Source: a virus
Length of the DNA: 63,651 nucleotides
Virus record (IMG/VR): IMGVR_UViG_3300027754_004967
Coordinates: 1-63,651 of that record
Reading direction: 5' to 3' (one strand)
The notes beneath the pieces were generated by a model. The model was not told the origin of the DNA and ran no database searches. It saw only the letters and a list, made by a program, of their open reading frames with translations. Below are positions 1-63,651 of this stretch, one piece after another. Positions within the stretch are counted from its first letter, which is position 1, and each line of letters opens with the position of its first letter. Made by a program: the position numbers and the translations under genes.

Positions 1-2
1 GC

Positions 3-317
3 CGTCTAAGCGATGATTCTTTGAAGCAAAATGCGTGCTGGGGATCCGGCTCCGACCGGGTCGACGTCATCGTGGCTGGGTCGCGACTTGATCTTGTTCC
101 AGACGGAGAGGGCTACAGGATCAGCGCGGCGCGACTCGGTGGAATCTGGTATGAATGCGATGGGAAAATTCCTGACGGCGATTTTGAGCCCGTTCTCTTC
201 TGCCGTCCGAGCGGGGATCATTCGATCATAACAAGCTCAGGGATTGTTCAGGGGACGAGGATGATGATCGCTCCTGTCGCTCATGCAAGGGCGAGCAGTC
301 GATCGATCGAGATCTAG
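3..317 (+). CDS. Hypothetical protein, 5' end outside window
   Basis: This frame is open from the first complete codon to a TAG at 315-317, giving at least 104 residues, so the gene probably begins upstream of the window. A TTG at 21 could be an internal start but has no obvious ribosome binding site. The product is a small mixed alpha/beta protein with Trp, Cys and Asp/Gly-rich turns. I see no signal peptide, membrane segment or known catalytic motif. It reads in the same direction as the genes that follow. I do not recognise the family; the call as coding rests on frame length and residue composition. Confidence 0.5.
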   Translation, partial: RLSDDSLKQNACWGSGSDRVDVIVAGSRLDLVPDGEGYRISAARLGGIWYECDGKIPDGDFEPVLFCRPSGDHSIITSSGIVQGTRMMIAPVAHARASSRSIEI

Positions 318-385
318 AAAAATTGCAAAACTTGTGCAAACGTGACGCGAGTGTGGTATATTATGTTCATAAGGAAAAGATTGGC

Positions 386-598
386 ATGCTTACCACGGAT
401 CAAGTCTCTGCTCGGCAGTCCACCATCGGACATTACGGATTTCACTATCCTGATTTTAGCGTTGCGGAGGTTGAGATCCCAACGGGCACTCGTCTTGAAG
501 CCTTCAGCTGGTCTCCCCAGCTCGGTCATCAAGCTTTCAAGTGGGAGAGAGATTCTGGATCGATCGTCATTTGGATCGAATCTGAAAAGCTTAAGTAA
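386..598 (+). CDS. Small hypothetical protein (70 aa)
   Basis: I chose the ATG at 386 because an AAGGAA ribosome binding site sits about 9 bases upstream; an in-frame TTG at 323 would overlap the likely promoter region. A TATATT element at 357-362 could be the -10 box. The 70-residue product is rich in aromatic residues and ends in a Ser-Glu-Lys tail. It has no membrane segment or cysteine motif. It lies between a partial hypothetical gene and a homing endonuclease gene. The function is unknown. Confidence 0.45.
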   Translation: MLTTDQVSARQSTIGHYGFHYPDFSVAEVEIPTGTRLEAFSWSPQLGHQAFKWERDSGSIVIWIESEKLK

Positions 599-666
599 TC
601 TCCTTCGGACCATGGTGAAACAGGATATCGCAGAACTTGAATACTTAGTCAAGGTAAGGAGTTCAA

Positions 667-1422
667 GTGATTTGTGAGAACTGTTCAGCAGAACACTCGG
701 GAAGCTATGGGAGTGGAAGATTTTGCAATTCCAAGTGTGCAAGAGGTTATTCTACAAAGACAAAGCGAGCTGAGATCAGCAAGAAAGTCTCAGCATCCAT
801 TAGACGTGCCCATGGAACGGACTTGCTGACATGTCCGTCCTGTCAGTCCCAGTTCTCATGGGATCATTTTGCGACTGCAGCTGAAAAACTTGGCACAAAG
901 GAAACTAAGTTTTGCAGCAAGACTTGCAAACGAGCAGCGAAAGATTCTCAAAATTGTTCTCCTGTTTTTCGACAGAAAATGTCAGATGCCGCGGTCAGGA
1001 GACTAGAGATGGGAGACGTTTGGTTTGGGAAGCAGAATCACATTGAAGCTTTCGGAAAGTCGATAAGGTGTGACTCTCTTCTTGAGAGAAGCTTTGTTCT
1101 AATGATGTCAAGAAACTCACTCATCAAAGATGTAAGAAGATCTGGCGTTTGGATTCCCTACGCGGATGACGAAATCAAGCGACAATACAATCCTGACTTT
1201 GTTGTTGAGTTTTCTGACGGGACTCTTGCAGTCGCTGAAGTCAAATCTGAAAGAATAGGAAAACGCGACGTCTGGGAAGATTACAGAAAGAAGTCAGAGA
1301 TCAAGCGCAGACTCCTTGAGGATTACGCAGCTTCCAACGACATGAAATTGATCTGGTACACTCAGAAAACTTCTCCACAAACTTATAAAGAAGTTTGTAA
1401 ATGCGTTTCACCTGTAGTATAG
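667..1422 (+). CDS. Putative homing endonuclease, PD-(D/E)XK type with zinc fingers
   Basis: The 251-residue product begins with a cysteine-rich finger (CENC near residue 3, FCNSKC near residue 19) that closely matches the N-terminus of the HNH endonuclease at 11619. A second finger (CPSC near 55, FCSKTC near 80) follows. The C-terminal half carries a nuclease-like core: LLERSF around residue 140, NPDF around 174 and AEVKSE around 189, which resembles a PD-(D/E)XK active site rather than HNH. The GTG start at 667 is preceded by TAAGGAG. It lies 39 bases upstream of an atypical tRNA-Arg-like gene, as the other three endonucleases of the window lie 5' of tRNAs. Such enzymes normally make site-specific breaks that spread their own gene; the target here is inferred to be the tRNA locus. 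A TnsA-like or Vsr-like role is an alternative. Confidence 0.7.
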   Translation: MICENCSAEHSGSYGSGRFCNSKCARGYSTKTKRAEISKKVSASIRRAHGTDLLTCPSCQSQFSWDHFATAAEKLGTKETKFCSKTCKRAAKDSQNCSPVFRQKMSDAAVRRLEMGDVWFGKQNHIEAFGKSIRCDSLLERSFVLMMSRNSLIKDVRRSGVWIPYADDEIKRQYNPDFVVEFSDGTLAVAEVKSERIGKRDVWEDYRKKSEIKRRLLEDYAASNDMKLIWYTQKTSPQTYKEVCKCVSPVV

Positions 1423-1423
1423 T
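1395..1423 (+). promoter_or_regulatory. Sigma70-like promoter for the tRNA cluster
   Basis: TTGTAA at 1395-1400 and TATAGT at 1418-1423 are separated by exactly 17 bases. Transcription would start near 1431, just before the first tRNA-like gene. The same architecture occurs before the tRNA-Leu at 10656. The element overlaps the end of the upstream endonuclease gene. Confidence 0.45.
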
Positions 1424-1461
1424 ATCAATGTGGTTGGAACAAACCAAGCACTCTTCGGAAC

Positions 1462-1538
1462 GTCCTCATACCGGCTTCGTTTCCTAAACGAAGTACCGTA
1501 ACTGGATTATGCTGGTTCGAGTCCAGCTGAGGACGCCA
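1462..1538 (+). tRNA. Atypical tRNA-Arg(CCT)-like gene lacking a D-arm
   Basis: The acceptor strands 1462-1468 and 1528-1534 pair over 7 bp, and C1461-G1535 could extend this. The T-arm at 1511-1527 is canonical with loop TTCGAGT, and CCA is encoded at 1536-1538. An anticodon-type hairpin (1476-1492) has loop TTCCTAA, giving anticodon CCT (Arg, AGG). There is no room for a D-arm before it. Instead the hairpin can extend to about ten base pairs through CGG 1472-1474 with CCG 1496-1498, and the variable region is about 18 bases. It may be a decayed tRNA, a tRNA whose 5' half was remodelled by the upstream endonuclease, or a tRNA-like RNA. Confidence 0.45.
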
Positions 1539-1542
1539 CTTT

Positions 1543-1637
1543 GAACATGGACGGCGGGTGTACAGTATCCCATGCAAATGGGGAGCACAGCTGAACCGGG
1601 ACTGATGACGCTGTACGAGCTCCGGGTCTCCATGTTC
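1543..1637 (+). ncRNA. Candidate structured RNA between tRNA genes
   Basis: The segment is closed by a 9-bp helix (GAACATGGA 1543-1551 with TCCATGTTC 1629-1637). Inside are a CCCAT/ATGGG hairpin with a GCAA tetraloop (1569-1582), a ten-pair interrupted helix (1582-1591 with 1610-1623, bulge ACGA), and an alternative GTACAG 1560-1565 / CTGTAC 1611-1616 pairing. It lacks a T-arm and CCA. The 1569-1582 hairpin contains T-GCA-AA as in a tRNA-Cys anticodon loop, so a remodelled tRNA is possible. The function is unknown. Confidence 0.35.
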
Positions 1638-1647
1638 TTTCTTCAAT

Positions 1648-1721
1648 GCTTCGCTGGCCTAGCGGTCGGGCAACTGCCTTCCAAGCAGTCTAGACCAGTT
1701 CAACTCTGGTGCGAAGCTCCA
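1648..1721 (+). tRNA. tRNA-Gly(TCC)
   Basis: A complete cloverleaf with a 7-bp acceptor (GCTTCGC/GCGAAGC), anticodon stem ACTGC/GCAGT and loop CTTCCAA gives anticodon TCC. The 3' CCA is encoded. It reads GGA codons (and GGN by wobble). Confidence 0.96.
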
Positions 1722-1737
1722 CTTCAAAACTCAATAT

Positions 1738-2009
1738 GCCCGATTAGCTCAGTTGGTTAGAGCAACGGACTGTCAAATGGCAGCTTTGGTGGGTAACCAC
1801 CATCGAAAAGATCGTAAATTCGGTGAACTCCCTGTCGAAAGACGAGACAACGCCGAGCCAAGCCCGAAAGGGAAGGTGTAGAGACTGTAATCGATCCATC
1901 CCACCGGGATGATGGCACAGTCCAGACCACGAACGGTGAGAACCGGCGATGAAAATCGAAGTGGCACGTAATCCGTGGGTCCCCTGTTCAAGTCAGGGAT
2001 CGGGCGCCA
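1738..2009 (+). tRNA. tRNA-Asn(GTT) interrupted by a group I intron
   Basis: Exon 1 (1738-1773) and exon 2 (1969-2009) join to a 77-nt tRNA. The acceptor is GCCCGAT/ATCGGGC, the anticodon stem ACGGA/TCCGT, the loop CTGTTAA with anticodon GTT, and CCA is encoded. The intron lies between anticodon positions 35 and 36. The junction was placed from the P1 helix (CTGTC with GGCAG, U-G wobble at the 5' splice site) and the terminal G at 1968. Confidence 0.92.
1774..1968 (+). ncRNA. Group I intron in tRNA-Asn (195 nt, no ORF)
   Basis: The conserved group I core is readable: a P element near AAATTCGGTGAAC (1817-1829), a Q element near CAACGCCGAGCCAAGC, an R element with GTAGAGACTG, and an S element CACAGTCCAGACC. 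P2 is TGGTGG-GTAA-CCACCA and the last base is G1968. The size and tRNA anticodon-loop location resemble the small IC3-type introns of bacterial tRNAs. Self-splicing would be needed to make tRNA-Asn. It carries no endonuclease, so mobility would depend on a trans-acting enzyme. Confidence 0.9.
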
Positions 2010-2016
2010 TATCAAT

Positions 2017-2107
2017 GAGACCGAGCCTGGCGGGCACACCCGACGGGGTGCAGGTTGGTTCAATTCCAACGGGGTCAAACGTGGTTCGAATCCACGCGGT
2101 CTCATCA
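2017..2107 (+). tRNA. tRNA-like RNA with two T-arm-like hairpins
   Basis: Acceptor-like strands GAGACCG (2017-2023) and CGGTCTC (2097-2103) pair, and a canonical T-arm (2080-2096, loop TTCGAAT) precedes the 3' strand. A second five-pair hairpin at about 2054-2070 has loop TTCAATT, which would give anticodon CAA if it is the anticodon arm but also looks like a T-loop. A long hairpin GCAC-A-CCC/GGGTGC with loop GACG takes the place of a D-arm. CCA is not encoded (TCA). It could be a degenerate tRNA-Leu or a tRNA mimic. Confidence 0.38.
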
Positions 2108-2109
2108 CT

Positions 2110-2223
2110 TTCCCACCCCAGACCGCCGGATAACCGGCACCACTCGCAACCAGTGGTATCTGCGTTAGCACGGTCAGAAAGTTTGAGGCTTCAGTCTCAT
2201 TCGCGCAGATTAAGGGGTGGGAA
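2110..2223 (+). ncRNA. Candidate structured RNA with pseudoknot potential
   Basis: A 10-bp closing helix joins TTCCCACCCC (2110-2119) to GGGGTGGGAA (2214-2223). Inside are hairpins 2125-2138 (loop ATAA) and 2139-2157 (six pairs, loop CGCAACC), plus a hairpin around 2184-2199. ATCTGCG (2158-2164) pairs with CGCAGAT (2204-2210) and GACCG (2121-2125) with CGGTC (2171-2175); these two helices cross, implying a pseudoknot. There is no open reading frame of note. The function is unknown. Confidence 0.4.
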
Positions 2224-2247
2224 TTAACAAACAACAGCGGAGACAAA

Positions 2248-2553
2248 ATGATTTACGAAATCGTGATCGTTGCCGACACAAACGATGCTGACTACGTCAC
2301 AAAGATAAGTGACATTACTCCTGGCGAACTCGAACGATTTACACCTCTGATTGCAGAGATTGCAAAAGTCAAGCACTACAATTGGGACACTTCGGCGTAT
2401 GGAGATGATGAAGACAAGCCAGAGATCATGTATTCTCAGTTTGCCGAGCTGGTGGAGGAATTTGGGGAGTTTGTCCCGCACGGCGAACACGGTGTTCACA
2501 CCATCAAGTCTATTGTTTATTACGAAAAGCCCACAAAGATTGTTCTTCTTTAA
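2248..2553 (+). CDS. Conserved-looking phage hypothetical protein (101 aa)
   Basis: The ATG at 2248 has GGAG about six bases upstream. The product is acidic and soluble with a likely beta-strand start (YEIVIVAD) and a run of Asp/Glu around residues 52-58. It has no cysteines, signal peptide or recognised domain. It stands alone in the tRNA cluster between a structured RNA and a new promoter. I do not recognise the family. Confidence 0.7.
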   Translation: MIYEIVIVADTNDADYVTKISDITPGELERFTPLIAEIAKVKHYNWDTSAYGDDEDKPEIMYSQFAELVEEFGEFVPHGEHGVHTIKSIVYYEKPTKIVLL

Positions 2554-2562
2554 ATAAAAACC

Positions 2563-2591
2563 ATGCAAACCGCCCGCGGGCATGTTATAAT
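2563..2591 (+). promoter_or_regulatory. Sigma70-like promoter upstream of tRNA-Ile
   Basis: ATGCAA at 2563-2568 and a perfect TATAAT at 2586-2591 are spaced by 17 bases, and TG one base before the -10 gives an extended -10. Transcription would begin near 2598 and read the Ile-Arg tRNA genes. Confidence 0.5.
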
Positions 2592-2658
2592 AAGAACATA
2601 AGCTGGATCGGATCGGACGCCACTAAGAATCTGCTCATTAGATGACCACTACCATTAT

Positions 2659-2734
2659 AGGCGGGTAGCTCAGCGGTCAGAGCAGGTGGCTTATATCCAC
2701 CCGGTCGTGGGTTCAATCCCCACCCCGCCTACCA
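2659..2734 (+). tRNA. tRNA-Ile(TAT)
   Basis: Complete cloverleaf: acceptor AGGCGGG/CCCGCCT, anticodon stem GGTGG/CCACC, loop CTTATAT with anticodon TAT (AUA codon), T-loop TTCAATC, CCA encoded. Long complementary segments flank it on both sides (2601-2617 and 2800-2822). Confidence 0.94.
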
Positions 2735-2755
2735 ATGCCAATGATCGTAAGGCCT

Positions 2756-2817
2756 GATTCCATTAGATGGGTTCTCCTGAATTAACAGGGCAATACTATG
2801 ATCCAGCTAATGGAATC
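2756..2817 (+). ncRNA. Long hairpin element between tRNA-Ile and tRNA-Arg
   Basis: GATTCCATTAG (2756-2766) pairs over 11 bp with CTAATGGAATC (2807-2817), and an internal CCTG/CAGG hairpin sits near 2776-2789. The 3' arm can alternatively pair with a segment upstream of tRNA-Ile: AGCTGGATC 2601-2609 with GATCCAGCT 2800-2808. It may be a processing or regulatory element. Confidence 0.35.
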
Positions 2818-2851
2818 CGATCTGACACTCTGGAAAGACAGAGAACTTCTT

Positions 2852-2928
2852 CTCACCATAGCTCAGCTGGATAGAGCAGCAGCCTTCTAAGCTGCGGGTC
2901 ATTGGTTCGAATCCAATTGGTGAGGCCA
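2852..2928 (+). tRNA. tRNA-Arg(TCT)
   Basis: Acceptor CTCACCA/TGGTGAG, D-arm GCTC/GAGC, anticodon stem GCAGC/GCTGC with loop CTTCTAA (anticodon TCT, AGA codon), T-loop TTCGAAT, CCA encoded. Confidence 0.97.
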
Positions 2929-2946
2929 TTTCGTTGAAGGTTTACG

Positions 2947-3024
2947 ATGAAACTTCTATCAGTAATTTACCAGCTTGTGAGAGCGATTCACCGCGCTCTG
3001 AGGTGCTTCGGAAAGTCAAAGTAG
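2947..3024 (+). CDS. Possible 25-aa peptide
   Basis: An ATG at 2947 follows GAAGG by seven bases and reads 25 codons to TAG at 3022-3024. The peptide is basic and amphipathic (for example LVRAIHRALRCFGK). The DNA also forms an AGAGCG/CGCTCT hairpin, so it may not be coding. I list it with low confidence because it is the only frame in the gap. Confidence 0.22.
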   Translation: MKLLSVIYQLVRAIHRALRCFGKSK

Positions 3025-3025
3025 A

Positions 3026-3046
3026 GGGGGCGTAGCTCAGCTGGGA
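3026..3046 (+). pseudogene. Orphan 5' half of a tRNA-Ala gene
   Basis: GGGGGCG followed by TAGCTCAGCTGGGA reproduces the acceptor strand and D-arm start typical of bacterial tRNA-Ala, then the similarity stops. It does not pair with the 3' acceptor strand of the intact tRNA-Ala downstream. The HNH gene begins about 50 bases later and ends inside that tRNA-Ala. The fragment looks like the left remnant of a tRNA gene split by insertion of the HNH gene. Confidence 0.5.
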
Positions 3047-3097
3047 AAACTTCAAATTTGATTGCAATTTATTTGCTCTCCCAGAATAATTAGGTTT

Positions 3098-3673
3098 ATG
3101 TGGACATGCAAACATTGCAAGAATAATTTTGAGTTTGATTCTTTGTCTGATAAAGCTAATCACTCTAGATGGTGCGAAAAAAATCCAAAAAAAGAAAACA
3201 CTGAGAGCTTAAAACTCGCGCAGTCACTTTCAGTAGAAAAAAGACTTGGGCCGATTCAAGAATTTGAAGTCTTTTGCGAGACTTGCTCCAAACTCTTTAT
3301 GATTAAAGAGAGAGCAAAGAAATTTCCGTCTAAAGAAAAATACTTTTGCTCAAGAAGCTGCGCAAATTCTTTAGGCGGAAAAGCAAAATCAGAAAAATAC
3401 AGGATCAATGAACCGAAGCATTACGTAGCTATTGCGTGGAAATACCATGATAAAGTTTGCTGCGTTTGCGACGAAAATAAGATTGTAGCTGTTCATCATT
3501 GTGATGAGAATCACGACAATAATGATCCAAAAAATCTAGTTCCTCTTTGTCCAACTCATCATCAGTACATGCATAGCAGATACAAAATCGAAATACAAGA
3601 TAAAGTTCAGAAATACATCAATGATAAATGGGCTGTAAGTGTTGTCGGGGGCACACGGGCTTTGCAAGCCTGA
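3098..3673 (+). CDS. HNH homing endonuclease overlapping tRNA-Ala
   Basis: The 191-residue product has an N-terminal zinc finger (CKHC near residue 4 with a later His and Cys), a second finger (CETC near 63, FCSRSC near 87), and an HNH core near residues 133-160: AVHHCDENHDNND followed by LCPTHH. CCVCD at about 122 and CPTHH supply likely zinc ligands. I chose the ATG at 3098; an in-frame TTG at 3062 has no better binding site. The last 15 codons lie inside the tRNA-Ala gene and the stop TGA is in its anticodon arm. HNH homing enzymes nick or cut a specific site and are copied in by repair. The DNA is AT-rich compared with nearby genes, which fits transfer. Confidence 0.85.
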   Translation: MWTCKHCKNNFEFDSLSDKANHSRWCEKNPKKENTESLKLAQSLSVEKRLGPIQEFEVFCETCSKLFMIKERAKKFPSKEKYFCSRSCANSLGGKAKSEKYRINEPKHYVAIAWKYHDKVCCVCDENKIVAVHHCDENHDNNDPKNLVPLCPTHHQYMHSRYKIEIQDKVQKYINDKWAVSVVGGTRALQA

Positions 3674-3704
3674 AGGACCGGTTCGATTCCGGTACGGTCC
3701 ACCA
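3630..3704 (+). tRNA. tRNA-Ala(TGC), 5' half shared with HNH gene
   Basis: The acceptor GGGCTGT/ACGGTCC pairs with two G-T wobbles, one of them G3-U70, the known tRNA-Ala identity pair. The D-arm is GTG/CAC, the anticodon stem CGGGC/GCCTG, loop TTTGCAA (anticodon TGC), T-loop TTCGATT, CCA encoded. The 5' half is unlike typical tRNA-Ala and is also the 3' end of the HNH coding sequence. Confidence 0.82.
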
Positions 3705-3742
3705 TTCAACAATCGCACGAGAGTGCACAATCAAGGAGAAAA

Positions 3743-4051
3743 ATGCGTAACTTCACGATCTCTGCTTTTGCAGTCGCAGCTCTGGCCCTTGCTGGCTGCC
3801 ATCATGACGATGACAAGGACGACGACACTGTTACCTGCCCTCAGGATACTGCTGGTCAGGACACTGCCGTGACCGATCCGGTTGACACCGCGGACACCAG
3901 CGGTGGCGATACTGCCGATACTTCGACTCCGCAGGATACGGCGTCCCAGGATACCGGGGCTGACACTGGTGCTGGTAGCGACACCGGCGCAACTGATACT
4001 GGCGCTTCCAGCGACACTGGTTCCGGCGGCACCGACACCTCGGCTCCCTAA
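3743..4051 (+). CDS. Asp/Thr-rich lipoprotein (102 aa)
   Basis: The ATG at 3743 follows AAGGAG. Residues 1-18 form a lipoprotein signal peptide ending in the lipobox LALAGC, so the mature protein would be lipid-anchored at Cys19 in the host envelope. An acidic stretch (HHDDDKDDD) follows, and the rest is low-complexity repeats of D-T-A/G/S. This composition is familiar from lipoproteins of marine Myxococcota-like bacteria. Related small lipoproteins occur at 5515 and 10788. Possible roles are receptor masking or exclusion of other phages, which is inference only. Confidence 0.85.
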   Translation: MRNFTISAFAVAALALAGCHHDDDKDDDTVTCPQDTAGQDTAVTDPVDTADTSGGDTADTSTPQDTASQDTGADTGAGSDTGATDTGASSDTGSGGTDTSAP

Positions 4052-4059
4052 CAGATTTT

Positions 4060-4151
4060 GGGAGAGCTGCTAGGGCGGTGGTCTAGCGACGAGCTGTAAA
4101 CCCGTTCCCTCAGGGCAAACACTGTCAGTTCGAATCTGACCTCTCCCACCA
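4060..4151 (+). tRNA. tRNA-Tyr(GTA)
   Basis: Class II tRNA with acceptor GGGAGAG/CTCTCCC, loop CTGTAAA (anticodon GTA), a long variable arm with CCC/GGG, T-arm GTCAG/CTGAC and encoded CCA. The anticodon stem has one mismatch. Confidence 0.92.
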
Positions 4152-4156
4152 TCGAA

Positions 4157-4232
4157 GGACTATAGCTCAGTTGGTTAGAGCTAGCGTTTCATACACACTC
4201 GGTCACTTGTTCGAATCAAGTTAGTGCCACCA
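4157..4232 (+). tRNA. tRNA-Met(CAT) (or Ile2) with bulged acceptor
   Basis: Loop TTCATAC gives anticodon CAT. The D-arm GCTC/GAGC and the T-arm ACTTG/CAAGT with loop TTCGAAT are good, and CCA is encoded. The acceptor pairs as GGACTA with TAGTGCC only if the G at 4226 is bulged, and the anticodon stem has one C-A mismatch. It could be an elongator Met tRNA or a lysidine-modified Ile tRNA. Confidence 0.85.
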
Positions 4233-4233
4233 T

Positions 4234-4308
<75 letters not shown>

Positions 4309-4312
4309 CATT

Positions 4313-4389
<77 letters not shown>

Positions 4390-4395
4390 CATGAC

Positions 4396-4479
4396 GCGCG
4401 GATGGTGGAATGGTATACACGCAGGTCTTAGAAGCCTGTGCCTGACGGCTTGAGGGTTCAAGTCCCTCTTCGCGCACCA
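4396..4479 (+). tRNA. tRNA-Leu(TAG)
   Basis: Acceptor GCGCGGA/TTCGCGC, anticodon stem CAGGT/GCCTG, loop CTTAGAA (TAG, CUA codon), long class II variable arm, T-arm GAGGG/CCCTC, CCA encoded. Confidence 0.96.
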
Positions 4480-4546
4480 CCTATAAAATTAGAAAGTTGA
4501 TTAACCTGAATCAATCGTATGAGTATATTTAGAACCGAGGGTTCGA

Positions 4547-5329
4547 ATGTTTTCATGCGACTGTGAGTTTTTGACAGATTCTCTTAGAACTTTAAGGAGT
4601 CATTACGCAGCAAATCACGGCAGCGGAATCTCTTTCTTTGAAAAGTTCGATGACGTAATCACTTCCAATTGGGAAGATTTCCCACAAAGAGCGATTCGCT
4701 CGTTCTTACTTTGGAAGTCAAATTACAAATGCACGTCATGTGGATACGAAAAAACACGAGAGTGCGGTGCTTCGATACTTGAAGTTGATCACATCGATGG
4801 AAATCATGATAATAACTCTTTAAGTAACCTTCGCATTCTTTGCCCAAACTGTCACGCTCTAACTCCAAAATATCGAAATTGGTCGAACAAAGGAAACGAA
4901 AAGCATGCTTCATCACTAAGACCGGGTAATGCTGGTTATAATGAAAGGCACAAGACCCAAGAAGCGAAGAGATTTGAACGACAACTCAAAATTGAAACGA
5001 AGAAAGCTCAGACGACTGAGATAAAACGTGATAAGAAGAAAGTTTTTCGAGAGTTTGAAAAAACTAAGATTAACTTTCAGGAAAGGTTTATTCAAAAAGT
5101 GAATGAGCTTCATCAATCTAAAGAGATTGACTTTTCAAAGTATGGATGGGTTCAGTTATTAGCTGAACGTTGTAATGAACATCCACAAGTCGTCGGTCGT
5201 AGAGTTCGCTCACTAATGCCTGATTTTTATCTTGAACATTGCTTCAGCAGAAGATATAATCATTACATCAAGAATATGGAGAGCATCCGGCCAGATGAGG
5301 AAACAGCCTTGAAAACTGTCGCGGGTTAA
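4547..5329 (+). CDS. HNH homing endonuclease overlapping tRNA-Ser(TGA)
   Basis: The 260-residue product starts with a C2H2-like finger (CDCEF near residue 4, HYAANH near 21). CTSCGY (about residue 64) begins the nuclease domain, whose HNH core is VDHIDGNHDNN (about 83-93) then LCPNCH (about 103-108). A long Lys/Glu-rich, probably helical linker (130-200) leads to a C-terminal DNA-binding-like segment. The final 17 residues are encoded inside the tRNA-Ser gene and the TAA stop is in the tRNA variable arm. Just upstream, an ACCGAGGGTTCGAAT string resembles part of the tRNA-Pro gene nearby and may mark an insertion boundary. It is probably a free-standing mobile endonuclease. Confidence 0.87.
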   Translation: MFSCDCEFLTDSLRTLRSHYAANHGSGISFFEKFDDVITSNWEDFPQRAIRSFLLWKSNYKCTSCGYEKTRECGASILEVDHIDGNHDNNSLSNLRILCPNCHALTPKYRNWSNKGNEKHASSLRPGNAGYNERHKTQEAKRFERQLKIETKKAQTTEIKRDKKKVFREFEKTKINFQERFIQKVNELHQSKEIDFSKYGWVQLLAERCNEHPQVVGRRVRSLMPDFYLEHCFSRRYNHYIKNMESIRPDEETALKTVAG

Positions 5330-5366
5330 GAGCCCGTTGTGGGTGCGAGTCCCACGCTCTCCGCCA
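5278..5366 (+). tRNA. tRNA-Ser(TGA), 5' part shared with HNH gene
   Basis: Acceptor GGAGAGC/GCTCTCC, D-arm TCC/GGA, loop CTTGAAA (anticodon TGA), long variable arm CGGG/CCCG, T-arm GTGGG/CCCAC, CCA encoded. The anticodon stem has one C-A mismatch. The first 52 bases are also the end of the HNH coding sequence. Confidence 0.88.
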
Positions 5367-5370
5367 TCTT

Positions 5371-5444
5371 GCCCCCTTAATTTAATGGTAAAATACCTGT
5401 TTTGTAATCAGGCTTTGTTGGTTCGATTCCGACAGGGGGCACCA
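5371..5444 (+). tRNA. tRNA-Thr(TGT)
   Basis: Acceptor GCCCCCT/AGGGGGC, D-arm ATTT/AAAT, loop TTTGTAA (TGT), T-loop TTCGATT, CCA encoded. It ends the cluster just before a terminator. Confidence 0.95.
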
Positions 5445-5448
5445 CACG

Positions 5449-5480
5449 GCCGGCATCTAATAATAGATGCCGGCTTTTTT
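5449..5480 (+). terminator. Intrinsic terminator after tRNA-Thr
   Basis: A perfect 10-bp stem (GCCGGCATCT with AGATGCCGGC, loop AATAAT) is followed by six T. It ends the tRNA transcript upstream of the lipoprotein gene at 5515. Confidence 0.88.
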
Positions 5481-5514
5481 GATGATAGCAATCAACAACA
5501 AAGGAACAATCAAC

Positions 5515-5862
5515 ATGAAGCTCGCTAATGTCCTACTTCTTCTTCCTCTCCTCACCCTTGCAGCATGCGGCGGAGATGATGACAAGACCAGCACCGTTGA
5601 TACCGCAGCTTGCGGTGAGGGTGATACCAGCTCGGTCGATACTGCTGTGACTGTCACCTGCACCGACGCCACGGGCACCTACGACGTCGGCGCCACGTGG
5701 ACCTGCGAGGATGGCTGCAACTCCTGCTCTTGCCAGGAGGATGGAACGGTCGCTCAGACCGAGATGGCGTGCCCTGATACCGGTGACACGGGCGGTGAGG
5801 TTCCCCCTGACACTGGCTCCTCTGATACGGGTTCCTCTACCGACACCTCCACCGAGGGTTGA
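5515..5862 (+). CDS. Lipoprotein with small Cys-rich VWC/pacifastin-like domain
   Basis: The ATG at 5515 is preceded by AAGGAA at a good distance. Residues 1-17 form a lipoprotein signal with lipobox LAAC, followed by GGDDDK. Residues about 45-86 contain a Cys-rich motif with spacing like von Willebrand C or pacifastin modules (TWTCEDGCNSCSCQEDG). The tail is Asp/Thr/Ser/Gly-rich. The protein should be anchored in the host envelope. It lies only four bases upstream of the cytochrome c peroxidase gene, so the two are probably co-translated and may act together. Its partner and role are unknown. Confidence 0.85.
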   Translation: MKLANVLLLLPLLTLAACGGDDDKTSTVDTAACGEGDTSSVDTAVTVTCTDATGTYDVGATWTCEDGCNSCSCQEDGTVAQTEMACPDTGDTGGEVPPDTGSSDTGSSTDTSTEG

Positions 5863-5866
5863 TAAA

Positions 5867-6856
5867 ATGATCGCGATTCTTTCCCTGCTCATCGCATGCT
5901 CCGATGCCAGCAACGTTGCGGAGCCCGTAAATCCGCAGATCACGGATGCTGTCACGGTTGATCGTACTAAGCTTGGAGCGTTCCAGCCGCTCCCGGAAAA
6001 CTTCTTCATTGCGGGAGCGGAGCCTTCTCCTGATCTGATCTTTCTCGGTCGCCGTCTCTTCTTTGAGACCCAGCTCTCGGCCGACGCCAACATGTCATGC
6101 TCCACCTGTCATAATGTTGCGAAGGACGGCGCTGATGAGCATAAGTTCTCCCCGGGTCACAAGATGACGCCGGCAGGTCGTAACTCTCCGACGGTCTTCA
6201 ACGCAGCAGGACAGGCTTCCCAGTTTTGGGACGGTCGAGCAAAGACGGTCGAGGAGCAGGCACTCGGTCCTATCCTCGCTGCGGGTGAGATGGCGATGCC
6301 GGATGCCGAGACCGTTGCCCGCGTCCTCAAGGAGGATCCCACCTACGTTGTTGAGTTCGCGAAGGCATTCCCGGGTGAGAAGGATCCCCTCACTTTTGAG
6401 AACGTCGGTGTCGCCATCGGTGCCTACGAGCGAACGCTGGTCACACCCTCCAGGTGGGACGCTTTCCTCCAGGGTGACGATGCCGCTCTCACCAACGACG
6501 AGAAGCGGGGCCTCAATACCTTCATGGAGGTCGGTTGCACGGCATGTCATAACGGCACTCTTCTCGGTGGTGCGTCTTTCATGAAGCTCGGTGCTGTGGA
6601 GCCTTGGCCCAACCAGGCAGACCAGGGGCGATTCGGAGTGACGGGACAGGAAACCGATCGGATGGTCTTCAAGGTGTCTTCCCTTCGCAATTCCACTGAG
6701 ACGGCACCCTACTTCCACGATGCATCTTCCGAGAGCCTGGGCGCAGCCGTCTACATGATGGGAAAGCACCAGCTTGGTAAGTCTCTCACCCCTGAGCAGG
6801 TGACTGATATTGTGAGCTTTCTCGGGTCCACAAAGGGAAATCCAGCTTCCTTCTGA
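5867..6856 (+). CDS. Di-heme cytochrome c peroxidase (CcpA/MauG family), lipoprotein form
   Basis: The 329-residue product carries two c-type heme motifs, CSTCH at 78-82 and CTACH at 224-228, and the family segments LFFETQLS, NSPTVFNA, QFWDGRAKTVEEQALGP and APYFHDA. Enzymes of this family reduce hydrogen peroxide with electrons from cytochromes in the periplasm. The N-terminus MIAILSLLIAC has a lipobox ending at Cys11, so it may be membrane-anchored. I chose the ATG at 5867 over an upstream in-frame start because the latter would overlap the lipoprotein gene and give no signal peptide. The length fits the family. A phage-borne copy is highly unusual; maturation would rely on the host heme-attachment machinery. 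Confidence 0.93.
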   Translation: MIAILSLLIACSDASNVAEPVNPQITDAVTVDRTKLGAFQPLPENFFIAGAEPSPDLIFLGRRLFFETQLSADANMSCSTCHNVAKDGADEHKFSPGHKMTPAGRNSPTVFNAAGQASQFWDGRAKTVEEQALGPILAAGEMAMPDAETVARVLKEDPTYVVEFAKAFPGEKDPLTFENVGVAIGAYERTLVTPSRWDAFLQGDDAALTNDEKRGLNTFMEVGCTACHNGTLLGGASFMKLGAVEPWPNQADQGRFGVTGQETDRMVFKVSSLRNSTETAPYFHDASSESLGAAVYMMGKHQLGKSLTPEQVTDIVSFLGSTKGNPASF

Positions 6857-6861
6857 ACTTT

Positions 6862-6948
6862 GGAGACGTGGGTGAGTGGCTCAAACCAGTCCCTTGCTAA
6901 GGGACCACCGGCGAAAGTTGGTCGCAGGTTCGAATCCTGCCGTCTCCG
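6862..6948 (+). tRNA. tRNA-Ser(GCT)
   Basis: Acceptor GGAGACG/CGTCTCC, anticodon stem GTCCC/GGGAC, loop TTGCTAA (GCT), long variable arm, T-arm GCAGG/CCTGC. CCA is not encoded (GTA follows), unlike most tRNAs of the window, so the host would have to add it. It begins five bases after the peroxidase stop codon. Confidence 0.94.
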
Positions 6949-6979
6949 TACTAACGGCTCCTGATCAGAGATCGTATAC

Positions 6980-7010
6980 ACGGGACCATGCTCGCATGGC
7001 GAAATCCCGT
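6980..7010 (+). other. Stable two-part hairpin, no gene
   Basis: ACGGGA 6980-6985 pairs with TCCCGT 7005-7010 and encloses CCATG-CTCG-CATGG. It lies in the non-coding stretch between tRNA-Ser and the terminator at 7035 and may belong to the same transcript. The function is unknown. Confidence 0.3.
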
Positions 7011-7034
7011 CCAAATCGTAGGTTGGCACAGTTC

Positions 7035-7071
7035 GCGGCTCTGGAGGTATTCCAAAAGCCGCTTTTCTTTT
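7035..7071 (+). terminator. Probable intrinsic terminator
   Basis: GCGGCT (7035-7040) pairs with AGCCGC (7057-7062), with an inner TGGA/TCCA pairing, followed by TTTTCTTTT. It separates the tRNA-Ser transcript from the gene at 7109. Confidence 0.65.
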
Positions 7072-7108
7072 ATCTGATACAGACTTAACGGCATCAGGAC
7101 AAGAACAA

Positions 7109-7408
7109 ATGGCAATTCACATATCAGAAATCAAGCTCCGCCAGATCATCAAAGAAGAATTGTTTCGTGAGTCGAAGGATAACGACCCTCCGGCTGAAAT
7201 TTCTTACGAAGTTGAGGTCCCGCACCGGCCGCATGATCATGATGAGGAGATCGCTGATGCTATCCAGAAAGCTCAGACGAAAGCTATCGACGATCACAGC
7301 GCGAGATATGATATAAGCGATGATCACGGTGATGGATATAAGAAACTTGGGAAGACAAAGGGCGGAAAAATTCGATACAAGGTCTACTTGTCCCATATCA
7401 AGAGGTAG
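7109..7408 (+). CDS. Hypothetical protein with N-terminal LRQIIKEEL motif
   Basis: This 99-residue acidic protein begins with an amphipathic helix containing LRQIIKEEL at residues 10-18. Variants of this motif recur at the N-termini of the proteins at 7421, 14086 and 9567 (minus strand). The I-K-E portion matches the (L/I)-X-E cleavage rule of T4-type prohead proteases, so the helix could be a capsid-targeting propeptide; this is inference. The rest contains His/Asp-rich stretches (HRPHDHDEE) and no known domain. It sits 12 bases upstream of the kinase gene, probably in one operon. Confidence 0.75.
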   Translation: MAIHISEIKLRQIIKEELFRESKDNDPPAEISYEVEVPHRPHDHDEEIADAIQKAQTKAIDDHSARYDISDDHGDGYKKLGKTKGGKIRYKVYLSHIKR

Positions 7409-7420
7409 CAGGAGAAAATT

Positions 7421-7993
7421 ATGAGCTCTACACCGACTCTCCTTCGCCAGCTTATTCGTGAGAGCATCTCTCGACCCAAAATTTACGTTCTTGTCGGACC
7501 TCCCGGAGTCGGAAAGTCGCACTGGGTTCGACAGAACGTGCGTGACGCTTATATCATCAGCAGGGATGACATTGTTGATGCAGTTCGAGCTCCTCACGGA
7601 ATCAAATACAATGACACGTTTGGCCCAGCGGGTCGTCACATCTCAAAGGAAGTTGATAGAGAATTTCGTAATCGTGTCGCGGGAGCAGCCCAGTCGGGTC
7701 AGGATATAGTCGTTGACATGACAAATATGGGGGTCGGTTCCAGAAAGAGCGCTCTGAAAGCCATTGCGGGACGTGAGAGAGAATATGAGAAGATTGCTGT
7801 CTTCTTTGACTATCGCGGGATGGAGAGCAAAGTGCAACGATCGGTCGATCTCCGTGCTGCAGAGCTCCAGGACAAAAACTTGAGCCCTGCAATCATGCAA
7901 AGCATGTTTAATCGTCTGGAACTACCGACACGAGAAGAGGGTTTCGATGATATTATTGTCGTTGACCCGTCAGAGACATTAAATCGTCCCTAG
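7421..7993 (+). CDS. P-loop kinase (AAA_33/polynucleotide kinase-like)
   Basis: The ATG at 7421 follows AGGAG. After an N-terminal LRQLIRES helix (residues 8-15), a Walker A motif GPPGVGKS lies at about 27-34 and a Walker B-like VVDMTN at about 97-102. The SRDD segment at about 49 resembles T4 PseT-type kinases. The 190-residue length fits a stand-alone kinase domain phosphorylating a nucleic acid 5' end or a small molecule. The substrate cannot be told from sequence. The stop codon begins a hairpin that also covers the next gene's ribosome binding site. Confidence 0.82.
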   Translation: MSSTPTLLRQLIRESISRPKIYVLVGPPGVGKSHWVRQNVRDAYIISRDDIVDAVRAPHGIKYNDTFGPAGRHISKEVDREFRNRVAGAAQSGQDIVVDMTNMGVGSRKSALKAIAGREREYEKIAVFFDYRGMESKVQRSVDLRAAELQDKNLSPAIMQSMFNRLELPTREEGFDDIIVVDPSETLNRP

Positions 7994-8018
7994 CTCCTCC
8001 TATAGTTAGAAGAGGAGC
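7993..8018 (+). promoter_or_regulatory. Hairpin sequestering a ribosome binding site
   Basis: GCTCCTC (7993-7999) pairs with GAGGAGC (8012-8018), which contains the GAGGAG Shine-Dalgarno of the lipoprotein gene starting at 8023. The stem would block translation unless opened. It overlaps the kinase stop codon, so upstream translation could melt it. Confidence 0.45.
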
Positions 8019-8022
8019 GACA

Positions 8023-9204
8023 ATGAACAGAATCCCACGTTTACTACTTTTCGCCCTTCTGCTGCCACTCGAGAACGGCTGCATGGATTCTGAGCTTCAT
8101 CCGGTTAAAGATCCGCCTCCGGATGGGACGCCTGCGATCCAGGTCGACCCGGAGTCAATTGACTTTGGGATCGTTCCAGCGGGTGAGAGCTCAGCTAGCA
8201 TCATAACGATGTCATCGGTGGGTTCTGTCGCTCTCAATGTGACAGCGATGCAGATAGGAGAGGGACGAGAGACGTTCACGCTCCTTGAGCCATTGACGGG
8301 AACATATGAGCCTGATGATTCTGTTGAGCTAACGATCACTTACAATTCAGATGGGAGTGAAACAAGCGGTGTCCTTCAAATCCTTTCTAACGATCCTAGC
8401 CATCCTAATACTAGTGTGCCTCTGCTAGCTCACGCAGAGATCAATGTCGATACGGGAGAGACAGGCGATACTGCACCGCCACTTTCGCAACCCGTTGCAG
8501 TCTGCTCCGTTGATCCGATTGAGGTGGAGGCGATTCACGGATCAGCCGATTGGGTCGGAAATTCTTCATACGATTCAGATGGTTCAATCGTTGATTATCG
8601 CTGGACGTTGATCTCGTCACCAGCGGGTGCAACAGCAACAACGCCAGCTGGAACTGCGAATCGTCGTAACTTTGTTCCTGATGTCGCTGGAGAATACATC
8701 GGAGAGCTTGTAGTGGTCGACAACGATGGCCTAGAGTCGGAGCCGTGTCAGGCGACCTTGAACGCCACCGCTGGTAGCGGTCTCTGGATCGAGATGTTCT
8801 GGACCTACTCGGGAGATGACATGGACCTTCACCTCCTGGATGACGGTGGGGTCCTGACGGGAACATCCGACTGCTATTACGCGAACTGCACCTGGGGCGG
8901 ACTTAACTGGGGCGCCGCAGGCACTGCTGACAACCCCGTTCTCGATCTCGATGACATCATGGGAACTGGTCCCGAGAACATCAACATCGACTCACCGGCA
9001 CGAGGGACCTACACGGTCTACGTGCACGACTACCCAGGTTCCGTCTACATGGGTCAGAACGACGTTACGGTGAGTGTGTATCTTGGAGGCTCTCTCATCT
9101 GGACTGACACTAGAAACGTCAACTCGGAAGGTTGCTATGAGCCGTTTGTTGAAGTCAACGTTCCTGGAGGGGCTACGACCGATCTTTACGGCAGCTGTAG
9201 ATGA
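8023..9204 (+). CDS. Large lipoprotein with ASH-like, PKD-like and C-terminal beta domains
   Basis: Residues 1-20 form a lipoprotein signal ending in a lipobox-like LENGC. About 40-135 resembles an ASH/choice-of-anchor-D immunoglobulin fold (IDFGIVPAGESS, then LQILSNDPSHPNTSVPL). A DTGETGDT linker follows. About 150-250 resembles a PKD domain (YDSDGSIVDYRW). The C-terminal part (about 255-393) has GDDMDLHLLDD and TYTVYVHDYPG, like a DUF2135/YfaP-type module, with paired cysteines. This architecture is typical of cell-surface lipoproteins of Myxococcota-like bacteria and suggests capture from the host. It probably sits on the host outer membrane. The function could be receptor masking, adhesion or cell-cell contact; none is shown. 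Confidence 0.88.
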   Translation: MNRIPRLLLFALLLPLENGCMDSELHPVKDPPPDGTPAIQVDPESIDFGIVPAGESSASIITMSSVGSVALNVTAMQIGEGRETFTLLEPLTGTYEPDDSVELTITYNSDGSETSGVLQILSNDPSHPNTSVPLLAHAEINVDTGETGDTAPPLSQPVAVCSVDPIEVEAIHGSADWVGNSSYDSDGSIVDYRWTLISSPAGATATTPAGTANRRNFVPDVAGEYIGELVVVDNDGLESEPCQATLNATAGSGLWIEMFWTYSGDDMDLHLLDDGGVLTGTSDCYYANCTWGGLNWGAAGTADNPVLDLDDIMGTGPENINIDSPARGTYTVYVHDYPGSVYMGQNDVTVSVYLGGSLIWTDTRNVNSEGCYEPFVEVNVPGGATTDLYGSCR

Positions 9205-9350
9205 TTTTTAAGATTGTCGACTACTGGTTCAGGCTCTTCATGTGGATGCTGCTTGATCCGATGGGTCGAACATTTTTCTGGATCTCAGATGTCACGTTGC
9301 TAATTGCGTGCGCATCATTTCTGTGGTACACAAAGGATGAAAAGAAATGA
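9201..9350 (+). CDS. Small membrane protein (49 aa)
   Basis: The ATG overlaps the TGA of the large lipoprotein gene (ATGA), and its own stop overlaps the ATG of the next gene. The peptide is very hydrophobic, with one or two membrane-spanning helices (FRLFMWMLL, then VTLLIACASFLWY) and a charged DEKK tail. The overlaps suggest translational coupling with both neighbours. Its size would suit an accessory lysis or membrane factor, but nothing specific is recognised. Confidence 0.6.
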   Translation: MIFKIVDYWFRLFMWMLLDPMGRTFFWISDVTLLIACASFLWYTKDEKK

Positions 9351-9574
9351 GATGGAGAACGTCAGGTGAGTCACCAGCCGGGAGGCATAAACTCTCGGAG
9401 CCGCGCGCGAAGACAAAGGCACCACATGACCCGACTTATGGTCACGAGCCTGACATGCTTGACGCGCCGGGTCTCATGGTGGAACCTGACGTTCGTCGTA
9501 AGATCGCAAAATACTTCAAGCAGATGAGGCTTCGCGAGATGATAGAGGAAATTATCGATGAGATGATTAGGTGA
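9347..9574 (+). CDS. Small hypothetical protein with C-terminal amphipathic helix
   Basis: This 75-residue protein starts at an ATG overlapping the preceding stop and ends convergently with the minus-strand kinase-fold gene (7-base overlap). The N-terminal half is basic and Pro/Gly-rich. The C-terminal end RLREMIEEIIDEMIR resembles the LRxLIREE helices found at the N-termini of several neighbours. No domain is recognised. Confidence 0.62.
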   Translation: MRWRTSGESPAGRHKLSEPRAKTKAPHDPTYGHEPDMLDAPGLMVEPDVRRKIAKYFKQMRLREMIEEIIDEMIR

Positions 9575-10601
9575 AGTGACCTAGATCAGCCAGAACAAGC
9601 TCACCTGTCTCCGGCCTTAGCATGATGTTGTTTCCGTGAACGTCAGACGGATTGATGTTCATTGACTTTAGATCCTCAAGTGCGCTCACGAGTTCCCGGA
9701 CTCCCTTGATTCTTCCAAGCGGTCCAGGGACTTCTTTCGTCGGCTCTTTCGGAACCGCTCGACGTCCGAGCAAGCTCGTTATTGAGCTCATTATCATCTG
9801 ATTCAACGACTGTATTGAACCAGGTCTGGTGATTCCAAGCGCGCGGCACCAGAGCTCAACTTTCTTTCCAATCGCCGATCTTAGTCCGTCAATGGCCGAG
9901 AGCATTATTCCACTACCTTGATCTGTTACCTCAGGGTCATAAGATGCGGAGACCAGCATTTTCTTAAGTCTGCTGAATTCTTCGGCTGGGTCTGATTTTC
10001 TTGGAGCACCGGCAATCGCTGCGTCGACCGCGCGCTTCGATCTGCTCATTGCCTCATCAACGACTGCTGAGAAAGCTTCACGATCGCTAACAAGAGAGCC
10101 TAAAGAGTGGATGGATCGAGTCGCTGGCTGGGTAATGAGATCGAACATATTTCCCGGTAGCTCCTCGAGTCTCTCCATGACAATGACACCCAGATTCTCT
10201 GGACTTCCAAAGTCATCAGTTGGAAGCGGAACTCCCAGGTCCTCTAGCGTTCTGATCTTATAGATCACTGGCATATGGCGAGCAACCCGGTCTGGTAGTC
10301 TGACAATCGCTTGCTGGGCGCGTTTGTAGCTCTCGATCTCATTCAGGGGCTGAATCTTAAGAATTACGTTTTCATTTCTCTCGTCGACGGCTGAGAATGT
10401 GTAAGCTCCGTACAGCCTCTTGGATCTTGACAGGTATCGAACGTCGGCCAATCCCATCTCTTCTGCGACATCTTTGGCCACACTTTCCATCTTCGCTCGT
10501 CTCTGCACAAACGGATCTGCTGGGACATGGTGGGCTGGTAGTGGCGCGGTGGCGTCCGATTCCAGCATCAAGCGTATCAGCTTTCTTAGGTTTCCGTTCA
10601 T
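9567..10601 (-). CDS. Protein-kinase-fold protein
   Basis: The gene lies alone on the minus strand. The 344-residue product has a possible ATP-binding Lys82 (VILKIQP), a hinge-like VIVMERLEEL around 145-154, and, at the extreme C-terminus, SDVHGNNIML (Asp320, Asn325) followed by LADLG (Asp339), matching the catalytic and metal-binding loops of RIO/ABC1/phosphotransferase kinases. The N-terminus LRKLIRLMLES carries the recurrent tag. I chose the ATG at 10601; a TTG seven codons upstream is possible. It may phosphorylate host proteins or small molecules. The placing of the catalytic loop so close to the C-terminus suggests a reduced C-lobe. Confidence 0.82.
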   Translation of the reverse strand: MNGNLRKLIRLMLESDATAPLPAHHVPADPFVQRRAKMESVAKDVAEEMGLADVRYLSRSKRLYGAYTFSAVDERNENVILKIQPLNEIESYKRAQQAIVRLPDRVARHMPVIYKIRTLEDLGVPLPTDDFGSPENLGVIVMERLEELPGNMFDLITQPATRSIHSLGSLVSDREAFSAVVDEAMSRSKRAVDAAIAGAPRKSDPAEEFSRLKKMLVSASYDPEVTDQGSGIMLSAIDGLRSAIGKKVELWCRALGITRPGSIQSLNQMIMSSITSLLGRRAVPKEPTKEVPGPLGRIKGVRELVSALEDLKSMNINPSDVHGNNIMLRPETGELVLADLGHFT

Positions 10602-10616
10602 CTTGTTAAATATTCG

Positions 10617-10645
10617 TTGCAAATTGAACTCGTCACCAGTATAGT
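10617..10645 (+). promoter_or_regulatory. Sigma70-like promoter for tRNA-Leu(TAA)
   Basis: TTGCAA (10617-10622) and TATAGT (10640-10645) are 17 bases apart, and the tRNA begins 11 bases after the -10 box. It matches the promoter at 1395 closely. It also overlaps the 5' end region of the divergent kinase-fold gene. Confidence 0.55.
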
Positions 10646-10655
10646 CTTTCTGTTG

Positions 10656-10731
10656 GCCCCGGTAGACCAGCGGCAGAGTCAGGAGACTTAAAATCTCTGT
10701 AGGGCGGGTTCGAATCCCGCCCGGGGCACCA
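10656..10731 (+). tRNA. tRNA-Leu(TAA), class I shape
   Basis: Acceptor GCCCCGG/CCGGGGC, anticodon stem GGAGA/TCTCT with loop CTTAAAA (anticodon TAA, UUA codon), T-arm GCGGG/CCCGC, CCA encoded. The variable loop is only about five bases, whereas bacterial tRNA-Leu normally has a long variable arm as in the Leu(TAG) at 4396. Confidence 0.88.
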
Positions 10732-10787
10732 CTCTGTTTATAGTCTCAGTAAAAGAGTTAAAATTAACGTCTCAAAGGAGAAGCACA

Positions 10788-10895
10788 ATGAAGTTCGTCA
10801 TTCTTGCAGTTCTCGGTTCTCTCTTCCTCGGTGGTTGCACCGGTGGTAAGGACGATACCGGCACTGATACGAGCTCTGCCACTACGGCCGAGTGA
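10788..10895 (+). CDS. Tiny Asp/Thr-rich lipoprotein (35 aa)
   Basis: The ATG at 10788 is preceded by AAAGGAG. The peptide has a hydrophobic signal and the lipobox FLGGC, then TGGKDDTGTDTSS, so about 18 mature residues would be displayed on a lipid anchor. It resembles a shortened version of the lipoproteins at 3743 and 5515. A terminator follows directly, so it forms a transcription unit with the tRNA-Leu upstream. Confidence 0.75.
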   Translation: MKFVILAVLGSLFLGGCTGGKDDTGTDTSSATTAE

Positions 10896-10917
10896 TCCTA
10901 AAGCTCAAAATAGAGCG

Positions 10918-10946
10918 ACGGCTGGCACTGGTTGCCAGCCGTTTTC
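10918..10946 (+). terminator. Intrinsic terminator
   Basis: ACGGCTGGCA (10918-10927) pairs perfectly with TGCCAGCCGT (10933-10942) around loop CTGGT, followed by TTTTC. It closes the tRNA-Leu/lipoprotein unit. Confidence 0.82.
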
Positions 10947-10971
10947 ATATTTACGAGCGGAGAAAATTAGC

Positions 10972-11568
10972 ATGCTAACTGCAATTGGCGACGTGATGAG
11001 GAAGTGCTACGATCGTGGATGGATCACAAATCGTGACGGAAATATCTCACTGTGTCGTAATAACTCGAAGACTCTGTACATCACGCCTTCAGGCTGGAGG
11101 AAGACTATCATCCACCCAGAGCATATCGTGAAGTGCAAGCTTGTCGATGACGGCGTAATCGCTCCTTCCGGACAAACCGCAAGCGGTGAGCTTCATATGC
11201 ACTGGCTCATTCAGAAGGATTTCACAAAAACCCGCGCCGTCGTTCATGTTCACGCGACCCATGTGGTTGCAGCAATGTTTGCAGGTTGGGACCTTCAGGA
11301 GCTCGCCAGACAGTTTCCAGAAGTGAACCGGTACACCCGAGTAGGGCCTAACGTACCTGCCCTGCCGGCAACATCACGTGAACTGGGCGATATGACTGGG
11401 GTGCATCTGGGGTGCCTACCGGACGGGTCGCTCCAGTATGATATCGTAGGGCAAGCGAATCACGGGGTCTGCGCAGTCGCTGGTGATCCGTGGTCAGCTT
11501 TTGAGCACGTTGAGCGTCTCGATCACATCTGCGAGATTGTGCTAAAAAGTGGCGTGAAGCCGAAATAA
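10972..11568 (+). CDS. Class II aldolase/adducin-family protein
   Basis: The 198-residue product begins at the ATG at 10972 with GGAG about 9 bases upstream; the longer in-frame extension would read through the terminator. Family marks are NRDGNIS (about 22-28), ITPSGW (about 40), SGELHMH (about 77) and the zinc-binding VVHVHATH (about 95-102). Members cleave or isomerise sugar phosphates (fuculose-, ribulose- or methylthioribulose-phosphate type). The length is slightly short but complete. It could feed the sugar pathways encoded after 29 kb, though it lies far from them. The substrate cannot be assigned. Confidence 0.87.
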   Translation: MLTAIGDVMRKCYDRGWITNRDGNISLCRNNSKTLYITPSGWRKTIIHPEHIVKCKLVDDGVIAPSGQTASGELHMHWLIQKDFTKTRAVVHVHATHVVAAMFAGWDLQELARQFPEVNRYTRVGPNVPALPATSRELGDMTGVHLGCLPDGSLQYDIVGQANHGVCAVAGDPWSAFEHVERLDHICEIVLKSGVKPK

Positions 11569-11618
11569 AGATCACAAATTCGAACTCAGGTTAATATCTA
11601 AAACAAGAGGATTAACTT

Positions 11619-12299
11619 ATGTTCGAATGCGAAAATTGCTCAATCTCTCATGATGCCTCGTATGGAAGCGGAAGATTCTGCAGCGCAAAATGTTCGAGGT
11701 CATTTTCGACTAGATCGAAGAGAAAAGAGATAAATGAAAAAGTCTCAAAGTCTTTGTCTGGTAGAGAATGTCCCAAAGATTTTGAGTGTGATGGGTGCGG
11801 TAAAAAATTCGGTTCGAAGATGGCTCTGATAGGGCACAAGTCAAATTGCGATAAAAATGATGCAAAGCTTGAACGCGAAAGATATAATCAAAACAGATTG
11901 GAAGTCAAGCTAAATGCTTCATTTGAAGAACTTTCAATCATCTTGAAAAGAGAAAAAATTTTCCGTGAACAATCTGGTAAATGTAACCATTGCGGATTAG
12001 AAAACTGGCTCGGACAAAAAATAACTCTAGAGCTTGAACATCGCGATGGAAACACAAATAATAATGACAGATCGAACCTAGAGCTTCTTTGCCCAAATTG
12101 CCATTCTCTAACTCACACGTGGAGAGGCAGAAATAAAAGCAAAAGTAACTCTAGAAAAAGAGTGAGTGATGAAGATCTTTCAGAAGCACTAAAAAGCAGC
12201 TTGTCAATTCGTCAGGCGCTGATTAAAGTTGGTTTAGCTCCTAAAGGTGCAAACTACTTCAGAGCGAAAAAGTTAAAAGAAAATTTAACGGGCCTTTAG
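11619..12299 (+). CDS. HNH homing endonuclease upstream of tRNA-Lys
   Basis: The ATG at 11619 follows AGAGGATT. The 226-residue protein has an N-terminal finger (CENC at about 4-7, FCSAKC at about 21-26) nearly identical in layout to the enzyme at 667, a C2H2-like finger (CDGCGKKF at about 66), and an HNH core with ELEHRDGNTNNND (about 144-156) and LCPNCH (about 164-169); CNHCG near 125 completes the zinc site. The C-terminal region (SIRQALIKVGLAPKG) looks like a helix-turn-helix. The TAG stop lies at bases 8-10 of the tRNA-Lys gene. That tRNA carries a group I intron without an ORF, so this enzyme could be the factor that mobilises it. Confidence 0.9.
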   Translation: MFECENCSISHDASYGSGRFCSAKCSRSFSTRSKRKEINEKVSKSLSGRECPKDFECDGCGKKFGSKMALIGHKSNCDKNDAKLERERYNQNRLEVKLNASFEELSIILKREKIFREQSGKCNHCGLENWLGQKITLELEHRDGNTNNNDRSNLELLCPNCHSLTHTWRGRNKSKSNSRKRVSDEDLSEALKSSLSIRQALIKVGLAPKGANYFRAKKLKENLTGL

Positions 12300-12568
12300 C
12301 TCAACTGGCAGAGCAAGGGACTTTCAATGGAAGCTTCAGGGAGAAATCTCTGTCGAACACAGCCCAAATTCGGGGAACTCTTAACAGGTAATGCTGATGA
12401 CAATCCCGAGCGAAGCCCGAAAGGGAACGTGTAGAGACTAGAGGGGCTGCACCCTAACGAGAAAGACGAGGGTGATGGTATAGTCCAGACCACGAACTGC
12501 AAAGGCGACGAAAGTCGAAGTGGTATGTAATCCCAAGGTTGTGGGTTCGATTCCCACAGGGCCCACCA
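12290..12568 (+). tRNA. tRNA-Lys(TTT) interrupted by a group I intron
   Basis: Exons 12290-12324 and 12528-12568 join to give acceptor GGGCCTT/AGGGCCC, D-arm GCTC/GAGC, anticodon loop CTTTTAA (TTT) on a GGGA/TCCC stem, T-arm GTGGG/CCCAC and encoded CCA. The intron lies between positions 35 and 36, the same site as in tRNA-Asn. Confidence 0.92.
12325..12527 (+). ncRNA. Group I intron in tRNA-Lys (203 nt, no ORF)
   Basis: P1 forms from exon CTTT plus intron C with GGAAG, giving the U-G pair at the splice site. The core shows P (AAATTCGGGGAACTC), Q (CAATCCCGAGCGAAGC), R (GTGTAGAGACTAGAG) and S (GTATAGTCCAGACC) elements, and the intron ends in G12527. The core is clearly related to the tRNA-Asn intron, while the guide sequence differs to fit its own exon. 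Confidence 0.92.
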
Positions 12569-12610
12569 TCTGAAGGTTTCAGGAAACCCTTCCAAAAAAC
12601 GGAACCATGT

Positions 12611-12684
12611 TGGGGCGTCGTTCAACGGTAGGACAGCGGGCTTTGACCCCGCGAATTAAGGTTCGAATCCTTGCGCCCCAACCA
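12611..12684 (+). tRNA. tRNA-Gln(TTG)
   Basis: Acceptor TGGGGCG/CGCCCCA with U1-A72 as usual for tRNA-Gln, anticodon stem GCGGG/CCCGC, loop CTTTGAC (TTG), T-arm AAGGT/CCTT with loop TTCGAAT, CCA encoded. Confidence 0.95.
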
Positions 12685-12688
12685 CATC

Positions 12689-12763
12689 GATCCCATCGTC
12701 TATCGGTTAGGACTCGAGACTTTCAATCTCGTAAGCTGGATTCAACTCCCAGTGGGATCACCA
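12689..12763 (+). tRNA. tRNA-Glu(TTC)
   Basis: Acceptor GATCCCA/TGGGATC, anticodon stem CGAGA/TCTCG, loop CTTTCAA (TTC), T-loop close to TTCAACT, CCA encoded. It is the last tRNA of the window. Confidence 0.95.
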
Positions 12764-12978
12764 GATGCTGTTGATTCGTCAACTGCAGTAGCGTGCAAAA
12801 TCATGGGGTTGCGCGCTCGAGAGGCACAAACTTATTGCAATCCACGGGTCTGAGCGCTCGAGATTGGGACCGAGGTCTCTCCGGTCTTATAACACGCAGG
12901 TCGTACCGATCAGCTTCAGTGACCAGACCGTTGTTTGACCAGTTGAACGTCCTCACGGTACTGGGGGTCAGTAAACAT
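12764..12978 (+). ncRNA. Non-coding stretch with candidate structured RNA
   Basis: No convincing gene is present. GTTGA-TTCG-TCAAC at about 12771-12784 is a stable UUCG hairpin. GACCG/CGGTC near 12870-12890 and an interrupted long stem (TGACC-AG-ACCGT with ACGGT...GGTCA, about 12919-12970) suggest an ordered RNA. Two CTCGAG palindromes lie within it. The stretch ends in a strong terminator, so it is probably a transcribed 3' RNA, either an independent small RNA or the trailer of the tRNA operon. Confidence 0.35.
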
Positions 12979-13020
12979 CCGCCGGGTCGCCGAATATTTA
13001 TCGGGGCCCGGCGGTTTTTT
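12979..13020 (+). terminator. Strong intrinsic terminator ending the tRNA region
   Basis: CCGCCGGG (12979-12986) pairs with CCCGGCGG (13007-13014), enclosing a CCGA/TCGG hairpin, followed by six T. Confidence 0.92.
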
Positions 13021-13033
13021 CTAGGAGGTAAAC

Positions 13034-13345
13034 ATGTACAGGCAAATCGAAATTTTCAGCGATCTGGTCGCCCTGCAGCTTGGGATTGTCCACCCGACAG
13101 TCGCATGCGCATCGAAGGACGATCGTCCGAAGAGCATCGACGAGGCACTCGCCTCCATGTCAGAGAGAGAAGCACGCGTCTGCAAGCGCAAGTTTCGCAA
13201 GCTCCTTCGTCAGCGCAGCAATCCCAAGTTTCGTAATCGGTGGAATCCGCGTCGGCGTCGCAGCGAGGTGATGCTCGACATTCGAGCCCGCGCGTGGTCT
13301 ATCGCTCAGGCCACGGGGAATCAGCTCACGGATAATGATGAGTAG
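13034..13345 (+). CDS. Basic hypothetical protein (103 aa)
   Basis: The ATG at 13034 has a near-perfect TAGGAGG site. The product has an acidic/neutral start, a SEREARVCKRKFRKLLRQR segment and an Arg-rich middle (RNRWNPRRRRSE), suggesting nucleic-acid binding. No known domain is seen. It overlaps the lysozyme-like gene by 11 bases, so it is probably its operon partner. Confidence 0.75.
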   Translation: MYRQIEIFSDLVALQLGIVHPTVACASKDDRPKSIDEALASMSEREARVCKRKFRKLLRQRSNPKFRNRWNPRRRRSEVMLDIRARAWSIAQATGNQLTDNDE

Positions 13346-13853
13346 GGCCCTTCTGCTGGCCTGTTGTTTAGGAGTTTTTCTTTGGCCATCTAAGGTTGCG
13401 GTCCCACCGCAGCCTGCTCCTAATCCATTCCCTGTAACTTCATTGTTCATTCTTGACTCAGATCAAGAAGCTGTAGCTCATCAAGTTGAGGAGCGTTTGA
13501 GAGAGCATGGATTCTCAAATGAGCTCATTATCGGAGCACTTGTCAACGCTTATGCCGAGAGTGGTCTTGATGTTTCTGTTGTTGGCAAAGCTGGTGAGCG
13601 TGGCATCTTTCAGCTCAACCCGAAAGGTCTTGGCCACAACATGACGAAGGAAGAGATGAGAGATGTGGTCACATCGGTAGATCGTATCGCAAAAGCTGTT
13701 CGAAAGAACGAGCGTGTGATGGCTCTCGAAGAAAGTGAAGGAACTGCTACTCAGCACGCTCTCGCTTTCTGCAAGGAGATCGAACGCCCGAAACACAAGG
13801 AGCGAAAAGCACGTGAGCGTGTCAAGCTCATGGAAAAAATTATGATCGATTGA
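13335..13853 (+). CDS. Exported lysozyme/transglycosylase-like protein
   Basis: Residues 1-22 form a hydrophobic signal peptide (a possible lipobox LLLAC). Residues about 50-100 match phage tail lysozyme/SLT-type folds: LVNAYAESGLD with the catalytic-type Glu, then GERGIFQLNP. The C-terminal part is charged and helical with Lys/Glu/Arg repeats. Such enzymes cut peptidoglycan. With a signal sequence it could serve as a secreted endolysin. No holin is obvious next to it, although the small membrane protein at 9201 is a candidate. A perfect UUCG hairpin follows eight bases after the stop. Confidence 0.78.
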   Translation: MMSRALLLACCLGVFLWPSKVAVPPQPAPNPFPVTSLFILDSDQEAVAHQVEERLREHGFSNELIIGALVNAYAESGLDVSVVGKAGERGIFQLNPKGLGHNMTKEEMRDVVTSVDRIAKAVRKNERVMALEESEGTATQHALAFCKEIERPKHKERKARERVKLMEKIMID

Positions 13854-13860
13854 TGATAGT

Positions 13861-13888
13861 GTTTGGGCTCGCTTCGGCGAGCCCAAAC
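13861..13888 (+). terminator. Perfect 12-bp UUCG hairpin
   Basis: GTTTGGGCTCGC and GCGAGCCCAAAC pair perfectly around TTCG. The downstream sequence (TGTTTCTGG) is only weakly T-rich, so it may act as a terminator, a processing site or an mRNA 3' stabiliser. Confidence 0.55.
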
Positions 13889-13924
13889 TGTTTCTGGGGC
13901 ATACTTAAGGATGGAGACGAAACC

Positions 13925-14089
13925 TTGGCAACGGATGACCAAAAAATAAGGGCGCAACAGCTACTCCGGAGGGCGCTAAAGGATCTGGAGCAGGCAGCCA
14001 GGTTACTGGACCTACAGGATGCCGCGGTGCTCCAGAGGCTCCGGAGTGCATCCCGTGAGGTTAAGATTGCGGAGTCCCAGCTGCGATGA
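13925..14089 (+). CDS. Small helical protein (54 aa)
   Basis: A TTG start at 13925 has GGAG about nine bases upstream; the longer frame from 13850 would read through the UUCG hairpin. The product is a helix-rich, charged peptide (RRALKDLEQAARLLDLQDAAVLQ). Its stop overlaps the ATG of the next gene (ATGA), indicating coupling. No family is recognised. Confidence 0.45.
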   Translation: MATDDQKIRAQQLLRRALKDLEQAARLLDLQDAAVLQRLRSASREVKIAESQLR

Positions 14090-14388
14090 TTGAGCTTCTC
14101 AGAAAATTGATACGTGAGGAGCTTGGGCGTGACCTGAAGTCTCCTCGACCCGACCCGCTCACATGGAAAGATTACCCTGGTGTCCACGTTATGATCACTG
14201 CTGATCCGGTCGGCGGGGTCTACATCGCCCAGGTTAAAGTTGATGATGATGATTCGCTCTCGACACCATCGCGTCGTTTCAAGTCGGAGAATGATGCGAT
14301 GTTTTGGGCACGTGACAAAGCTGATCGAGCCTACAAGAGTCTGCTAAACTCTCCGGGTTTCGATCCGAACAAGCCAAAATTCAAGTAA
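14086..14388 (+). CDS. Hypothetical protein with N-terminal LRKLIREEL tag
   Basis: The 100-residue protein begins MIELLRKLIREEL, the clearest copy of the tag seen at 7109, 7421 and 9567 (minus). The I-R-E part fits a T4-type prohead protease cleavage pattern. The rest is a compact alpha/beta domain with an acidic turn (VDDDDSLS). It may be an internal virion protein; that is inference. Confidence 0.72.
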   Translation: MIELLRKLIREELGRDLKSPRPDPLTWKDYPGVHVMITADPVGGVYIAQVKVDDDDSLSTPSRRFKSENDAMFWARDKADRAYKSLLNSPGFDPNKPKFK

Positions 14389-14450
14389 ATCTTTCTGTTC
14401 ATACCTGCTGTGCAGTTTACAATTGACTACACACCCATGAGGACATCAGA

Positions 14451-16079
14451 ATGATTTCGTACGAGAGCTTCTTCCCGTTTGGCGCAATCCGTGACCAGCA
14501 GCGTGAGGCGATCGAGTTCGCTCTCAGCGAGTTTGAGAGCGGAAAGAGGTTCGTTATTGTCGAGGCAGGGACCGGTGTCGGCAAATCCGCCATCGGTGTC
14601 TGCATCTCTCGAGCTCTTTCGAACTGGCTTCCCCATCAGGAGGACTACAAGCGAGGGTCTTACTTCCTCACGACCCAGAAGATCCTGCAGGAGCAGTACC
14701 TTGATGACTTCGGCGGTTGCAAGGGCCCGATGACCTCGATTAAGTCGAGTTCGAACTACCAGTGCAAGTACCACAAGAAGCAGTCTTGTGGTGAGTCGCA
14801 GCGGCTTCTCAAGCTCGAGCAGGACAAGACCTCCAAGTTTTTCCGTACCTGCTCGTTCAGCTGCAATTACAAGGAAGCAAAGGGAAAGTTCATGGAATCT
14901 CCGGAGTCCATCACTAACTTCTCCTACTTCATGGCTGAAACGACCTACGCGGGCAAGCTTCTTCCCCGTGATGTTCTTGTTATCGATGAGGCTCACAACT
15001 CAGATTCCGAGCTCAGCAAGTTTATCGAGGTCTCAGTTTCTGAGAAGTTTGCCCAGACTGTTCTGAACCTCCAGATGCCGAAGACTCTCAACAGCGAGCG
15101 AGCTGCATTCGACTGGATCAAAAACGTCTACATCACGAAGCTCACCTCTCATCTAAAGCATATCGAGGCGATGTTCGAGCAGCATGCTGGTCTTCGTGAG
15201 AAGGTGAAGGAGTTCGACGCTCTATCGCGTCAGATTGAGATGCTTGACAAGCACATGTGCAAGGTGAATCGATTCATCGATCTTTTCGATGAGGACAACT
15301 GGGTCTTTAACATCACCGAGACTGAAGATCGAAAGACCCGTCGGCTCGAGTTCAAGCCCATCGATATCTCTCCGTACTCGGAGCAGTCGCTGTTCAAGTT
15401 CGGTCGAAAGGTTCTCATGCTCTCCGCCACGATCCTCAATCAGCGTGCATTCTGTGAAAGTCTCGGCATTCCACTCGAGCAGACGGCTTTCATCAGCCTT
15501 CCGTCTCCCTTCCCGGTTGAGAATCGACCCGTTCTCGTGAGCTCGATCGGTAAGATGAGTGCTGCGGAGATTGACAACACTCTTCCGAAGCTTGCCGAGG
15601 CGGTCCGGCAGATCCTCGCCGCTCACCCGAACGAGAAGGGCATCATCCACTGCCATTCTTACAAGGTGTCCAGCTACATCATGAAGAACATCAGGAGTAA
15701 GCGTCTCTTGACTCACAAGTCCGAGGATCGTGAGGATGTTCTCAACCAGCACATCAGCAGCAAGGAGCCGACGGTTCTCGTAACCCCATCGATGACTGAA
15801 GGAGTTGACCTCAAGGGAGACCTAAGTCGATTCCAGATCATCTGTAAGGTGCCGTATCCTTACCTTGGTGACAAGCTGGTCCAGAAGCGCATGCGAAAGT
15901 GGAGCTGGTGGTACCCTCTTCAGACTGCAAAGACCATCATCCAATCACTCGGTCGTTCAATCCGCTCTGCAGATGATCATGCAATCTCCTATATCTTGGA
16001 CTCTGATTGGGATAGATTTTACGGACAGCAGCGGGACATGTTTCCTGAGTCGTTCCGCGAGTCTATTCACAAAACTTAG
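14451..16079 (+). CDS. DinG/XPD-family superfamily 2 helicase
   Basis: The 542-residue protein has Walker A EAGTGVGKS (about 38-46), a DEAH box VIDEAHN (about 178-184), TPSMTEGVDL (motif V-like, about 444-453) and QSLGRSIRS (motif VI, about 502-510). Cysteines between motifs I and II (CKYHKKQSC then CSFSC, about 105-145) match the iron-sulphur cluster of DinG/Rad3 helicases. It would unwind DNA 5' to 3' or remove DNA-RNA hybrids during phage replication or repair. It starts at ATG 14451 after TGAGGAC. A TACAAT element at 14418 could serve as the -10. Confidence 0.9.
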   Translation: MISYESFFPFGAIRDQQREAIEFALSEFESGKRFVIVEAGTGVGKSAIGVCISRALSNWLPHQEDYKRGSYFLTTQKILQEQYLDDFGGCKGPMTSIKSSSNYQCKYHKKQSCGESQRLLKLEQDKTSKFFRTCSFSCNYKEAKGKFMESPESITNFSYFMAETTYAGKLLPRDVLVIDEAHNSDSELSKFIEVSVSEKFAQTVLNLQMPKTLNSERAAFDWIKNVYITKLTSHLKHIEAMFEQHAGLREKVKEFDALSRQIEMLDKHMCKVNRFIDLFDEDNWVFNITETEDRKTRRLEFKPIDISPYSEQSLFKFGRKVLMLSATILNQRAFCESLGIPLEQTAFISLPSPFPVENRPVLVSSIGKMSAAEIDNTLPKLAEAVRQILAAHPNEKGIIHCHSYKVSSYIMKNIRSKRLLTHKSEDREDVLNQHISSKEPTVLVTPSMTEGVDLKGDLSRFQIICKVPYPYLGDKLVQKRMRKWSWWYPLQTAKTIIQSLGRSIRSADDHAISYILDSDWDRFYGQQRDMFPESFRESIHKT

Positions 16080-16087
16080 GAGATACT

Positions 16088-16579
16088 TTGTCAGAGATTC
16101 TTGATTCAGTCGATGATCTTCGCATTCTTGCAGACATAAAGAGCGAGCGACTCATCGTCACATCAGGTGGATTTGATCCGATGCACGTCGGTCATTTACG
16201 TTGCTTAATAGAGTCTGCTAGTCTTGCGCAGAAGATCGGTGGAAGGACCAAACTAGCCGTCATCGTCAATGGTGACGGCTTTCTTCTGCGCAAGAAAGGA
16301 TACGCATTCATGCCAGCATCCGAAAGGATGGAGATCATCGCAGGTGTGAAGGGGGTCGATTACGTTGTTCCATGGGACGATGGAAGTCAGACTGTCACGG
16401 GTGCCCTGGCTATTTTGAAACCCTTCGCATTCACAAAAGGGGGAGACAGGGACGCAGCCTCGAACGTTCCCGAGTTTGACCTTTGCGAGCAAATGGGAAC
16501 TCAAGTGATTTTCAATGTTGGAGGAGGAAAAGTTCAATCGTCTTCCACACTCGTTGATGCGCTTAAGTCCAAGTCGTGA
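16088..16579 (+). CDS. Nucleotidyltransferase (cytidylyltransferase-like)
   Basis: The TTG start at 16088 has AGGAG upstream. The 163-residue protein shows GGFDPMHVGHL (about 27-37) with the HxGH-type ATP/CTP site and SSSTLVDAL at the C-terminus in place of the ISST motif. The family makes CDP- or ADP-activated small molecules (glycerol-3-P, heptose-1-P, FMN). It overlaps the reading direction of the helicase operon by eight bases' spacing. The substrate is unknown; a second enzyme of the family lies at 46525. Confidence 0.85.
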   Translation: MSEILDSVDDLRILADIKSERLIVTSGGFDPMHVGHLRCLIESASLAQKIGGRTKLAVIVNGDGFLLRKKGYAFMPASERMEIIAGVKGVDYVVPWDDGSQTVTGALAILKPFAFTKGGDRDAASNVPEFDLCEQMGTQVIFNVGGGKVQSSSTLVDALKSKS

Positions 16580-16591
16580 TATTTAAGATGC

Positions 16592-17065
16592 ATGAAAACA
16601 TCGCAGCTTGTCAAAAGCCTAATGTCCAAACTGGAAGACGGGGTTGAGATCAATAAGACCTCGAATTTTTCTATTTTTATTGACAAGGGCCTTAAGATTG
16701 AAAAGAAGGACCAGAAAATCATTAGAGATTTTCTGTCTCTTTGCGTCGACTCTTTAGAACTTGAGGGAGAGTATAAATGCTTTCTCAGCGCAAATAGGAA
16801 GAGATCGCACATCGTAACAACTGCAATTTGCTCATTCAGCGAAAATAGAATCAAGATCTACTGTCATGGGAGATCTTTGGCTGATATGCTAAGATCTATC
16901 GCTCATGAGGTTTTTCATCTCAGACAGCACGAATTAGGTCTTGTCCCTGAAAAAATAACGAAACCTCACCACCTTAGTCCGATAGAATGGCAAGCTAACA
17001 TTGCCGGTGGTTCATTGCTCAGCTACTTTGCGCAGAAAGTTGGTAAGGATAAAATTTACCGTTAA
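16592..17065 (+). CDS. Putative zinc metallopeptidase-like protein
   Basis: The 157-residue protein contains an HExxH motif (HEVFHLRQHELG at about 107-118) with a later Glu (PIEWQAN, about 133), as in SprT/ImmA-like metalloproteases. It has no signal peptide, so it acts in the cytoplasm or virion. There is no strong ribosome binding site before the ATG at 16592. The target is unknown. Confidence 0.75.
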   Translation: MKTSQLVKSLMSKLEDGVEINKTSNFSIFIDKGLKIEKKDQKIIRDFLSLCVDSLELEGEYKCFLSANRKRSHIVTTAICSFSENRIKIYCHGRSLADMLRSIAHEVFHLRQHELGLVPEKITKPHHLSPIEWQANIAGGSLLSYFAQKVGKDKIYR

Positions 17066-17126
17066 GTTCCCTGCATCTGAACTTGTTCGGAAGTTGTTTA
17101 TAAGATCTATTTAACTTTAGGTCATT

Positions 17127-17558
17127 ATGAAAGCGAAAAAACAAAAAGAAAGATCAGCTGGTTTCGTAATTGTTCGAAGAAACGGTACAACGTGGGAAGT
17201 ACTCGGTCTCAGAGTGTGGGGAAAGATTGATATCCCAAAAGGACACGTTGAGGTTGGAGAAAGTGATATTGATGCTGCAGTGAGAGAGTGCAGAGAAGAA
17301 GCTGGTATCAATGTTTCTTCATCTGACATGCTGTGGGGGAACCATTATTTCGTTTCCGAACGCCCTCACAAAGATGTTATCGTCTACATCGCATCTACGG
17401 ATCAGGAGCCGGAGATACTCATGAATCCCGAAACAAAGCAGTACGAGCACGATGGCTATCATTGGCTCACTTGGGACGAAATGAGAAGAAGATGCTATCC
17501 TTATCTTCTGGGAGCTATCGACTGGGCAGAGTCGACCGTTAAGAATAGATCAACATAA
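17127..17558 (+). CDS. Nudix hydrolase
   Basis: The Nudix box is intact: GHVEVGESDIDAAVRECREE-AG at about residues 37-59, with the REC-REE core. PKG before it and a YHWLTWDEM segment later are typical of Ap4A/bis(5'-nucleosyl) hydrolase types. The 143-residue length is normal. It would hydrolyse nucleoside diphosphate derivatives, possibly alarmones, mRNA caps or damaged nucleotides. Confidence 0.9.
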   Translation: MKAKKQKERSAGFVIVRRNGTTWEVLGLRVWGKIDIPKGHVEVGESDIDAAVRECREEAGINVSSSDMLWGNHYFVSERPHKDVIVYIASTDQEPEILMNPETKQYEHDGYHWLTWDEMRRRCYPYLLGAIDWAESTVKNRST

Positions 17559-17589
17559 CGTTCACCATCGTTTATCTCTTAACCATCGA

Positions 17590-18822
17590 ATGAGTACAAT
17601 TCAAACGATGAAGCGCAGACTCACAAAAAATCCCGAAAACAGCCAAAAGCTCTGGAGATCTTTTGCTTCTGATCTTCTTAGAAAGTTAAAAGAAAGAAGT
17701 ATTTTCGTAAATCTTGGAGATTCTTCAATCTCTCTTTGCGAATGTGAGAGTATTAGAGCTATTTCAGAAACTGTTCCTGAGTCTCCCACCAGGAACCTCC
17801 TTCTAAAATGCTTGCTTGACGCTGAGCAGCAAAGCGCTGGTGGTTCTTTTGTTGCTCTTTCTGAGATCGCTAGATCAAAAAACTTAGATCTGGACTTTGG
17901 TCATAGGTTCAGTGTGGATGATCTTAGGAAGAGTCTGCTGTCTCTATCTGACCAAATAGTCTCTGACATTGTGGTTGATTCAATTTCGATAGCTGGGAGA
18001 AACGGAAAGATCGTCTTAGACTCTAGTGACGTTCAAAAGACAGAGATCACCTACGGAACGCAATCATGTCGATGGCATCCACCGTCAGATTTTTTTGCAG
18101 CTGCGGGTCAATCTAAAATTGCAGTCCAGAATTGCAAAATAGTCTTTATCGATGGAATCATTGAAAGCGTCTCAGAGTGTCATAGGATATTTCAAGACTC
18201 TTACGACAAAAAAATTCCCGTTGTTATCTTCGCAAGAGGATTTAACGAAGAGGTCATCGCGACCTCAGCCGTCAACATCAAGAGACAGACGGCACGAGTG
18301 GTTCCTGTGGTGATTCCATTCGATGAAGTTGGAGTGAATGGGATGGCAGATCTTGCGAATTGCTTTGGCGCGGAACCTGTATCGGCGGACAAAGGACAGC
18401 TTATCTCATCGGTTGATCTAGATTCCTGCGTTGCTGCTGATCAAATTGTCTGTAACTTGTCATCTACTGAGATTGAGTTTAAAGAGAATAGAGTTTCTAA
18501 CGTTGTTTCTAGATTAGCATCAAAATTATCAAGCTGCGATCAAGATCAGTCAGATCTCATCCGGCGTCGTCTTGGCGCACTTGGTTCTGGTCTCGTAACA
18601 ATAAAGATCGGTGCTGACAAGAAGTCACTTTCCGGTATTCAAAGAGATCGTGTTGATTTTGGACTTCGATACGCAAAATCGTGCATGTCTTCCGGCGTAG
18701 TTAATTACTCCGGCACGCTTCTTCCATTCTCAGCTTTAAAAGCTGGAACATCGAGCTCTAAATCTTTCATTTCTATTCTGACCAAGTGTAGCACCATTTT
18801 GGAGGTTGACAAATGTGGTTAG
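17590..18822 (+). CDS. Shortened GroEL-like chaperonin
   Basis: Residues about 180-275 resemble a GroEL apical domain (KIVFIDGIIESVSECHRIF, KIPVVIFARGFNEE, ARVVPVVIPFDEVG). Residues about 325-380 resemble the intermediate/equatorial return strand (DLIRRRLGALGSGLVTIKIG, then DRVDFGLRYAKSCMSSGVV, like the RVEDALHATRAAVEEGVV segment of GroEL). The first roughly 150 residues do not show the usual ATP-binding GDGTTT motif, and the protein is 410 rather than about 545 residues. It may be an ATP-independent or host-GroEL-binding derivative that helps fold virion proteins. The next gene overlaps its 3' end by 10 bases. Confidence 0.75.
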   Translation: MSTIQTMKRRLTKNPENSQKLWRSFASDLLRKLKERSIFVNLGDSSISLCECESIRAISETVPESPTRNLLLKCLLDAEQQSAGGSFVALSEIARSKNLDLDFGHRFSVDDLRKSLLSLSDQIVSDIVVDSISIAGRNGKIVLDSSDVQKTEITYGTQSCRWHPPSDFFAAAGQSKIAVQNCKIVFIDGIIESVSECHRIFQDSYDKKIPVVIFARGFNEEVIATSAVNIKRQTARVVPVVIPFDEVGVNGMADLANCFGAEPVSADKGQLISSVDLDSCVAADQIVCNLSSTEIEFKENRVSNVVSRLASKLSSCDQDQSDLIRRRLGALGSGLVTIKIGADKKSLSGIQRDRVDFGLRYAKSCMSSGVVNYSGTLLPFSALKAGTSSSKSFISILTKCSTILEVDKCG

Positions 18823-19256
18823 ACCCGAGCGGAAATCAAAACGATTTCTCACAGATAATTTCTCAAATTGACAACGAGTGCCAGGTGTTTGTGGGATCGG
18901 ATTCCCAGCTTTCGTCAGGTTCTTGGGTCTTTGCCTCGGTCATTTGTCTCTACTGGCCCGGACGGGGCGGTAAGTATTTCTTCAAAAGAGACAAAAGAGT
19001 TAGATCAACTTACGCGTGTCTTGAGGACAGGCTCCTGTCTGAAGTTCACAGCTCAGTTACTGTAGCCGATCAGATAAGAAAGATGAATCCTAATCTTCAA
19101 ATACACGTTCACGCTGATATCGCGTCGAATCCCAAGAACAAGTCTAATCGGGTCGCAAAAATAGCTCAGAATTACATTTCTGGTATGGGATTCTCTCCGA
19201 CAATCAAGCCAGACGCTTGGGCTGCTGCAACAATAGCTGACAGACTCACAAAATAA
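18813..19256 (+). CDS. YkuK-like (DUF458) RNase H-fold protein
   Basis: The 147-residue protein has VFVGSDSQ (about 26-33) with an acidic residue on the first strand, VHADIASNPKNKSN (about 98-111) and a C-terminal KPDAWAAATIADRLTK, a layout matching the DUF458/YkuK group of RNase H-like proteins. A nuclease role is plausible but not established for the family. The ATG overlaps the end of the chaperonin-like gene. Confidence 0.8.
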   Translation: MWLDPSGNQNDFSQIISQIDNECQVFVGSDSQLSSGSWVFASVICLYWPGRGGKYFFKRDKRVRSTYACLEDRLLSEVHSSVTVADQIRKMNPNLQIHVHADIASNPKNKSNRVAKIAQNYISGMGFSPTIKPDAWAAATIADRLTK

Positions 19257-19303
19257 CCTTTACTTTTTTGAGCTTTATTGTGAATTTTAATGGAGAGGAA
19301 AAA

Positions 19304-19558
19304 ATGAGTCTTGAATCTGATGTCGGTAGAGTAACGCATGACGTTCTCGGTGCAATTTCTGATAACGTAACGGCTAACTTGACCTTGGTCCTAAAGAACG
19401 AGATGAAGCTTTCGGACGATCAGGTTGTTCGTGCGACAAGCATCGTAAAGTCAACGATTGAGAGTGTGGGGTACAACGGCGTTAATCAGTACATCTCGCT
19501 TTTCAAAGAAATTCAGAAAGAGTCTGATGCTCCCAAGAAGAACAAGCTCTTCGGGTGA
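19304..19558 (+). CDS. Small hypothetical protein (84 aa)
   Basis: I chose the ATG at 19304 with GGAGAGG upstream. The product is a helical protein with alternating hydrophobic residues (DVLGAISDNVTANLTLVL) and a basic KKNKLFG tail. It lacks cysteines. No family is recognised. It lies in a compact run of small genes. Confidence 0.7.
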   Translation: MSLESDVGRVTHDVLGAISDNVTANLTLVLKNEMKLSDDQVVRATSIVKSTIESVGYNGVNQYISLFKEIQKESDAPKKNKLFG

Positions 19559-19561
19559 AAC

Positions 19562-20005
19562 TTGCAAGGGATCAAGCACTTAATTCAATGTCATTGCATT
19601 CTTCCACAGTTTAAGAATGCTGCTGATCCCGTATTTCATAAGTTTGCAGTTTTTTCTGTGATTGATGATTCTGACACTGTCCAACCGAAATTTGCTCAAT
19701 GCAATAACTGTGGTGTCATTCATAAAATCACAGATATCTGTAAATCAGAGTTGACCTCAAAAGAAGATGCAAAATCTCTTCCGAATATTGAAGACATAAA
19801 ATTTTCAATATCTCAAGATCTTATCAGAGTCTTAGAATCTTACCAATGTGACATTGCTACATGGGAGCAGGCCGAGTGGATTTATCTCACTAAATCTTGG
19901 GATCAGTGGATAACACTAGCTAAAGAGGAAGACGAGGTGGGTGACCTGCACGGTAAGAGATTAATTTTTGTAGATGACGGAAAGTTCAGGATAGAGGCGT
20001 TCTAA
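19562..20005 (+). CDS. Hypothetical protein with zinc-ribbon-like cysteines
   Basis: The 147-residue product (TTG start at 19562) has CHC near residue 10 and CNNC near 47, which could form a zinc ribbon, followed by an acidic helical region rich in Trp. The next gene starts inside its stop codon (TAATG). The start codon is uncertain because no strong binding site is seen. The function is unknown. Confidence 0.72.
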   Translation: MQGIKHLIQCHCILPQFKNAADPVFHKFAVFSVIDDSDTVQPKFAQCNNCGVIHKITDICKSELTSKEDAKSLPNIEDIKFSISQDLIRVLESYQCDIATWEQAEWIYLTKSWDQWITLAKEEDEVGDLHGKRLIFVDDGKFRIEAF

Positions 20006-20241
20006 TGACTGAGAAAGTTGGACAAACAGAGACTGAGAAGTGGGCGCAGGAAACTCTAAAATCAAGACAAATTGTCTCTGAAATATTGAAGTTTGGCGTA
20101 AATCAGCGTCAAATTCTAAATATCATTAAGCTTTTGGCAATGGAGCTGGAAGACAGAGAAGCCCTAATGGTCATCTCTACAGTTGCCAAAGAAGCGCTCG
20201 AAGGAGCGCAAGTTTCTTCAAACATCATAACAACGGAGTAA
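20005..20241 (+). CDS. Small helical hypothetical protein (78 aa)
   Basis: The ATG overlaps the previous stop. The product is all-helical and acidic (IVSEILKFGVNQRQILNIIK, split helices) without cysteines. It is probably translated together with the genes on both sides. No family is recognised. Confidence 0.7.
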   Translation: MTEKVGQTETEKWAQETLKSRQIVSEILKFGVNQRQILNIIKLLAMELEDREALMVISTVAKEALEGAQVSSNIITTE

Positions 20242-20244
20242 AAA

Positions 20245-20448
20245 ATGGCAAATGAAGCAATCGCTGAGACTTGGAATCGTGTTAAGACCCTAATCGAGTC
20301 GATGGATCTTGACATCCAGAAGAATGCAGGCGGAAACGCGTCTGCTGGTGTTCGTGCTCGTCGTGGACTCAGACTTCTGAAGAAAGAAGCTGCGACTCTT
20401 ATCAAGTCCATGGTCGAGGTTGAGAAGAGCAGGAAGGCTGCAGAGTAA
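20245..20448 (+). CDS. Hc1-like histone H1 homologue
   Basis: The 67-residue product matches the short Hc1 family layout: an N-terminal helix (WNRVKTLIESMDLDIQKN), a GNASAGVRARRGLRLLKK basic centre and a Lys/Glu helix. Members coat and compact DNA. The phage could use it for genome packing or for remodelling the host nucleoid. It is followed two bases later by the HeH-domain protein gene. Confidence 0.82.
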   Translation: MANEAIAETWNRVKTLIESMDLDIQKNAGGNASAGVRARRGLRLLKKEAATLIKSMVEVEKSRKAAE

Positions 20449-20449
20449 C

Positions 20450-20797
20450 ATGCCAGCATCTCTCTATCGACTTGCTGGAAAGCCGCATTTTGCTGAGGTT
20501 TCGACCGACGACCAGGCAACTCAAGAAATTGTTGAAGCCCCCGTGGAGCAAGCTCCTATAGAGATCAAAGAGCTTGTAACCGAGGTGGTAGAAAGCGTTC
20601 CGGTTCAGACCGATACGACCCCCGCACCTGAGCCGATCGACGCAAACGTTGTTGAGACTGCTCCTGTTGTGTCTTGGGATCCGACTTGGACCAAAGCGCA
20701 GTTGACCGAAGCGGCAGTTTCGATGGGTCTTACCGTCTCTCCCACAAGCACAAAGGCTGATATCATCGCTCTTTTGACAGCTGCAAGCAAGTCTTAA
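20450..20797 (+). CDS. HeH/SAP-like domain protein with acidic Pro-rich linker
   Basis: The protein starts at the ATG at 20450, giving 115 residues. The middle is Glu/Val/Pro-rich and probably disordered. The C-terminal 36 residues (WTKAQLTEAAVSMGL, then STKADIIALLTAA) match helix-extension-helix (HeH/LEM/SAP-like) modules that bind DNA or cap phage structural proteins. A terminator follows. Confidence 0.75.
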   Translation: MPASLYRLAGKPHFAEVSTDDQATQEIVEAPVEQAPIEIKELVTEVVESVPVQTDTTPAPEPIDANVVETAPVVSWDPTWTKAQLTEAAVSMGLTVSPTSTKADIIALLTAASKS

Positions 20798-20814
20798 TCG
20801 CGAAATTATAGGCG

Positions 20815-20855
20815 AGGCCTCACTCCACAGATATCTTCTGGAGTGAGGCCTTTTC
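20815..20855. terminator. Terminator between convergent genes
   Basis: AGGCCTCACTCCA (20815-20827) pairs perfectly with TGGAGTGAGGCCT (20839-20851), followed by TTTC. The stop codon of the minus-strand gene lies in the left arm, so the hairpin could serve both strands; only the plus strand has a T tract. Confidence 0.8.
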
Positions 20856-21074
20856 TAGTTGACAGACTCTCATTCTCGTGATGTTGAATATATCTCCAAT
20901 CTGCTGAAGAGTCATACCTTCATCATTCTGGGATGCAGCGATGATCGCGCAGTTCATGTGACAGGATGAATTCATCCACTGCCTGCATCCCTTCTTCTGA
21001 CATTGCGCTCCACGCTTTTCATGCTCAGCAAAGCAAGTGGTGCCAATCACGGTATCTGTCAATTTGTTCTCCAT
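20820..21074 (-). CDS. Sigma region 4-like HTH regulator with Cys cluster
   Basis: The 84-residue minus-strand protein has a Cys/His-rich N-terminal half (CFAEHEKRGAQC, CRQW, CHMNC) that could bind zinc. Its C-terminal helix-turn-helix GMTLQQIGDIFNITRMRVCQ strongly resembles sigma-70 region 4. It could redirect host RNA polymerase or act as a repressor. It is divergent from the PhoH gene at 21147, with 72 bases between them. Confidence 0.82.
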   Translation of the reverse strand: MENKLTDTVIGTTCFAEHEKRGAQCQKKGCRQWMNSSCHMNCAIIAASQNDEGMTLQQIGDIFNITRMRVCQLEKASLQKISVE

Positions 21075-21146
21075 TTGATGTTACCTTTGTCTCTTAGATG
21101 ATATCTTTACTTGAGAGGCGAGTATTTTCAACCTCGATAGGAAAAG

Positions 21147-22454
21147 TTGAGTACCAGAAAGATTCTTGTAGTTGATACGTCGGTTCTCCTTCATGACATG
21201 CAGAGCATTCACTCATTTCCCGGAAATGATGTGATTCTTCCGTTAGTGGTGCTTGAGGAGTTGGATCGATTCAAGGAGCGTCAAGACCTACTCGGATCGT
21301 CAGCTCGATACGTGAACAGGTACCTCGATCAGCTCCGTCAGCAGGGAGGTCACCTTCACGATGGTGTCCAGGTGCCGGGGGACCAGACCATTCGGGTTGA
21401 GAATGAGATGAGCCCTATGGGCATCCAGATGCCCTCTGGCCTCGATTCATCCAAAGGTGATAACCAACTTGTTATCGTGGCCCTGGGCCTAAAGCAGAGA
21501 CACCCAGGGGTGCCTGTGAAGGTCGTAACGAAGGACATTAACCTTAGAGTGAAGTGCGACGCGCTGGGTCTTATCGCGGAGGATTACTTCCGCGATCACA
21601 TCAGGAGTGTGAAGGAAGGTCGCCAGATGTACTCAGGTCAGGAGACGATTGAGCTCGCTGATCGTGACATTGATACCTTCTACTCCAGGAAGGAGCTTGA
21701 GGTCGAGGAATGGATGCCTGAGCTCTTTCCGAATCAGTTTGTGTACGCTGTCTCCGATCTTGATCCAAAGAAGTCTTTTCTTGCAATCCATAAGAACGGA
21801 AAGCTTCTGCCCTTAAACTACAAGTGCAACAGCATCAATGCTAGGAGCAAAGAGCAAAAGTTTGCTCTTCACGCTCTGCTTGATCCAGAGATTCCCCTCG
21901 TCTCTCTTTCAGGTCTTGCTGGATCCGGTAAGACTTTCCTTACTCTCGCAGCTGGAATGCAGGGTTTCAGTGAGAAGACGTACAAGCGTATCATCATCAC
22001 AAGATCAATTGAGCCCGTCGGTAAGGAGCTTGGCTTCCTACCCGGTGATATCAACGACAAGATGGCTCCGTGGCTATCTCCGATTGTCGACAACTTCAGG
22101 CAAGCGTTTGGAGAATCAACATTCTTTGAGATGATGAGAGCCCGAGGTGATATTGACGTTGCTCCGCTCTCTTTCATTCGTGGTCGAACATTCGCTGATG
22201 CTTTCATCATTGTTGATGAGGCTCAGAACACGACAATTCATGAGTTGAAGACGATCATCACGAGAACTGGTAAGAACAGCAAGATCGTTCTCCTTGGAGA
22301 CACTGATCAGATTGACACTCCTTACATTGACAGCTACTCTAACGGTTTGACTATTTCTGTTGAAAAGCTAAAGACTTCTCATCTCACAAGTCATATTACT
22401 CTTGAGAGAGGAGAACGGTCGGAACTCGCGACTCTCGCAGGTCAGATGCTCTAG
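21147..22454 (+). CDS. PIN-PhoH fusion protein (PhoH2-like)
   Basis: The 435-residue protein starts at TTG 21147 after AGGAAAAG. Residues 1-140 form a PIN nuclease domain (VVDTSVLLHD, LEELDRFK, TKDINLRVK) and about 230-430 form a PhoH ATPase with Walker A GLAGSGKT and Walker B VDEAQN. PhoH2-type fusions couple RNA unwinding to RNA cleavage. Phages often carry PhoH genes. It may degrade host RNA during infection. Confidence 0.92.
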   Translation: MSTRKILVVDTSVLLHDMQSIHSFPGNDVILPLVVLEELDRFKERQDLLGSSARYVNRYLDQLRQQGGHLHDGVQVPGDQTIRVENEMSPMGIQMPSGLDSSKGDNQLVIVALGLKQRHPGVPVKVVTKDINLRVKCDALGLIAEDYFRDHIRSVKEGRQMYSGQETIELADRDIDTFYSRKELEVEEWMPELFPNQFVYAVSDLDPKKSFLAIHKNGKLLPLNYKCNSINARSKEQKFALHALLDPEIPLVSLSGLAGSGKTFLTLAAGMQGFSEKTYKRIIITRSIEPVGKELGFLPGDINDKMAPWLSPIVDNFRQAFGESTFFEMMRARGDIDVAPLSFIRGRTFADAFIIVDEAQNTTIHELKTIITRTGKNSKIVLLGDTDQIDTPYIDSYSNGLTISVEKLKTSHLTSHITLERGERSELATLAGQML

Positions 22455-22483
22455 CTCAGAATACTTAGTGCTGGAGGCGGGCT

Positions 22484-22810
22484 GTGCCGACGAGGATCGA
22501 TCTACAACGCTACAAAAAGACGTATCCATTCCTGCGTCGTGAACCCAGAAATTACTTCCTGACGGAGTCTGACTTGGCTAATGTGAATATAGACGCTGCA
22601 ATCGCTACTTTTGGCGGTAGCGATGAGCTTACGTATAGCTTTCCTACTGGCAAGTTTTCTCTTCCACCGAAAGTTACTGTTACTCCAAAAGGAGCAACTG
22701 CGAACTTCAGCGTGTATATCGTAAGTATTTCGGCTTCAAGCGTCACTTTAAAAGCTTCCACTCCGACTAGCGATTCTGTCCATATCCATGCGATTGAGGT
22801 TCTAAGTTAA
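22484..22810 (+). CDS. Small virion-associated protein (108 aa)
   Basis: The GTG at 22484 has a GGAGG site. The first 40 residues are polar and helical; the rest is beta-rich (FSLPPKVTVTPKGATANFSVYI), which looks like a small virion or fibre-associated beta domain. Its stop overlaps the start of the first large fibre gene (TAATG), so it is probably an adaptor or accessory of that protein. Confidence 0.72.
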   Translation: MPTRIDLQRYKKTYPFLRREPRNYFLTESDLANVNIDAAIATFGGSDELTYSFPTGKFSLPPKVTVTPKGATANFSVYIVSISASSVTLKASTPTSDSVHIHAIEVLS

Positions 22811-25800
22811 TGTCAGCAGATTTTCGCGCAAGACAGATACGCGTTAACCAGATCATCAACTCTGGAAGCACTGCATCTTCACCGCTTCTGATCTATGGGC
22901 TTGGTTCTGCAACGGATCAGTCAGGTGGGTTCTTCGCATCACATTTCACGACCGGATCTGATACCTGGCTTTTCATTTCAGGAACTGCAGGTTCTAAAAA
23001 TTCATCATCTCGTGGAGTTGTCACTTTCAAGGGTGACGTCGTCATTTCAGGTACAATCTACAACTCAGCGGGCGCGTCATATTCTGTCGGAGGAGGGGGC
23101 GGAGGCACAAGCAACTGGAATGAGCTTTCCCCATCCCCACGTCTCAACTCAACCGCTTCAGTATCCATTGCGGGAGCTCTGGGGTCAAGTTACGCAGCCC
23201 AGAACGCCGGTTCCGATGTATTCTTCTTTGTCAGCGGAACATCTGGCATTACTGATGCTACTGCTAGAAAGTCTGTGTTCGGTGGCGATGTCGTCATCTC
23301 TGGATCACATTACGTAATTGGTAACGTAACGGGAACAAACGCTCAATTTTCGGGTGACGTTGCGGTCGACGGTGGAGATATTACCACAACTGCGTCAACG
23401 TTTAACCTTGCAACTTCAGCAACAACTCTCAACCTCGGATCAAGCACAAGCAGGGTCGTAGTTCCGGGCGATCTTGAAGTCCAGGGAACGACTGTAACTG
23501 TTGACGCTTCCAATATCACGGTTGAAGATCCGCTCATAGGTCTTGGTTTCACCACCGGATCGGTGGCTGGATCAGCTGGAGATCGTGGATTCATCGGTGG
23601 TATCACGGGAGCTGGTAACAATGTCGCTTTTGCATGGTCGAACAACAGCGGGTCATTTGTCGCCACAAAGACAACATCCACTCCCGGCGCAACTGCAATT
23701 GCTGTTAGCAGCTTGCAGCCGATCAGAGCTTCATCTCTTCAAGTCAACGGAACAACAGCTTTTATTACGTCTTCAGACGGTTCGACGCTAGTTGCCAGCG
23801 GAACTGCAGTCCAGCTGAAAGCTGCTTCTGGAAATACGGTTAAATTCTTTGAAGCTGAGTCTGAGTACATCTCTTTTTCAAGATCTGGTGGTTCATCAGC
23901 TCTCATTCGATCGACAGAAGCTGCTTTTCCGTCGTTGTATCTCTCTGGCAGCTCAGTCCACATTGATTCGTACTCTGGTCTTACATGGTTTGATTCGAAT
24001 TCCAACGGCGGACTTGCGGTTGATAGCTCCAACTTATTCAGCCCAAAGATACTTGGAAGATTACAGTCAGGAACACCGGTAAATCTCACGATTAGTGGAT
24101 CTACCCTAACGCTTGGATCTAACGACGGTCAAATCTTACTTTATCGCGGAGCTTCAGAGTTTCTTCGAGCGACCTACGACGGCGCAAGTGACTCTGTCAT
24201 CTCAGCTCAATCCCTAAACTTAAGCGTTGGCGGAACAGCTTCGACTCAGCTAAGCGGTTCAACAGTCTCTATTAATCACGGCGCTGGTGTTATCAACTTC
24301 CAGCGTCATGGAACTAATTTCGCAACAATTAGCAGCGGATCGGGAGATCTTACATCACTCGCAGCTGCAGCCGGTAAGACGTTTCAGATCGGCGGAACGG
24401 GTTTAACCAAGCTAACCGGTAGCTTGCTATCAATCACTGCAGGCTCTCAGGGAATTGGATTTGAGAAAGACAACTCTCAGTTTTTGAGTGTTGTTAGCGG
24501 CTCAGGACAGAACGCTACCATCAGCGCTTACACTGGTAAGAGCCTCTCTATCAATAGCGACTCTGCTGTAACGATCAGCGGTTCAAGCGTTCAGGTAACA
24601 GGCTCACTTATTGCGCAGAATATAACTGGGTCTCTTAGAAAGACTACTGGCGGTCTTGATTTCATCACCGGAAGCGGTGTAACCGTCAACTACAATTCTT
24701 CCGGACAGTGGGAACTCACTGCTTCAGGCGGTGGCGGTGGGTCTCCGGGTGGATCCGACACTTACGTTCAATTTAATGATGGTGGAACAACATTCGGTGG
24801 TGACAGCGGTCTAACTTACAATAAGACGACTGATACTCTGACTGGTGTCACGATCAAAGCAACTGGTGGATTGAGCGGATCACTCAGAAGCTTAACGGAC
24901 GGTACACCTTACCTTGTTGCAAGCTCATCCAGCGCCATGGCACAGACAGGAAGCATCTCGATTACTTCGGGATCCGCCAACGGTCAGGTCACTGTTAACT
25001 CTTACGTTTTCCCGAGTGATCTTTCAGTTTCTTTGACTGGTGGAAGAACTTTTGGAAGATACGCAACCGGTACCACGATCCCAGCAACTGGAAAGACACC
25101 TGCGGAAGTCATCCTCCTTGCAATTGCAGAGCCTATCAATCCGACCGTGAATCTTACTCCAACAAACCCGATCACTTCCACATTCGGTATCTCCGGGTCA
25201 ATCACAACATCCATCACTGGAAGTTATACGATCAACACTCTCGGCGCAACAGTCTCGACAGCAGCGCTTCAGTTCAGAAGCGGCTCAACAGGGGCTTGGA
25301 CGACTCTGACAAGCGCAACGACAAATCCTCTGTACTACGATCACACTTTCACGGTTGGTTCTTTCTTCACCACAATTCTCAACTACCAGTACATCATAAC
25401 TGACAGCGCGGGAGCTACGCTCACAACTGCCGTGAACTTGACTCCACAAGCTTATGCCGCTCCGACAATGGCGCTCACTGTCACGACCACGACAGGTGGT
25501 GGGTTCTCAAACGAGACAAACACGCTTCGAGAGCGTGGAAATGTCGGTTCAACAATCACCGGCACCATTACCAGGAACAGGTCGAACGCGCCAATTTCAA
25601 GTTACTCTGTTCAGTATCAGGTCAATGGAACGGGAGGTTGGACAGACGTTCCAGGTTTGAGCGCAGTTCCTGTCTCGGGTAACCCATCCTCAATCTCAAT
25701 TCCTTCGACAAGCCACAACGACTCTTCTCTCAACACGTCCACGTCGTTGCTCTACAGAGTCCAAGTTGTTGATGCTTACCAGACTTCAACATCAGGAAGC

Positions 25801-26163
25801 ACAACAATCACGTTCCAGTACGGAATCTTCTACGGTCCTTCCGCTTCCGCCCCAGTGAACTCTGCAAACGTCAGAGCACTTGGAACAAAGACGCTGGTGA
25901 GCGCCGGTGGCACCACGCAGCTTGATACTGGAAATACCCAAGTCAACTTCACCATGGCGCTGCCAACCACGGTTGCGGCATCAGACACCATCTCTTCCGT
26001 AACCGATCTGGACGCCTTGAACGCTGACATCACATCGAGCTACGTGCTCTCCACGTTCAACGTGAATGATGGTGGTGGTACTGCTGTTTCGTACAAGGTC
26101 TACACTATGACAATCGCTTCCCCGTACGCCTCGAGTCACCGTCACTCGATCGTAAGGGCATAA
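22810..26163 (+). CDS. Giant tail fibre/adhesin (1117 aa)
   Basis: The protein is Ser/Thr/Gly-rich with many short beta-repeat units. Residues about 175-310 contain a shared module (GDVAVDGGDITT, NLGSSTSRVVVPGDLEVQG, DRGFIGG, LQPIRASSLQV) also found in the fibre at 27134. The middle is built of 25-30-residue repeats with SGS-type turns. Residues about 735-1117 look like Ig-like beta domains (NPTVNLTPTNPI, YQYIITDSAG). It would recognise the host surface. It lacks the C-terminal module shared by the two fibre genes downstream. Confidence 0.85.
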   Translation: MSADFRARQIRVNQIINSGSTASSPLLIYGLGSATDQSGGFFASHFTTGSDTWLFISGTAGSKNSSSRGVVTFKGDVVISGTIYNSAGASYSVGGGGGGTSNWNELSPSPRLNSTASVSIAGALGSSYAAQNAGSDVFFFVSGTSGITDATARKSVFGGDVVISGSHYVIGNVTGTNAQFSGDVAVDGGDITTTASTFNLATSATTLNLGSSTSRVVVPGDLEVQGTTVTVDASNITVEDPLIGLGFTTGSVAGSAGDRGFIGGITGAGNNVAFAWSNNSGSFVATKTTSTPGATAIAVSSLQPIRASSLQVNGTTAFITSSDGSTLVASGTAVQLKAASGNTVKFFEAESEYISFSRSGGSSALIRSTEAAFPSLYLSGSSVHIDSYSGLTWFDSNSNGGLAVDSSNLFSPKILGRLQSGTPVNLTISGSTLTLGSNDGQILLYRGASEFLRATYDGASDSVISAQSLNLSVGGTASTQLSGSTVSINHGAGVINFQRHGTNFATISSGSGDLTSLAAAAGKTFQIGGTGLTKLTGSLLSITAGSQGIGFEKDNSQFLSVVSGSGQNATISAYTGKSLSINSDSAVTISGSSVQVTGSLIAQNITGSLRKTTGGLDFITGSGVTVNYNSSGQWELTASGGGGGSPGGSDTYVQFNDGGTTFGGDSGLTYNKTTDTLTGVTIKATGGLSGSLRSLTDGTPYLVASSSSAMAQTGSISITSGSANGQVTVNSYVFPSDLSVSLTGGRTFGRYATGTTIPATGKTPAEVILLAIAEPINPTVNLTPTNPITSTFGISGSITTSITGSYTINTLGATVSTAALQFRSGSTGAWTTLTSATTNPLYYDHTFTVGSFFTTILNYQYIITDSAGATLTTAVNLTPQAYAAPTMALTVTTTTGGGFSNETNTLRERGNVGSTITGTITRNRSNAPISSYSVQYQVNGTGGWTDVPGLSAVPVSGNPSSISIPSTSHNDSSLNTSTSLLYRVQVVDAYQTSTSGSTTITFQYGIFYGPSASAPVNSANVRALGTKTLVSAGGTTQLDTGNTQVNFTMALPTTVAASDTISSVTDLDALNADITSSYVLSTFNVNDGGGTAVSYKVYTMTIASPYASSHRHSIVRA

Positions 26164-26175
26164 TTAGAGAGCAGC

Positions 26176-27087
26176 ATGCCAGTAACTCCCGGACTTCAGC
26201 TACCATATGGAATCCAGCCAGTCAATGCTGTTCCAGTTGACTCGTACTCGGGACCATTCACTGGTTCCGCCGACACCGTTCCATCTGCTCTCACCGCAGC
26301 AAACGCTGGCATTCCATCCGCTCTTAGATTTAAGTCGATGGAAGTTCGACTCATCGTCAGCGGATCCTCAAAAAAGTACTGGTATCGTGATGGTGTAGCT
26401 GACGCCAACTTAATCGAGTTTGTTTCCCCTCCAACGGGATCAAACACACAGATACAGTTTAATGACAATGGAGTTCTTGGAGCTTCTTCTGGTCTTGTAT
26501 TCGCAACGGGATCAAACTCATTAACAATCTCGGGAGATCTTGCAGTTGACGGCGGCGACATCACGAGCTCAGCATCATCAACCACAATATTTGCGACAGG
26601 AGTGAGCTCGGTTGCGATCGGTGGGGCTGCTTCAACAATATCGTTCGGAAATTCCAGCAACGCTAACGGATTCACGCTCAACGTTGCAGCAAGCAGGACT
26701 GGCTCGATTGGTATTAATCTGGCTACTGGGGCGACGGTCTCAGGTCTCATAAAGAACATTAACATCGGTCAGGGCGGAGATCAAGGGTCGACAACAAATA
26801 TCAGGATCGGGACGACTGACACAGCTGGGACTTCCAACATTTATATGTCGGGTTCCTTGTACATCACCGGTTCAGTCGGAATGAAAGGATCCATCGTTCC
26901 TGACGCTCACAACACATACACTCTTGGAACTGATGCGATACGTTGGGCTCACATATACACAGGCGACCTTCACCTTCGAAACGAGCGCGGCGACTGGACT
27001 GTGATCGAGGAAAACGACTTCCTCAGAATTGTAAACAACAAGACTGGAAAAAACTACAAGATGTTGATGCAATTAATCGACGAATAA
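26176..27087 (+). CDS. Tail fibre paralogue with shared C-terminal module
   Basis: The 303-residue protein shares SGDLAVDGGDIT with the first fibre. Its last 55 residues (RWAHIYTGDLHLRNERGDW, then EENDFLRIVNNKTGKNYK) are nearly the same as the C-terminus of the 702-residue fibre downstream. The C-terminal module probably forms the trimer tip or a folding/attachment domain. It is much shorter than its neighbours, suggesting a tip subunit or a reduced copy. Confidence 0.85.
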   Translation: MPVTPGLQLPYGIQPVNAVPVDSYSGPFTGSADTVPSALTAANAGIPSALRFKSMEVRLIVSGSSKKYWYRDGVADANLIEFVSPPTGSNTQIQFNDNGVLGASSGLVFATGSNSLTISGDLAVDGGDITSSASSTTIFATGVSSVAIGGAASTISFGNSSNANGFTLNVAASRTGSIGINLATGATVSGLIKNINIGQGGDQGSTTNIRIGTTDTAGTSNIYMSGSLYITGSVGMKGSIVPDAHNTYTLGTDAIRWAHIYTGDLHLRNERGDWTVIEENDFLRIVNNKTGKNYKMLMQLIDE

Positions 27088-27133
27088 CCGTATTCGTTGA
27101 TAGTTAGAGATGAACTGAAATTGGAGTGATATC

Positions 27134-29242
27134 ATGGCTTTCGTAGGTAGTTTATCTGGTTCGCTGGGAACCATCGCAGTAACTGGTTCACTGATTCCTG
27201 TGTCTGCAACGAATGACATCGGCTCTTCGGCGAATAAGTGGCAAACCGTTTACGCAACGAATATAACGGGCTCGCTTACAAGACTTGCGGGTGGGGGAGA
27301 GTACCTCAAGCCGGGCAGCAACATCACGCTCACAACGGGCTCGGACGGCTCGGTCACCATCGCATCGACAGGCGGCGGTGGCGGCGGTGCACCTACAGTC
27401 TTCAGCGAAGCTAGCGCAGCTGCAGCTTACACGACGTCGTCCATCGCGATCGGTTTCAGCTCTGCGGCTAACTCCAAAGGATCAGACGTATTCTTTGCAG
27501 TTTCAAGCAGCAACCCAGCCGTCAACACGTCCGTGTTCTCCGGTCCGATCGTAGGCTCTGGGTCGTTCACTCTCAAAGATATTTTTTCGGGTCTTCCTGT
27601 AGCTAGTATCGACGGTTTGGGTGTCATCAGCGGCTCTGGCCTTCAGTCCGCCGGAAACCTGTCCGTCCAGGGAACAAGCGCTCTGATTGGAAATGTCACA
27701 GTCACGGGAGACGTTGCCGTCAACGGTGGAGACATAACAACCACCGCTGGAACGTTCAACGTAGCTTCTTCCGCTACAACAGTTAACCTCGGTTCAAGCA
27801 CCGGTAGGGTTGTAATCCCTGGTGATCTCGAAGTCCAGGGAGTGACAACAACCGTATCTTCCAGTAACCTAATCATCAAAGACCCTCTCGTTGGATTTGG
27901 ATTTGCTTCCGGAGCTTTTCCGGCAAGCAGCACTGGAGACCGCGGGTTCATCGGCGGGTACACCGGATCTGGTAACAGCAACGTTGCTTTCGGATACTCT
28001 CTTTCGAACACGGCGTTCGTAGCTACTAAGACAAATTCTGACTCTACGTCAACCACGTTTAACGTAGCCGACCTCCAGCCGATCAGGGCTTCTAGGTTCC
28101 AGGTCAGCGGTTCGACTGCAGAGCTGAAGGGTAACGGCACTTCGATCCAGCTAAGCGGCTCGCAGGTTGAACTCTTTGCGGATGTTGCGGGTACGAACCA
28201 CTACAGCAATGGCACCAACTTCCTCAATGTCGGTCTTGCAGGAAGCAATGTCAATATAACTGGACAGAGCACATACGATCTCACCCTGAGAGCGGCAGGC
28301 AACGTCAACCTCAGCGGTAGCACCGCGGTCGTTCAGCACGATGCTGGAAACAACTTCACCATCAAGACAATACAGGGTGGAAACTACGTTCGACTGCTCT
28401 CGGGTTCTATCACTGCAGGAACCGGCGGTTCGGCGGCTGGTGAAGGAAACACCGCAATCCTACGTGGTCTCAGCGCAACCTCCTTGGTTCTTGAAGCGGC
28501 AAGTGCAAAGAATACGATCGTCAGCGGCTCGACCGTCTACGCCAATACTGTCGGATCCAACGGCTTCGTTGTTCAGAGTGCCGGGTCCGATTTGTTCAAG
28601 ACGTGGTCTCCGTCATCGAACGTTGTCTCGCTTGACTCGCAGGGTTCAAACACAACGTTAAACCTTGGGCCCACGATTCCGACCACGATCAACATCGGTA
28701 CTGGAAGCGCAACCACGGTCAGCATCGGAGCTCTTACCGGAAGAACAACGATCAACAATGATCTTTTCCTGGGAACTGGTAACCTCGCAGTTCAAGGAAA
28801 TGGCACTCCGATCACTCTCATCTCAAGCGGAAACATTGTTTCGAAGCTTGACATCAACAATGATGGTACAGGTCATTACTTTGATATCGCGAACTGGAAC
28901 AACGTCAGCCAGTTCAGAGTTTACGAGGACTCAGGAGCTCACGTTTCCGGAACTCTTACGGTCTCTGGATCGACGACTCTGGGACGTTCTGCAAGCGATC
29001 GAGTTACTTTCAACGCAACTGTTAACTCCAATATCCTCCCTGCGGCTGATGTCACCCACACACTGGGTTCTTCAGACTTCCGCTGGGCTCACATATACAC
29101 CGGAGACTTGCACCTTCGCAATGAGCGTGGTGACTACACCCTAATCGAGGAACCTGACTTCCTCTCCATCCGCTTCAACAAGAACGGTAAGAGATACAAG
29201 TTCCTCCTTGAGAGAGTTCCGGAGCTTGATGAGAGCAGGTGA
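27134..29242 (+). CDS. Tail fibre paralogue (702 aa)
   Basis: The gene starts at ATG 27134 after GGAG. The N-terminal part is a Gly-rich beta structure (TIASTGGGGGG). Residues about 190-330 carry the module shared with the 1117-residue fibre (GDVAVNGGDITTTAGTFN, NLGSSTGRVVIPGDLEVQG, GDRGFIGG). The C-terminus (RWAHIYTGDLHLRNERGDY) matches the 303-residue paralogue. A terminator follows 19 bases after the stop, so the fibre operon ends here. Module sharing indicates duplication and recombination among fibre genes. Confidence 0.87.
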   Translation: MAFVGSLSGSLGTIAVTGSLIPVSATNDIGSSANKWQTVYATNITGSLTRLAGGGEYLKPGSNITLTTGSDGSVTIASTGGGGGGAPTVFSEASAAAAYTTSSIAIGFSSAANSKGSDVFFAVSSSNPAVNTSVFSGPIVGSGSFTLKDIFSGLPVASIDGLGVISGSGLQSAGNLSVQGTSALIGNVTVTGDVAVNGGDITTTAGTFNVASSATTVNLGSSTGRVVIPGDLEVQGVTTTVSSSNLIIKDPLVGFGFASGAFPASSTGDRGFIGGYTGSGNSNVAFGYSLSNTAFVATKTNSDSTSTTFNVADLQPIRASRFQVSGSTAELKGNGTSIQLSGSQVELFADVAGTNHYSNGTNFLNVGLAGSNVNITGQSTYDLTLRAAGNVNLSGSTAVVQHDAGNNFTIKTIQGGNYVRLLSGSITAGTGGSAAGEGNTAILRGLSATSLVLEAASAKNTIVSGSTVYANTVGSNGFVVQSAGSDLFKTWSPSSNVVSLDSQGSNTTLNLGPTIPTTINIGTGSATTVSIGALTGRTTINNDLFLGTGNLAVQGNGTPITLISSGNIVSKLDINNDGTGHYFDIANWNNVSQFRVYEDSGAHVSGTLTVSGSTTLGRSASDRVTFNATVNSNILPAADVTHTLGSSDFRWAHIYTGDLHLRNERGDYTLIEEPDFLSIRFNKNGKRYKFLLERVPELDESR

Positions 29243-29261
29243 TCGAAACCTGATATGATCT

Positions 29262-29286
29262 CGGCCGGCTAACCACCGGCCGTTTT
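29262..29286 (+). terminator. Intrinsic terminator after fibre genes
   Basis: CGGCCGG (29262-29268) pairs with CCGGCCG (29276-29282) around loop CTAACCA, followed by TTTTCATT. Confidence 0.85.
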
Positions 29287-29302
29287 CATTTGTGAAGAGG
29301 CT

Positions 29303-29311
29303 TGCTATAAT
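29303..29311 (+). promoter_or_regulatory. Extended -10 promoter for the glycan island
   Basis: TGC followed by a perfect TATAAT (29306-29311) lies just after the terminator. The -35 region is weak. If used, the +1 would fall at about 29318, almost at the chosen ATG, so the transcript would be leaderless or the true start codon lies further in. Confidence 0.4.
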
Positions 29312-29316
29312 TGTTC

Positions 29317-30228
29317 ATGTTCAGCAGCCCATTTACAGAGCCGAAGAAGCCTGAGTTTAAGATAGTATTTGTCCAAGACTTTTTTCTCTCTGATCTTGTC
29401 GGAGGAGCTGAGTTGTCGATGGACGCTCTTCATAGATCAGCTCCAGTCCCATTTGCTGGGATCAGGTCAGGTCAGGTCACCCTGGAGATGATAGAGACTC
29501 ACCGGGACTGTCACTGGGTTTTTGGGAATTTTGCTCAACTGAATCCAGCACTTATCCAGTACTTTTCAGTGTCTAAAATTAGCTACTCCGTATTCGAGCA
29601 TGACTATAAGTTTTGTAGATGGAGATCGGTAGAGAGGCATCTGACCGAGGGAGGAGAGGAATGTCACTGTGAGTCTGAGATCTGGGGCAAGCTCATTGAG
29701 AGATTCTACATTAACGCGAAGCAAGTCTGGTTCTGTTCCCAGCGTCATATGCAGCGGTATTTTGACAGATTTCCAAGTCTAAAAACAGCTAACTGTGAAG
29801 TTCTATCTGCAGTATTTGGAGAGGACTTTTTTCTCAAGATTGTTCCTCTTATCGAGTCGATACCTTCCAGAAAGAAAGCTGGGTGGTTGACTCTCGACTC
29901 TGATTCTTGGATCAAGGGAACTGATGATGCTAAGAAGTGGCTGGTAGAAAACAATAAAGAACACACTCTGATCAAGAACCTATCACCTGATCAAGTCCTT
30001 GAGCTGATGGCAAACTCTGAAGGTTTTGTTTGCCTTCCTCGTGGTGCTGACGTTTCAAATCGAATGGTAACCGAAGCGCGTCTTCTTGGATGTCAGATCG
30101 TTACTAACGAGAACGTCCAACATGTCGGAGAGGAGTGGCTTGAGAATCCTGATGTGAACTTCACTCTTCAGTGGCTCTATAATAGAAGAGAAGTTTTTTG
30201 GAAGAGAACTTTGGAGTTTGTATCTTGA
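29317..30228 (+). CDS. Glycosyltransferase, GT-B (GT4-like)
   Basis: The 303-residue product has an N-terminal strand (IVFVQDFFLSDLVGGAE) and a C-terminal sugar-nucleotide-type segment (DVSNRMVTEARLLGCQIV) typical of GT4 enzymes, but lacks the common EGFG-x3-E motif. It is the first gene of the island and overlaps the next one by four bases. It would transfer a sugar from a nucleotide donor; donor and acceptor are unknown. Confidence 0.75.
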   Translation: MFSSPFTEPKKPEFKIVFVQDFFLSDLVGGAELSMDALHRSAPVPFAGIRSGQVTLEMIETHRDCHWVFGNFAQLNPALIQYFSVSKISYSVFEHDYKFCRWRSVERHLTEGGEECHCESEIWGKLIERFYINAKQVWFCSQRHMQRYFDRFPSLKTANCEVLSAVFGEDFFLKIVPLIESIPSRKKAGWLTLDSDSWIKGTDDAKKWLVENNKEHTLIKNLSPDQVLELMANSEGFVCLPRGADVSNRMVTEARLLGCQIVTNENVQHVGEEWLENPDVNFTLQWLYNRREVFWKRTLEFVS

Positions 30229-30983
30229 CTCGGTTCATGATAACTGTCCCGGTGAGAAATGCAGGTCCCTGGATACAGAGATGCCTTGACTCGGTTGCAA
30301 GTCAGCAGTATGAAGGAGACTGGACCTGCGCTGTGATCGATGATGCATCGACCGATGACACATGGGAAAAAATAGTTTCCTACATCAATCTTCTTGGACC
30401 TGATCTCTCGAAAAAGTTTCTTATGAAAAGAAACAGCTCACGTCTTGGAATAATGAGAAACTTTATCGAAGGATACAAGATGCAATCTTGTGAAAGCTTT
30501 CCTGAAGCTGTTCTCATCAACCTGGACGGAGATGACTGGCTCTATAGCCCCGCAGTCCTTCACATCTTAGATTATGCTTACAGATCAACTGGATGTCTGG
30601 TTACGTGGGGAAGTTACGTTGAGTGGCCCTTTGGAGAGGTTGGAAAGTTTAGCACACCAATCGACCCTAGCCTTCATCTCAGCGGCAATTACAGAAAGGC
30701 TCAGTGGAGCACGTCGCATCTAAGGACGTACAAGTCCCATCTGTGGTCAAAGATTAGAGATGAGGATTTCAAAGACAACAACGGCAATTACTTTATGGCA
30801 AGCTGCGATCTAGCGATCATGTTTCCTCTGATCGAGATGGCAAGGGAGAGATCTTGCTTCATACCGAACATTCTTCTTTGCTACAATCGCATGAATCCCG
30901 CAGCCGAGCATCTGAGCTCAAGAAATGAGCAGCTCTCGAATGAGGCTCTGATCAGATCAAGGAAGCCGTACGATAAGATCTGA
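30225..30983 (+). CDS. Family 2-type glycosyltransferase (GT-A)
   Basis: I chose the TTG at 30225, eight bases after GGAG, which overlaps the upstream stop codon. MITVPVRNAG begins the fold, DDASTDDTW (about 40) binds the nucleotide, and NLDGDDW (about 105) is the DxD-type metal site. The 252-residue length suits a single GT-A domain. It is probably part of a chain-building set with the neighbouring transferases. Confidence 0.87.
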   Translation: MTRFMITVPVRNAGPWIQRCLDSVASQQYEGDWTCAVIDDASTDDTWEKIVSYINLLGPDLSKKFLMKRNSSRLGIMRNFIEGYKMQSCESFPEAVLINLDGDDWLYSPAVLHILDYAYRSTGCLVTWGSYVEWPFGEVGKFSTPIDPSLHLSGNYRKAQWSTSHLRTYKSHLWSKIRDEDFKDNNGNYFMASCDLAIMFPLIEMARERSCFIPNILLCYNRMNPAAEHLSSRNEQLSNEALIRSRKPYDKI

Positions 30984-31061
30984 GAGATAATCAGCAAAAC
31001 AACGGAACAACCAGCTTTGTCGTTGTAGAGTTGAATGAAAATATCCAAACAAAGGAGAAGC

Positions 31062-31916
31062 ATGCAAAAAGACCAGAAGCTTATTTTAGTCACTGGCGGA
31101 ACCGGTTTTCTTGGCGAAAAGTTAGTTGAGAAGCTCCTTTCTCAAGGAGATAGAGTGAGAATTATCTCAAGAAACGAGGGAAAGCTCATTATGCTCAAGG
31201 AGCGATTCCCAAGCATCGAAATTTTTACCGGTGATATCGCGAATGAATTTGACTCGCATCAAGCGTGCAAGGGAGTCAACGCGGTTTACCATTTAGCTGC
31301 TTACAAGCATGTTGGGATGGCTGAGAAGCACGGTCTTGAGTGCACTAGAAGCAATGTTGTCGGAACTATCAACATTCTCAATGAGTCTTTGCGGAATAAG
31401 TTTGATTTTGTGATTGGAATTAGCACTGATAAGGCGGCCCAAGTCTCTGGAACCTACGGAGCTACAAAGCTTCTCATGGAAAGACTTTTCCTTCAGTTTG
31501 AAGAGCTAAATCCTGACACTAAGTACCGAATCGTCCGGTATGGAAACGTCCTCTACTCTACTGGTTCGGTGCTTTGTAAGTGGAAGGATAAGATCCAGAA
31601 TGGTGAACAGGTAATAGTAACGGAGCCCACTGCAACTCGTTTTTTCTGGACTCGAGAGCAAGCCATCGATCTGATCTTTCAGTGCTTAAGAGAGGCCAAG
31701 AATTCCAGTCCTTGGGTTCCTGAGATGAAAGCGATGAGTGTTGGAGATCTTCTTGATGCGATGATCAAGAAGTACGCTAAAGCTGGTACTACGATAGACG
31801 TCAAGACGATCGGTCTCCAGCAAGGAGAGAATCTTCACGAGAAGATACTCGAGCAGGGTCCAAGCTCAAACGATGTTGAGAGATTCACTTTGCAAGAAAT
31901 CATGGAACTGATCTAA
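31062..31916 (+). CDS. UDP-sugar 4,6-dehydratase-like SDR (PseB/CapD group)
   Basis: The ATG at 31062 has AAGGAG upstream. The 284-residue protein shows the NAD-binding TGGTGFLG (about 11-18), GISTDKAA (about 121-128) and YGATK (about 132-136). Members convert UDP-GlcNAc or related sugars to 4-keto-6-deoxy sugars. It is somewhat short for the family and has Tyr in the YxxxK site where many PseB/FlaA1 members have Met. It would supply a keto-deoxy sugar to downstream enzymes. Confidence 0.85.
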   Translation: MQKDQKLILVTGGTGFLGEKLVEKLLSQGDRVRIISRNEGKLIMLKERFPSIEIFTGDIANEFDSHQACKGVNAVYHLAAYKHVGMAEKHGLECTRSNVVGTINILNESLRNKFDFVIGISTDKAAQVSGTYGATKLLMERLFLQFEELNPDTKYRIVRYGNVLYSTGSVLCKWKDKIQNGEQVIVTEPTATRFFWTREQAIDLIFQCLREAKNSSPWVPEMKAMSVGDLLDAMIKKYAKAGTTIDVKTIGLQQGENLHEKILEQGPSSNDVERFTLQEIMELI

Positions 31917-33685
31917 TGACAAAAATCAGGCACATTATACCGCTATGCGATGAAACTCTAGACGCCGTAAGGGTCACCTCTTATCTGTTCGAGAAGTACT
32001 GGCCTGGTCATGAGATCGATTTTATCGGGTTCTCTCATCCAAGCTACACTCTTCCAGAAAATCACAGGTTCATCTCGATTGCTCCGAAGCAAGAGGGAGG
32101 ATCTAAGAAGTGGACGAGATATATCGCTGAGTACGTCAATAGTGTGACTGACGAATTTTTGATCTTCTCGCTGGATGATTTTTTCCCATGCTGCTCGCTT
32201 GATGAGCAGATGTTCTCTGTTATCGTAGAAAAGATGAAAGATAACAGTAACATCGGAAGATTTTGCCTTAGCTACGATGCATTTAATTACTGCTCCCATA
32301 AGCTCGTTGAGATGAGGGACGGATACGGTATAATCTCAATAGACAAGGGAGCTCTCTACAGAATCAGCACTCAACCAGCTCTGTGGAGAAAAGATTACCT
32401 GCTCAAGTTCCTTGAGCATGATTGGTCTCCATGGAACTTTGAGATTGACGGCAGCTACCTTTCGTCAACTTTCAAAGAAGAAGTTTATGGAACCGCTGAC
32501 CCGACTTTCGAAAAAGTTCCCTCGAGATGGGTCAATAAGGGTTCGGTCTCGAGGCAGTGCCCAGGCAGAGTGAACGTTCTTGGACTGTCATTTGAGGCAA
32601 TAATTGACCTGCTAATGAAGGGATTTTACACAGAAAGTCAGCTTCAGTGGGGAATGTGGGGAGGGCCTCAACCTGTTCCTCATTTCTATGATTTAGGTGG
32701 ATTCAGCTTTCATCCGAAATACATGCCGCCGCATGAGGCTTCTCCCTCAAACTGGCGAGAGTTTTATAGGATGTACGAGAAGCCTGATCCTGCTTACGCG
32801 GGGGTAGAGCAACCGATGATTGTCAATCTTTTTGACAAGCATTTTATCCATACGGTAAACTTGCCGGACTACGGGTTTGTCTCTGCGAATGGAGAACCTA
32901 TCCCTCGTACAAAGAAGATCATATATCAACCGTATCATCAAAGCTTTAGAGACTATTCTGGAATTACAATTTTCACAGATCACTTCATTAACAAAGAATT
33001 TGTAAATTCTATCGATTGTAAGACCAAGATAGCCTGGATCATGGAGCCTCCTGAAATTCATGGTTTCGCTTACCAGAATCTGATCGGAATGATTGAAGAC
33101 TTTGATTATGTCTTCACGTTCGATCAGAGGTTGATCGACAAGTACAAAAATTGCCGTCTCATGCCCCTCTCTCACGTTAGAATTAAAGAAGAAGAGTGGA
33201 AAATTCATAATAAGAGCAAGAGAGTTTCTATGATAGCAAGCAACAAGATCATAACGGAGGGTCACGCTCTTCGTCATGAGATCGCAAAAAAGCTATCTGA
33301 AAAGCACGGGATAGATCTTTGGGGAAGCGGTTATAACCCATTCCCAGTTCATGGTGCTGTTAATGCTCTAAAAGATTACATGTTCTCCATTGTGATTGAG
33401 AACGTAAAGATGGATACTTGGTTCGCAAAAATAGCGGATTCTATGATAACTGGGACAGTTCCAATTTTCTGGGGCAGCCAGAAAGTGAATGAACATTTCA
33501 ATGAAAGAGGAATCATTCACTTTAATTCTTTAGAAGAACTTGACAGTATCCTCGAAAATCTGACGGAAGATGATTACTATTCTCGTATGGATTACATCAA
33601 AGAAAATTTTGAGATTGTCAAGAAGAGCTTCTGGAACACTGACGAACAGATCTATAACACAATCAAGAGCGTGATGAATGAGTAA
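31916..33685 (+). CDS. Two-domain glycosyltransferase with C-terminal GT10 fucosyltransferase
   Basis: The 589-residue protein appears to be a fusion. The N-terminal roughly 270 residues contain FLIFSLDDFFP, a GT-A-like acidic site. The C-terminal part contains KDYMFSIVIENVKMDTWFAKI (split motif) and DSMITGTVPIFWGSQKV, the signature of GT10 alpha-1,3/1,4-fucosyltransferases. It would add two sugars in sequence, one likely from GDP-fucose or a GDP-deoxysugar. The island also encodes GDP-mannose dehydratase to make such donors. The N-terminal domain is not assignable to a numbered family by eye. Confidence 0.85.
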   Translation: MTKIRHIIPLCDETLDAVRVTSYLFEKYWPGHEIDFIGFSHPSYTLPENHRFISIAPKQEGGSKKWTRYIAEYVNSVTDEFLIFSLDDFFPCCSLDEQMFSVIVEKMKDNSNIGRFCLSYDAFNYCSHKLVEMRDGYGIISIDKGALYRISTQPALWRKDYLLKFLEHDWSPWNFEIDGSYLSSTFKEEVYGTADPTFEKVPSRWVNKGSVSRQCPGRVNVLGLSFEAIIDLLMKGFYTESQLQWGMWGGPQPVPHFYDLGGFSFHPKYMPPHEASPSNWREFYRMYEKPDPAYAGVEQPMIVNLFDKHFIHTVNLPDYGFVSANGEPIPRTKKIIYQPYHQSFRDYSGITIFTDHFINKEFVNSIDCKTKIAWIMEPPEIHGFAYQNLIGMIEDFDYVFTFDQRLIDKYKNCRLMPLSHVRIKEEEWKIHNKSKRVSMIASNKIITEGHALRHEIAKKLSEKHGIDLWGSGYNPFPVHGAVNALKDYMFSIVIENVKMDTWFAKIADSMITGTVPIFWGSQKVNEHFNERGIIHFNSLEELDSILENLTEDDYYSRMDYIKENFEIVKKSFWNTDEQIYNTIKSVMNE

Positions 33686-34412
33686 AGAGTTTATTAGTGT
33701 TCTTTGTCCGACCCACAAGAGACCAGAGCTGCAGAGACGTTTTGCAGAGTTTGTTTTCAAGAATTGCTCTGATCCGTCAATGATGGAAATTGTTTTTGGA
33801 ATCGACAACAACGACACAGCTGCGCTTGAAGTTGCTGACGAACTCAAGCTTCGATTTGGAGACGAAAGAATAGCAGTGAAGCTATTTGAGCCCGGCGAGA
33901 AGATGAGCAATTTTGCAAATCTTTGCTTCTCCATCGCAAAGGGTGATATCGTTGCGAACGTTGCCGATGACGTTGTTTTCAGATCCCAGAACTGGGATGT
34001 TGTCGCTCGTGAAGCTTTTGGTCTTTTCAAAGATAAGATAATTCTTCTTTGGTCAGATGATGGTCTGTGGAACGGAGAGCTTGCTTCTCACACTTTTGTC
34101 CACAGAAACTGGGTCAAAGCTCTTGGGTACGTTAATCCTCCCTACTTTGTTGCCGACTGGACCGACAAGTGGAATCAGGAAATCGCTGTTTCGATAGGAC
34201 GAGGAATTTTCGTACCTAATAGAGAGCATCTTTTCCTAGAGCACATGCACGTTGAAGCTGGTAAAATGGAGAAGGATGAGACTCATTTGAAGACTAGAGC
34301 TTTGGCTGATAAACAAAATGGGCACTTTCTTTACAATACTCCTGAGCTTGTTGCAAAACGCAATGAAGATCGTCTAAAATTGATCAAATTCATAGAGGAA
34401 AACAATGAGTAG
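33678..34412 (+). CDS. Glycosyltransferase, GT-A-like
   Basis: The 244-residue protein begins FISVLCPTHKRPE and has NVADDV (about 94-99), a probable DxD-type site, and a HMHVEAGK segment late. It overlaps the previous gene by eight bases and the next by eight. It probably adds one sugar in the same glycan; the specificity is unknown. Confidence 0.8.
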   Translation: MSKEFISVLCPTHKRPELQRRFAEFVFKNCSDPSMMEIVFGIDNNDTAALEVADELKLRFGDERIAVKLFEPGEKMSNFANLCFSIAKGDIVANVADDVVFRSQNWDVVAREAFGLFKDKIILLWSDDGLWNGELASHTFVHRNWVKALGYVNPPYFVADWTDKWNQEIAVSIGRGIFVPNREHLFLEHMHVEAGKMEKDETHLKTRALADKQNGHFLYNTPELVAKRNEDRLKLIKFIEENNE

Positions 34413-34806
34413 AAAGTATTTGCCAACTTTCGCTGAGCTGATAGATCGTCTTTCTATCACACAGCTGAAAGAGGTTTTCATCACGGATCATAAGGACGAA
34501 TACTCTCAGGAGATCAGAGACATCTGTCATGATATCCAAGAGTGCCTTGACAGCAACGATGGTAAGATCACCGCCGACACGGTAAGAGCCATTGTGGTTC
34601 TTTCTCAGATGAATCTTCACATCTGGCATAACGAGTCTAACTATCGAAAGGGCATCAAGGATGGCAATAACCTTGAGCTGACCCATGGACTGAATGGGAT
34701 CAGAAACACAGCGAAGAACAAGATACAGGAAGCTGTGGGTGGTCGAAAGGATTACAAGATTGATTGTCTTGCTGCAGATTTCAAAGATTGGGAGGTAAGT
34801 TGGTAA
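34405..34806 (+). CDS. DUF4254-like hypothetical protein
   Basis: The 133-residue protein has TFAELIDRLSITQLKE near its start and QMNLHIWHNES near 73-83, a pattern I associate with DUF4254 proteins found beside glycan genes. It is helical, without catalytic motifs that I can name. Its stop overlaps the ATG of the DJ-1-like gene (TAATG). Confidence 0.65.
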   Translation: MSRKYLPTFAELIDRLSITQLKEVFITDHKDEYSQEIRDICHDIQECLDSNDGKITADTVRAIVVLSQMNLHIWHNESNYRKGIKDGNNLELTHGLNGIRNTAKNKIQEAVGGRKDYKIDCLAADFKDWEVSW

Positions 34807-35336
34807 TGTCAAAGAAAGCTATTCTTCTAACTCACGAAGGTTATCAGGACCATGAGGTCATCTACCCTTATTATCGTTTGACTGAGGACGATTATGAGGT
34901 TGAGATTATGTCAAACAAGAGGGGTCGTTTCTACGGAATCCTCGGGACCTACATGAACGGAACTCATCTAACGACGGATCTCGATAATCCAGAGATCCAT
35001 GATCGGTTGCTCGAGTACGATATGCTCGTTATTCCAGGCGGTGTCAAGGCACTTGAGTATCTTCGTCAGGAGAAGAATGTCCTCGATTTCATTGCTGAGT
35101 GGAATCGTCGTGGCAAGGTCATTGCCTGCATTTGTCACGGTGCTCAGCTGTTGATTTCTGCAAAGATCGTTAAGGGCCGCGACATCTCTGGTTACTACAG
35201 CATCAAGGATGATATTGAGAATGCTGGCGCTCGTTATGTCGATGCTGCAGCCGTAGTTTCCGATAACATCGTAACTTCGCCTCATTACAAGCACATGGGA
35301 CCTTGGATGAAGCGAGCGATTGATCTAGTCAAATGA
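34806..35336 (+). CDS. DJ-1/PfpI-family protein
   Basis: The ATG at 34806 has GGGAGG upstream. The 176-residue protein has VIPGG (about 77-81) and the nucleophile-elbow ACICHGAQ (about 106-113), with HGLIR-type surroundings typical of DJ-1/PfpI. Members act as glyoxalase, deglycase or stress proteins. It could protect sugar intermediates from reactive carbonyls. It overlaps the cupin gene by four bases. Confidence 0.88.
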   Translation: MSKKAILLTHEGYQDHEVIYPYYRLTEDDYEVEIMSNKRGRFYGILGTYMNGTHLTTDLDNPEIHDRLLEYDMLVIPGGVKALEYLRQEKNVLDFIAEWNRRGKVIACICHGAQLLISAKIVKGRDISGYYSIKDDIENAGARYVDAAAVVSDNIVTSPHYKHMGPWMKRAIDLVK

Positions 35337-35998
35337 ATTACAAGAGTAACGTAGTTAAGAAGCCATGGGGCTACGAGTATCTCGCATATGAGAACGATAA
35401 AGTAGCTCTATGGTTTTTAAAGATTCTTCGTGACCAGCAAACTTCCATGCACTGTCATCCGAACAAGACGACGGGGCTGATGGTCGTCGCTGGTCAAGCC
35501 GAAGTATCATTTTTAGCTGACTCCGTTAAACTCTCAAATTCTGAAAAGATCATGATTCGCAAGGGTCTTTTCCACTCGACAAGAGCTCATCATGGACATC
35601 TATCTCTCTTTGAGATTGAGACACCTGTTGACAAGCATGATCTCGTAAGGCTCCGTGACAGTTACGGCAGAACCGGCCAGCCTTACGAGGACGAGTCATA
35701 CGAGTACCCCAAAGAGTCAGAGTGTCTTTGGATAAAAGAGCCAGAACCAGGAAAAAGCGAAATCTATAACTTTGATGGGCAAGTGATCAAAGTTCTTGGA
35801 ATAAAAACAATTGATGATCTTAAAGAAGCCTCAAGTTCGTCAAATGTAATGTTCTTGAAGGGTGGTCTTTTGACCGAGTACGGAGTCGCAGTGGCCAGTC
35901 CTGGTGACATTGTCTCGAGCAATGTGCTTCATCGTTTGCTTGAAGTGTTTGATAAAATCGAAGAAGGAACAATAGTATTGACTCACGAAGGTGAGTAA
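35333..35998 (+). CDS. Cupin protein (mannose-6-phosphate isomerase type II-like)
   Basis: The 221-residue protein shows the cupin motif MHCHPNKTTGLMVVAGQAEV (about 38-57) and a second motif around HSTRAHHG (about 83-90), giving His ligands for a metal. WGYEYLAYEN near the start resembles the sugar-phosphate isomerase/nucleotidyltransferase-associated cupins. It likely isomerises a sugar phosphate that feeds GDP-mannose synthesis. Confidence 0.8.
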   Translation: MNYKSNVVKKPWGYEYLAYENDKVALWFLKILRDQQTSMHCHPNKTTGLMVVAGQAEVSFLADSVKLSNSEKIMIRKGLFHSTRAHHGHLSLFEIETPVDKHDLVRLRDSYGRTGQPYEDESYEYPKESECLWIKEPEPGKSEIYNFDGQVIKVLGIKTIDDLKEASSSSNVMFLKGGLLTEYGVAVASPGDIVSSNVLHRLLEVFDKIEEGTIVLTHEGE

Positions 35999-36390
35999 TG
36001 AAAGAGAAGGAAGTTCCTCCTGGGTTTGAGAGTGAAGTAGATAACATCGCTATTGATTTTGATGGTGTGATTCACGATTTTAGTAAAGGGTGGCATGATG
36101 GAACATGCTACGGAGATCCTTTACCAGGTTCTCTTGACGCTTTGAGAAGTCTCTCAAAGAGATTCAATATCGTAATCTTCACCGCAAAAGCGAAGCCGAA
36201 TAGACCGCTTGTCGACGGAAAGACAGGACATCAGCTTGTTTCAGAGTGGCTTGACAAGCATGGTGTCCTGTCTTGCATTCGTGAGATAACGAGCGAGAAG
36301 CCACGTGCCCAGCTGTACATTGACGATAAAGGTTATAGATTTGAAAGCTGGGAGAGCACAATGAGATACATCGAGGAAAATCATGAGTGA
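35998..36390 (+). CDS. HAD-superfamily hydrolase
   Basis: The 130-residue protein has the HAD nucleophile motif DFDGVIHD (about 19-26), IFTAKAKP (about 58) as motif II, and a late YIDDKGY (about 105-111) as motif IV. It is a small cap-less phosphatase. In a heptose pathway it could act like GmhB, but the family is broad. It overlaps both neighbours. Confidence 0.85.
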   Translation: MKEKEVPPGFESEVDNIAIDFDGVIHDFSKGWHDGTCYGDPLPGSLDALRSLSKRFNIVIFTAKAKPNRPLVDGKTGHQLVSEWLDKHGVLSCIREITSEKPRAQLYIDDKGYRFESWESTMRYIEENHE

Positions 36391-37216
36391 TTTTAGACTG
36401 AACGTATTTAGAAGAGCTTCTCTCTGCAGAAATTTTGAGAAGAAAGTTTTTGACTTAATCCGAGCAGGGACTTTCAAATTTCCAATTTATCTGTCAGCTG
36501 GGCAGGAATACACTGCTTCAACATTGTCCGAGGTTCTCTCTCAAAAGAGAATCGAACCCAACATATTCATACAGCACCGTGGTCATTCAACGTATCTGTC
36601 TTTTGACGCTCCAATTGAGCAACTGGCGGATGAGCTCTTGGGTCTTAAGACTGGTTGTTCTAATGGGATGGGAGGCTCAGCCTCCATACAATCCAGAGAA
36701 AAGAAGATATTCGGACATGACGGTCTGATGGGAAGCCAGGTTCCAATAGCGGTGGGTCACTGCTATTCAACGAAGAACCCCACCGTTGTTTTCATGGGAG
36801 ATGCATCTGCCGAGGAAGACTACGCTCTTGGAGCTCTTGGCTGGGCTGCAACTAAGAAGCTTCCAATTCTTTTCATCGTTGAAGACAACAATCTCTCAAT
36901 TCTCACTGAGAAAAAGATTAGAAGGTCATGGGAAATGCACGATGTTGCCATGTCTTTTGGCATGAAAGGCATGAACATTGACGATGATCCGATGACAATT
37001 AAAGATGCATTGGAAGGAGCGTTTGATGGTCCAATGCTTTTAAACGTGAATACTCACAGAAAGTTCTGGCATGCTGGCGCTGGAATTGACGATGATAGCA
37101 TTTTCGATAGATACGAAAATGAAATGTCAATTATCGGTGACTCTGCAAGAGAGATTGATCAACAGACCAAGCAAAGGGTTGAAAAAATATGGCAAGAACG
37201 GTTAGAGAGACGATAA
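36383..37216 (+). CDS. TPP-dependent dehydrogenase E1 alpha-like subunit
   Basis: The 277-residue protein has HRGHSTYL (about 55-62), GMGGSASI (about 92-99), and the thiamine-diphosphate motif starting GDASAEEDYALGALGWA (about 139-155) and ending EDNN. This is the alpha subunit of a pyruvate-dehydrogenase-type E1 enzyme. The partner beta subunit is next, overlapping by 28 bases. No E2 or E3 gene is present, so it probably transfers a two-carbon unit to a sugar rather than feeding the citric acid cycle. Such E1 pairs build branched-chain sugars in some antibiotic clusters. Confidence 0.9.
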   Translation: MSDFRLNVFRRASLCRNFEKKVFDLIRAGTFKFPIYLSAGQEYTASTLSEVLSQKRIEPNIFIQHRGHSTYLSFDAPIEQLADELLGLKTGCSNGMGGSASIQSREKKIFGHDGLMGSQVPIAVGHCYSTKNPTVVFMGDASAEEDYALGALGWAATKKLPILFIVEDNNLSILTEKKIRRSWEMHDVAMSFGMKGMNIDDDPMTIKDALEGAFDGPMLLNVNTHRKFWHAGAGIDDDSIFDRYENEMSIIGDSAREIDQQTKQRVEKIWQERLERR

Positions 37217-38094
37217 AGAGCTTGACTCGTTCACACCTTGAGAAGGGTGGTAGATGCTTCGGGCAGTGCCTCACTGCAGTTGGTTGGGTGGGTGGAACTT
37301 TGCCTGAGCTTTATGAAGAAGACGGAATGGTCGAGTTTTCTATGGCCGATGTTGCTGGCGGAGCGATAGCCACAGGAATCGCATTAGCTGGAGAAAGACC
37401 GATCTACGTTGTTCGATATCAAGGCTTTCAGTGGTACAACGCTCCGTCTATTATCAACTACGCTGCAAAGTCAAACGATATTTGGGGAATTCCTTGCCCA
37501 ATCTTCGTAAGAAGCATCGCCATGGAAGGTGGAGTCGGACCCGTAGCTGGTTCTTCCCATCATTCTCTGTATGATAGGATGCCTGGTCTTAAGATCGCTG
37601 CTCCTATGACTCCGAATGAGTACGAGAGCGTGTATGAGAGCTTCATGAATGATGATGTTCCTTATTACGTTTCCGAGCATAGAAAGAGTTATGACAACAC
37701 TCGAGAGCTGGAAGATTTCATTCATGAGGATGCAGACATTACGCTTCTCCCAATTTCAGTCACTCGATTCGCAGCTGAAGAAGCTAGAGCTGCTCTTGAG
37801 AAATTGGGCTACAAAGTGAATATTGTCCACCAGATGTGGATTAAGCCCTTTTCCTCAAAGGAAAAGTCAATTGAAGCTTTGCTACGATCAAAGTATGGTG
37901 GGATAGTTCTTGATGATGACTATGAGCAGGGGGTGGCTTCAAGCCTCGCGCATCAGCTAATGTTAAGCTCAAAGAAAGATGTTCACACTCTTTGCATTGA
38001 GAACAGAACAGCAGGTTTCCACCCGGACGTTGACGTATTTCCTCCGAATTGTGAAAGAATTGTTGAGAAGTCTCTTTCGGTTCTGAGATCATGA
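37189..38094 (+). CDS. TPP-dependent dehydrogenase E1 beta-like subunit
   Basis: The 301-residue protein has FSMADVAGGAIATGIALAG (about 47-65), RYQGFQWYNAP and a C-terminal transketolase-like segment (GIVLDDDYEQGVASSLAHQL). It pairs with the alpha subunit to form the E1 active site at the interface. The overlap of the two genes implies coupled translation in equal amounts. The reaction is inferred to be acyl transfer to a 4-keto sugar. Confidence 0.9.
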   Translation: MARTVRETIKSLTRSHLEKGGRCFGQCLTAVGWVGGTLPELYEEDGMVEFSMADVAGGAIATGIALAGERPIYVVRYQGFQWYNAPSIINYAAKSNDIWGIPCPIFVRSIAMEGGVGPVAGSSHHSLYDRMPGLKIAAPMTPNEYESVYESFMNDDVPYYVSEHRKSYDNTRELEDFIHEDADITLLPISVTRFAAEEARAALEKLGYKVNIVHQMWIKPFSSKEKSIEALLRSKYGGIVLDDDYEQGVASSLAHQLMLSSKKDVHTLCIENRTAGFHPDVDVFPPNCERIVEKSLSVLRS

Positions 38095-38573
38095 AGTTCA
38101 AAGAAGTCAAGGTAATAAATCCTGATTTTCATTCTGATTACAGAGGCGATTTGTGGACACTGTGGAAGCAAGGAGAGACTTGTCCTGGGGTTAACTTCAA
38201 TCATGACAAAGTCTCTTCTTCTAGAAAGAATGTTCTTCGTGGAATTCATGGAGACAATAAATCAACGAAGCTGATAACTTGTCTTCACGGAGAAGTCTAT
38301 TTTGTGGTTGTTGACAATCGACCCGAATCAGAAACATATTTGCAATGGGATTGGACAATACTTTCTGAGCACAACAAGAGAATGGTTCTCGTTCCTCCCA
38401 GATTCGGAAACGGCTTCTACACTCTAAGCGAGCAATCTGTTTTCTATTACAAGTGGTCATATGAAGGAAAGTACCCTGACGTTGCAGATCAATTCACTTT
38501 AAGATGGAACGACAGTAGAATAGCGATAGATTGGCCTAGCGAAAATCCAATACTACAGTTGAGGGACAAATAA
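38091..38573 (+). CDS. dTDP-4-dehydrorhamnose 3,5-epimerase-like (RmlC family)
   Basis: The 160-residue cupin-fold protein has SRKNVLRGIHGD (about 44-55) in place of the RGLHYQ motif and VPPRFGNGFYTLSE (about 102-115) as the conserved C-terminal motif. It would epimerise a 4-keto-6-deoxy sugar at C3 and/or C5. It overlaps both neighbours, placing it in the keto-sugar pathway. Confidence 0.88.
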   Translation: MKFKEVKVINPDFHSDYRGDLWTLWKQGETCPGVNFNHDKVSSSRKNVLRGIHGDNKSTKLITCLHGEVYFVVVDNRPESETYLQWDWTILSEHNKRMVLVPPRFGNGFYTLSEQSVFYYKWSYEGKYPDVADQFTLRWNDSRIAIDWPSENPILQLRDK

Positions 38574-39751
38574 TGAATTACTCTTGGCCGTTGATCAACG
38601 ATAACGTGACTGAAGCTGACAAGCTCGCATTGATCAAGTTTCTTTCAGAGCCAAATGTTCGCCTTACCCAGGGAGCAAAAGTAGAAGAGTTCGAGATCAA
38701 GTGGTCGAAGTGGCTCGGCGTGAAGCATAGCGTTTTTGTTAACTCAGGAGCTTCTGCCAACTACATCATGACTGCCATCATTCGAGATAAGTGCGGTAAC
38801 GGAGAAATTATCGTTCCGCCTCTTGGATGGGTCTCTGACATTGCGCCGGTTGTTAATTTCGGAATGACTCCTGTTTTTGTCGATGTCTCTATGGAGAATA
38901 TGGCAATTACTGAGGATGGAATAAGAGCTGCAATAACTGACAAGACACGCGCGATTGTTCTCGTTCACACCCTTGGTTTCAACGGCATCAATGAAAAGAT
39001 CGTAGAAATTGCTAAAGAGCATAACTTGATGCTTATCGAGGATTGCTGTGAGTCACACGGCGCGACTTTTAATGAAAGAAAGGTCGGAACAATTGGTGAT
39101 ATGTCAAACTTCTCTTTCTATTTTGGTCATCACATGACTACGATAGAGGGAGGAATGATTTGCACGGACAACACTGAGCTCTATCATCTGGCCAAGCTTT
39201 ATCGATCCCACGGGATGATAAGAGATTCTAGTGAGGAGATAAAGTCTCATTTTTCCCAGAAGTACCCCAGCTTAAATCCACTCTTCACCTTTGCAGTTCC
39301 AGGATTCAACATGAGAGGAACTGAGATCAATGCAGTAATCGGTCTCGAGCAGCTGGAGAGACTGGATGATGCGATTCAAGCAAGGACAGAGAACTTAAAT
39401 GCTTGGCTTGACAATCTGGATTCGGATCATTTCTTCACAGATTTTGATAGATCCGGCAGCAGCAATTTTTCTCTTCCTTTGATTCTTAGAGAAAAAAGCA
39501 GCGAAAAATTCCACGCTATCTGCAGAACTCTAGAGTCTCTTGGAGTAGAATATCGAAAAGGAACGGCAGGCGGCGGTAATCAAGCTCGTCAACCGTATCT
39601 TGAGAATTATTCTCATAGGATCGAAGGACCCATGGAAAATGTTGATCACATCCATGATTTCGGTTTATACATCGGAAATCACTGTGAAGTCAACCCAAGC
39701 AGGGTCAAGACGCTTTGTGAAGCTTTAAACAAGAGGATCTCTAATGTTTGA
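38573..39751 (+). CDS. ColD-like PLP-dependent 3-dehydratase (DegT/StrS fold)
   Basis: The 392-residue protein has the DegT/DnrJ/StrS fold: VNSGASANY (about 56-64), IVPPLGWVSD (about 80-89) and IEDCCESHGA (Asp157 binding PLP). At the place of the PLP-binding lysine it has FGHHMTTIEGG with His186-His187. Loss of this lysine to His marks ColD and RfbH-type enzymes that remove the C3 hydroxyl instead of transaminating. It would make a 3,6-dideoxy-4-keto sugar, a good acceptor for the TPP enzyme encoded just before it. It overlaps the next gene by eight bases. Confidence 0.88.
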   Translation: MNYSWPLINDNVTEADKLALIKFLSEPNVRLTQGAKVEEFEIKWSKWLGVKHSVFVNSGASANYIMTAIIRDKCGNGEIIVPPLGWVSDIAPVVNFGMTPVFVDVSMENMAITEDGIRAAITDKTRAIVLVHTLGFNGINEKIVEIAKEHNLMLIEDCCESHGATFNERKVGTIGDMSNFSFYFGHHMTTIEGGMICTDNTELYHLAKLYRSHGMIRDSSEEIKSHFSQKYPSLNPLFTFAVPGFNMRGTEINAVIGLEQLERLDDAIQARTENLNAWLDNLDSDHFFTDFDRSGSSNFSLPLILREKSSEKFHAICRTLESLGVEYRKGTAGGGNQARQPYLENYSHRIEGPMENVDHIHDFGLYIGNHCEVNPSRVKTLCEALNKRISNV

Positions 39752-40712
39752 GAACAAGAATGTACTGGTGACTGGTGGTAGCGGCATGATTGGGAGAGAG
39801 CTTGTCTCACTCCTTCAGAAGCGTGGTGCGAAAGTAAGGGTTGCTGATATCAAGGACCCGGTCGATATGAGCAACATCGAGTTTGTTAGAGCGGATCTTC
39901 GAGATTTTTCTGATTGCAAGAAAATCGTTAAGGGCATGAACTACGTCTTCAATCTTGTTGGTATCAAGTGCTCTCCAAAAGTTTGTTTAGAGAGACCTGC
40001 TGATATCATGGGCCCTATGATGCAGTTCAACACGAATATGCTTGAAGCTGCGATGAATGAAGGAGTTGACTGGTACCTGTACACTAGCACCGTCGGCGTG
40101 TATCAGCCCGCAGAGGTACTTCGTGAGGACGACGTTTGGCAGACTCAACCGTCTAGAAATGATTGGTTCGGCGGTTGGGCAAAGAGGATGGGAGAGCTTC
40201 AGTGTCAGGCTTACGAGAAGCAGTACGGAGCAGGAAAGTGCAGCATCGTTCGTCCTGCTAACGTCTACGGTCCTTACGACAACTTTGACCCTGACAGCTC
40301 GATGGTTGTTCCTTCGCTGATCAGGAAGGCATTTTCGGGTGACAAGATGGAAGTGTGGGGAGACGGTTCGGCCGTTAGAGACTTCATTCACGCTCGAGAC
40401 GTTGCAGAGGGAATGCTTTTTGTTGTCGAGAATAAGATAACTCAGCCTGTCAACCTTGGGTCTGGCGACGGAGTGACAATAAAGCAGGTTGCTGATGCTG
40501 TCGCTAATATCGCTGGCGTTGAAGTTGTCTGGGACACAACAAAGCCGACCGGTGATGCTCGTCGAGTTTTTGACATGACTAGAGCTCATTCTCTTGGATT
40601 CTTTCCAAAGATCTCAATCGAAGATGGAATTAAAGAAACGGTCGAATGGTACGTCAAGAATCAGAATGTTGCCAATAGCAGCGTTGACGCTTTCAAGTCA
40701 ATGAGAAAGTGA
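39744..40712 (+). CDS. Extended SDR, GDP-sugar reductase/epimerase-like (Tyr missing)
   Basis: The 322-residue protein has TGGSGMIGRE (about 9-18) for NAD(P), YTSTVGVYQP (about 114-123) and a PANVYGPYDNF motif. At the catalytic YxxxK site it reads FGGWAKRMGE, so Lys is kept while the expected Tyr four residues earlier is Gly. It resembles GDP-fucose synthase-type enzymes but may be altered in mechanism. It probably finishes the deoxysugar. Confidence 0.83.
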   Translation: MFENKNVLVTGGSGMIGRELVSLLQKRGAKVRVADIKDPVDMSNIEFVRADLRDFSDCKKIVKGMNYVFNLVGIKCSPKVCLERPADIMGPMMQFNTNMLEAAMNEGVDWYLYTSTVGVYQPAEVLREDDVWQTQPSRNDWFGGWAKRMGELQCQAYEKQYGAGKCSIVRPANVYGPYDNFDPDSSMVVPSLIRKAFSGDKMEVWGDGSAVRDFIHARDVAEGMLFVVENKITQPVNLGSGDGVTIKQVADAVANIAGVEVVWDTTKPTGDARRVFDMTRAHSLGFFPKISIEDGIKETVEWYVKNQNVANSSVDAFKSMRK

Positions 40713-40716
40713 CTTT

Positions 40717-41580
40717 ATGTCAAAGGATATAGCTGTTTATATTCCGACCAGGAGCAACCCTGAATCTTTCGGTAAAACAGTTGATATGTTGATAGAGACT
40801 TGCAGCTCTATCAACAACTTTGACATTTTCGCTTTAATTGATGATGATCAGATAGATCTCTATTCATCGGTAGTCTCAAGATATTCGAACGTGGTCTGCG
40901 TGAATCCACCACACGCAGGACCGAACTCTCCGTTCATGATGAGAGCTTTCTTTGACTTCATCGAGTCAAATGATTACTACTTTGTCTGGGCGGTCACTGA
41001 CGATTTTTGGGGACTTTCAAGAAATTGGGACTCTGAAATTCTAAAAAAGAAAGATGCGTTTGACGATGCAATCTTCATGTTGCACACCACAAACCCGCTC
41101 GGAAGAAATCTTAATGCTTTGACATCACAGTTCAGGACCGCTTGGGACCCGTTCAACGGCGCAAACAAGCCAATTTTGAGAGATCCAGCTCGTCTCATTT
41201 ATCATTATCATGAAATGCTGCCCATCTGCACTAAGAAATGGTGGATGGCAATCCGAGATTTTTTTGATGATGATTACAAGGGCGCAGATATTGTTTTCCT
41301 TTGCGCTGCTCTTGCCCATATCCTTAGCGTGAGATTTGGGTACTCTAGACTTCTTCAAGCAAAAGTTAGATACGAAGACCTAATTGACAACAAGAACGCT
41401 CTGAAAGTTACTGTCAACGGTCTCAATCGTGACCAGTTCTTTAAGAAATGGGCAGTTGATGAGAACTTTTCTATGATTGAACCTGTCGCGAAGAAAGTAG
41501 CTGACGATATTTTCTATCATTACTCTGACATCATGTGCGAAGTTAGAGAAATCGAAAAAGTTCGATGGAAGAATGAGTAA
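40717..41580 (+). CDS. Putative glycosyltransferase (GT-A-like)
   Basis: The 287-residue protein begins IAVYIPTRSNPESFGKTVDM and has ALIDDDQ (about 39) and AVTDDFWG (about 91-98), which could be nucleotide and metal sites. The rest is helical with many aromatic residues. It follows the SDR gene with a short gap. The family is not certain. Confidence 0.68.
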   Translation: MSKDIAVYIPTRSNPESFGKTVDMLIETCSSINNFDIFALIDDDQIDLYSSVVSRYSNVVCVNPPHAGPNSPFMMRAFFDFIESNDYYFVWAVTDDFWGLSRNWDSEILKKKDAFDDAIFMLHTTNPLGRNLNALTSQFRTAWDPFNGANKPILRDPARLIYHYHEMLPICTKKWWMAIRDFFDDDYKGADIVFLCAALAHILSVRFGYSRLLQAKVRYEDLIDNKNALKVTVNGLNRDQFFKKWAVDENFSMIEPVAKKVADDIFYHYSDIMCEVREIEKVRWKNE

Positions 41581-42486
41581 ATGGAAAGCTCAACAAGTCT
41601 TAAGCTAAGAGAGTTTTTAGAGAGCGAGTACGACAAGACAAGCAGCTTTCAAAAGACTTTCGGAAGTGACATAGCTTACGTTCAAACTTCTAAAAGCAAG
41701 CACTGGAACAAGATATTCCACGATGAACTTGCTAAATTTCTTGTTAGCAAAGGAATCTGCGAGTCATCTGATTCTGATCTCAGGCAATTACATTCTACGA
41801 TTGAACAAAAGTATCTTGAATATCAGACCGTGGGGCAAAACAACAACTCACGTCCTATAATCGCCGACATCGTGTTCGATTTTATTGCAGAGCAAGAGAA
41901 CCTATATCATCAGTTCATGAAGTGGATTCATGATGAAGTGATAAAAGAAGATTTCTTCTTTCAGAAGATACCAACGGTCAGATTTCACGCTCCCGGTGCG
42001 GAAGGTAATCTTAGTTTACCAGCCTGGCACTCAGATTGCTTCCTGGGTCACAACCCCAGAGAGTATAATATCTGGTTCGGCATTACTGACAATGATCGTT
42101 CAGATTTCTGGGTTCAGAATTTTGAGTCATCAAAAAGATGGTTTTCGGAGCTTGAGTTTGACAGAGAGATCTGGAAGTCGATCTGCTTTAGTGGAGATAA
42201 GAACTTCATGTCTCTTGGATACAAGAACGCATCCGAAGCTTCCGATATCTACAACTCGATTCTGATGTTCGATTCGAGATGCATACACGCTGCAGCTCAC
42301 AGATCACAACGAGATCTAACAACTAAGATATCGATAGATGTCAGGTTAATTCTTGTTAGAGATTTTGAGTGGAAGTTGATCGATGGGGTTCCAGTTTTTC
42401 GGGGTGATGGAATCAGAAAAGCTGAATTTAGACCGGGTTCAGATTTTGGATATCACGAAAAAACAATAAGAGAGTTGATGAGATGA
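41581..42486 (+). CDS. Putative Fe(II)/2-oxoglutarate oxygenase
   Basis: The 301-residue protein has LPAWHSDCFLGH (about 145-156), containing a HxD-type motif, and a distal HAAAHRSQRDLTTKISIDVR split motif (about 236-255) that could provide the second His and the 2-oxoglutarate Arg. It resembles antibiotic-sugar pathway oxygenases. It may hydroxylate or oxidise a nucleotide sugar or glycan. It starts directly after the previous stop. Confidence 0.72.
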   Translation: MESSTSLKLREFLESEYDKTSSFQKTFGSDIAYVQTSKSKHWNKIFHDELAKFLVSKGICESSDSDLRQLHSTIEQKYLEYQTVGQNNNSRPIIADIVFDFIAEQENLYHQFMKWIHDEVIKEDFFFQKIPTVRFHAPGAEGNLSLPAWHSDCFLGHNPREYNIWFGITDNDRSDFWVQNFESSKRWFSELEFDREIWKSICFSGDKNFMSLGYKNASEASDIYNSILMFDSRCIHAAAHRSQRDLTTKISIDVRLILVRDFEWKLIDGVPVFRGDGIRKAEFRPGSDFGYHEKTIRELMR

Positions 42487-43061
42487 AATCAAAAGTTTTT
42501 ATAACCGGAGCTAGCTCAGGTCTTGGAGTTTACCTTTCTTCAAAATTCGAAAGAGAGGGTCATGAAGTTTTTCGTCATGAAGGACGGAAGCATTTCGATC
42601 TCTCCAAAATAGAAGAGGTCGAGTCTTTAGCACGTGAAGCTCGTTCGCAGGGAGTCAAAATTCTTGTAAACAACGCTGCAATCACATGCCCAGGAAAGAA
42701 ATTAGAAGATTACAATCTCTCAGAGATTCAGAGCATGATTGCCGTTAATCTTACGGCTCCGGTAGTCTTGACATATGAGCTTCTTCCAAACCTATCGGAC
42801 GTGATTAACATCAACTCTATGGTCGGGCTTGAGATCAAAGCTAATAGGACCCTGTACTCAGCTACCAAGTGGGGTTTAAGAGGATTTTCGCAAAGCTTAA
42901 AGTCAGAGAACAACAATTTGAACGTTCTCGATGTCTACCCTACAAACATAAAAACTACTCCCGACAGACAAAACGCAATGGACATAAACTTCGTGATAGA
43001 CAGAGTGTATGATTCATTCGTAAAAAGAGATCGGGAGCTCATTCTAGATGGTAGAAAATAA
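42483..43061 (+). CDS. Classical short-chain dehydrogenase/reductase
   Basis: The 192-residue protein has TGASSGLGVYL (about 8-18), NNAAI (about 63-67), a Ser (INSMVG, about 108) and YSATK (about 122-126), a full catalytic triad. It is shorter than usual (about 250) at the C-terminus. It probably reduces a keto group in a sugar or small molecule of the pathway. It overlaps its neighbours. Confidence 0.85.
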   Translation: MKSKVFITGASSGLGVYLSSKFEREGHEVFRHEGRKHFDLSKIEEVESLAREARSQGVKILVNNAAITCPGKKLEDYNLSEIQSMIAVNLTAPVVLTYELLPNLSDVININSMVGLEIKANRTLYSATKWGLRGFSQSLKSENNNLNVLDVYPTNIKTTPDRQNAMDINFVIDRVYDSFVKRDRELILDGRK

Positions 43062-44013
43062 GAAGAAGATACTGATTTGCGGCGCGACTGGGTTTATTGG
43101 AAGAAATCTGCTTGATTTCTATTATAAGCAGGGAAAGTACAACATAAGAGCCACTCACTTTCGCAGACCTGCAGTTGAAGGTTACGATGGGGTCGAGTGG
43201 ATCAACTGCGATCTAAGAAATCCTGAACACGTTTCAAGCGCTCTGTCTGGAGTTGATATTGTTCTGCAGTTTGCAGCTACCACAACGGGAGCGAGGGACA
43301 TCGTCTCAAAGCCCTACATACACGTAACAGACAACGCTGTTATGAACTCTCTTCTTCTTAGGGAAGCATTCGAGAAGAAGATCGAGCATTTTGTGTTCCC
43401 TAGCTGCACTATCATGTATCAGAAGTCTGAAACTGCGATAAAGGAAGATGACTTCAATCCTTCCGACGAAATTCTTCCGTTCTATTTCGGAGCAGGAAAC
43501 ACGAAAGTTTATCTTGAGAAGATGTGCGAGTTTTACTCACGAATTGGGTCGACAAAGCACACCGTCATTCGTCACTCCAACATGTACGGTCCTCATGACA
43601 AGTATGATCTTGAGAAGTCACATGTGTTTGGAGCAACGGTGACCAAGGTCATGACGTCTGCGGATGGCAAGATTAACGTTTGGGGGACTGGCGAGGAAGC
43701 TCGGGATCTTCTTTTTGTTGAAGATCTTGTTGGATTTGTCAATGATGCAATTGACAAGCAGGAGAGCAAGTTCGAGCTGTTTAACGTTGGCTTGGGAGAA
43801 GGGATCAAGATAAAGGATCTCGTTCGAAAGATTGTCGATCACTCAGGCCGAGACCTTCAGATTGTTCACGATCTGTCACAGCCCACGATACCTACCTCTC
43901 TTTTCCTCGATTGCTCTAAAGCTAAGAGAGTACTTGGCTGGTCTCCGTCTCATTCTCTTGATGAGGGTATCATCAAAACGTTGCTGTGGTATAGGAAGAA
44001 TGTGGCACGCTGA
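43048..44013 (+). CDS. Extended SDR, NAD-dependent sugar epimerase/reductase
   Basis: The 321-residue protein has CGATGFIGRN (about 10-19), VFPSCTIMYQ (about 113) and RHSNMYGPHDKYD (about 173). Around the catalytic site it reads YFGAGNTKVYLEKMCEFYS, a spacing seen in a GDP-fucose-synthase-like group rather than the classic YxxxK. It probably acts on a GDP- or UDP-keto sugar. It overlaps the SDR gene upstream and the PhyH gene downstream. Confidence 0.83.
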   Translation: MVENKKKILICGATGFIGRNLLDFYYKQGKYNIRATHFRRPAVEGYDGVEWINCDLRNPEHVSSALSGVDIVLQFAATTTGARDIVSKPYIHVTDNAVMNSLLLREAFEKKIEHFVFPSCTIMYQKSETAIKEDDFNPSDEILPFYFGAGNTKVYLEKMCEFYSRIGSTKHTVIRHSNMYGPHDKYDLEKSHVFGATVTKVMTSADGKINVWGTGEEARDLLFVEDLVGFVNDAIDKQESKFELFNVGLGEGIKIKDLVRKIVDHSGRDLQIVHDLSQPTIPTSLFLDCSKAKRVLGWSPSHSLDEGIIKTLLWYRKNVAR

Positions 44014-44744
44014 TGCAGCTCACTGATTCACAGATCAGCTTCTTTAAAGAAAACGGTTACCTTCATTTGAAGAAGGTCTTTTCAGATGAAGAGTGTCAGG
44101 AAGCCATCGATGCGTCAGAAAAACACGCAAATGGTTTCTACACGAACTATCTTGATATGCACAAGAATGAAGTCTTTAGCAAGATTCATACCGGTAAGAA
44201 GATGTGTGATATCGGAGATAGCATCTTAAAGAATCGAGCGATTCCAATAGGAAGCATCTTTTTCTTCTGCAAGCCTAACAACTCTTTGGAAAACGGTTCA
44301 ACCTGGCATCAGGACAATTACGCCGGTAAAGCTCCGTTCGGATCTTACCTTAATTTAACGCTTTCTCTTGACGACGCTGACGAAGAGAACGGTTCTCTTA
44401 TGATCATACCTGGAAGTCACAAGCTGGGCGATCTGCCGTGTAATCCGAAAGCCAACTTTTCTGTTGACGAATCAGGAAGGCTGTATAATTCAGCTCCGAT
44501 CGGAAACAACTGTGAAATTCCAAAGGATCTCCCCGTTCTTCAGCTAAAATACGAGAAAGGAGACGTTCTCTGCGTGCACGGTCATCTTATCCACAAAGCG
44601 AATAAGAATCAGCATCCGACCCGCTGGCGTCGAACGATGTATTTCGTTTATATCAACGAAGGAGATCCATTCTGGCCTGGATGGACTGCCAAGAGAGAGT
44701 TGCTCGATCGTTACGATTCACCAAATTCATCTAAAATTGTCTGA
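44013..44744 (+). CDS. PhyH-family Fe(II)/2-oxoglutarate dioxygenase
   Basis: The 243-residue protein has FKENGYLHLKKVFSDEE near the start, STWHQDN (about 95-101) with the HxD metal site, and VHGHLIHKANKNQHPTRWR (about 188-206) with the distal His and the Arg that binds 2-oxoglutarate. Members hydroxylate small molecules; here a sugar or lipid-linked glycan is likely. It is the second oxygenase of the island. Confidence 0.88.
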   Translation: MQLTDSQISFFKENGYLHLKKVFSDEECQEAIDASEKHANGFYTNYLDMHKNEVFSKIHTGKKMCDIGDSILKNRAIPIGSIFFFCKPNNSLENGSTWHQDNYAGKAPFGSYLNLTLSLDDADEENGSLMIIPGSHKLGDLPCNPKANFSVDESGRLYNSAPIGNNCEIPKDLPVLQLKYEKGDVLCVHGHLIHKANKNQHPTRWRRTMYFVYINEGDPFWPGWTAKRELLDRYDSPNSSKIV

Positions 44745-44756
44745 ACTGGAGACAAC

Positions 44757-45773
44757 GTGAAAAGAGCATTGATTACAGGAATAACGGGCATGGTCGGTTC
44801 TCATCTGGCAGATCATCTTCTCGAGAACACCGACTGGGATGTTCATGGAATGACGAGATGGGCTGATAGCACGAAAAACATCGATCATCTTGCAAGTAGG
44901 ATCAACGAGAGAGATCGTGTCTTTCTTCATAACGCCGACCTGAATGATTTCGCAAGCTTGATCTCGCTTGTGAATAAGGTTCAACCTGACTTTATCTTTC
45001 ACCTGGCAGCCCAGAGTTATCCGAAGACGAGTTTCGATTCTCCGCTGGAGACGCTTCAGACTAACATCATGGGAACTTGCGCGTTGCTTGAAGCTGTGAG
45101 AGTTTCAAAGACAAATCTCGAAAATACCGTGATTCATGTTTGCGCAAGCTCCGAGGTGTTTGGAAGAGTTCCTGCTGAGAAGCTACCGATTCACGAGGAT
45201 GTTAATTTTCATCCTGCTTCTCCCTACGCGATATCCAAAGTTGGGACTGATCTTATCGGTAGATTCTACGCTGAAGCCTACGGTATGAAGGTTATGACAA
45301 CAAGGATGTTCACTCATACTGGTCCTCGTCGTGGTGACGTTTTTGCAGAGTCATCATTTGCGAAGCAGATCGCTCTTATTGAGGCAGGTAAGATTCCACC
45401 TGTTCTAAAAGTTGGTAACCTTGATTCTCTTAGAACATGGTCAGACGTAAGAGACGCTGTTAGGGCTTATCATACTCTTGTGACTAAGGATCCGATCGCT
45501 GGTGAGTACTATAATATTGGTGGTTCTTACACTTGCACGGTAAGGCAGACGCTTGATTATCTTCTTAGCATCTCAACGCGAAAGGATATCAAAGTTGAAG
45601 TTGATCCTGAGAGGCTACGACCCATTGACGCCGATCTCCAGATACCTGACACACGTAAGTTCAAGAGCCATACTGGATGGGAGCCGCAGATCAGTTTTGA
45701 GAAAACTATGAATGATCTGCTCAACTATTGGAGAGATAGAGTATCCTCCGAAGAAAATTTCATTGTGAGGTAA
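44757..45773 (+). CDS. GDP-mannose 4,6-dehydratase-like
   Basis: The GTG at 44757 has TGGAG upstream. The 338-residue protein has TGITGMVGSHL (about 7-17), ASSEVFG (about 127-133), SPYAISKVG (YxxxK at about 156-160) and THTGPRRGD, all close to GMD. It converts GDP-mannose to GDP-4-keto-6-deoxymannose, the common precursor of GDP-fucose, colitose and related sugars made by other enzymes of this island. The length is near normal. Confidence 0.88.
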   Translation: MKRALITGITGMVGSHLADHLLENTDWDVHGMTRWADSTKNIDHLASRINERDRVFLHNADLNDFASLISLVNKVQPDFIFHLAAQSYPKTSFDSPLETLQTNIMGTCALLEAVRVSKTNLENTVIHVCASSEVFGRVPAEKLPIHEDVNFHPASPYAISKVGTDLIGRFYAEAYGMKVMTTRMFTHTGPRRGDVFAESSFAKQIALIEAGKIPPVLKVGNLDSLRTWSDVRDAVRAYHTLVTKDPIAGEYYNIGGSYTCTVRQTLDYLLSISTRKDIKVEVDPERLRPIDADLQIPDTRKFKSHTGWEPQISFEKTMNDLLNYWRDRVSSEENFIVR

Positions 45774-45776
45774 CTG

Positions 45777-46541
45777 ATGTCTAATCGTAAAGTTCTGGTT
45801 GTCGGTGAATCTTGCCAGGACATTTTTGTCTATGGAGTCTCGAACAGGTTAGCACCTGAAGCGCCTGCTCCTGTGTTCCTTGAAGTTTCAAGGACGGAGA
45901 ATCCAGGGATGGCTATGAATGTTAAGCGCAATGTGAACTCTCTTGGAGTGGATTGCGATATCTGGACCAATGAAAATTGGGAAAGCATCACAAAGACCAG
46001 ATACATTGATGATAGAACCAATCATATGTTTCTTAGAGTCGATTGCAATGATAAAGCATTCAGTCGGATTGCAATCACGGATGAGATGCTAGAGAAAGTC
46101 TCAGAATATGACGTTGTAATTCTGTCAGATTACAATAAGGGCTTTTTATTGGAAAGCGATATCATCAAGATATCGTCCAGGAATAATGTCGTGCTCCTCG
46201 ATAGCAAAAAGATTCTTGGTGACTGGTGCGAGTACGTCAAATACGTTAAGATAAACGGAGACGAGTACTCTAAGACAAAGTCAGTTATCAGCGAAAGACT
46301 TTCGAAAAAGCTTATTGTCACCCTTGGGAAAGACGGATGCATTTTTCAATGTCAGAAATTCAGCGTTGATAGCGTAAGCGTTAAGGACGTTGCGGGCGCG
46401 GGTGACACGTTTATCTCAGCTCTTGCAGTTCAAATTTTGGCAGGAAAAGATCTTCCAGAATGCTTAAAGTTTGCTAATGATTGCGCAACAAAAGTCGTTC
46501 AGAAGCGAGGAGTCTCAACGCCAAATGACCGTCTGGACTAA
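45777..46541 (+). CDS. PfkB-family heptose kinase (HldA-like)
   Basis: The 254-residue protein has PEAPAPVF (about 27) as in RfaE/HldE kinase domains, LSDYNKG (about 119-125), and the catalytic VAGAGDTFISAL (about 204-215). It would phosphorylate a heptose-7-phosphate at C1. It is shorter than HldA (about 315), mostly in the N-terminal lid region. The matching adenylyltransferase gene overlaps its 3' end by 17 bases. Confidence 0.87.
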   Translation: MSNRKVLVVGESCQDIFVYGVSNRLAPEAPAPVFLEVSRTENPGMAMNVKRNVNSLGVDCDIWTNENWESITKTRYIDDRTNHMFLRVDCNDKAFSRIAITDEMLEKVSEYDVVILSDYNKGFLLESDIIKISSRNNVVLLDSKKILGDWCEYVKYVKINGDEYSKTKSVISERLSKKLIVTLGKDGCIFQCQKFSVDSVSVKDVAGAGDTFISALAVQILAGKDLPECLKFANDCATKVVQKRGVSTPNDRLD

Positions 46542-46914
46542 CGGATGCTTTGATTTCATACACGCTGGTCATGTTGAAATGCTGCAATACGCTCGCAGCC
46601 TGGGCGACAGACTTGTTGTAGGTCTTGACACTGACGAACGTGTGAAAAAGTCAAAAGGAGAAAACAGACCCATTCATTGCTTGCAGCAGAGGATGAAAGT
46701 TATCTCCTCGTTGAAGTTTGTTGATGAGGTCGTTCGCTTCTCAAGCGATGAAGAGTTGATCCAGAGGATCAAAGAGTCAGGAGCTAAATTGATAGTGGTG
46801 GGTTCGGACTATCAAAATAAGAGAGTGATTGGAAGCGAAATTGTTGACGTAAAATTCTTTGATAGGATCAAAGATCTTTCAAGTACGAGGATAATTGATG
46901 AGAATTGTCTTTGA
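46525..46914 (+). CDS. Heptose-1-phosphate nucleotidyltransferase (HldE C-domain-like)
   Basis: I chose the ATG at 46525 because WTNGCFDFIHAGHVEML follows at once, the start of RfaE2/HldE adenylyltransferase domains; GAGGAG lies upstream. HAGH binds the nucleotide and STRII is the C-terminal ISST-like motif. The 129-residue length is right for the single domain. With the kinase it would make ADP- or GDP-activated heptose. In most bacteria these two domains are fused; here they are separate overlapping genes. Confidence 0.9.
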   Translation: MTVWTNGCFDFIHAGHVEMLQYARSLGDRLVVGLDTDERVKKSKGENRPIHCLQQRMKVISSLKFVDEVVRFSSDEELIQRIKESGAKLIVVGSDYQNKRVIGSEIVDVKFFDRIKDLSSTRIIDENCL

Positions 46915-47218
46915 TTTAGATGGAACTCTTTGTAACAACACTGAGGGTAACTACGCTCTGGCAGTTCCAAATCTTAAGAGAATATCAAAAGTGAATGAGC
47001 TTTTCGAATCCGGAAATCACATTACAATATTCACTGCTAGAGGTATGGGAAGAACTGGCGGCGACGTTTCGAAAGTTAAAAGCATGTTTGAAGATTTGAC
47101 AAGAAAGCAATTGAGCGACTGGGGCGTGAAATTTCATGATCTAATTCTTGGCAAGCCTTCCGCTGACATTTACATTGACGACAAAGGAGAATCAGATGTT
47201 AACTTTTTCAAAGAGTAA
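46898..47218 (+). CDS. Small HAD hydrolase
   Basis: The 106-residue protein starts at the ATG at 46898, with FDLDGTLC (HAD motif I) at about 4-11, IFTARG (motif II) near 47 and YIDDKG (motif IV) near 94. It is a minimal phosphatase overlapping the transferase gene. It could remove the C7 phosphate of a heptose bisphosphate (the GmhB role). It is related to the HAD protein at 35998. Confidence 0.85.
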   Translation: MRIVFDLDGTLCNNTEGNYALAVPNLKRISKVNELFESGNHITIFTARGMGRTGGDVSKVKSMFEDLTRKQLSDWGVKFHDLILGKPSADIYIDDKGESDVNFFKE

Positions 47219-47561
47219 GGGCGAATTTCACAAGAAGGGCTGGGGACACGAAGAGTGGGTCGCTAACTCTGAAAAGTACTGCGGGAAAATTCTTCGCTTT
47301 GAGGCTGGTAAGAGGTGCAGCTGGCACTATCACAACATCAAAGATGAAGTTTTCTATCTTCTTAGCGGAAAGTTAGAGCTTAAAGTTTCTCATGGCGATG
47401 ACCTTCAGGAAGCTCAAACTCTAATGCTTGAGAAGGGTGACGTTTTTCATGTCACAACTGGAATGAGACACCAGATGATAGCAATTGAAGACTCAGAGCT
47501 GCTAGAGGTTTCAACTCAGCACTTTGAAGAAGATTCTATTCGTCTGAAAAAGGGAGATTGA
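47196..47561 (+). CDS. Cupin-domain protein
   Basis: The 121-residue protein starts at ATG 47196 with AGGAG just upstream and overlaps the HAD gene. It has FEAGKRCSWHYHNIKDEVFY (about 36-55), the HxH...E metal site, and VTTGMRHQM (about 88-96). It resembles mannose-6-phosphate isomerase-type cupins. It likely isomerises a sugar phosphate. Confidence 0.85.
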   Translation: MLTFSKSKGEFHKKGWGHEEWVANSEKYCGKILRFEAGKRCSWHYHNIKDEVFYLLSGKLELKVSHGDDLQEAQTLMLEKGDVFHVTTGMRHQMIAIEDSELLEVSTQHFEEDSIRLKKGD

Positions 47562-47603
47562 AAAAGCTCATTTTCTGATCTAGTATTTGAGCATGGAGTC
47601 AAA

Positions 47604-48575
47604 ATGAGCATTGGCGTAATTGGTCAAGGATTTGTCGGTGGAAGTCTTACGACCGTTTTTTCCGAACGTGGTGAGACAGTTTTCGTGTATGACAAGGCTG
47701 GGAAGCTTGCAACCGGCGGAATCAACGGATTTAAGCAGAGCAACTCGACCAAAGTTCTTTACCCTGGATCTATCGCTGAGTTTGTTCAGCAGTGTGAAGG
47801 AAAGTCTGGATTCTCGGGGGTGTTTTTCTTATGCGTCCCAACTCCTATGTATGAGGACGGTTCTCCCGACGTCTCAATTGTAGAGGACGTTCTTGAGCTT
47901 GTTTGCGAGGCTCCGTACTCCTCTGACTCTCCTCAGCGAATTGCAGTTATCAAGTCAACTGTTCCACCGGGTTCGACTGAGTGTTGGAACAAGATGTTCA
48001 ACGATCGTGGTCTCCACGTCGTGTTCAATCCCGAGTTTCTGACTGAGGCAAACGCTGTGAATGACATGCGCGAGCAGAATCGAATTGTTCTCGGTGGACC
48101 TCGTCCGCATATCAATACCGTCCGAAACGTATTCCAGCGTGCGTTTCCGAAGATTCCCATCATCAAGACGAGCTCCACCACTGCGGAGATGGTGAAGTAC
48201 GTGACAAACTGCATGCTTGCAGTGAAGGTCTCGTTTGCGAATGAGATCGCGCAGGTTTGCGAGGCTCTTGATGCTGATGGTCTCAACATCGATTACGACA
48301 AGGTGGTCGAGTATGCCAAGGTTGATCGTCGTCTCGGTGAGACGCACTGGTCCGTTCCTGGTCCCGTCCCGACGCATGATGGTCGTTACGTCCGAGGTTT
48401 TGGTGGTCACTGCTTCCCGAAAGACATCAACGCGCTCATGAGCGTTGCTCGTAAGTACGACATTGATCCGACTGTTATGCAGGCTGCATGGGATAAGAAT
48501 CTCGAGGTTCGTGGTCCTGATGATCGCGACTGGGAGAAGCAGGTCGGTCGCGCAGTCAGCAAGCGGAGGCAGTGA
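47604..48575 (+). CDS. UDP-glucose/GDP-mannose 6-dehydrogenase, C-terminally short
   Basis: The 323-residue protein has GVIGQGFVGG (about 4-13) for NAD, CVPTPM (about 77-82), KSTVPPGST (about 116-124) and FGGHCFPKDINAL (about 273-285) with the catalytic Cys. It would oxidise a nucleotide hexose to a uronate. Usual members are about 390-450 residues; this one ends soon after the central domain and lacks most of the C-terminal nucleotide-binding domain. It may be a distinct compact subtype. Confidence 0.88.
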   Translation: MSIGVIGQGFVGGSLTTVFSERGETVFVYDKAGKLATGGINGFKQSNSTKVLYPGSIAEFVQQCEGKSGFSGVFFLCVPTPMYEDGSPDVSIVEDVLELVCEAPYSSDSPQRIAVIKSTVPPGSTECWNKMFNDRGLHVVFNPEFLTEANAVNDMREQNRIVLGGPRPHINTVRNVFQRAFPKIPIIKTSSTTAEMVKYVTNCMLAVKVSFANEIAQVCEALDADGLNIDYDKVVEYAKVDRRLGETHWSVPGPVPTHDGRYVRGFGGHCFPKDINALMSVARKYDIDPTVMQAAWDKNLEVRGPDDRDWEKQVGRAVSKRRQ

Positions 48576-49450
48576 TGAAAGCGCTTGTAACGGGTGGAGC
48601 TGGATTCATCGGCTCCCATGTGGTTGATGCTCTAATCGCACGCGGTGATGAGGTCATTTGCGTTGACGATAAGTCTGCTCCTCAGAATCAGATATTCTAC
48701 TGGAATGATGCAGCGACAAATATCAACGCTGATATTCGCAATCTTGACGAGAGCGTTTATCATGGCGTTGACGTTGTGTTTCATCTTGCTGCTCGATCCA
48801 GGATCCAACCGACCGTTAACAATCCTTCGGAATGTTTCTCTGTCAATGTTCTTGGAACACAGCGCGTGCTGGAGCTCAGCAGGTTAGCAGGCGTGAAGAG
48901 AGTTGTTTACTCAGCTTCATCTTCCTACTACGGTCATGCATCGCTGCCACCGTTTCTTGAGTATGCTCCAAAGGGTTGCGCTACCCCGTATTCTCTTTCC
49001 AAATGGCAGGGTGAAGAAGTCTGCGATCTTTACACCAAGTTGTACGGTCTTTCGACTGTGTCTCTGCGATACTTCAATGTCTACGGTCCTCGTGAACCTC
49101 TGAAGGGTGAGTACGCACCAGTTATGGGCCTGTTCAAACGACAGAAGGAAGCTGGACAACCGATGACGATCGTGGGTGACGGGAAGCAGCGTCGGGATTT
49201 CACACACATCAGCGATGCTGTTGAGGCGAACTTGTTAGCAGCAGAGAAGCTGAATGTAACTGGTCCAGTGAACATCGGAACGGGTCGAAACTACTCTATC
49301 AATGATCTCGCCGTTATGATCGGAGGAGACCGTATCTACGTTGCTGAGAGAGTCGGAGAGACTCGTGAGACCCTAGCAAACAACATGCGAGCTCGTGAGG
49401 AGCTCGGCTGGACTCCGAAGGTTGTGCTAGAGGACTATCTTAAGCAGTAG
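48575..49450 (+). CDS. NAD-dependent epimerase (UDP-glucose 4-epimerase-like)
   Basis: The 291-residue protein starts at ATG 48575, overlapping the previous stop, with GGAGG upstream. It has TGGAGFIGSHVVDAL (about 6-20), SSSYYG (about 114), PYSLSKWQGE (YxxxK about 134-138) and RYFNVYGPRE (about 163). It would interconvert UDP-sugars at C4, for example supplying UDP-Gal for the mutase encoded next. Confidence 0.9.
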   Translation: MKALVTGGAGFIGSHVVDALIARGDEVICVDDKSAPQNQIFYWNDAATNINADIRNLDESVYHGVDVVFHLAARSRIQPTVNNPSECFSVNVLGTQRVLELSRLAGVKRVVYSASSSYYGHASLPPFLEYAPKGCATPYSLSKWQGEEVCDLYTKLYGLSTVSLRYFNVYGPREPLKGEYAPVMGLFKRQKEAGQPMTIVGDGKQRRDFTHISDAVEANLLAAEKLNVTGPVNIGTGRNYSINDLAVMIGGDRIYVAERVGETRETLANNMRAREELGWTPKVVLEDYLKQ

Positions 49451-49496
49451 CTGATCTGGAGCTTAAAAAGTGGTCGTACGTGGTTTAATATAAGCC

Positions 49497-50594
49497 ATGT
49501 ACGACTATCTCATTATTGGCGCCGGTCTTTTCGGAAGTGTTTTTGCTCATGAAGCTCGTCGTAAGGGCAAGCAGGTTCTTCTGATAGACAAACGCGAGCA
49601 CATCGGCGGAAACTGCTACAGCGAGCGTCGTGAAGGAATTGACGTTCACAAGTACGGCCCACACATCTTCCATACATCCGATGACCGGATCTGGAAGTTC
49701 ATGAATCAATTCACTGAGTTCAACAATTTCACGTTGCGACCGAAGGTCAAGCACGGGGACAAGCTGTACTCGTTCCCGATCAACCTGATGACCCTGCATC
49801 AGGTGTGGGGAGTGACCAGCCCGGATGAGGCAGTCAAAAAGCTGAATGAGGTTCGTGTTCCATGCGAGAACCCTCGTAATCTTGAGGAGTGGATCCTCTC
49901 CCAAGTTGGTCCTGAAATTTACGAGATCTTCATTCGAGGCTACACGATGAAGCAGTGGATGCGCGATCCTAAAGATCTACCTGCATCGATCATCAAGCGT
50001 CTTCCGATTAGGATGACTTTTGATGACAACTACTTCAACGATACGTACCAGGGAATTCCAAAGGAGGGATACACCAGTATCTTCAAGTCGATGCTGCAGG
50101 GATGCGATCTCGCTCTTAACGAGGATTACTTTAAGGATAGAGATCGTTGGAACTCGATGGCGAAGCGTATCGTATACACTGGAAAGATTGACGAGTTCTT
50201 CAATTACAAGTTCGGCGATCTCGAGTATCGTTCGCTTCGGTTTGAGGAGGAACGCCGTGATGGTGATTTCCAAGGCAACGCTATCATCAACTACGGTGAA
50301 GCTGGGATCCCATACACACGGATCACTGAGCACAAGCATTTCACCCCAGAACGTCTTGATAAGCTGACAAGCACGATCTATACTAGAGAGTACCCGATCG
50401 CGTGGAGTCGAGACGCGACTCCCTACTATCCAATCGGCGATGAAAAAAACAATGAGGTTTATCGAATGTACAAGGAAGCAGCTGAGAGTGAGTCAAACGT
50501 GATATTCGGTGGTCGTCTTGCCGAGTACAAGTACTACGACATGCATCAGGTTGTTGGATCCGCCCTGCAGAAGTCGCGGAGGGAGCTTGTCTGA
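49497..50594 (+). CDS. glf: UDP-galactopyranose mutase
   Basis: The 365-residue flavoprotein has IIGAGLFGSVFAHEAR (about 6-21), HIGGNCYSE, YGPHIFHT (about 61-68) and late REYPIAWSRDATPYYPI, all conserved in Glf. It converts UDP-Galp to UDP-Galf, the donor for galactofuranose residues. It stands downstream of the epimerase with a 46-base gap holding an AT-rich TTTAATATAA that could be a promoter element. Confidence 0.95.
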   Translation: MYDYLIIGAGLFGSVFAHEARRKGKQVLLIDKREHIGGNCYSERREGIDVHKYGPHIFHTSDDRIWKFMNQFTEFNNFTLRPKVKHGDKLYSFPINLMTLHQVWGVTSPDEAVKKLNEVRVPCENPRNLEEWILSQVGPEIYEIFIRGYTMKQWMRDPKDLPASIIKRLPIRMTFDDNYFNDTYQGIPKEGYTSIFKSMLQGCDLALNEDYFKDRDRWNSMAKRIVYTGKIDEFFNYKFGDLEYRSLRFEEERRDGDFQGNAIINYGEAGIPYTRITEHKHFTPERLDKLTSTIYTREYPIAWSRDATPYYPIGDEKNNEVYRMYKEAAESESNVIFGGRLAEYKYYDMHQVVGSALQKSRRELV

Positions 50595-51381
50595 TACTCT
50601 TCTACCTACTGGTAAAGCTCACGTCTCGTACTCGGAAGTCCGAAATTGGAATGAGTGTCCATTCAGGCACTATCTCCAGCAGATCAAGAAGATCAACCTC
50701 GATAAGCCGAGTGAGCATCTTGATTTTGGAACGTCTGTTCACTCAGCCTGTGAAGGTTACCTGAAGACACGAGTCATGGACGTCGATCGTTGCCTGATGG
50801 ACATCGTTTCAGCTTGGGATTCCAAGGGATTCCCTGAGGTTGAGAAGTGGGCGACATGGGCAAAGAATGCGCTCGAGGAAGTTCCTGCATGGCTTGATGA
50901 GACTTTCCCAGGGTGGGAGACGGTGTCTGCCGAGGAAGCGCTCTACGAGTCGATTGAGGATCGAGATGCTTACTTCAAGGGATTCGTTGACTGCATCATC
51001 AAGGTTCCTCGTGAGAAGGGTGGTTACGATCTCTGGGTTCTAGACTGGAAGACGGCGGGCGCAGGGGGCTGGTCAGCAGACAAGAAGCAGAACCCACTCA
51101 CCCTAGCGCAGGTTGCTCTCTACAAGTCCTACCTGATGAACAAGCATAGGGATCTTTTTGACGGCGCTCGCTATGTTAAGTGTGGATACATCCTTCTGAA
51201 GAAGGGAGCGAAACCCGGAAAGTGCGTTGAACTCTTCACTGTATCTGTCGGACCTGTGGCGATGCAGAAAGCGAACAAACTTGTCTCGAACACTATCGCT
51301 GGGATGCGTAAGGGCGTGAAAGTCAAGAATCGACAGTCATGCTTGTACTGCCCTTACGTGAACACAGAACACTGCACCTAA
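50587..51381 (+). CDS. RecB/Cas4-like PD-(D/E)XK exonuclease
   Basis: I chose the TTG at 50587 with GGAGGG just upstream; it overlaps the glf stop. The 264-residue protein has YSEVRNWNECPFRHYLQ (about 14-30), FGTSVHSACEGYL (about 46-58), an acidic site before VLDWKTA (about 153-159, motif II-III with Lys) and a C-terminal CLYCPYVNTEHC. One Cys at the start and three at the end match the iron-sulphur Cas4/AddB-type nucleases. It probably processes DNA ends in replication or recombination. It is the one clear DNA enzyme inside the glycan island. Confidence 0.9.
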   Translation: MSDTLLPTGKAHVSYSEVRNWNECPFRHYLQQIKKINLDKPSEHLDFGTSVHSACEGYLKTRVMDVDRCLMDIVSAWDSKGFPEVEKWATWAKNALEEVPAWLDETFPGWETVSAEEALYESIEDRDAYFKGFVDCIIKVPREKGGYDLWVLDWKTAGAGGWSADKKQNPLTLAQVALYKSYLMNKHRDLFDGARYVKCGYILLKKGAKPGKCVELFTVSVGPVAMQKANKLVSNTIAGMRKGVKVKNRQSCLYCPYVNTEHCT

Positions 51382-51428
51382 TTTACTTATTGCGCAGAAA
51401 TCATAGTTTTCTTCAAGGAGGCAATTTC

Positions 51429-52670
51429 TTGCGTAAGAAGAAGATTTTAGTCCTATCAGATCATGCTCTTTCAACGTCTGGCGTTGGAACTCAAACAAGG
51501 CATCTCATAAATGGACTTCTCCAGAAGGGAGAATGGACATTTAGGCAGTTCGGAGCAGCGATGAAGCACGCTGATTATCGAACCATTGTCGTTAATGAAG
51601 ATTTCATCATCAAACCCATTGACGGATTCGGTACGAAGGAGATGCTCAGGATCACTCTAGCAACAGAGAAGCCCGATCTTATCCTAATATTCACGGACCC
51701 GCGTTTCTTTACGTGGCTTTTTGAGATGGAAGACGAGATACACCAGGTCTGTCCAATAGCATGGTGGCACGTTTGGGACAACTGGCCGAAGCCTTCGTTC
51801 AATGCTCCCTTCTATAAATCGACAGATCTAATCAACTGTCACTCGTACCTTACATACGAAATCTGTAAGCAAGACTTTCCAGAGAAGACAAACTTCGTTC
51901 CGCACGCTCTTCCAGATCAGCTTTTTTACCCGCTTCCAGAATCTCAGATCAAGATAAACAAGCGTGAAATTTTAGGAGAGAGCAAGAAGGACTTCTTCAC
52001 TCTTTTTTGGGTCAACAGAAATGCCCGTCGTAAGAGACCCTCTGATGTGATCGAAGCTTGGTCTATCTTCATTAAGAGAATGATCGCTCAAGGTAAGAAA
52101 GACGCAGTTCTTATCATGCACACAGATCCTTTCGACCAAGAGGGCCCGAATCTTCACGAAGTTGTCAAGATGTTCGGAGTTCAAGATAGCGTTATCTTTT
52201 CAACTGACAGAATAGACTTTGAAAAGATGAATGTCCTGCACAACATCTCAGATGCTTGCATGAACATCTCATACGCAGAGGGATTCGGTCTCCCGACTCT
52301 TGAGGCTATGCAATGTGGAAATCCGATTATCGCTGTTAAAACTGGAGGCCTGACTAGGCAGGTTGTCGATCATCGAGATGGAACTGAGAATGGAATAGCT
52401 CTTCCAGTTGAATTCAAGACTTGCGTCGGCTCGCAAATTGTTCCGTACATTTACGAAGACTACGTTTCAAATGAAACTGTGGCTGATGCGATAGAGAAGA
52501 TGTACAGAATGGATCCAGACGAAAGAAAGAAGCTTGGTCAAAAGGCAAGAGCATACGTTCAGAGCGAGTTCTCTTACCAAAATGTGATTGATAGATGGCA
52601 TGAAACTCTGAACGAGACAATAGAAAACTGGAAAAGTCGTTACAAGTCCTGGGAGAAAGTCACGATATGA
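51429..52670 (+). CDS. Glycosyltransferase family 4-like
   Basis: The TTG at 51429 has GGAGG upstream. The 413-residue GT-B protein has VLSDHALSTSGVGTQTRHL (about 7-25), HALPDQLFYP, FWVNRNARRKRP (about 187) and the donor-binding AEGFGLPTLEAMQCG (about 280-294). It would transfer a sugar with retention of configuration. It overlaps the next transferase by four bases. Confidence 0.92.
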   Translation: MRKKKILVLSDHALSTSGVGTQTRHLINGLLQKGEWTFRQFGAAMKHADYRTIVVNEDFIIKPIDGFGTKEMLRITLATEKPDLILIFTDPRFFTWLFEMEDEIHQVCPIAWWHVWDNWPKPSFNAPFYKSTDLINCHSYLTYEICKQDFPEKTNFVPHALPDQLFYPLPESQIKINKREILGESKKDFFTLFWVNRNARRKRPSDVIEAWSIFIKRMIAQGKKDAVLIMHTDPFDQEGPNLHEVVKMFGVQDSVIFSTDRIDFEKMNVLHNISDACMNISYAEGFGLPTLEAMQCGNPIIAVKTGGLTRQVVDHRDGTENGIALPVEFKTCVGSQIVPYIYEDYVSNETVADAIEKMYRMDPDERKKLGQKARAYVQSEFSYQNVIDRWHETLNETIENWKSRYKSWEKVTI

Positions 52671-53827
52671 AGAAGATTCTAGTACGTGGTCCGCTTCTTA
52701 GCGAGTCTGGTTACGGAAATCATGCGCGTCAAGTTTTCCGTTGGTTACTTAGCAAGCACTCTGAGGACCAGATAGTGGTTCAGGTGCTTCCTTGGGGCAG
52801 CACGAGCTGGTACGTGAATCCTGATGCCGAGGGTGGTCTTGTCAGCGAGATCATGAAGAGAACTGGAGCTGTTGACCAAAAATTTGATGTTTCATTTCAG
52901 ATTCAACTCCCAAACGAGTGGGACACCAATCTAGCTAATTTTAACGTAGGAATCACTGCACTTGTGGAAGCTGACAAGTGCTATTCTGGCTGGGTCGATG
53001 CTTGCAACAGAATGAATGTCGTCGTTATGCCGTCAACGTTTTGTGAAAAGACCTTAAGAAATTCAGGCAACGTGAGGACACCTGTTCTTGTGATTCCTGA
53101 AAGCTTCACCAACGAAGTTATCACATCAAATCACAAGCTTGATTTGCAGCTTGAAACAAATTTCAATTTCTTGATTTTAGGAACTATGACAGGGAACAAC
53201 CCTTTCAACGACAGAAAGAATATCTTTTTTGCGTTGAAGTGGCTCTGTGAGGAATTTGCGAATGATCCTGACGTTGGAATAGTCCTTAAGACCAACGTGG
53301 GTCGTGGAACGCGTGTCGATTGGGACGGAGTTCAGAATATGATCTCGAAAGCTGTCTCAGAGGTCAGACGAGGACCGTTCCCGAAAGTTCATATTATTCA
53401 CGGAATGATGTCTAACGATGAGATTGTTGGTCTTTACAAGCATCCAAAGATCAAAGCTCTTGTTTCTCCAACTCGTGGAGAGGGTTTCGGGCTACCACTT
53501 CTTGAGGCATCAGCATCAGGTCTCCCAGTCGCGGCAACTGACGGTACTGGACACATGGACTTCATGAAGTTAGGAAAGTTCGTCAAATTTGAGTACGACC
53601 TGGAAGAAGTCCATGAGTCTAGATGCGATGAGCACATCTGGATGCGTGGATCAAAGTGGGCAAATGTTAGAGCGCAAGATTTTAAGAAAAAGCTAAGAAA
53701 GCTGAAGTCTTCGCCGGATGTTCCTCGTCAGTGGGCACAAGAGCTTGCTGAGAAGTTAAAGGTAAGCCACAGCCCTCAAGCTATCAACGAAGAATACGAA
53801 AGAGCGCTGGGTCAATTTTTAGCATGA
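52667..53827 (+). CDS. Glycosyltransferase family 4-like
   Basis: The 386-residue protein starts KKILVRGPLLSESGYGNHAR and carries RGEGFGLPLLEASASGLPV (about 270-288) with the two Glu residues of GT4 enzymes, plus DRKNIFFALKW. It probably acts with the preceding transferase on the same glycan. Its last four bases overlap the start of the next gene, which belongs to the late/baseplate module. Confidence 0.92.
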   Translation: MKKILVRGPLLSESGYGNHARQVFRWLLSKHSEDQIVVQVLPWGSTSWYVNPDAEGGLVSEIMKRTGAVDQKFDVSFQIQLPNEWDTNLANFNVGITALVEADKCYSGWVDACNRMNVVVMPSTFCEKTLRNSGNVRTPVLVIPESFTNEVITSNHKLDLQLETNFNFLILGTMTGNNPFNDRKNIFFALKWLCEEFANDPDVGIVLKTNVGRGTRVDWDGVQNMISKAVSEVRRGPFPKVHIIHGMMSNDEIVGLYKHPKIKALVSPTRGEGFGLPLLEASASGLPVAATDGTGHMDFMKLGKFVKFEYDLEEVHESRCDEHIWMRGSKWANVRAQDFKKKLRKLKSSPDVPRQWAQELAEKLKVSHSPQAINEEYERALGQFLA

Positions 53828-54138
53828 TCTGGGCTCTTGGTACGATAATCTTCTTAGAAACTGTTTTGCTTGCGTTTGTCTCGATTTTTGCATTTCGAGC
53901 TGCGTCAGCAATCTTTAGGGTTCAAGATGCGATTGAGGAATCACTTGATGTTCTCGATAAACGCTACGAATCAATATCTAAGATACTGAAAATTCCCCTC
54001 TTCTATGATTCTCCCGAGATCAAGAGGGCAGTCGAAGACATCAGAAAATCACGTGAAGCCGTGCTGTATGTCGCAAATCAACTTACCTCAATACAGGAAG
54101 AAGACAGTGGGAACGAAGAGAATAATAAAGAGGGGTAA
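53824..54138 (+). CDS. Small membrane-anchored coiled protein (104 aa)
   Basis: Residues 4-26 form one membrane helix (LGTIIFLETVLLAFVSIFAF). The rest is a charged helical region with an acidic tail (EEDSGNEENNKEG). The sigma-factor gene begins inside its 3' end, 32 bases overlapping. Its function is unknown; coupling suggests co-expression with late transcription genes. Confidence 0.75.
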   Translation: MIWALGTIIFLETVLLAFVSIFAFRAASAIFRVQDAIEESLDVLDKRYESISKILKIPLFYDSPEIKRAVEDIRKSREAVLYVANQLTSIQEEDSGNEENNKEG

Positions 54139-54826
54139 CGGAACGGGAACCCTATACTTTGATGCTAACACTCAGAAAGCGATCGAGCTGTTTCAGCTAG
54201 CTACAGAGAATGAGATTCGACACGAGCTTTATCTCAGGAAGATTATGCCAGCTTTTGATAAGCTGGTTGAAAGTTTGATCTTCATCTACGGTTTCGCTAG
54301 TCCCAATGAGCCAATTGAGCACATGAAGAATGACTGCGTCACTTTTCTCTACGAGTCTTTGCATAAATTTGACGCGACTCGCGGGACAAAAGCTTTTTCG
54401 TACTTCAACGTTGTGGCTAGAAATTGGCTCGTAATATCATCAAAGAACCGTCAGAAGAAGATTAAGAGATTCGTATCGATAGAAGATCTGAAGGAAAGCA
54501 AATCAGCTGAAGCTGAGATGTACCACAATACTCTCATCGGATCAACGCCAGAGGATCAGATAGTAAGTGCTGGACAACGAGATGCTATACTTGAGATGCT
54601 TCGAAAGATCAAGAAGTCTCTTAATCAACCACATGAGCAGGCTTGCATCGATGCTATCATAACTGTGTTTGAGCAGATCGACGATCTTGATTTCCTGAAT
54701 AAGAGAGCTGTCTTTGTCTACGTCAAGAACATCTCGAATTTGAATCAAAAGCAGTTAGGATCTGCGATGTCAGTCATCAGGAAACACTACAGGACAATAA
54801 CTAAAGGTACTGGAGGGTTTCTCTGA
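54107..54826 (+). CDS. Late sigma factor, T4 gp55-like
   Basis: I chose the GTG at 54107 with AGGA upstream. The 239-residue protein begins with a basic RGNGTGTLYF segment, has a sigma region 2-like middle (FLYESLHKFDATRGTKAFSYF, split, about 80-100) and NRQKKIKRFVSIEDL (about 113-127). This order is that of gp55-family late sigma factors of T4-like phages. It would direct host RNA polymerase to late promoters. The middle-late region encodes a possible DNA-binding helix bundle. Confidence 0.82.
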   Translation: MGTKRIIKRGNGTGTLYFDANTQKAIELFQLATENEIRHELYLRKIMPAFDKLVESLIFIYGFASPNEPIEHMKNDCVTFLYESLHKFDATRGTKAFSYFNVVARNWLVISSKNRQKKIKRFVSIEDLKESKSAEAEMYHNTLIGSTPEDQIVSAGQRDAILEMLRKIKKSLNQPHEQACIDAIITVFEQIDDLDFLNKRAVFVYVKNISNLNQKQLGSAMSVIRKHYRTITKGTGGFL

Positions 54827-55188
54827 TGGGAACGATAGACAAGATGCTCGAGAAGCTGAAGGAAAACGACAAGAAAGTCGAGCAGTTTTCTGATATTTTG
54901 GACGGAATCGAGAATGCTTCAGAAAAGAAAAAGATGCTTTGGAAAGAAATCTACGAGAATGCTGTAGTAGATCGAACTAACGCTCACATTCTTTTCACTG
55001 ATCTTTATTCACAGATGGGTGGGTCAGCTGCTGATCACGCAACGCTTGGACAAACTTTAACCAAGTACCTTGAGCGTATGTCAAAAAGCAACGAGCAGTT
55101 ACTTAACTTATCAAAGCAAATCTCTGAATCAGAGAGCTCAAGCGTTGAGATCTCAGAAGAAGAAATCTTTGAAAGGATCAAGAAGTAA
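54826..55188 (+). CDS. Small helical phage protein (120 aa)
   Basis: The ATG overlaps the sigma-factor stop. The protein is an all-helical, acidic/basic coiled structure (MLEKLKENDKKVEQF, LGQTLTKYLERMSKSNEQLL) ending in EEEIFERIKK. By position it could be a late-transcription accessory or a chaperone for the baseplate genes, but I see no diagnostic motif. Confidence 0.72.
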   Translation: MGTIDKMLEKLKENDKKVEQFSDILDGIENASEKKKMLWKEIYENAVVDRTNAHILFTDLYSQMGGSAADHATLGQTLTKYLERMSKSNEQLLNLSKQISESESSSVEISEEEIFERIKK

Positions 55189-56660
55189 TGTCGACAGTTT
55201 TCTTTCGCGGTCTTGTCGTTGATGTTGTTAACACAGTTTCAGGACTTACTGATCGCAGAAGATCTCTTAGCGACTATAAATCGCTTGTCTTCACACCTGC
55301 TTACGCAGAGATTCCAAGAAATTCAGCAGTTGTGAAGCCGATCTCGATGGGAGAGTCAAAGCAGAGTGATAGAGAGATTGTTTGCTATCCTTTCTTCTCT
55401 TCTCACTTTTGCCTTCCTCTTAAACCCGGAGAAGAAGTCTGGTTCGTGTATGAGAATGCAGACAACAAGGGTGGAGGTGTCGGCTATTGGATGTCAAGAG
55501 TCAGTGCTCCTAATCACGTTGAAGACACAAACTTCACTTTCTTTAAGAGAACGTACGGACAACCCGCTGTCAAAGAGCCAAAATCTCTCTCTGCAAAATT
55601 TTCTAATGAAGAAGATGAGTCTGATGATCAATCAACGATAGAAAGCCCAACGACCGATCCTGAAGAAATGGTCAAAGTTCTTGAGTACGCGAAAGAAACT
55701 CATAGATTTGAGGCAGTTCCTCGTTACAACAAGAGAGCTGGTGACTTGATCCTTCAAGGTTCCAACAACACGTTGATAATGCTAGGAGAGGCTCGAGGTC
55801 ATTTTGCAGCTAACTCTGATTCGATCAAGTTTAGCGCAAACGACGACGACGTTGATCCCAATATGGGAGCCATTGACATCGTTGTCGGTAGAGGCGGTCG
55901 ACCAGTTACAGCTGCAACTGAGATAAAAGATTCATTTTTGAATACTCCAGAGAACGATAAGCGAACCAATAGACCGACCGAAGGCGATGCAGATTTCAAA
56001 GAGGACGCAGCCCGACTTTATCTAGTTGCTGGAACCTCACAAGACAAAAAGAATCATCCAGACAATCTTCTTTCTCTTAAGCTTCCGTCGGATGCTGGAT
56101 TTCTAGGTTTTCCTGCGAGTAAGAAGAGCAACGGATCGTTCGCCGTCTTAAAAGCTGACAATCTTCGCTTAATTTCAAGGGGAAGTAGAACGTTACCTGA
56201 AGCGAAGGGGTTCGAGGGTCTTTTTAACAGAGAGAAAAAAGATCCTGGTTCAATCATAATCATGAAGGAACCGAGTACGAACGAGTCTGGAGCGGCAAAG
56301 CTCGACGGCGCTTCAGTTATCCTTCATGAAACTGGAGTTCTACATCTGTCTGGAAAGCAAATTAGATTGATGTCATACGCTTCGAAAGGAGCAAAAGAAC
56401 CGTACGTCAAGTACAGCGTTCTCGTCGATTTCCTTAATAGCATACTGGCTGATATCAACAATTTCTGCACGCAGCTCACAACTGTCGCAAGCTCTCTTAC
56501 GACGTCAGCGAATGCAGGAGGTCCCGTCCCTGGAGCAGTTATCGCTGGAACAACATTGACTGTAGCAGCAACGAGCTTGCAAGCTTCAATTCTGACGAAA
56601 CAAGTACAGCTTAAGACTGCAGCTATAGGTCTTGGTTCAACGATCATCTACGGAGAGTGA
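55188..56660 (+). CDS. Baseplate hub/spike protein with OB-fold
   Basis: The 490-residue protein begins FFRGLVVDVVN; residues about 60-110 form an OB-like barrel (REIVCYPFFSSHFCLPLKPGEEVWFVYE, shortened here) as at the N-terminus of gp5/VgrG-type spike proteins. The middle is polar with Asp/Ser stretches. The C-terminal region (about 395-490) is a Thr/Ala-rich helix-beta segment. It immediately precedes the gp25- and gp6-like genes, as hub proteins often do. No lysozyme motif is seen. Confidence 0.78.
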   Translation: MSTVFFRGLVVDVVNTVSGLTDRRRSLSDYKSLVFTPAYAEIPRNSAVVKPISMGESKQSDREIVCYPFFSSHFCLPLKPGEEVWFVYENADNKGGGVGYWMSRVSAPNHVEDTNFTFFKRTYGQPAVKEPKSLSAKFSNEEDESDDQSTIESPTTDPEEMVKVLEYAKETHRFEAVPRYNKRAGDLILQGSNNTLIMLGEARGHFAANSDSIKFSANDDDVDPNMGAIDIVVGRGGRPVTAATEIKDSFLNTPENDKRTNRPTEGDADFKEDAARLYLVAGTSQDKKNHPDNLLSLKLPSDAGFLGFPASKKSNGSFAVLKADNLRLISRGSRTLPEAKGFEGLFNREKKDPGSIIIMKEPSTNESGAAKLDGASVILHETGVLHLSGKQIRLMSYASKGAKEPYVKYSVLVDFLNSILADINNFCTQLTTVASSLTTSANAGGPVPGAVIAGTTLTVAATSLQASILTKQVQLKTAAIGLGSTIIYGE

Positions 56661-56698
56661 CGCTAAGCGATTCACGAAAATAGAGGATCGCTCTATTT

Positions 56699-57199
56699 AT
56701 GTTGAGAGGAACTCCGGTGGCACAAGCAAGATCTTACAGCTTCAACAGTGTCGGAACAAAAAAATCTGACTTTGATGAGCGCAGCAAAGCGGTTGTCACC
56801 GCCCCTCCGATCGGAATTAAGACTCCGCTAGAGCTTGGAAGTACCGAGGATGGAATCTTCAGGATGCATCGTTCTCTTGGGGACCAGATAAGAGACAATC
56901 TAGCGAACTTGATCCTCACTAATCGTAATGAGAGGCTCGGATTTGTGGATTTCGGAGCTAATCTAAAGCCCATTCTACATGAGCTTGCTTCAGAAGACGG
57001 TGACCAGGAAGCAATGAGAAGGATCAGCGCTGCTGTCTCGAAGTATATGCCGTTCGTAATTCTTGAAAATTTTATCGCAACTCCCCAGGATGCTGGGCTA
57101 ACAGCTCTTTCAAAGATAAAATTAGCAATTACTTACTCTGTGCCACGCGCAAACTTGACGCAGCAGACACTATCAATCACATTCAACTTTACGGGATGA
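56699..57199 (+). CDS. Baseplate wedge protein, gp25-like
   Basis: The 166-residue protein shows the GPW/gp25 core: RSLGDQIRDNLANLILTNRN (about 61-80) and ERLGFVDFGANLKPIL (about 81-96), with IAITYSVP-type strands at the end. gp25 helps join the wedge to the sheath-initiating ring. The start could also be the GTG at 56717, which has a better AGAGGA site; the longer form begins at ATG 56699. The next gene follows after three bases. Confidence 0.92.
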   Translation: MLRGTPVAQARSYSFNSVGTKKSDFDERSKAVVTAPPIGIKTPLELGSTEDGIFRMHRSLGDQIRDNLANLILTNRNERLGFVDFGANLKPILHELASEDGDQEAMRRISAAVSKYMPFVILENFIATPQDAGLTALSKIKLAITYSVPRANLTQQTLSITFNFTG

Positions 57200-57202
57200 T
57201 AA

Positions 57203-59041
57203 ATGGCGGGTGACCAGCAGCTTAAGAACTTGAGAAATCGAACGTATCTTAACAAAGATTTCGATTCTTTCAGAGGCGATCTCCTGAGATACGCTAGAAC
57301 GTATTTCGGAGACAAAATACAAGACTTCTCGGAAGCAAGCGTCGGTGGTTTGATGCTCGATATGGCTGCTTCCGTGGCAGACTCGATGTCATTTTATCTC
57401 GATCACCAGTTCAGAGAAATGTCATGGTCGACAGCTGTCGAGAACGCGAACGTTTCAAGGATGATAACTGAAGCTGGAATCAAACCGAAAGGAGCTTCTC
57501 CTTCGGTCGCTACAGTATCGATGTTCGTAGAAGTTCCTTCAAGATTTATCGATGGGGAATACGTCCCAGATGAGGACACTCTTCCTAAAGTTCTCCAGAG
57601 CACGCTTTTGGCGTCATCAGCTGGAATCATATTCTCGACTGCCGAGGACGTCGATTTTGCTGAGAAAAATCGACTTGGTGGGCTTGCGTCGAAATACGTG
57701 GTTGGAAACGTTGACGCATCCGGAAATCCCTCAAGCTTCGTAATGAAGCGTGACGTCTCATGCGTATCCGGAAAGATTGCGATCGAATCTTTCGAGATAG
57801 CAGCAAATCCAGATCCATTTTTCACAATTTCACTTGGAAATTCTGACCCGAGCGAAATTGTGGAGGTCGTTGACTCAGAAGGGAATGTTTACTACGAAGT
57901 TCAAACTTTAAGTCAGGACACCGTTTTTAGAACTTTCCCAAATCTTTCTGTCGATTCCGAAGAAGTTTCCAGATCCATCGAGGTTATTCCGGCTCCAAGA
58001 AGATTTGTTCATAACTTCGATGTGACATCTAGAAAGTCCAAGATACAGTTCGGGGGTGGAACTGCTCTTACCACGGCTGATGATGCGATTCCAGATCCTG
58101 AAACTTTGGCTCTGCCGCTCTACGGAACTTCAACTTTAAGTCGTTTTAGCATCGACCCAAGCTCGCTTCTAAACACGAAAACTTTGGGCGTCAAACCCGA
58201 GAATACTACAATAACAGTGACTTATCGATACGGAGGCGGAGCATCTCATAACGTTGCCGCGCGAACAATTCGTGGAATACAGACGCTTAAGATGGAATTT
58301 CCGGATGCATGTCCTGCGTCGGTCGCTTCCTCCATCAGAACCACGTTCGATGTTAGAAACGATTCGCCTGCTTCAGGAGGCAGCAATGCGCCGACTCTCG
58401 AAGAAATTCGTTCTCAGATTCCTGCCGCTAGAAATCAGCAAGAGAGAATCGTTACAAAAGAGGACCTGATCTCTAGAGTGTACACGCTTCCAACAAAGCT
58501 CGGGAGAGCCTATCGAGCTGCCGTTAGGCCGAATCCAGACAATCCTCTGGCAAGCCAACTCTTCATCTGTTCGAAGGACAGCTCGGGATTCTTAACGGTC
58601 TCTCCTGATACTCTTAAGAAGAACCTACGAGTCTATCTTAATGAGTATAGACTGATCAGCGATGCGATAGACGTTCTTGACGCTAAAGTGATCAACTTCC
58701 GCGTTAAGTTCACTGTTTTCATTTCACCTAACGCCAACAAATCAACCACACTGCAGTCCGTTATTTCGAGACTTACTGGAATTCTGACCGTAAATAACTT
58801 CCAGATCGATCAGCCGATCATGCTATCAGACATGCAGAACGTCATAATCAACACCCCCGGGGTATTGACCCTAGTCGACCTTAAGGTCGAAAGTCTTAGT
58901 GGGGTGATTCAGGAAAGAACGTACTCGAACGTGACTCATAACGTCAAGCAGTACACGAAGCGAGGTGTGGTCTTTGGACCACCCGGAAGTATTTTTGAGC
59001 TTAGATATCCCCAGAATGACATTATCGGGACGGCACTCTGA
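57203..59041 (+). CDS. Baseplate wedge protein, gp6-like (baseplate J)
   Basis: The 612-residue protein opens with LNKDFDSFRGDLLRYARTYF (about 15-34), FSEASVGGLMLDMAASVAD and DHQFREMSW, the recognised N-terminus of T4 gp6-like wedge proteins. Its later region (ERIVTKEDLISRVYTLPTKLG, split, about 417-437) matches the baseplate J core. It forms the inner baseplate ring. It is directly downstream of gp25, the T4 order. Confidence 0.93.
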   Translation: MAGDQQLKNLRNRTYLNKDFDSFRGDLLRYARTYFGDKIQDFSEASVGGLMLDMAASVADSMSFYLDHQFREMSWSTAVENANVSRMITEAGIKPKGASPSVATVSMFVEVPSRFIDGEYVPDEDTLPKVLQSTLLASSAGIIFSTAEDVDFAEKNRLGGLASKYVVGNVDASGNPSSFVMKRDVSCVSGKIAIESFEIAANPDPFFTISLGNSDPSEIVEVVDSEGNVYYEVQTLSQDTVFRTFPNLSVDSEEVSRSIEVIPAPRRFVHNFDVTSRKSKIQFGGGTALTTADDAIPDPETLALPLYGTSTLSRFSIDPSSLLNTKTLGVKPENTTITVTYRYGGGASHNVAARTIRGIQTLKMEFPDACPASVASSIRTTFDVRNDSPASGGSNAPTLEEIRSQIPAARNQQERIVTKEDLISRVYTLPTKLGRAYRAAVRPNPDNPLASQLFICSKDSSGFLTVSPDTLKKNLRVYLNEYRLISDAIDVLDAKVINFRVKFTVFISPNANKSTTLQSVISRLTGILTVNNFQIDQPIMLSDMQNVIINTPGVLTLVDLKVESLSGVIQERTYSNVTHNVKQYTKRGVVFGPPGSIFELRYPQNDIIGTAL

Positions 59042-60552
59042 TGTACATAATCGCAACAGCTTCAGCTGACACTTACATCACGAATAAGATAGTCGATGGA
59101 TCTCGCGTTAAAGACGCTAACGTCGGACGAGCGGGAACTCTTGATCTTTTTAAGCTCTATGACGAGACTCTCTCTGGATCAACAGGCGGACACACAGAAC
59201 TCTCTCGACTGCTCCTAAAGTTTGACATCTCTCGTTTGGTTTCTCTCTCTTCTGGGTCTCTTGACGTGAATTCTAGCACTTTCACGGCACGTCTTAGATT
59301 GAGATCAGTTGCAACGAACTTGCCTGTTCCGCAAAATTTCACCGTCTCAGTTTTTCCGCTCGCGAGAGACTTTAGTGAAGGTTTCGGTCGTGATGTAGCT
59401 TCATTCACGGATATCGACTCTTGCAACTATCTTAGCTCTTCATCTGGAGTTCTATGGTCGATCTCCGGAGCTTACGGATCTGGAGCTGTAGGAGACACCG
59501 GGGTAGATTATTTCTCATCAGGTAATCTTCAAGACGGTCTAGGACTTAGAAGCCTTGAGTCAAAGCAGCAGTTTGTTGTTGGTAATGAGGATCTTTTCGT
59601 TGACGTAACCGACGTGGTATCCGCAACAATCTCAAACTTGATACCGAACTATGGTTTTGTCGTAGCTTTCACATCCAGCCAGGAGACTGATCAGACGACG
59701 AGGTTCGTCAAGAGGTTTGCTTCAAGGCATGTGACTAACAAAGAGCTGGTCCCTCACTTAGAAGTCAGCTCGAATAGTGCAATCTTCGATGCGCATATAT
59801 CTTCTTTCTTTGATGCTTCTGGATCTTTATATCTCAACAACGTGGTCGGGTCTGTGGCGAGCAACTTGCTTTCATCTTCCCAGAGTATCACGGGATCGAA
59901 CTGCTTGCGCATCGTTCTTTCCACTGGATCTTTCACAAAGATCATTTCTGCTTCACAGCAGACAGTCAGTTCGTTCCAAAAACCAGGTTCTTACGTTGGA
60001 TCCTTCTTCATCTCGGCGCAAGACAGCTCGGTCGTAACAGGGACTCTCAAAATTTCTGATTACGCGCGAGCCTCAGGGTCCATCACTTTCAGCGAAAAAT
60101 GGCAATCGATAGATGGAAGCGTGGTCTATCTCTCAACTTTTCTAACATGCTCGATGCCAGAGAGAACAGCTCTGAGTGCAGTTCCGCGGCAACTTTCGAT
60201 TAAGACAACAAACTTCAGGTCGAAGTACGATGCTAATTCGTCCCATCGCTTACGAGTCTTCGCGTATGATTCGAACTACGAACCGTCTGCTGTTCGTGTT
60301 CCCAAGCCCGTTAAGAGCGCGCTTCCAGAGATGTACTACAGGATAAGAGACATAGAGAGTAATGTCTATGTTCCTTTTGAGAGAGATCGAGGTGGAACAA
60401 GACTTTCAAATGATGCTTCAGGTTTGTTCTTTGATCTTTACACCGACGGCTTACCAGCTGGTAAGCTAATGACAGTAGATTATCTGGTAATCGATCAAGG
60501 ATCGGAGTACATTGTCGAAGATAAAAACGTAAGATTCACGGTGGGGTCCTAA
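59041..60552 (+). CDS. Virion structural protein (503 aa), beta-rich
   Basis: The 503-residue protein begins IATASADTYITNKIVDGSR, like the ADTYI-type carbohydrate-binding or DNRLRE-like beta domains, followed by several Ser-rich beta regions (VASNLLSSSQSITGSN). The ATG overlaps the gp6-like stop. It takes the place where T4 has gp7 and could be a baseplate-attached fibre or lectin. No catalytic residues are recognised. Confidence 0.78.
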   Translation: MYIIATASADTYITNKIVDGSRVKDANVGRAGTLDLFKLYDETLSGSTGGHTELSRLLLKFDISRLVSLSSGSLDVNSSTFTARLRLRSVATNLPVPQNFTVSVFPLARDFSEGFGRDVASFTDIDSCNYLSSSSGVLWSISGAYGSGAVGDTGVDYFSSGNLQDGLGLRSLESKQQFVVGNEDLFVDVTDVVSATISNLIPNYGFVVAFTSSQETDQTTRFVKRFASRHVTNKELVPHLEVSSNSAIFDAHISSFFDASGSLYLNNVVGSVASNLLSSSQSITGSNCLRIVLSTGSFTKIISASQQTVSSFQKPGSYVGSFFISAQDSSVVTGTLKISDYARASGSITFSEKWQSIDGSVVYLSTFLTCSMPERTALSAVPRQLSIKTTNFRSKYDANSSHRLRVFAYDSNYEPSAVRVPKPVKSALPEMYYRIRDIESNVYVPFERDRGGTRLSNDASGLFFDLYTDGLPAGKLMTVDYLVIDQGSEYIVEDKNVRFTVGS

Positions 60553-63500
60553 GTGCCTAACAGCTTCTACGCAGGCGGATTCGCCAAAGAGCAGCTTACG
60601 AAAGAGCTGGAGGGTAACAGCTCTGTTATTCGCGATGTCACCGCTGCTGATGTTGAAGAGCTGAACCTCTCAACTTCTTCATCTTTTCGTTTTGATCCCC
60701 CGGGCTCCGGTTTTAAGTCCACACAGCAGCTGCCACTTGACTGGTCTCTTTTTGAGAATCACACGTTCTTTAACTCAGCTCAGGCAAAAACGAACGTAGC
60801 TTTTGAGACTATCTTCAATTCGTTTCCTTTCGATGGTCCTCGCTTAGAGATTGAGACTTTCTTTGATAACTTAACTGGTTTCGAGAAATACGTTTTCGAC
60901 TCATCACCGAAGAGCGTCGGTTATCTAAACTTTGACACAAGTAATTACGTTAAAGTTGTCGACAGTGCTGGTTCTGAAATACCCGTGATGTCGAGAGACA
61001 AATCTGGTGCTCCGAAACTTGATCCGGGCTTATCATCGATGACAGTCGAGATGCAGCTGTTCGTCCCATCGGCGATCAACGGAAACCAAATAATTCTGCA
61101 AAAGCTAAGCGGTTCTGATAAAGGGTTCACACTAGCTCTTTCGCAGAGCTCTTCAAGAAGCACCTGCAATCTAAATTTTTTCGTCTCATCCGGATCGGCT
61201 TTCATGACCTCATCGGTGCAGGTCAGCAAAGGCACATTTCAATCTGTTGCTGCACAGTTCAACAGAAGCCCGGGCGTCGATCGACTTTACCTCTTCAAGA
61301 ACGGAGAGCTAGTTTCATCGTCTAGCAACTCAACGTACATTGGTCAGATAGATTTTAAGTCGAGCCCTCTTTTGATAGGTTCTGGCACCAATCACAGTGT
61401 TGGGAGCTCGTACACGTTCATACCAGCCTCAAAGCTTTCAGGATCTATTGATGATCTTCGTATCTTCCACAGGAATAGAACTGCTCTTGAGATAAGCTCC
61501 AGCATGCGATCGACTGTGTACTCTGAGCAATCTCTTAAATTGCTGTATAGGTTCAACGAGCCTACAGGATCGTATACGAACAACTCAACGGTTATCGACA
61601 GCTCGGGTAATGGACTTCATGCCACTATTAGCAATTACTCGACTTCGCAACGAGTGGCGCACGCTGCATCACCCTTAACTTTTGAGAAGATAGAGCACTC
61701 ACCGGTTCTTTTCCCAGATCATCCGGACGTGGTCTCTCTTAACACGTCGTTGCTGACCTCAGCGTCCCAATACGATGCCAATAACCCGAATCTTATCACA
61801 AAGCTAATCCCGCAGCACTATCTTACCAGGGAGCAGGACTTCTACGTTCTAGATTCGATAGACGGAGGTGTCGGAGACAGCATCGATTCTGGAAACACAC
61901 TCCCTCGTGACACGAGGCTGGGGTCTGTTCAGCTCATAAGCTCGTTGCTCTATGTTTGGGCGAAGCAATTCGATGAGGTAAAATGCTTCATTGATCACTT
62001 CTCGAAGCTAAGAACAACGGATTACTCTGATGCAGGAACGATATCCGATCAGATGCTTCCATTTCTAGCTCAACATTACGGTCTTAACTTACCGAACATG
62101 TTTAGGAACGTTGAAACTTCAAGGTTTGTTCTTGGAGAATCAATGGCCTCCGAAGTTATGGATCTAGAAGCTTCGTATCAAGCTGTTCAAAATACGATTT
62201 GGAGGCGAGTTCTCAAAGAGTTTCCTTTCATCATGAAATCGAAAGGAACCCTGCACGCTGTTAAGAGCCTGATTCGTTCTGCTGGAATCGAACCCGACAG
62301 CATACTAAAGTTTAAAGAGTACGGCGGAACAAAGAGCGGGTACATACTTCCAAACAGGTCCAACAAATCCGTTGTTCAGGGAATGCTGAATTTCAGCGGT
62401 TCTCTCTTCGAAGGTGCAGTCAGCTACAATTCTATCACTGGAATCCCGAACTATCTTCCGTTCGTTTCAAGCTCATACTTGAGCGCCTCACGAGTTGAAC
62501 CGGGTCTTCCGACAAAATCAAACACGGTTTCAGACGGCTTGATGACCTCAGGTTCATGGTCATACGAAGCTTTCTACAAATTCGAGCCAGGAGTAAATCA
62601 CGCGCCCGTTCAGAGCTTGGCCCGGTTTCATGTCACCGGAACCTCATCTCCAAGCAACCATCACGGAGTTTTCGCAAATCTTGTCGCCACGTCCGGAATA
62701 GCGACATCATCTCTCGATCTCTATGTCGCAACTTCGAACGGATCATCAAACCCATACCTTCGTCTTACTTTGACTGGAAGCGATCTTTTCGACGGTTCTA
62801 CGTGGCATGTCTCATTCGGTCGCGACATGACTGAGAATGAACCGAGCTCATCCTACTACGTCTGGGCTGCTCGCCAGGGTCCAAGTGTTTCCGACTACCT
62901 GCGTGTCACTGGATCCTACTTCGATGCTGGTACTGTAGTTGACACCATCTCGTCATACAACACATCAGGAGCGTTCTTCTGCGTTGGTCCGCAGGCCTTG
63001 TACGAGGCAGGCTCGAAGCTCCTTAACGCAACGTCGATTCCCGCAGACGCGAAAGAGTCGATGTTCAGCGGAAAGATTTCAAGGATCAAGTTCTGGTCAA
63101 AAGCTCTCACCAACGATGAGCTTCTCGAGCATGCTAGAAACGTCGAATCCGTCGGCGTGGAAAATCCAGCCACAAACTACAACTTCGTTCGCACGATGTC
63201 TGGATCATGGGAGAGGCTGAGATTTGACGCTGCATGCACCCAAGAGCTGACATCATCGGCTGCTGGTGGATCGCTTAGGTTGATCGACTTCTCGCAAAAC
63301 AACCTTCATCTCATCGGTTCGGGTTTCGGAAATCAACAGCAGGTGATCGTTAATGAAAGGGTCGCATCGTCAGTGATCTCGATGCAATTTGACGAGGCGC
63401 AGACCACGAACAAGATAAGAATACGAGGATTCCAGGATTACGATCAGGCGATTCGTGACAATGCGGAGATCTCTCCTGTTTATGAAACCGTAAGGTCCGA

Positions 63501-63651
63501 GGTTCCAGTTGATGACCTTAGATTCTCGATAGAGGTCTCAGCGACCAGAGTTCTAGACGAGGATATCTCCAAGATATTTGCGACCCTGGATGAGATAGAC
63601 GATGCGATCGGGTCGCCCGAGCTTCAATTCTCACCTGACTATCCTCGTCTT
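60553..63651 (+). CDS. Giant LamG-containing baseplate/fibre protein, 3' end outside window
   Basis: A GTG at 60553 opens a frame without stop to the window end (at least 1033 residues). It begins PNSFYAGGFAKEQL. Residues about 150-310 look like a LamG/concanavalin-type lectin (SSMTVEMQLFVPSAI, GSIDDLRIFHRNRTALE). A helical wedge-type segment follows (about 415-580: SSLLYVWAKQFDEVKCFIDH, FPFIMKSKGTLHAVKSLIR), then a second LamG-like region (about 780-870, SGKISRIKFWSKALTNDEL). Position after gp25 and gp6 suggests the gp7/gp10 role in the wedge with glycan-binding domains added. Confidence 0.85.
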   Translation, partial: MPNSFYAGGFAKEQLTKELEGNSSVIRDVTAADVEELNLSTSSSFRFDPPGSGFKSTQQLPLDWSLFENHTFFNSAQAKTNVAFETIFNSFPFDGPRLEIETFFDNLTGFEKYVFDSSPKSVGYLNFDTSNYVKVVDSAGSEIPVMSRDKSGAPKLDPGLSSMTVEMQLFVPSAINGNQIILQKLSGSDKGFTLALSQSSSRSTCNLNFFVSSGSAFMTSSVQVSKGTFQSVAAQFNRSPGVDRLYLFKNGELVSSSSNSTYIGQIDFKSSPLLIGSGTNHSVGSSYTFIPASKLSGSIDDLRIFHRNRTALEISSSMRSTVYSEQSLKLLYRFNEPTGSYTNNSTVIDSSGNGLHATISNYSTSQRVAHAASPLTFEKIEHSPVLFPDHPDVVSLNTSLLTSASQYDANNPNLITKLIPQHYLTREQDFYVLDSIDGGVGDSIDSGNTLPRDTRLGSVQLISSLLYVWAKQFDEVKCFIDHFSKLRTTDYSDAGTISDQMLPFLAQHYGLNLPNMFRNVETSRFVLGESMASEVMDLEASYQAVQNTIWRRVLKEFPFIMKSKGTLHAVKSLIRSAGIEPDSILKFKEYGGTKSGYILPNRSNKSVVQGMLNFSGSLFEGAVSYNSITGIPNYLPFVSSSYLSASRVEPGLPTKSNTVSDGLMTSGSWSYEAFYKFEPGVNHAPVQSLARFHVTGTSSPSNHHGVFANLVATSGIATSSLDLYVATSNGSSNPYLRLTLTGSDLFDGSTWHVSFGRDMTENEPSSSYYVWAARQGPSVSDYLRVTGSYFDAGTVVDTISSYNTSGAFFCVGPQALYEAGSKLLNATSIPADAKESMFSGKISRIKFWSKALTNDELLEHARNVESVGVENPATNYNFVRTMSGSWERLRFDAACTQELTSSAAGGSLRLIDFSQNNLHLIGSGFGNQQQVIVNERVASSVISMQFDEAQTTNKIRIRGFQDYDQAIRDNAEISPVYETVRSEVPVDDLRFSIEVSATRVLDEDISKIFATLDEIDDAIGSPELQFSPDYPRL

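Follow-up and report, generated by a model that had tools for sequence, protein, structure and literature searches.

A free-standing HNH nuclease gene between an orphan tRNA-Ala 5' half and a probable replacement tRNA-Ala in a phage tRNA cluster, and the recurrence of this arrangement in other phages

Results

An orphan tRNA-Ala 5' half, an HNH gene and a complete tRNA-Ala lie in a row

The DNA analyzed here, referred to as the window, is the 63,651-nucleotide (63.7-kb) virus record IMGVR_UViG_3300027754_004967, which has a tRNA cluster at 1.4-12.8 kb. Within this cluster the first 21 bases of a tRNA-Ala (3026-3046, +) stop abruptly, an HNH gene follows (3098-3673, +) and a complete tRNA-Ala(TGC) stands at 3630-3704 (+). 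The initial annotation had described this arrangement from the sequence alone, and our analyses confirmed that it is real. The orphan 5' half, GGGGGCGTAGCTCAGCTGGGA, occurs once in the window, with none expected in 100 shuffles even when three mismatches were allowed. With GAGC added it matches many bacterial genomes exactly, this 25-mer being the start of ordinary bacterial tRNA-Ala genes, and two near-matches to canonical bases (AAAC for GAGC) may carry the orphan on to base 25 (3050). In an isotype-aware scan the orphan scored 19, a score reached by 0.7% of 300 random masked windows (p 0.007). An exact search for the 3' part of the tRNA-Ala returned no match.

The HNH reading frame has its ATG at 3098 and its stop at 3671-3673, and encodes an N-terminal zinc-finger-like part and a C-terminal HNH domain. 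It matched PHROG phrog_7545 (HNH endonuclease) at E 5.9e-8, whereas the match to Pfam HNH_2 was weak, and alignment with relatives showed conserved HH, N, N and H residues and CxxC pairs. The frame runs 44 bases into the tRNA, however the conserved C-terminus of relatives (..KYINDKW / ..HQYVLNW) ends exactly at tRNA base 1. We therefore rejected the possibility of a tRNA-derived protein tail, as the overlap is read-through to the first in-frame stop, which the tRNA supplies.

The tRNA-Ala(TGC) was identified by ARAGORN and by RF00005 (46.9 bits) and folds as a cloverleaf. Its acceptor pairs at 7 of 7 positions, including G3-U70 and U5-G68, and its D stem is unusual (GUGU/GCAC). We considered whether the odd D arm marks a rebuilt, nuclease-resistant tRNA, but rejected this as a general sign because odd D arms are common in phage tRNAs and HNH-adjacent tRNAs are no more deviant than other phage tRNAs (p 0.12; tRNA-Ala p 0.39). 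The D arm is consequently not evidence either way.

The initial annotation interpreted the locus as an insertion that broke a tRNA and restored it from the element's own end, with the ancestral tRNA equal to the orphan 5' half plus the present 3' half. This interpretation is partly supported. That a nuclease element broke a tRNA gene, and that a seemingly working tRNA was restored with sequence from the element, is supported by comparisons with empty sites at other loci, including one in the same window (below). The proposed ancestral tRNA is not supported: in the comparison that had been named in advance as a test, the orphan acceptor formed only 3 of 7 pairs with the present 3' strand, against 7 of 7 for the present 5' half, so both halves were exchanged. 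The orphan is still not an unrelated remnant, as it is of the same isotype as the downstream tRNA, and it is best read as what remains of a displaced resident tRNA-Ala, most of which was replaced.

The same pairing result bears on whether the HNH gene belongs to a group I intron, or its remnant, with the orphan and the downstream 3' half spliced together. In favor of this, group I introns split tRNA-Lys and probably tRNA-Asn in this window and some related HNH genes lie inside or next to split tRNAs (loci L011, L056 and L098). However, no intron match was found between 3046 and 3630 even at E 5, the orphan acceptor cannot pair with the 3' half, and the downstream tRNA is complete on its own. 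We consider the intron explanation largely refuted and very unlikely. The locus also does not resemble an integrase-type genomic island in a tRNA, as there is no integrase gene between the orphan and the tRNA, and it is the 5' part, not the 3' end, that is duplicated.

Most relatives of the HNH gene lie flush with tRNA genes, beside tRNA-Ala in one clade and tRNA-Pro in the other

Relatives of the HNH protein, identified in viral contigs and in cultured phages, nearly all lie beside tRNAs. In 27 of 43 family members the reading frame ends within -60 to +15 bases of a tRNA start, against 31 of 331 control frames in the same loci (p 1.6e-14). A tree of the HNH proteins separates two sets, and the HNH of the window falls in the first. 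In that set 14 of 15 members have tRNA-Ala next to them by ARAGORN, and the fifteenth (locus L095) has one by eye, whereas in the other set 25 of 28 have tRNA-Pro (Fisher p 2.8e-9 and 1.2e-7, although members of a clade are not independent). Small phage nucleases of other families show the same flush layout at the 5' end of a tRNA gene.

Upstream of the nuclease there is often a tRNA 5' half that belongs to no complete tRNA. A first scan with each tRNA's own 5' end missed orphans with a different acceptor, and we therefore used a scan with a library of 5' halves, which favors canonical halves. In 15 of 22 loci with a detectable orphan and a downstream tRNA the isotypes agree (permutation p 5e-5, a value inflated somewhat by related phages). 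The clearest orphans reach the anticodon loop (L097, Ala, to base 36; L137, Pro, 37; L138, Pro, 38; L110, Pro, about 39; L147, Thr, 36), while others, like that of the window, end near base 21-25. Usually the orphan's acceptor differs from that of the downstream tRNA, but L045 and L137 pair fully. Many flush HNH genes show no orphan. Conversely, at locus L029 (2030-2120) an orphan tRNA-Leu 5' half stands directly before a complete tRNA-Leu with a different acceptor and no nuclease between, which could be a scar left after nuclease loss.

It is feasible that nuclease genes end up next to tRNAs by ordinary gene shuffling, whether by chance or because tRNA clusters tolerate insertions, and that the fragments are pseudogene debris. 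tRNA clusters are recombination-prone, SegB-type nucleases are known tRNA neighbors, and some random windows also hold fragments (top null score 27). Such shuffling predicts no link between HNH clade and isotype and no exchange specific to the anticodon arm, yet both were found. Given also the zero-distance placement, the isotype-matched orphans and the replacement confined to the tRNA or its anticodon arm between nearly identical flanks (below), we think this explanation unlikely.

Comparison of occupied and empty sites in cultured phages

At three sites in cultured phages the flanks are nearly identical but the tRNA is replaced, wholly or in part, where the nuclease gene is present. Vibrio phage nt-1 has an HNH gene plus tRNA-Ala where CZ01, QD01, KVP40 and phi-Grn1 have a plain tRNA-Ala. 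Between nt-1 and CZ01 the right flank is identical at 150/150 positions but the tRNA at only 48/76, and the imported tRNA of nt-1 is canonical. Cronobacter phage LPCS28 (HNH plus tRNA-Thr) and S13 likewise have right flanks identical at 150/150 positions and tRNAs identical at 59/76, with the acceptor and D arm nearly the same and the anticodon to T arm different.

The third site is in T5-like phages, of which four have an HNH gene ending at tRNA-Thr (HdH2, MET_P1_137_112, PMBT27 and LM 4-14-1) and five do not (H8, BF23, S113, mar003J3 and SuperGirl). The anticodon arm differs at 8 of 17 bases and, for HdH2 against H8, the rest of the tRNA at 2 of 58 (p 5e-5), so that essentially only the anticodon arm differs. 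The arm allele follows the HNH gene in 9 of 9 and the HNH-bearing phages belong to more than one genus, although the phages are related. The HNH-linked arm CGG..CCG also occurs in LPCS28, which is of a different virus family. In addition, in BF against Erwinia phage SNUABM_19 an HNH-bearing block replaces a tRNA-Pro array, with the left junction inside a tRNA-Pro.

The same event at a second locus in the window

A 171.5-kb contig (L354/L176) is a close relative of the window, its helicase being 95% identical. The first 28 bases of its intact tRNA-Arg(CCT) are identical to window positions 606-633 (29/29 with one flanking base, 605-633, +), where they stand as an orphan before a nuclease gene at 667-1422 (+). 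The product of this gene has a zinc finger and a TnsA-like nuclease domain (Pfam PF08722, E 1.3e-4, below cut-off). Behind it lies a different, rebuilt tRNA-Arg(CCT)-like gene at 1462-1538 (+), with a right flank (1543-1649) that is 95% identical to the relative. This is a direct empty-site proof, at a second locus, of the layout described in the initial annotation. The rebuilt gene has a fully paired acceptor (7/7), a T arm and a fold z of -3.9, but almost no D arm, which is very unusual outside mitochondria, and it may not work. For the Ala locus itself no empty site was found, as the relative has no tRNA-Ala there.

Other tRNA loci in the window also differ from L354. An HNH gene at 4547-5329 (+; Pfam HNH 9.5e-5, PHROGs E 5e-19) is flush with a tRNA-Ser(TGA)-like gene at 5278-5366 (+), the first 52 bases of which lie in the HNH frame and which matched a tRNA-Sec model at 35.3 bits, below cut-off. 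A search of viral contigs returned no close relatives of this HNH. Both phages carry a nuclease flush with the tRNA at this site, but the nucleases and tRNAs are different (tRNAs 52/92 identical) before a conserved right flank. An HNH gene at 11619-12299 (+; PHROGs E 1.5e-28) has its stop in bases 8-10 of a tRNA-Lys(TTT) at 12290-12568 (+), which is itself split by a group I intron at about 12325-12527 (RF00028, 56.6 bits, above gathering score). The relative has an intact tRNA-Lys with neither the HNH gene nor the intron. The tRNA-Asn(GTT) at 1738-2009 is split in the anticodon loop by a probable group I intron (RF00028, 32.9 bits, below its cut-off of 50), where the relative has a GIY-YIG frame flush with an intact tRNA. 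In L354 (reverse complement, 10514-11248 and 3585-4331) a TnsA-like nuclease is fused to tRNA-Ser(TGA) and a GIY-YIG frame to tRNA-Asn, so the layout is not limited to HNH genes.

A tRNA-like stretch at 2016-2105 has two T arms in a row before one acceptor 3' strand (weak mascRNA-type match, E 0.75) and may represent nested tRNA remnants. A di-haem cytochrome c peroxidase gene (MauG family, Pfam E 9.5e-50) lies at 5864-6856 and is also present in L354, and several small lipoprotein-like genes with Asp-Thr-rich repeats (3743-4051, 5515-5862, 8023-9204 and 10789-10896) are found among the tRNAs.

Discussion

We propose, with fairly high confidence, that the HNH gene is a free-standing (intronless) homing endonuclease gene that homes into tRNA-Ala genes. 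The comparisons show that nuclease genes are gained flush with a tRNA, that the tRNA or its anticodon arm is exchanged at the same time, with donor sequence running from base 1 at least through the anticodon arm and sometimes covering the whole tRNA, and that old 5' halves can remain. We infer from DNA sequence alone that the enzyme cuts a recipient's tRNA-Ala, most likely in or near the anticodon arm, that repair from a donor carrying the nuclease flush against its own tRNA copies both nuclease and tRNA sequence, that the old 5' half stays upstream as an orphan where the left side of the break has no homology to the donor, and that the imported tRNA is expressed, so that the phage keeps a working tRNA, and differs enough to escape being cut again. 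In this view the element would work like a natural home-and-rescue drive, and the window would hold this state for both Ala (3026-3046) and Arg(CCT) (605-633). Resistance of the imported tRNA is the weakest inference, since D-arm oddness is not enriched, the tRNA of nt-1 is canonical, and only the T5-like pairs point to a recoded target.

An alternative is that the orphan is an unrelated leftover and that the HNH gene and tRNA-Ala arrived together as an ordinary recombination module, with no cut in the resident tRNA. The failure of the orphan to pair with the present 3' half, the lack of an empty site for the Ala locus in the relative, and a left junction about 11 bases upstream of the tRNA in the T5-like phages are consistent with this. 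However, orphans that end in the anticodon loop at independent sites, and the exact orphan of the relative's tRNA-Arg(CCT) beside a nuclease in the same window, point to breaks inside the tRNA, and we believe this alternative to be unlikely.

The closest systems are the free-standing phage homing endonucleases, in particular SegB of T4 and T6, which cuts within tRNA genes (PMC13096335, PMC2988022). SegB is likewise an intronless nuclease gene in a tRNA cluster, with tRNA genes as targets and co-conversion of flanking DNA on homing. However, it is a GIY-YIG enzyme, sits with tRNAs of many isotypes and has a cut motif (RAWTSGAAC) that in our reading looks like the T-loop, whereas the families here are HNH or TnsA-like and one clade keeps to one isotype, sits flush with the tRNA, brings a replacement tRNA body or anticodon arm and leaves orphan 5' halves. 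Neither orphans nor replaced tRNA arms are mentioned in the passages of these papers that we examined. Mitochondrial mobile ORFs (mORFs) of Allomyces atp6 and Glomus atp6/atp9/cox2/nad3 (PMC3630166) also insert in a gene, supply a foreign working part of it and leave the displaced native part beside it, as is seen here in the orphan beside a different, complete tRNA. There, the 3' end of a protein gene is replaced by elements encoding LAGLIDADG or GIY-YIG enzymes, whereas here it is the 5' part of a phage tRNA gene, by HNH or TnsA-like nucleases. Collaborative homing of the F-CphI type is named in PMC6083498. In such homing a nuclease gene outside an intron may move with a group I intron, as the HNH gene at 11619-12299 and the tRNA-Lys intron may, although the Ala case has no intron. 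HNH genes in horizontally acquired tRNA clusters have been noted in mycobacteria (PMC6582537), but in the open-access literature, to which our search was limited, we found no account of isotype-bound HNH genes with orphan 5' halves and replaced tRNA arms.

A broader possibility, which we regard as about as likely as not, is that several nuclease families in phages (HNH, TnsA-like and GIY-YIG) have become isotype-specific parasites of tRNA genes, each recognizing the anticodon arm of one tRNA, carrying a cleavage-resistant rescue copy of that tRNA's 5' half and leaving orphan halves as scars. Such elements would be natural home-and-rescue drives and a main force behind tRNA turnover and odd tRNAs in phages. 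They would share the logic of synthetic home-and-rescue (HomeR) drives (PMC7968924), an engineered Cas9 system in insects, namely copying into a target gene and restoring its function with a different allele, although in the phage elements resistance of the rescue copy is inferred only.

Why phages carry, swap and lose tRNA genes is an open question, and odd or broken phage tRNAs are usually written off as pseudogenes. If tRNA genes are homing targets and each nuclease brings its own replacement, then part of the phage tRNA repertoire is set by selfish nucleases and not by codon usage, which may explain why phage tRNA genes change so fast, and would represent a natural counterpart of engineered home-and-rescue drives.

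Follow-up and report, generated by a model that had tools for sequence, protein, structure and literature searches.

A large T4-like phage genome carries a gene for a predicted membrane-anchored di-heme cytochrome c peroxidase

The ccp locus and its phage context

The window (the whole stretch of DNA analysed, 63,651 nucleotides of one virus record) carries at 5867–6856, on the plus strand, a gene for a di-heme cytochrome c peroxidase of the CcpA/BCCP type that is predicted to be a lipoprotein. The open reading frame runs from an ATG to a TGA with no internal stop and encodes 329 residues; a Shine-Dalgarno-like GAGGG can be read from the sequence at 5854–5858, 8 nt ahead of the start codon. 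Pfam places CCP_MauG at residues 58–205 (E=5.3e-50) and Cytochrom_C in the C-terminal half (E=5.5e-8). The GC content of the gene, referred to below as ccp and its product as CCP, is 0.58 versus 0.47 for the window.

The gene sits in a tRNA-rich stretch (14 tRNAs at 1.6–12.8 kb), and the features around it, like all those given below for the window, are on the plus strand. It is flanked by tRNA-Thr(tgt) (5371–5444) and, directly at its 3' side, by tRNA-Ser(gct) (6861–6949). An Asp/Thr-rich small lipoprotein of 115 residues is encoded at 5515–5862, stopping 4 nt ahead of the ccp start. Downstream lie a conserved non-coding element (6957–7079), a gene for an AAA/polynucleotide-kinase-like protein (7421–7993), and a gene for a 393-residue lipoprotein with Ig-like/PKD domains (8023–9204).

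Baseplate wedge genes (56699–59041) mark the window as a contractile-tailed phage, which also encodes PhoH and a phage DNA helicase (phrog_2488; 14451–16079). The helicase is 95% identical to that of a second virus record, G001 (171,517 bp), in which 39 of the 73 window ORFs are matched, mostly in colinear order. G001 has a CCP 84% identical to that of the window at the same site: the two records share, in order, the flank formed by tRNA-Thr and the DNA 3' of it (88% DNA identity), ccp (78%), the downstream non-coding element (86%), and the kinase gene. Assembly continuity, for which the sequence-only reading had asked for long reads, is thus backed by an independent contig, G001, in which both flanks of the gene recur. 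G001 encodes a terminase, a portal, a major head protein, two sheath proteins and a head protease, together with a UvsX-like recombinase, a DnaB-like helicase and a DNA polymerase. The 163.9-kb contig G335 is another member of the same phage group; its structural genes follow the same order, and near its end lies a ccp whose product is 58% identical. On this comparative sequence evidence, ccp sits inside a genuine T4-like large phage genome. Three further CCP-bearing contigs (G333, G334, and G336) share few genes with the window and are on that ground placed in another phage group. Their phage hallmarks are thinner: besides the IMG/VR calls, these are a virion structural protein encoded next to the G336 ccp and, in G334, a GroEL of phage type.

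No neighbour accompanies ccp throughout. The PKD/Ig lipoprotein has homologues in G001, G333, and G334 and many in Myxococcota, with identities that reach 53% along almost the whole length, and was rejected as an obligate partner since it occurs in relatives without CCP. An acyl-CoA dehydrogenase of 629–651 residues is encoded 9 bp upstream of ccp in G333 and G334 and downstream of it in G001, with 75% identity between the two phage groups; the best copy among 58 sampled Myxococcota genomes is 60% identical. It is absent from the window contig and was likewise discarded as a fixed partner, being found only in G001, G333, and G334 (in just one by a single-protein scan). The dehydrogenases at 11163–13052 of L002 (the G001 locus), 8036–9991 of L071, and 763–2655 of L072 are VLCAD/ACAD9-like. 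Asp-rich lipoproteins similar to the one just ahead of ccp also occur elsewhere in G001 and in G332. Small Asp/Thr-rich lipoproteins with 'DTGDT' repeats (window 3743–4051 and 5515–5862, L002 5083–5406, L134 4600–4917) resemble the linker of a Myxococcota CCP (locus L003).

The non-coding element, common to three CCP-bearing phages, is about 120 nt long (6957–7079 in the window, 10990–11112 in L002, 5600–5740 in L070) and ends in a GC hairpin and a T-run; its last 60 nt are nearly identical among the three. Around ccp, only tRNAs exceeded the Rfam thresholds and the element gave no match, and its single-sequence folds are no more stable than those of shuffled sequences. It is possibly a phage small RNA.

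Enzyme class and lipoprotein signal

The heme-binding and catalytic residues of a bacterial CCP (bCCP) are all present. The first CxxCH motif (CSTCH, C78–H82; 6098–6112) would bind the peroxidatic heme and the second (CTACH, C224–H228; 6536–6550) the high-potential heme, and both are invariant in the alignment. Counted along the alignment to the Pseudomonas aeruginosa structure 1eb7, His98 (6158–6160) corresponds to His71, the distal ligand of the resting peroxidatic heme, and the invariant Met298 (6758–6760) to Met275, the axial ligand of the high-potential heme. The conserved inter-heme tryptophan, whose role has been described (PMC6405878), is Trp121 (6227–6229), and the distal pocket is formed by Gln131, Pro135, and Glu141, the predicted acid–base catalyst (6257–6289); these four residues are invariant as well, with the same spacing as Q103/P107/E113 and W93 of MauG. 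The pocket is known to be common to CCPs and MauG, and the two differ in the second heme, which is Met-His ligated in bCCPs and Tyr-His ligated in MauG (PMC6405878).

Among solved relatives, the best matches are the CcpA proteins of Pseudomonas nautica, P. aeruginosa, and Neisseria (E ~1e-73), versus E values of 1e-20 to 1e-21 for MauG. Consistently, a Foldseek search gave a TM score of 0.75 to mixed-valence CCPs and of about 0.61 to MauG; the query was an AlphaFold2 model built from 12 sequences (pLDDT 72.7) that contains no heme, so its loops near the heme sites are poor. The protein falls short of the NCBIfam cut-offs for MauG (TIGR03791, 143.9 versus 443.85 bits) and MbnH (TIGR04039, 150.6 versus 362.85 bits), and Met298 occupies the position of the tyrosine that ligates the six-coordinate heme of MauG. 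With a CCP_MauG domain, two CxxCH motifs, a methionine ligand, a Gln/Pro/Glu pocket and an inter-heme tryptophan, it is a CcpA-type peroxidase by all sequence criteria applied. Of the 'MauG/CcpA' assignment proposed earlier, the CcpA half therefore holds in sequence, fold, and heme ligand; the MauG half does not, given the methionine and the missed TIGR03791 cut-off.

The phage CCP shares its fold, both CxxCH motifs, the Gln/Pro/Glu pocket, the inter-heme tryptophan, the distal histidine, and the methionine ligand with the classical bCCPs, namely P. aeruginosa CcpA (1eb7), the P. nautica enzyme (1nml), and Neisseria gonorrhoeae CcpR (6fu3/6qkn). Unlike these, it is phage-encoded and of lipoprotein type, with a very short signal. 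Escherichia coli Ccp (YhjA) is likewise a membrane-associated periplasmic CCP, and the use proposed for it, with H2O2 as a respiratory oxidant, is similar; it is however longer, with an extra N-terminal region and a membrane anchor, and lies far off in the tree. MauG and MbnH belong to the same CCP_MauG superfamily but modify proteins, MauG with a Tyr-ligated heme.

The putative lipoprotein-type signal, MIAILSLLIA-C (5867–5899), has the lipobox LIAC with its cysteine at position 11. Only ten residues precede the cysteine and the very short n-region carries no positive charge. Each of the ten viral CCPs in the two clades described below has an Ala-Cys lipobox within the first dozen residues of a leader that is otherwise variable, which agrees with the lipoprotein signal first noted in the window alone. 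Signals of the second clade are similarly short and of lipoprotein type. In the Myxococcota locus L003, the leaders of both the CCP and a neighbouring lipoprotein gene are also short and uncharged, so the short leader looks from these sequences like a host-type feature.

Viral clades, ancestry, and selection

A profile scan of IMG/VR with two short patterns, which makes the count a lower bound, detected at least 11 CCP contigs besides the window, or at least 12 viral contigs in all. In a maximum-likelihood tree of 49 proteins, the CCPs of the window, G001, G332, G333, G334, G335, and G336 form one clade (V1; support 100/100), which is nested inside a group of Myxococcota-type lipoprotein CCPs (97/94). 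The sequence-only reading had looked to phylogeny for a bacterial donor, and the tree points to this group. The nearest bacterial relatives (for example JAFGVK010000149.1, locus L003; about 45–56% identity) are also lipoproteins; they differ in being chromosomal and, in some cases, in having a long D/T-rich linker, and the viral sequences sit on a long branch of their own (stem 0.47). G337, G338, and G018 make up a second clade (V2; 100/98) that groups, in this sampling, with a CCP of a Turneriella plasmid. The tree indicates that the two virus clades acquired their CCPs separately.

The distal histidine is kept in all V1 members and absent from V2, where alanine replaces it (loci L075, L076, and L077, from G337, G338, and G018, respectively). 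This histidine is likewise missing from always-active CCPs such as the H93G variant of MacA, and by analogy the V2 enzymes may not need reductive activation. Two more viral contigs, L078 and L079, were left out of the phage clades because their CCPs group with proteobacterial ones, and L079 is in addition prophage- or host-like with 67% GC. In L079 (9120–10948), a gene that by eye is cytochrome b561-like stands directly ahead of ccp; this could be host DNA or the passenger of a prophage.

Judging by gene ancestry, the host of these phages is probably a member of the Myxococcota, to which ccp, the acyl-CoA dehydrogenase and the PKD/Ig lipoprotein all point. A search of 379 Myxococcota genomes for a related phage terminase gave a single match at 32% identity and nothing convincing. 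The GC content of the phages (0.35–0.55) is below what is expected for many Myxococcota.

The viral copies are under purifying selection, with a dN/dS of 0.075 between the CCPs of the window and G001 and of 0.12–0.18 in the other viral pairs with estimable dS. The family match, the two heme motifs, the active site, and the dN/dS of 0.075 are together far beyond chance as sequence evidence, and the initial view of an intact, phage-borne gene for an apparently functional di-heme peroxidase is borne out. Among viral records bearing the helicase, most of which are fragments, ccp occurs in 2 of 47. In a related phage with a 79% identical PKD lipoprotein, the 10 kb upstream of the lipoprotein gene contain no CCP. 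Since most sampled relatives lack it, ccp is not essential; on this distribution it is an accessory gene and not an artefact. Absence from close relatives had been named beforehand as a sign of an artefact, and the gene is indeed missing near the shared lipoprotein gene in one relative, but the pattern is that of an accessory gene and the artefact reading fails.

Two explanations would deny ccp any role in the phage. That a bacterial CCP was joined to phage DNA through chimeric assembly or host contamination could be argued from the raised GC of ccp and from the bacterial nature of its family. We regard this as scarcely credible: the 171.5-kb contig independently repeats both flanks, ten further viral contigs have CCPs, and the viral copies are 56–84% identical to the window CCP, whereas the bacterial copies found reach no more than about 56%. 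A transient passenger gene that does nothing for the phage would fit the patchy presence among the helicase-bearing records and the relative without ccp near the shared lipoprotein gene. It is exceedingly unlikely given the low dN/dS among viral copies, the retention of the listed active-site residues and the lipobox throughout V1, and the existence of two separate viral clades with several members each.

Proposed role of the phage peroxidase

The gene resides in a phage genome, and the tree and dN/dS mark its product as a host-derived enzyme kept under selection, as expected of an auxiliary metabolic gene. We consider it likely that ccp is such a gene: a bCCP derived from a lipoprotein CCP of Myxococcota, captured by the ancestor of a large-phage group and retained by selection for host-powered reduction of periplasmic peroxide. 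During infection, CCP would be exported, anchored, and loaded with heme by the Sec, lipidation, and cytochrome c maturation machineries of the host. Its C-terminal heme would receive single electrons from the quinol chain or a periplasmic cytochrome c of the host and relay them by way of Trp121 to the N-terminal heme, where H2O2 would be reduced to water with Glu141 as acid–base catalyst. Periplasmic peroxide would thereby be removed and respiratory electron flow sustained while phage is produced. Beyond CCP itself, none of the ten phage contigs examined encodes a protein with multiple CxxCH motifs, so the electron donor and heme maturation would have to be supplied by the host, a dependence already proposed for the window on its own.

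In E. coli, Ccp allows H2O2 to be used as a respiratory oxidant, its activity is moderate and does not much lower periplasmic H2O2, and H2O2 readily crosses the outer membrane (PMC8115020). By analogy with this moderate activity, we favour, without strong conviction, electron disposal together with local peroxide removal over pure detoxification. In the relatives with an adjoining acyl-CoA dehydrogenase, the electrons as well as the peroxide would probably come from fatty-acid β-oxidation. β-Oxidation through FadE increases H2O2 formation in E. coli (PMC11495604), which offers a possible reason for the pairing of ccp with the dehydrogenase in some relatives, though not in the window. A more far-reaching and rather doubtful extension is that viruses captured exported CCPs at least twice and paired some of them with the dehydrogenase as a portable redox cassette, which would burn lipids, use or remove envelope H2O2, and add a peroxide-consuming branch to respiration.

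Other functions can be weighed against peroxide respiration. An active peroxidase might instead benefit the phage by defence against external peroxide from sunlit water, competing microbes, or an oxidative response of the host. The predicted membrane anchoring with a periplasm-facing enzyme and the permeability of the outer membrane to H2O2 speak for such a defence, which we find conceivable if somewhat doubtful; the slight effect of E. coli Ccp on periplasmic H2O2 favours the respiratory role (PMC8115020). Oxidation of a tryptophan in a partner, for example a neighbouring phage lipoprotein, by a MauG- or MbnH-like enzyme would draw on the shared superfamily, the sub-threshold NCBIfam matches to both, and the lipoprotein genes that adjoin ccp or stand near it. 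It is very unlikely because the high-potential heme has methionine and not tyrosine as ligand, both scores fall over 200 bits short of the cut-offs, CcpA is nearer in sequence and fold, and no partner gene is kept beside all CCP copies. A surface lipoprotein with a mainly non-redox task, such as blocking superinfection or changing the envelope, is equally improbable; these phages encode other lipoproteins, and some phage lipoproteins act in superinfection exclusion, but such a role would not need the full preservation of heme and catalytic residues.

PHROGs contains no family matching the window CCP, and GenBank phage genomes yielded no true match that would place a CCP in a cultured phage. 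Four matches filed there under phages were set aside, two as bacterial records and two phage-named ones by judgement as host contamination. The bacterial record inspected is a chromosomal contig of Salmonella where torA/D and ccmA–F lie next to ccp; the phage-named one inspected, with a match of about 39%, is 9.6 kb long, has no annotation and is flagged UNVERIFIED. No published description of a phage CCP was found in the searchable open literature. The earlier remark that no gene of this type is commonly described in phages thus agrees with PHROGs, annotated phage genomes, and the literature searched. The large freshwater phages that carry pmoC are comparable in having a host-derived energy-metabolism gene in a large genome, and the main text describing them mentions neither a peroxidase nor a cytochrome (PMC7674155). 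CCPs are an old enzyme family, and host metabolic genes in phages are well known; PHROGs, the annotated phage genomes, and the papers searched yielded no phage-encoded c-type heme peroxidase with predicted membrane anchoring. A working enzyme would add a viral branch to the electron-transport chain of the host envelope while relying on host heme maturation. Its repeated capture in separate viral clades suggests that peroxide or electron disposal in the envelope limits infection in these hosts.

Other gene content of these phages was also recorded. The window contains about 20 sugar-nucleotide, epimerase, aminotransferase, and glycosyltransferase-like genes at 29311–53827, and the middle of this block differs strongly from G001, as if surface-glycan genes had been swapped. 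GroEL-family proteins are encoded in the window (17590–18822; divergent, phrog_5725), in G334 (9681–11300; full-length), and in G337 (43121–44695). Many unrelated phage proteins begin alike, with approximately 'LRxxIREEL', including those at 7109–7408 and 7421–7993 of the window and many ORFs of L070, L075, L076, and L077; this start is reminiscent of a T4-type capsid-targeting or processing tag.
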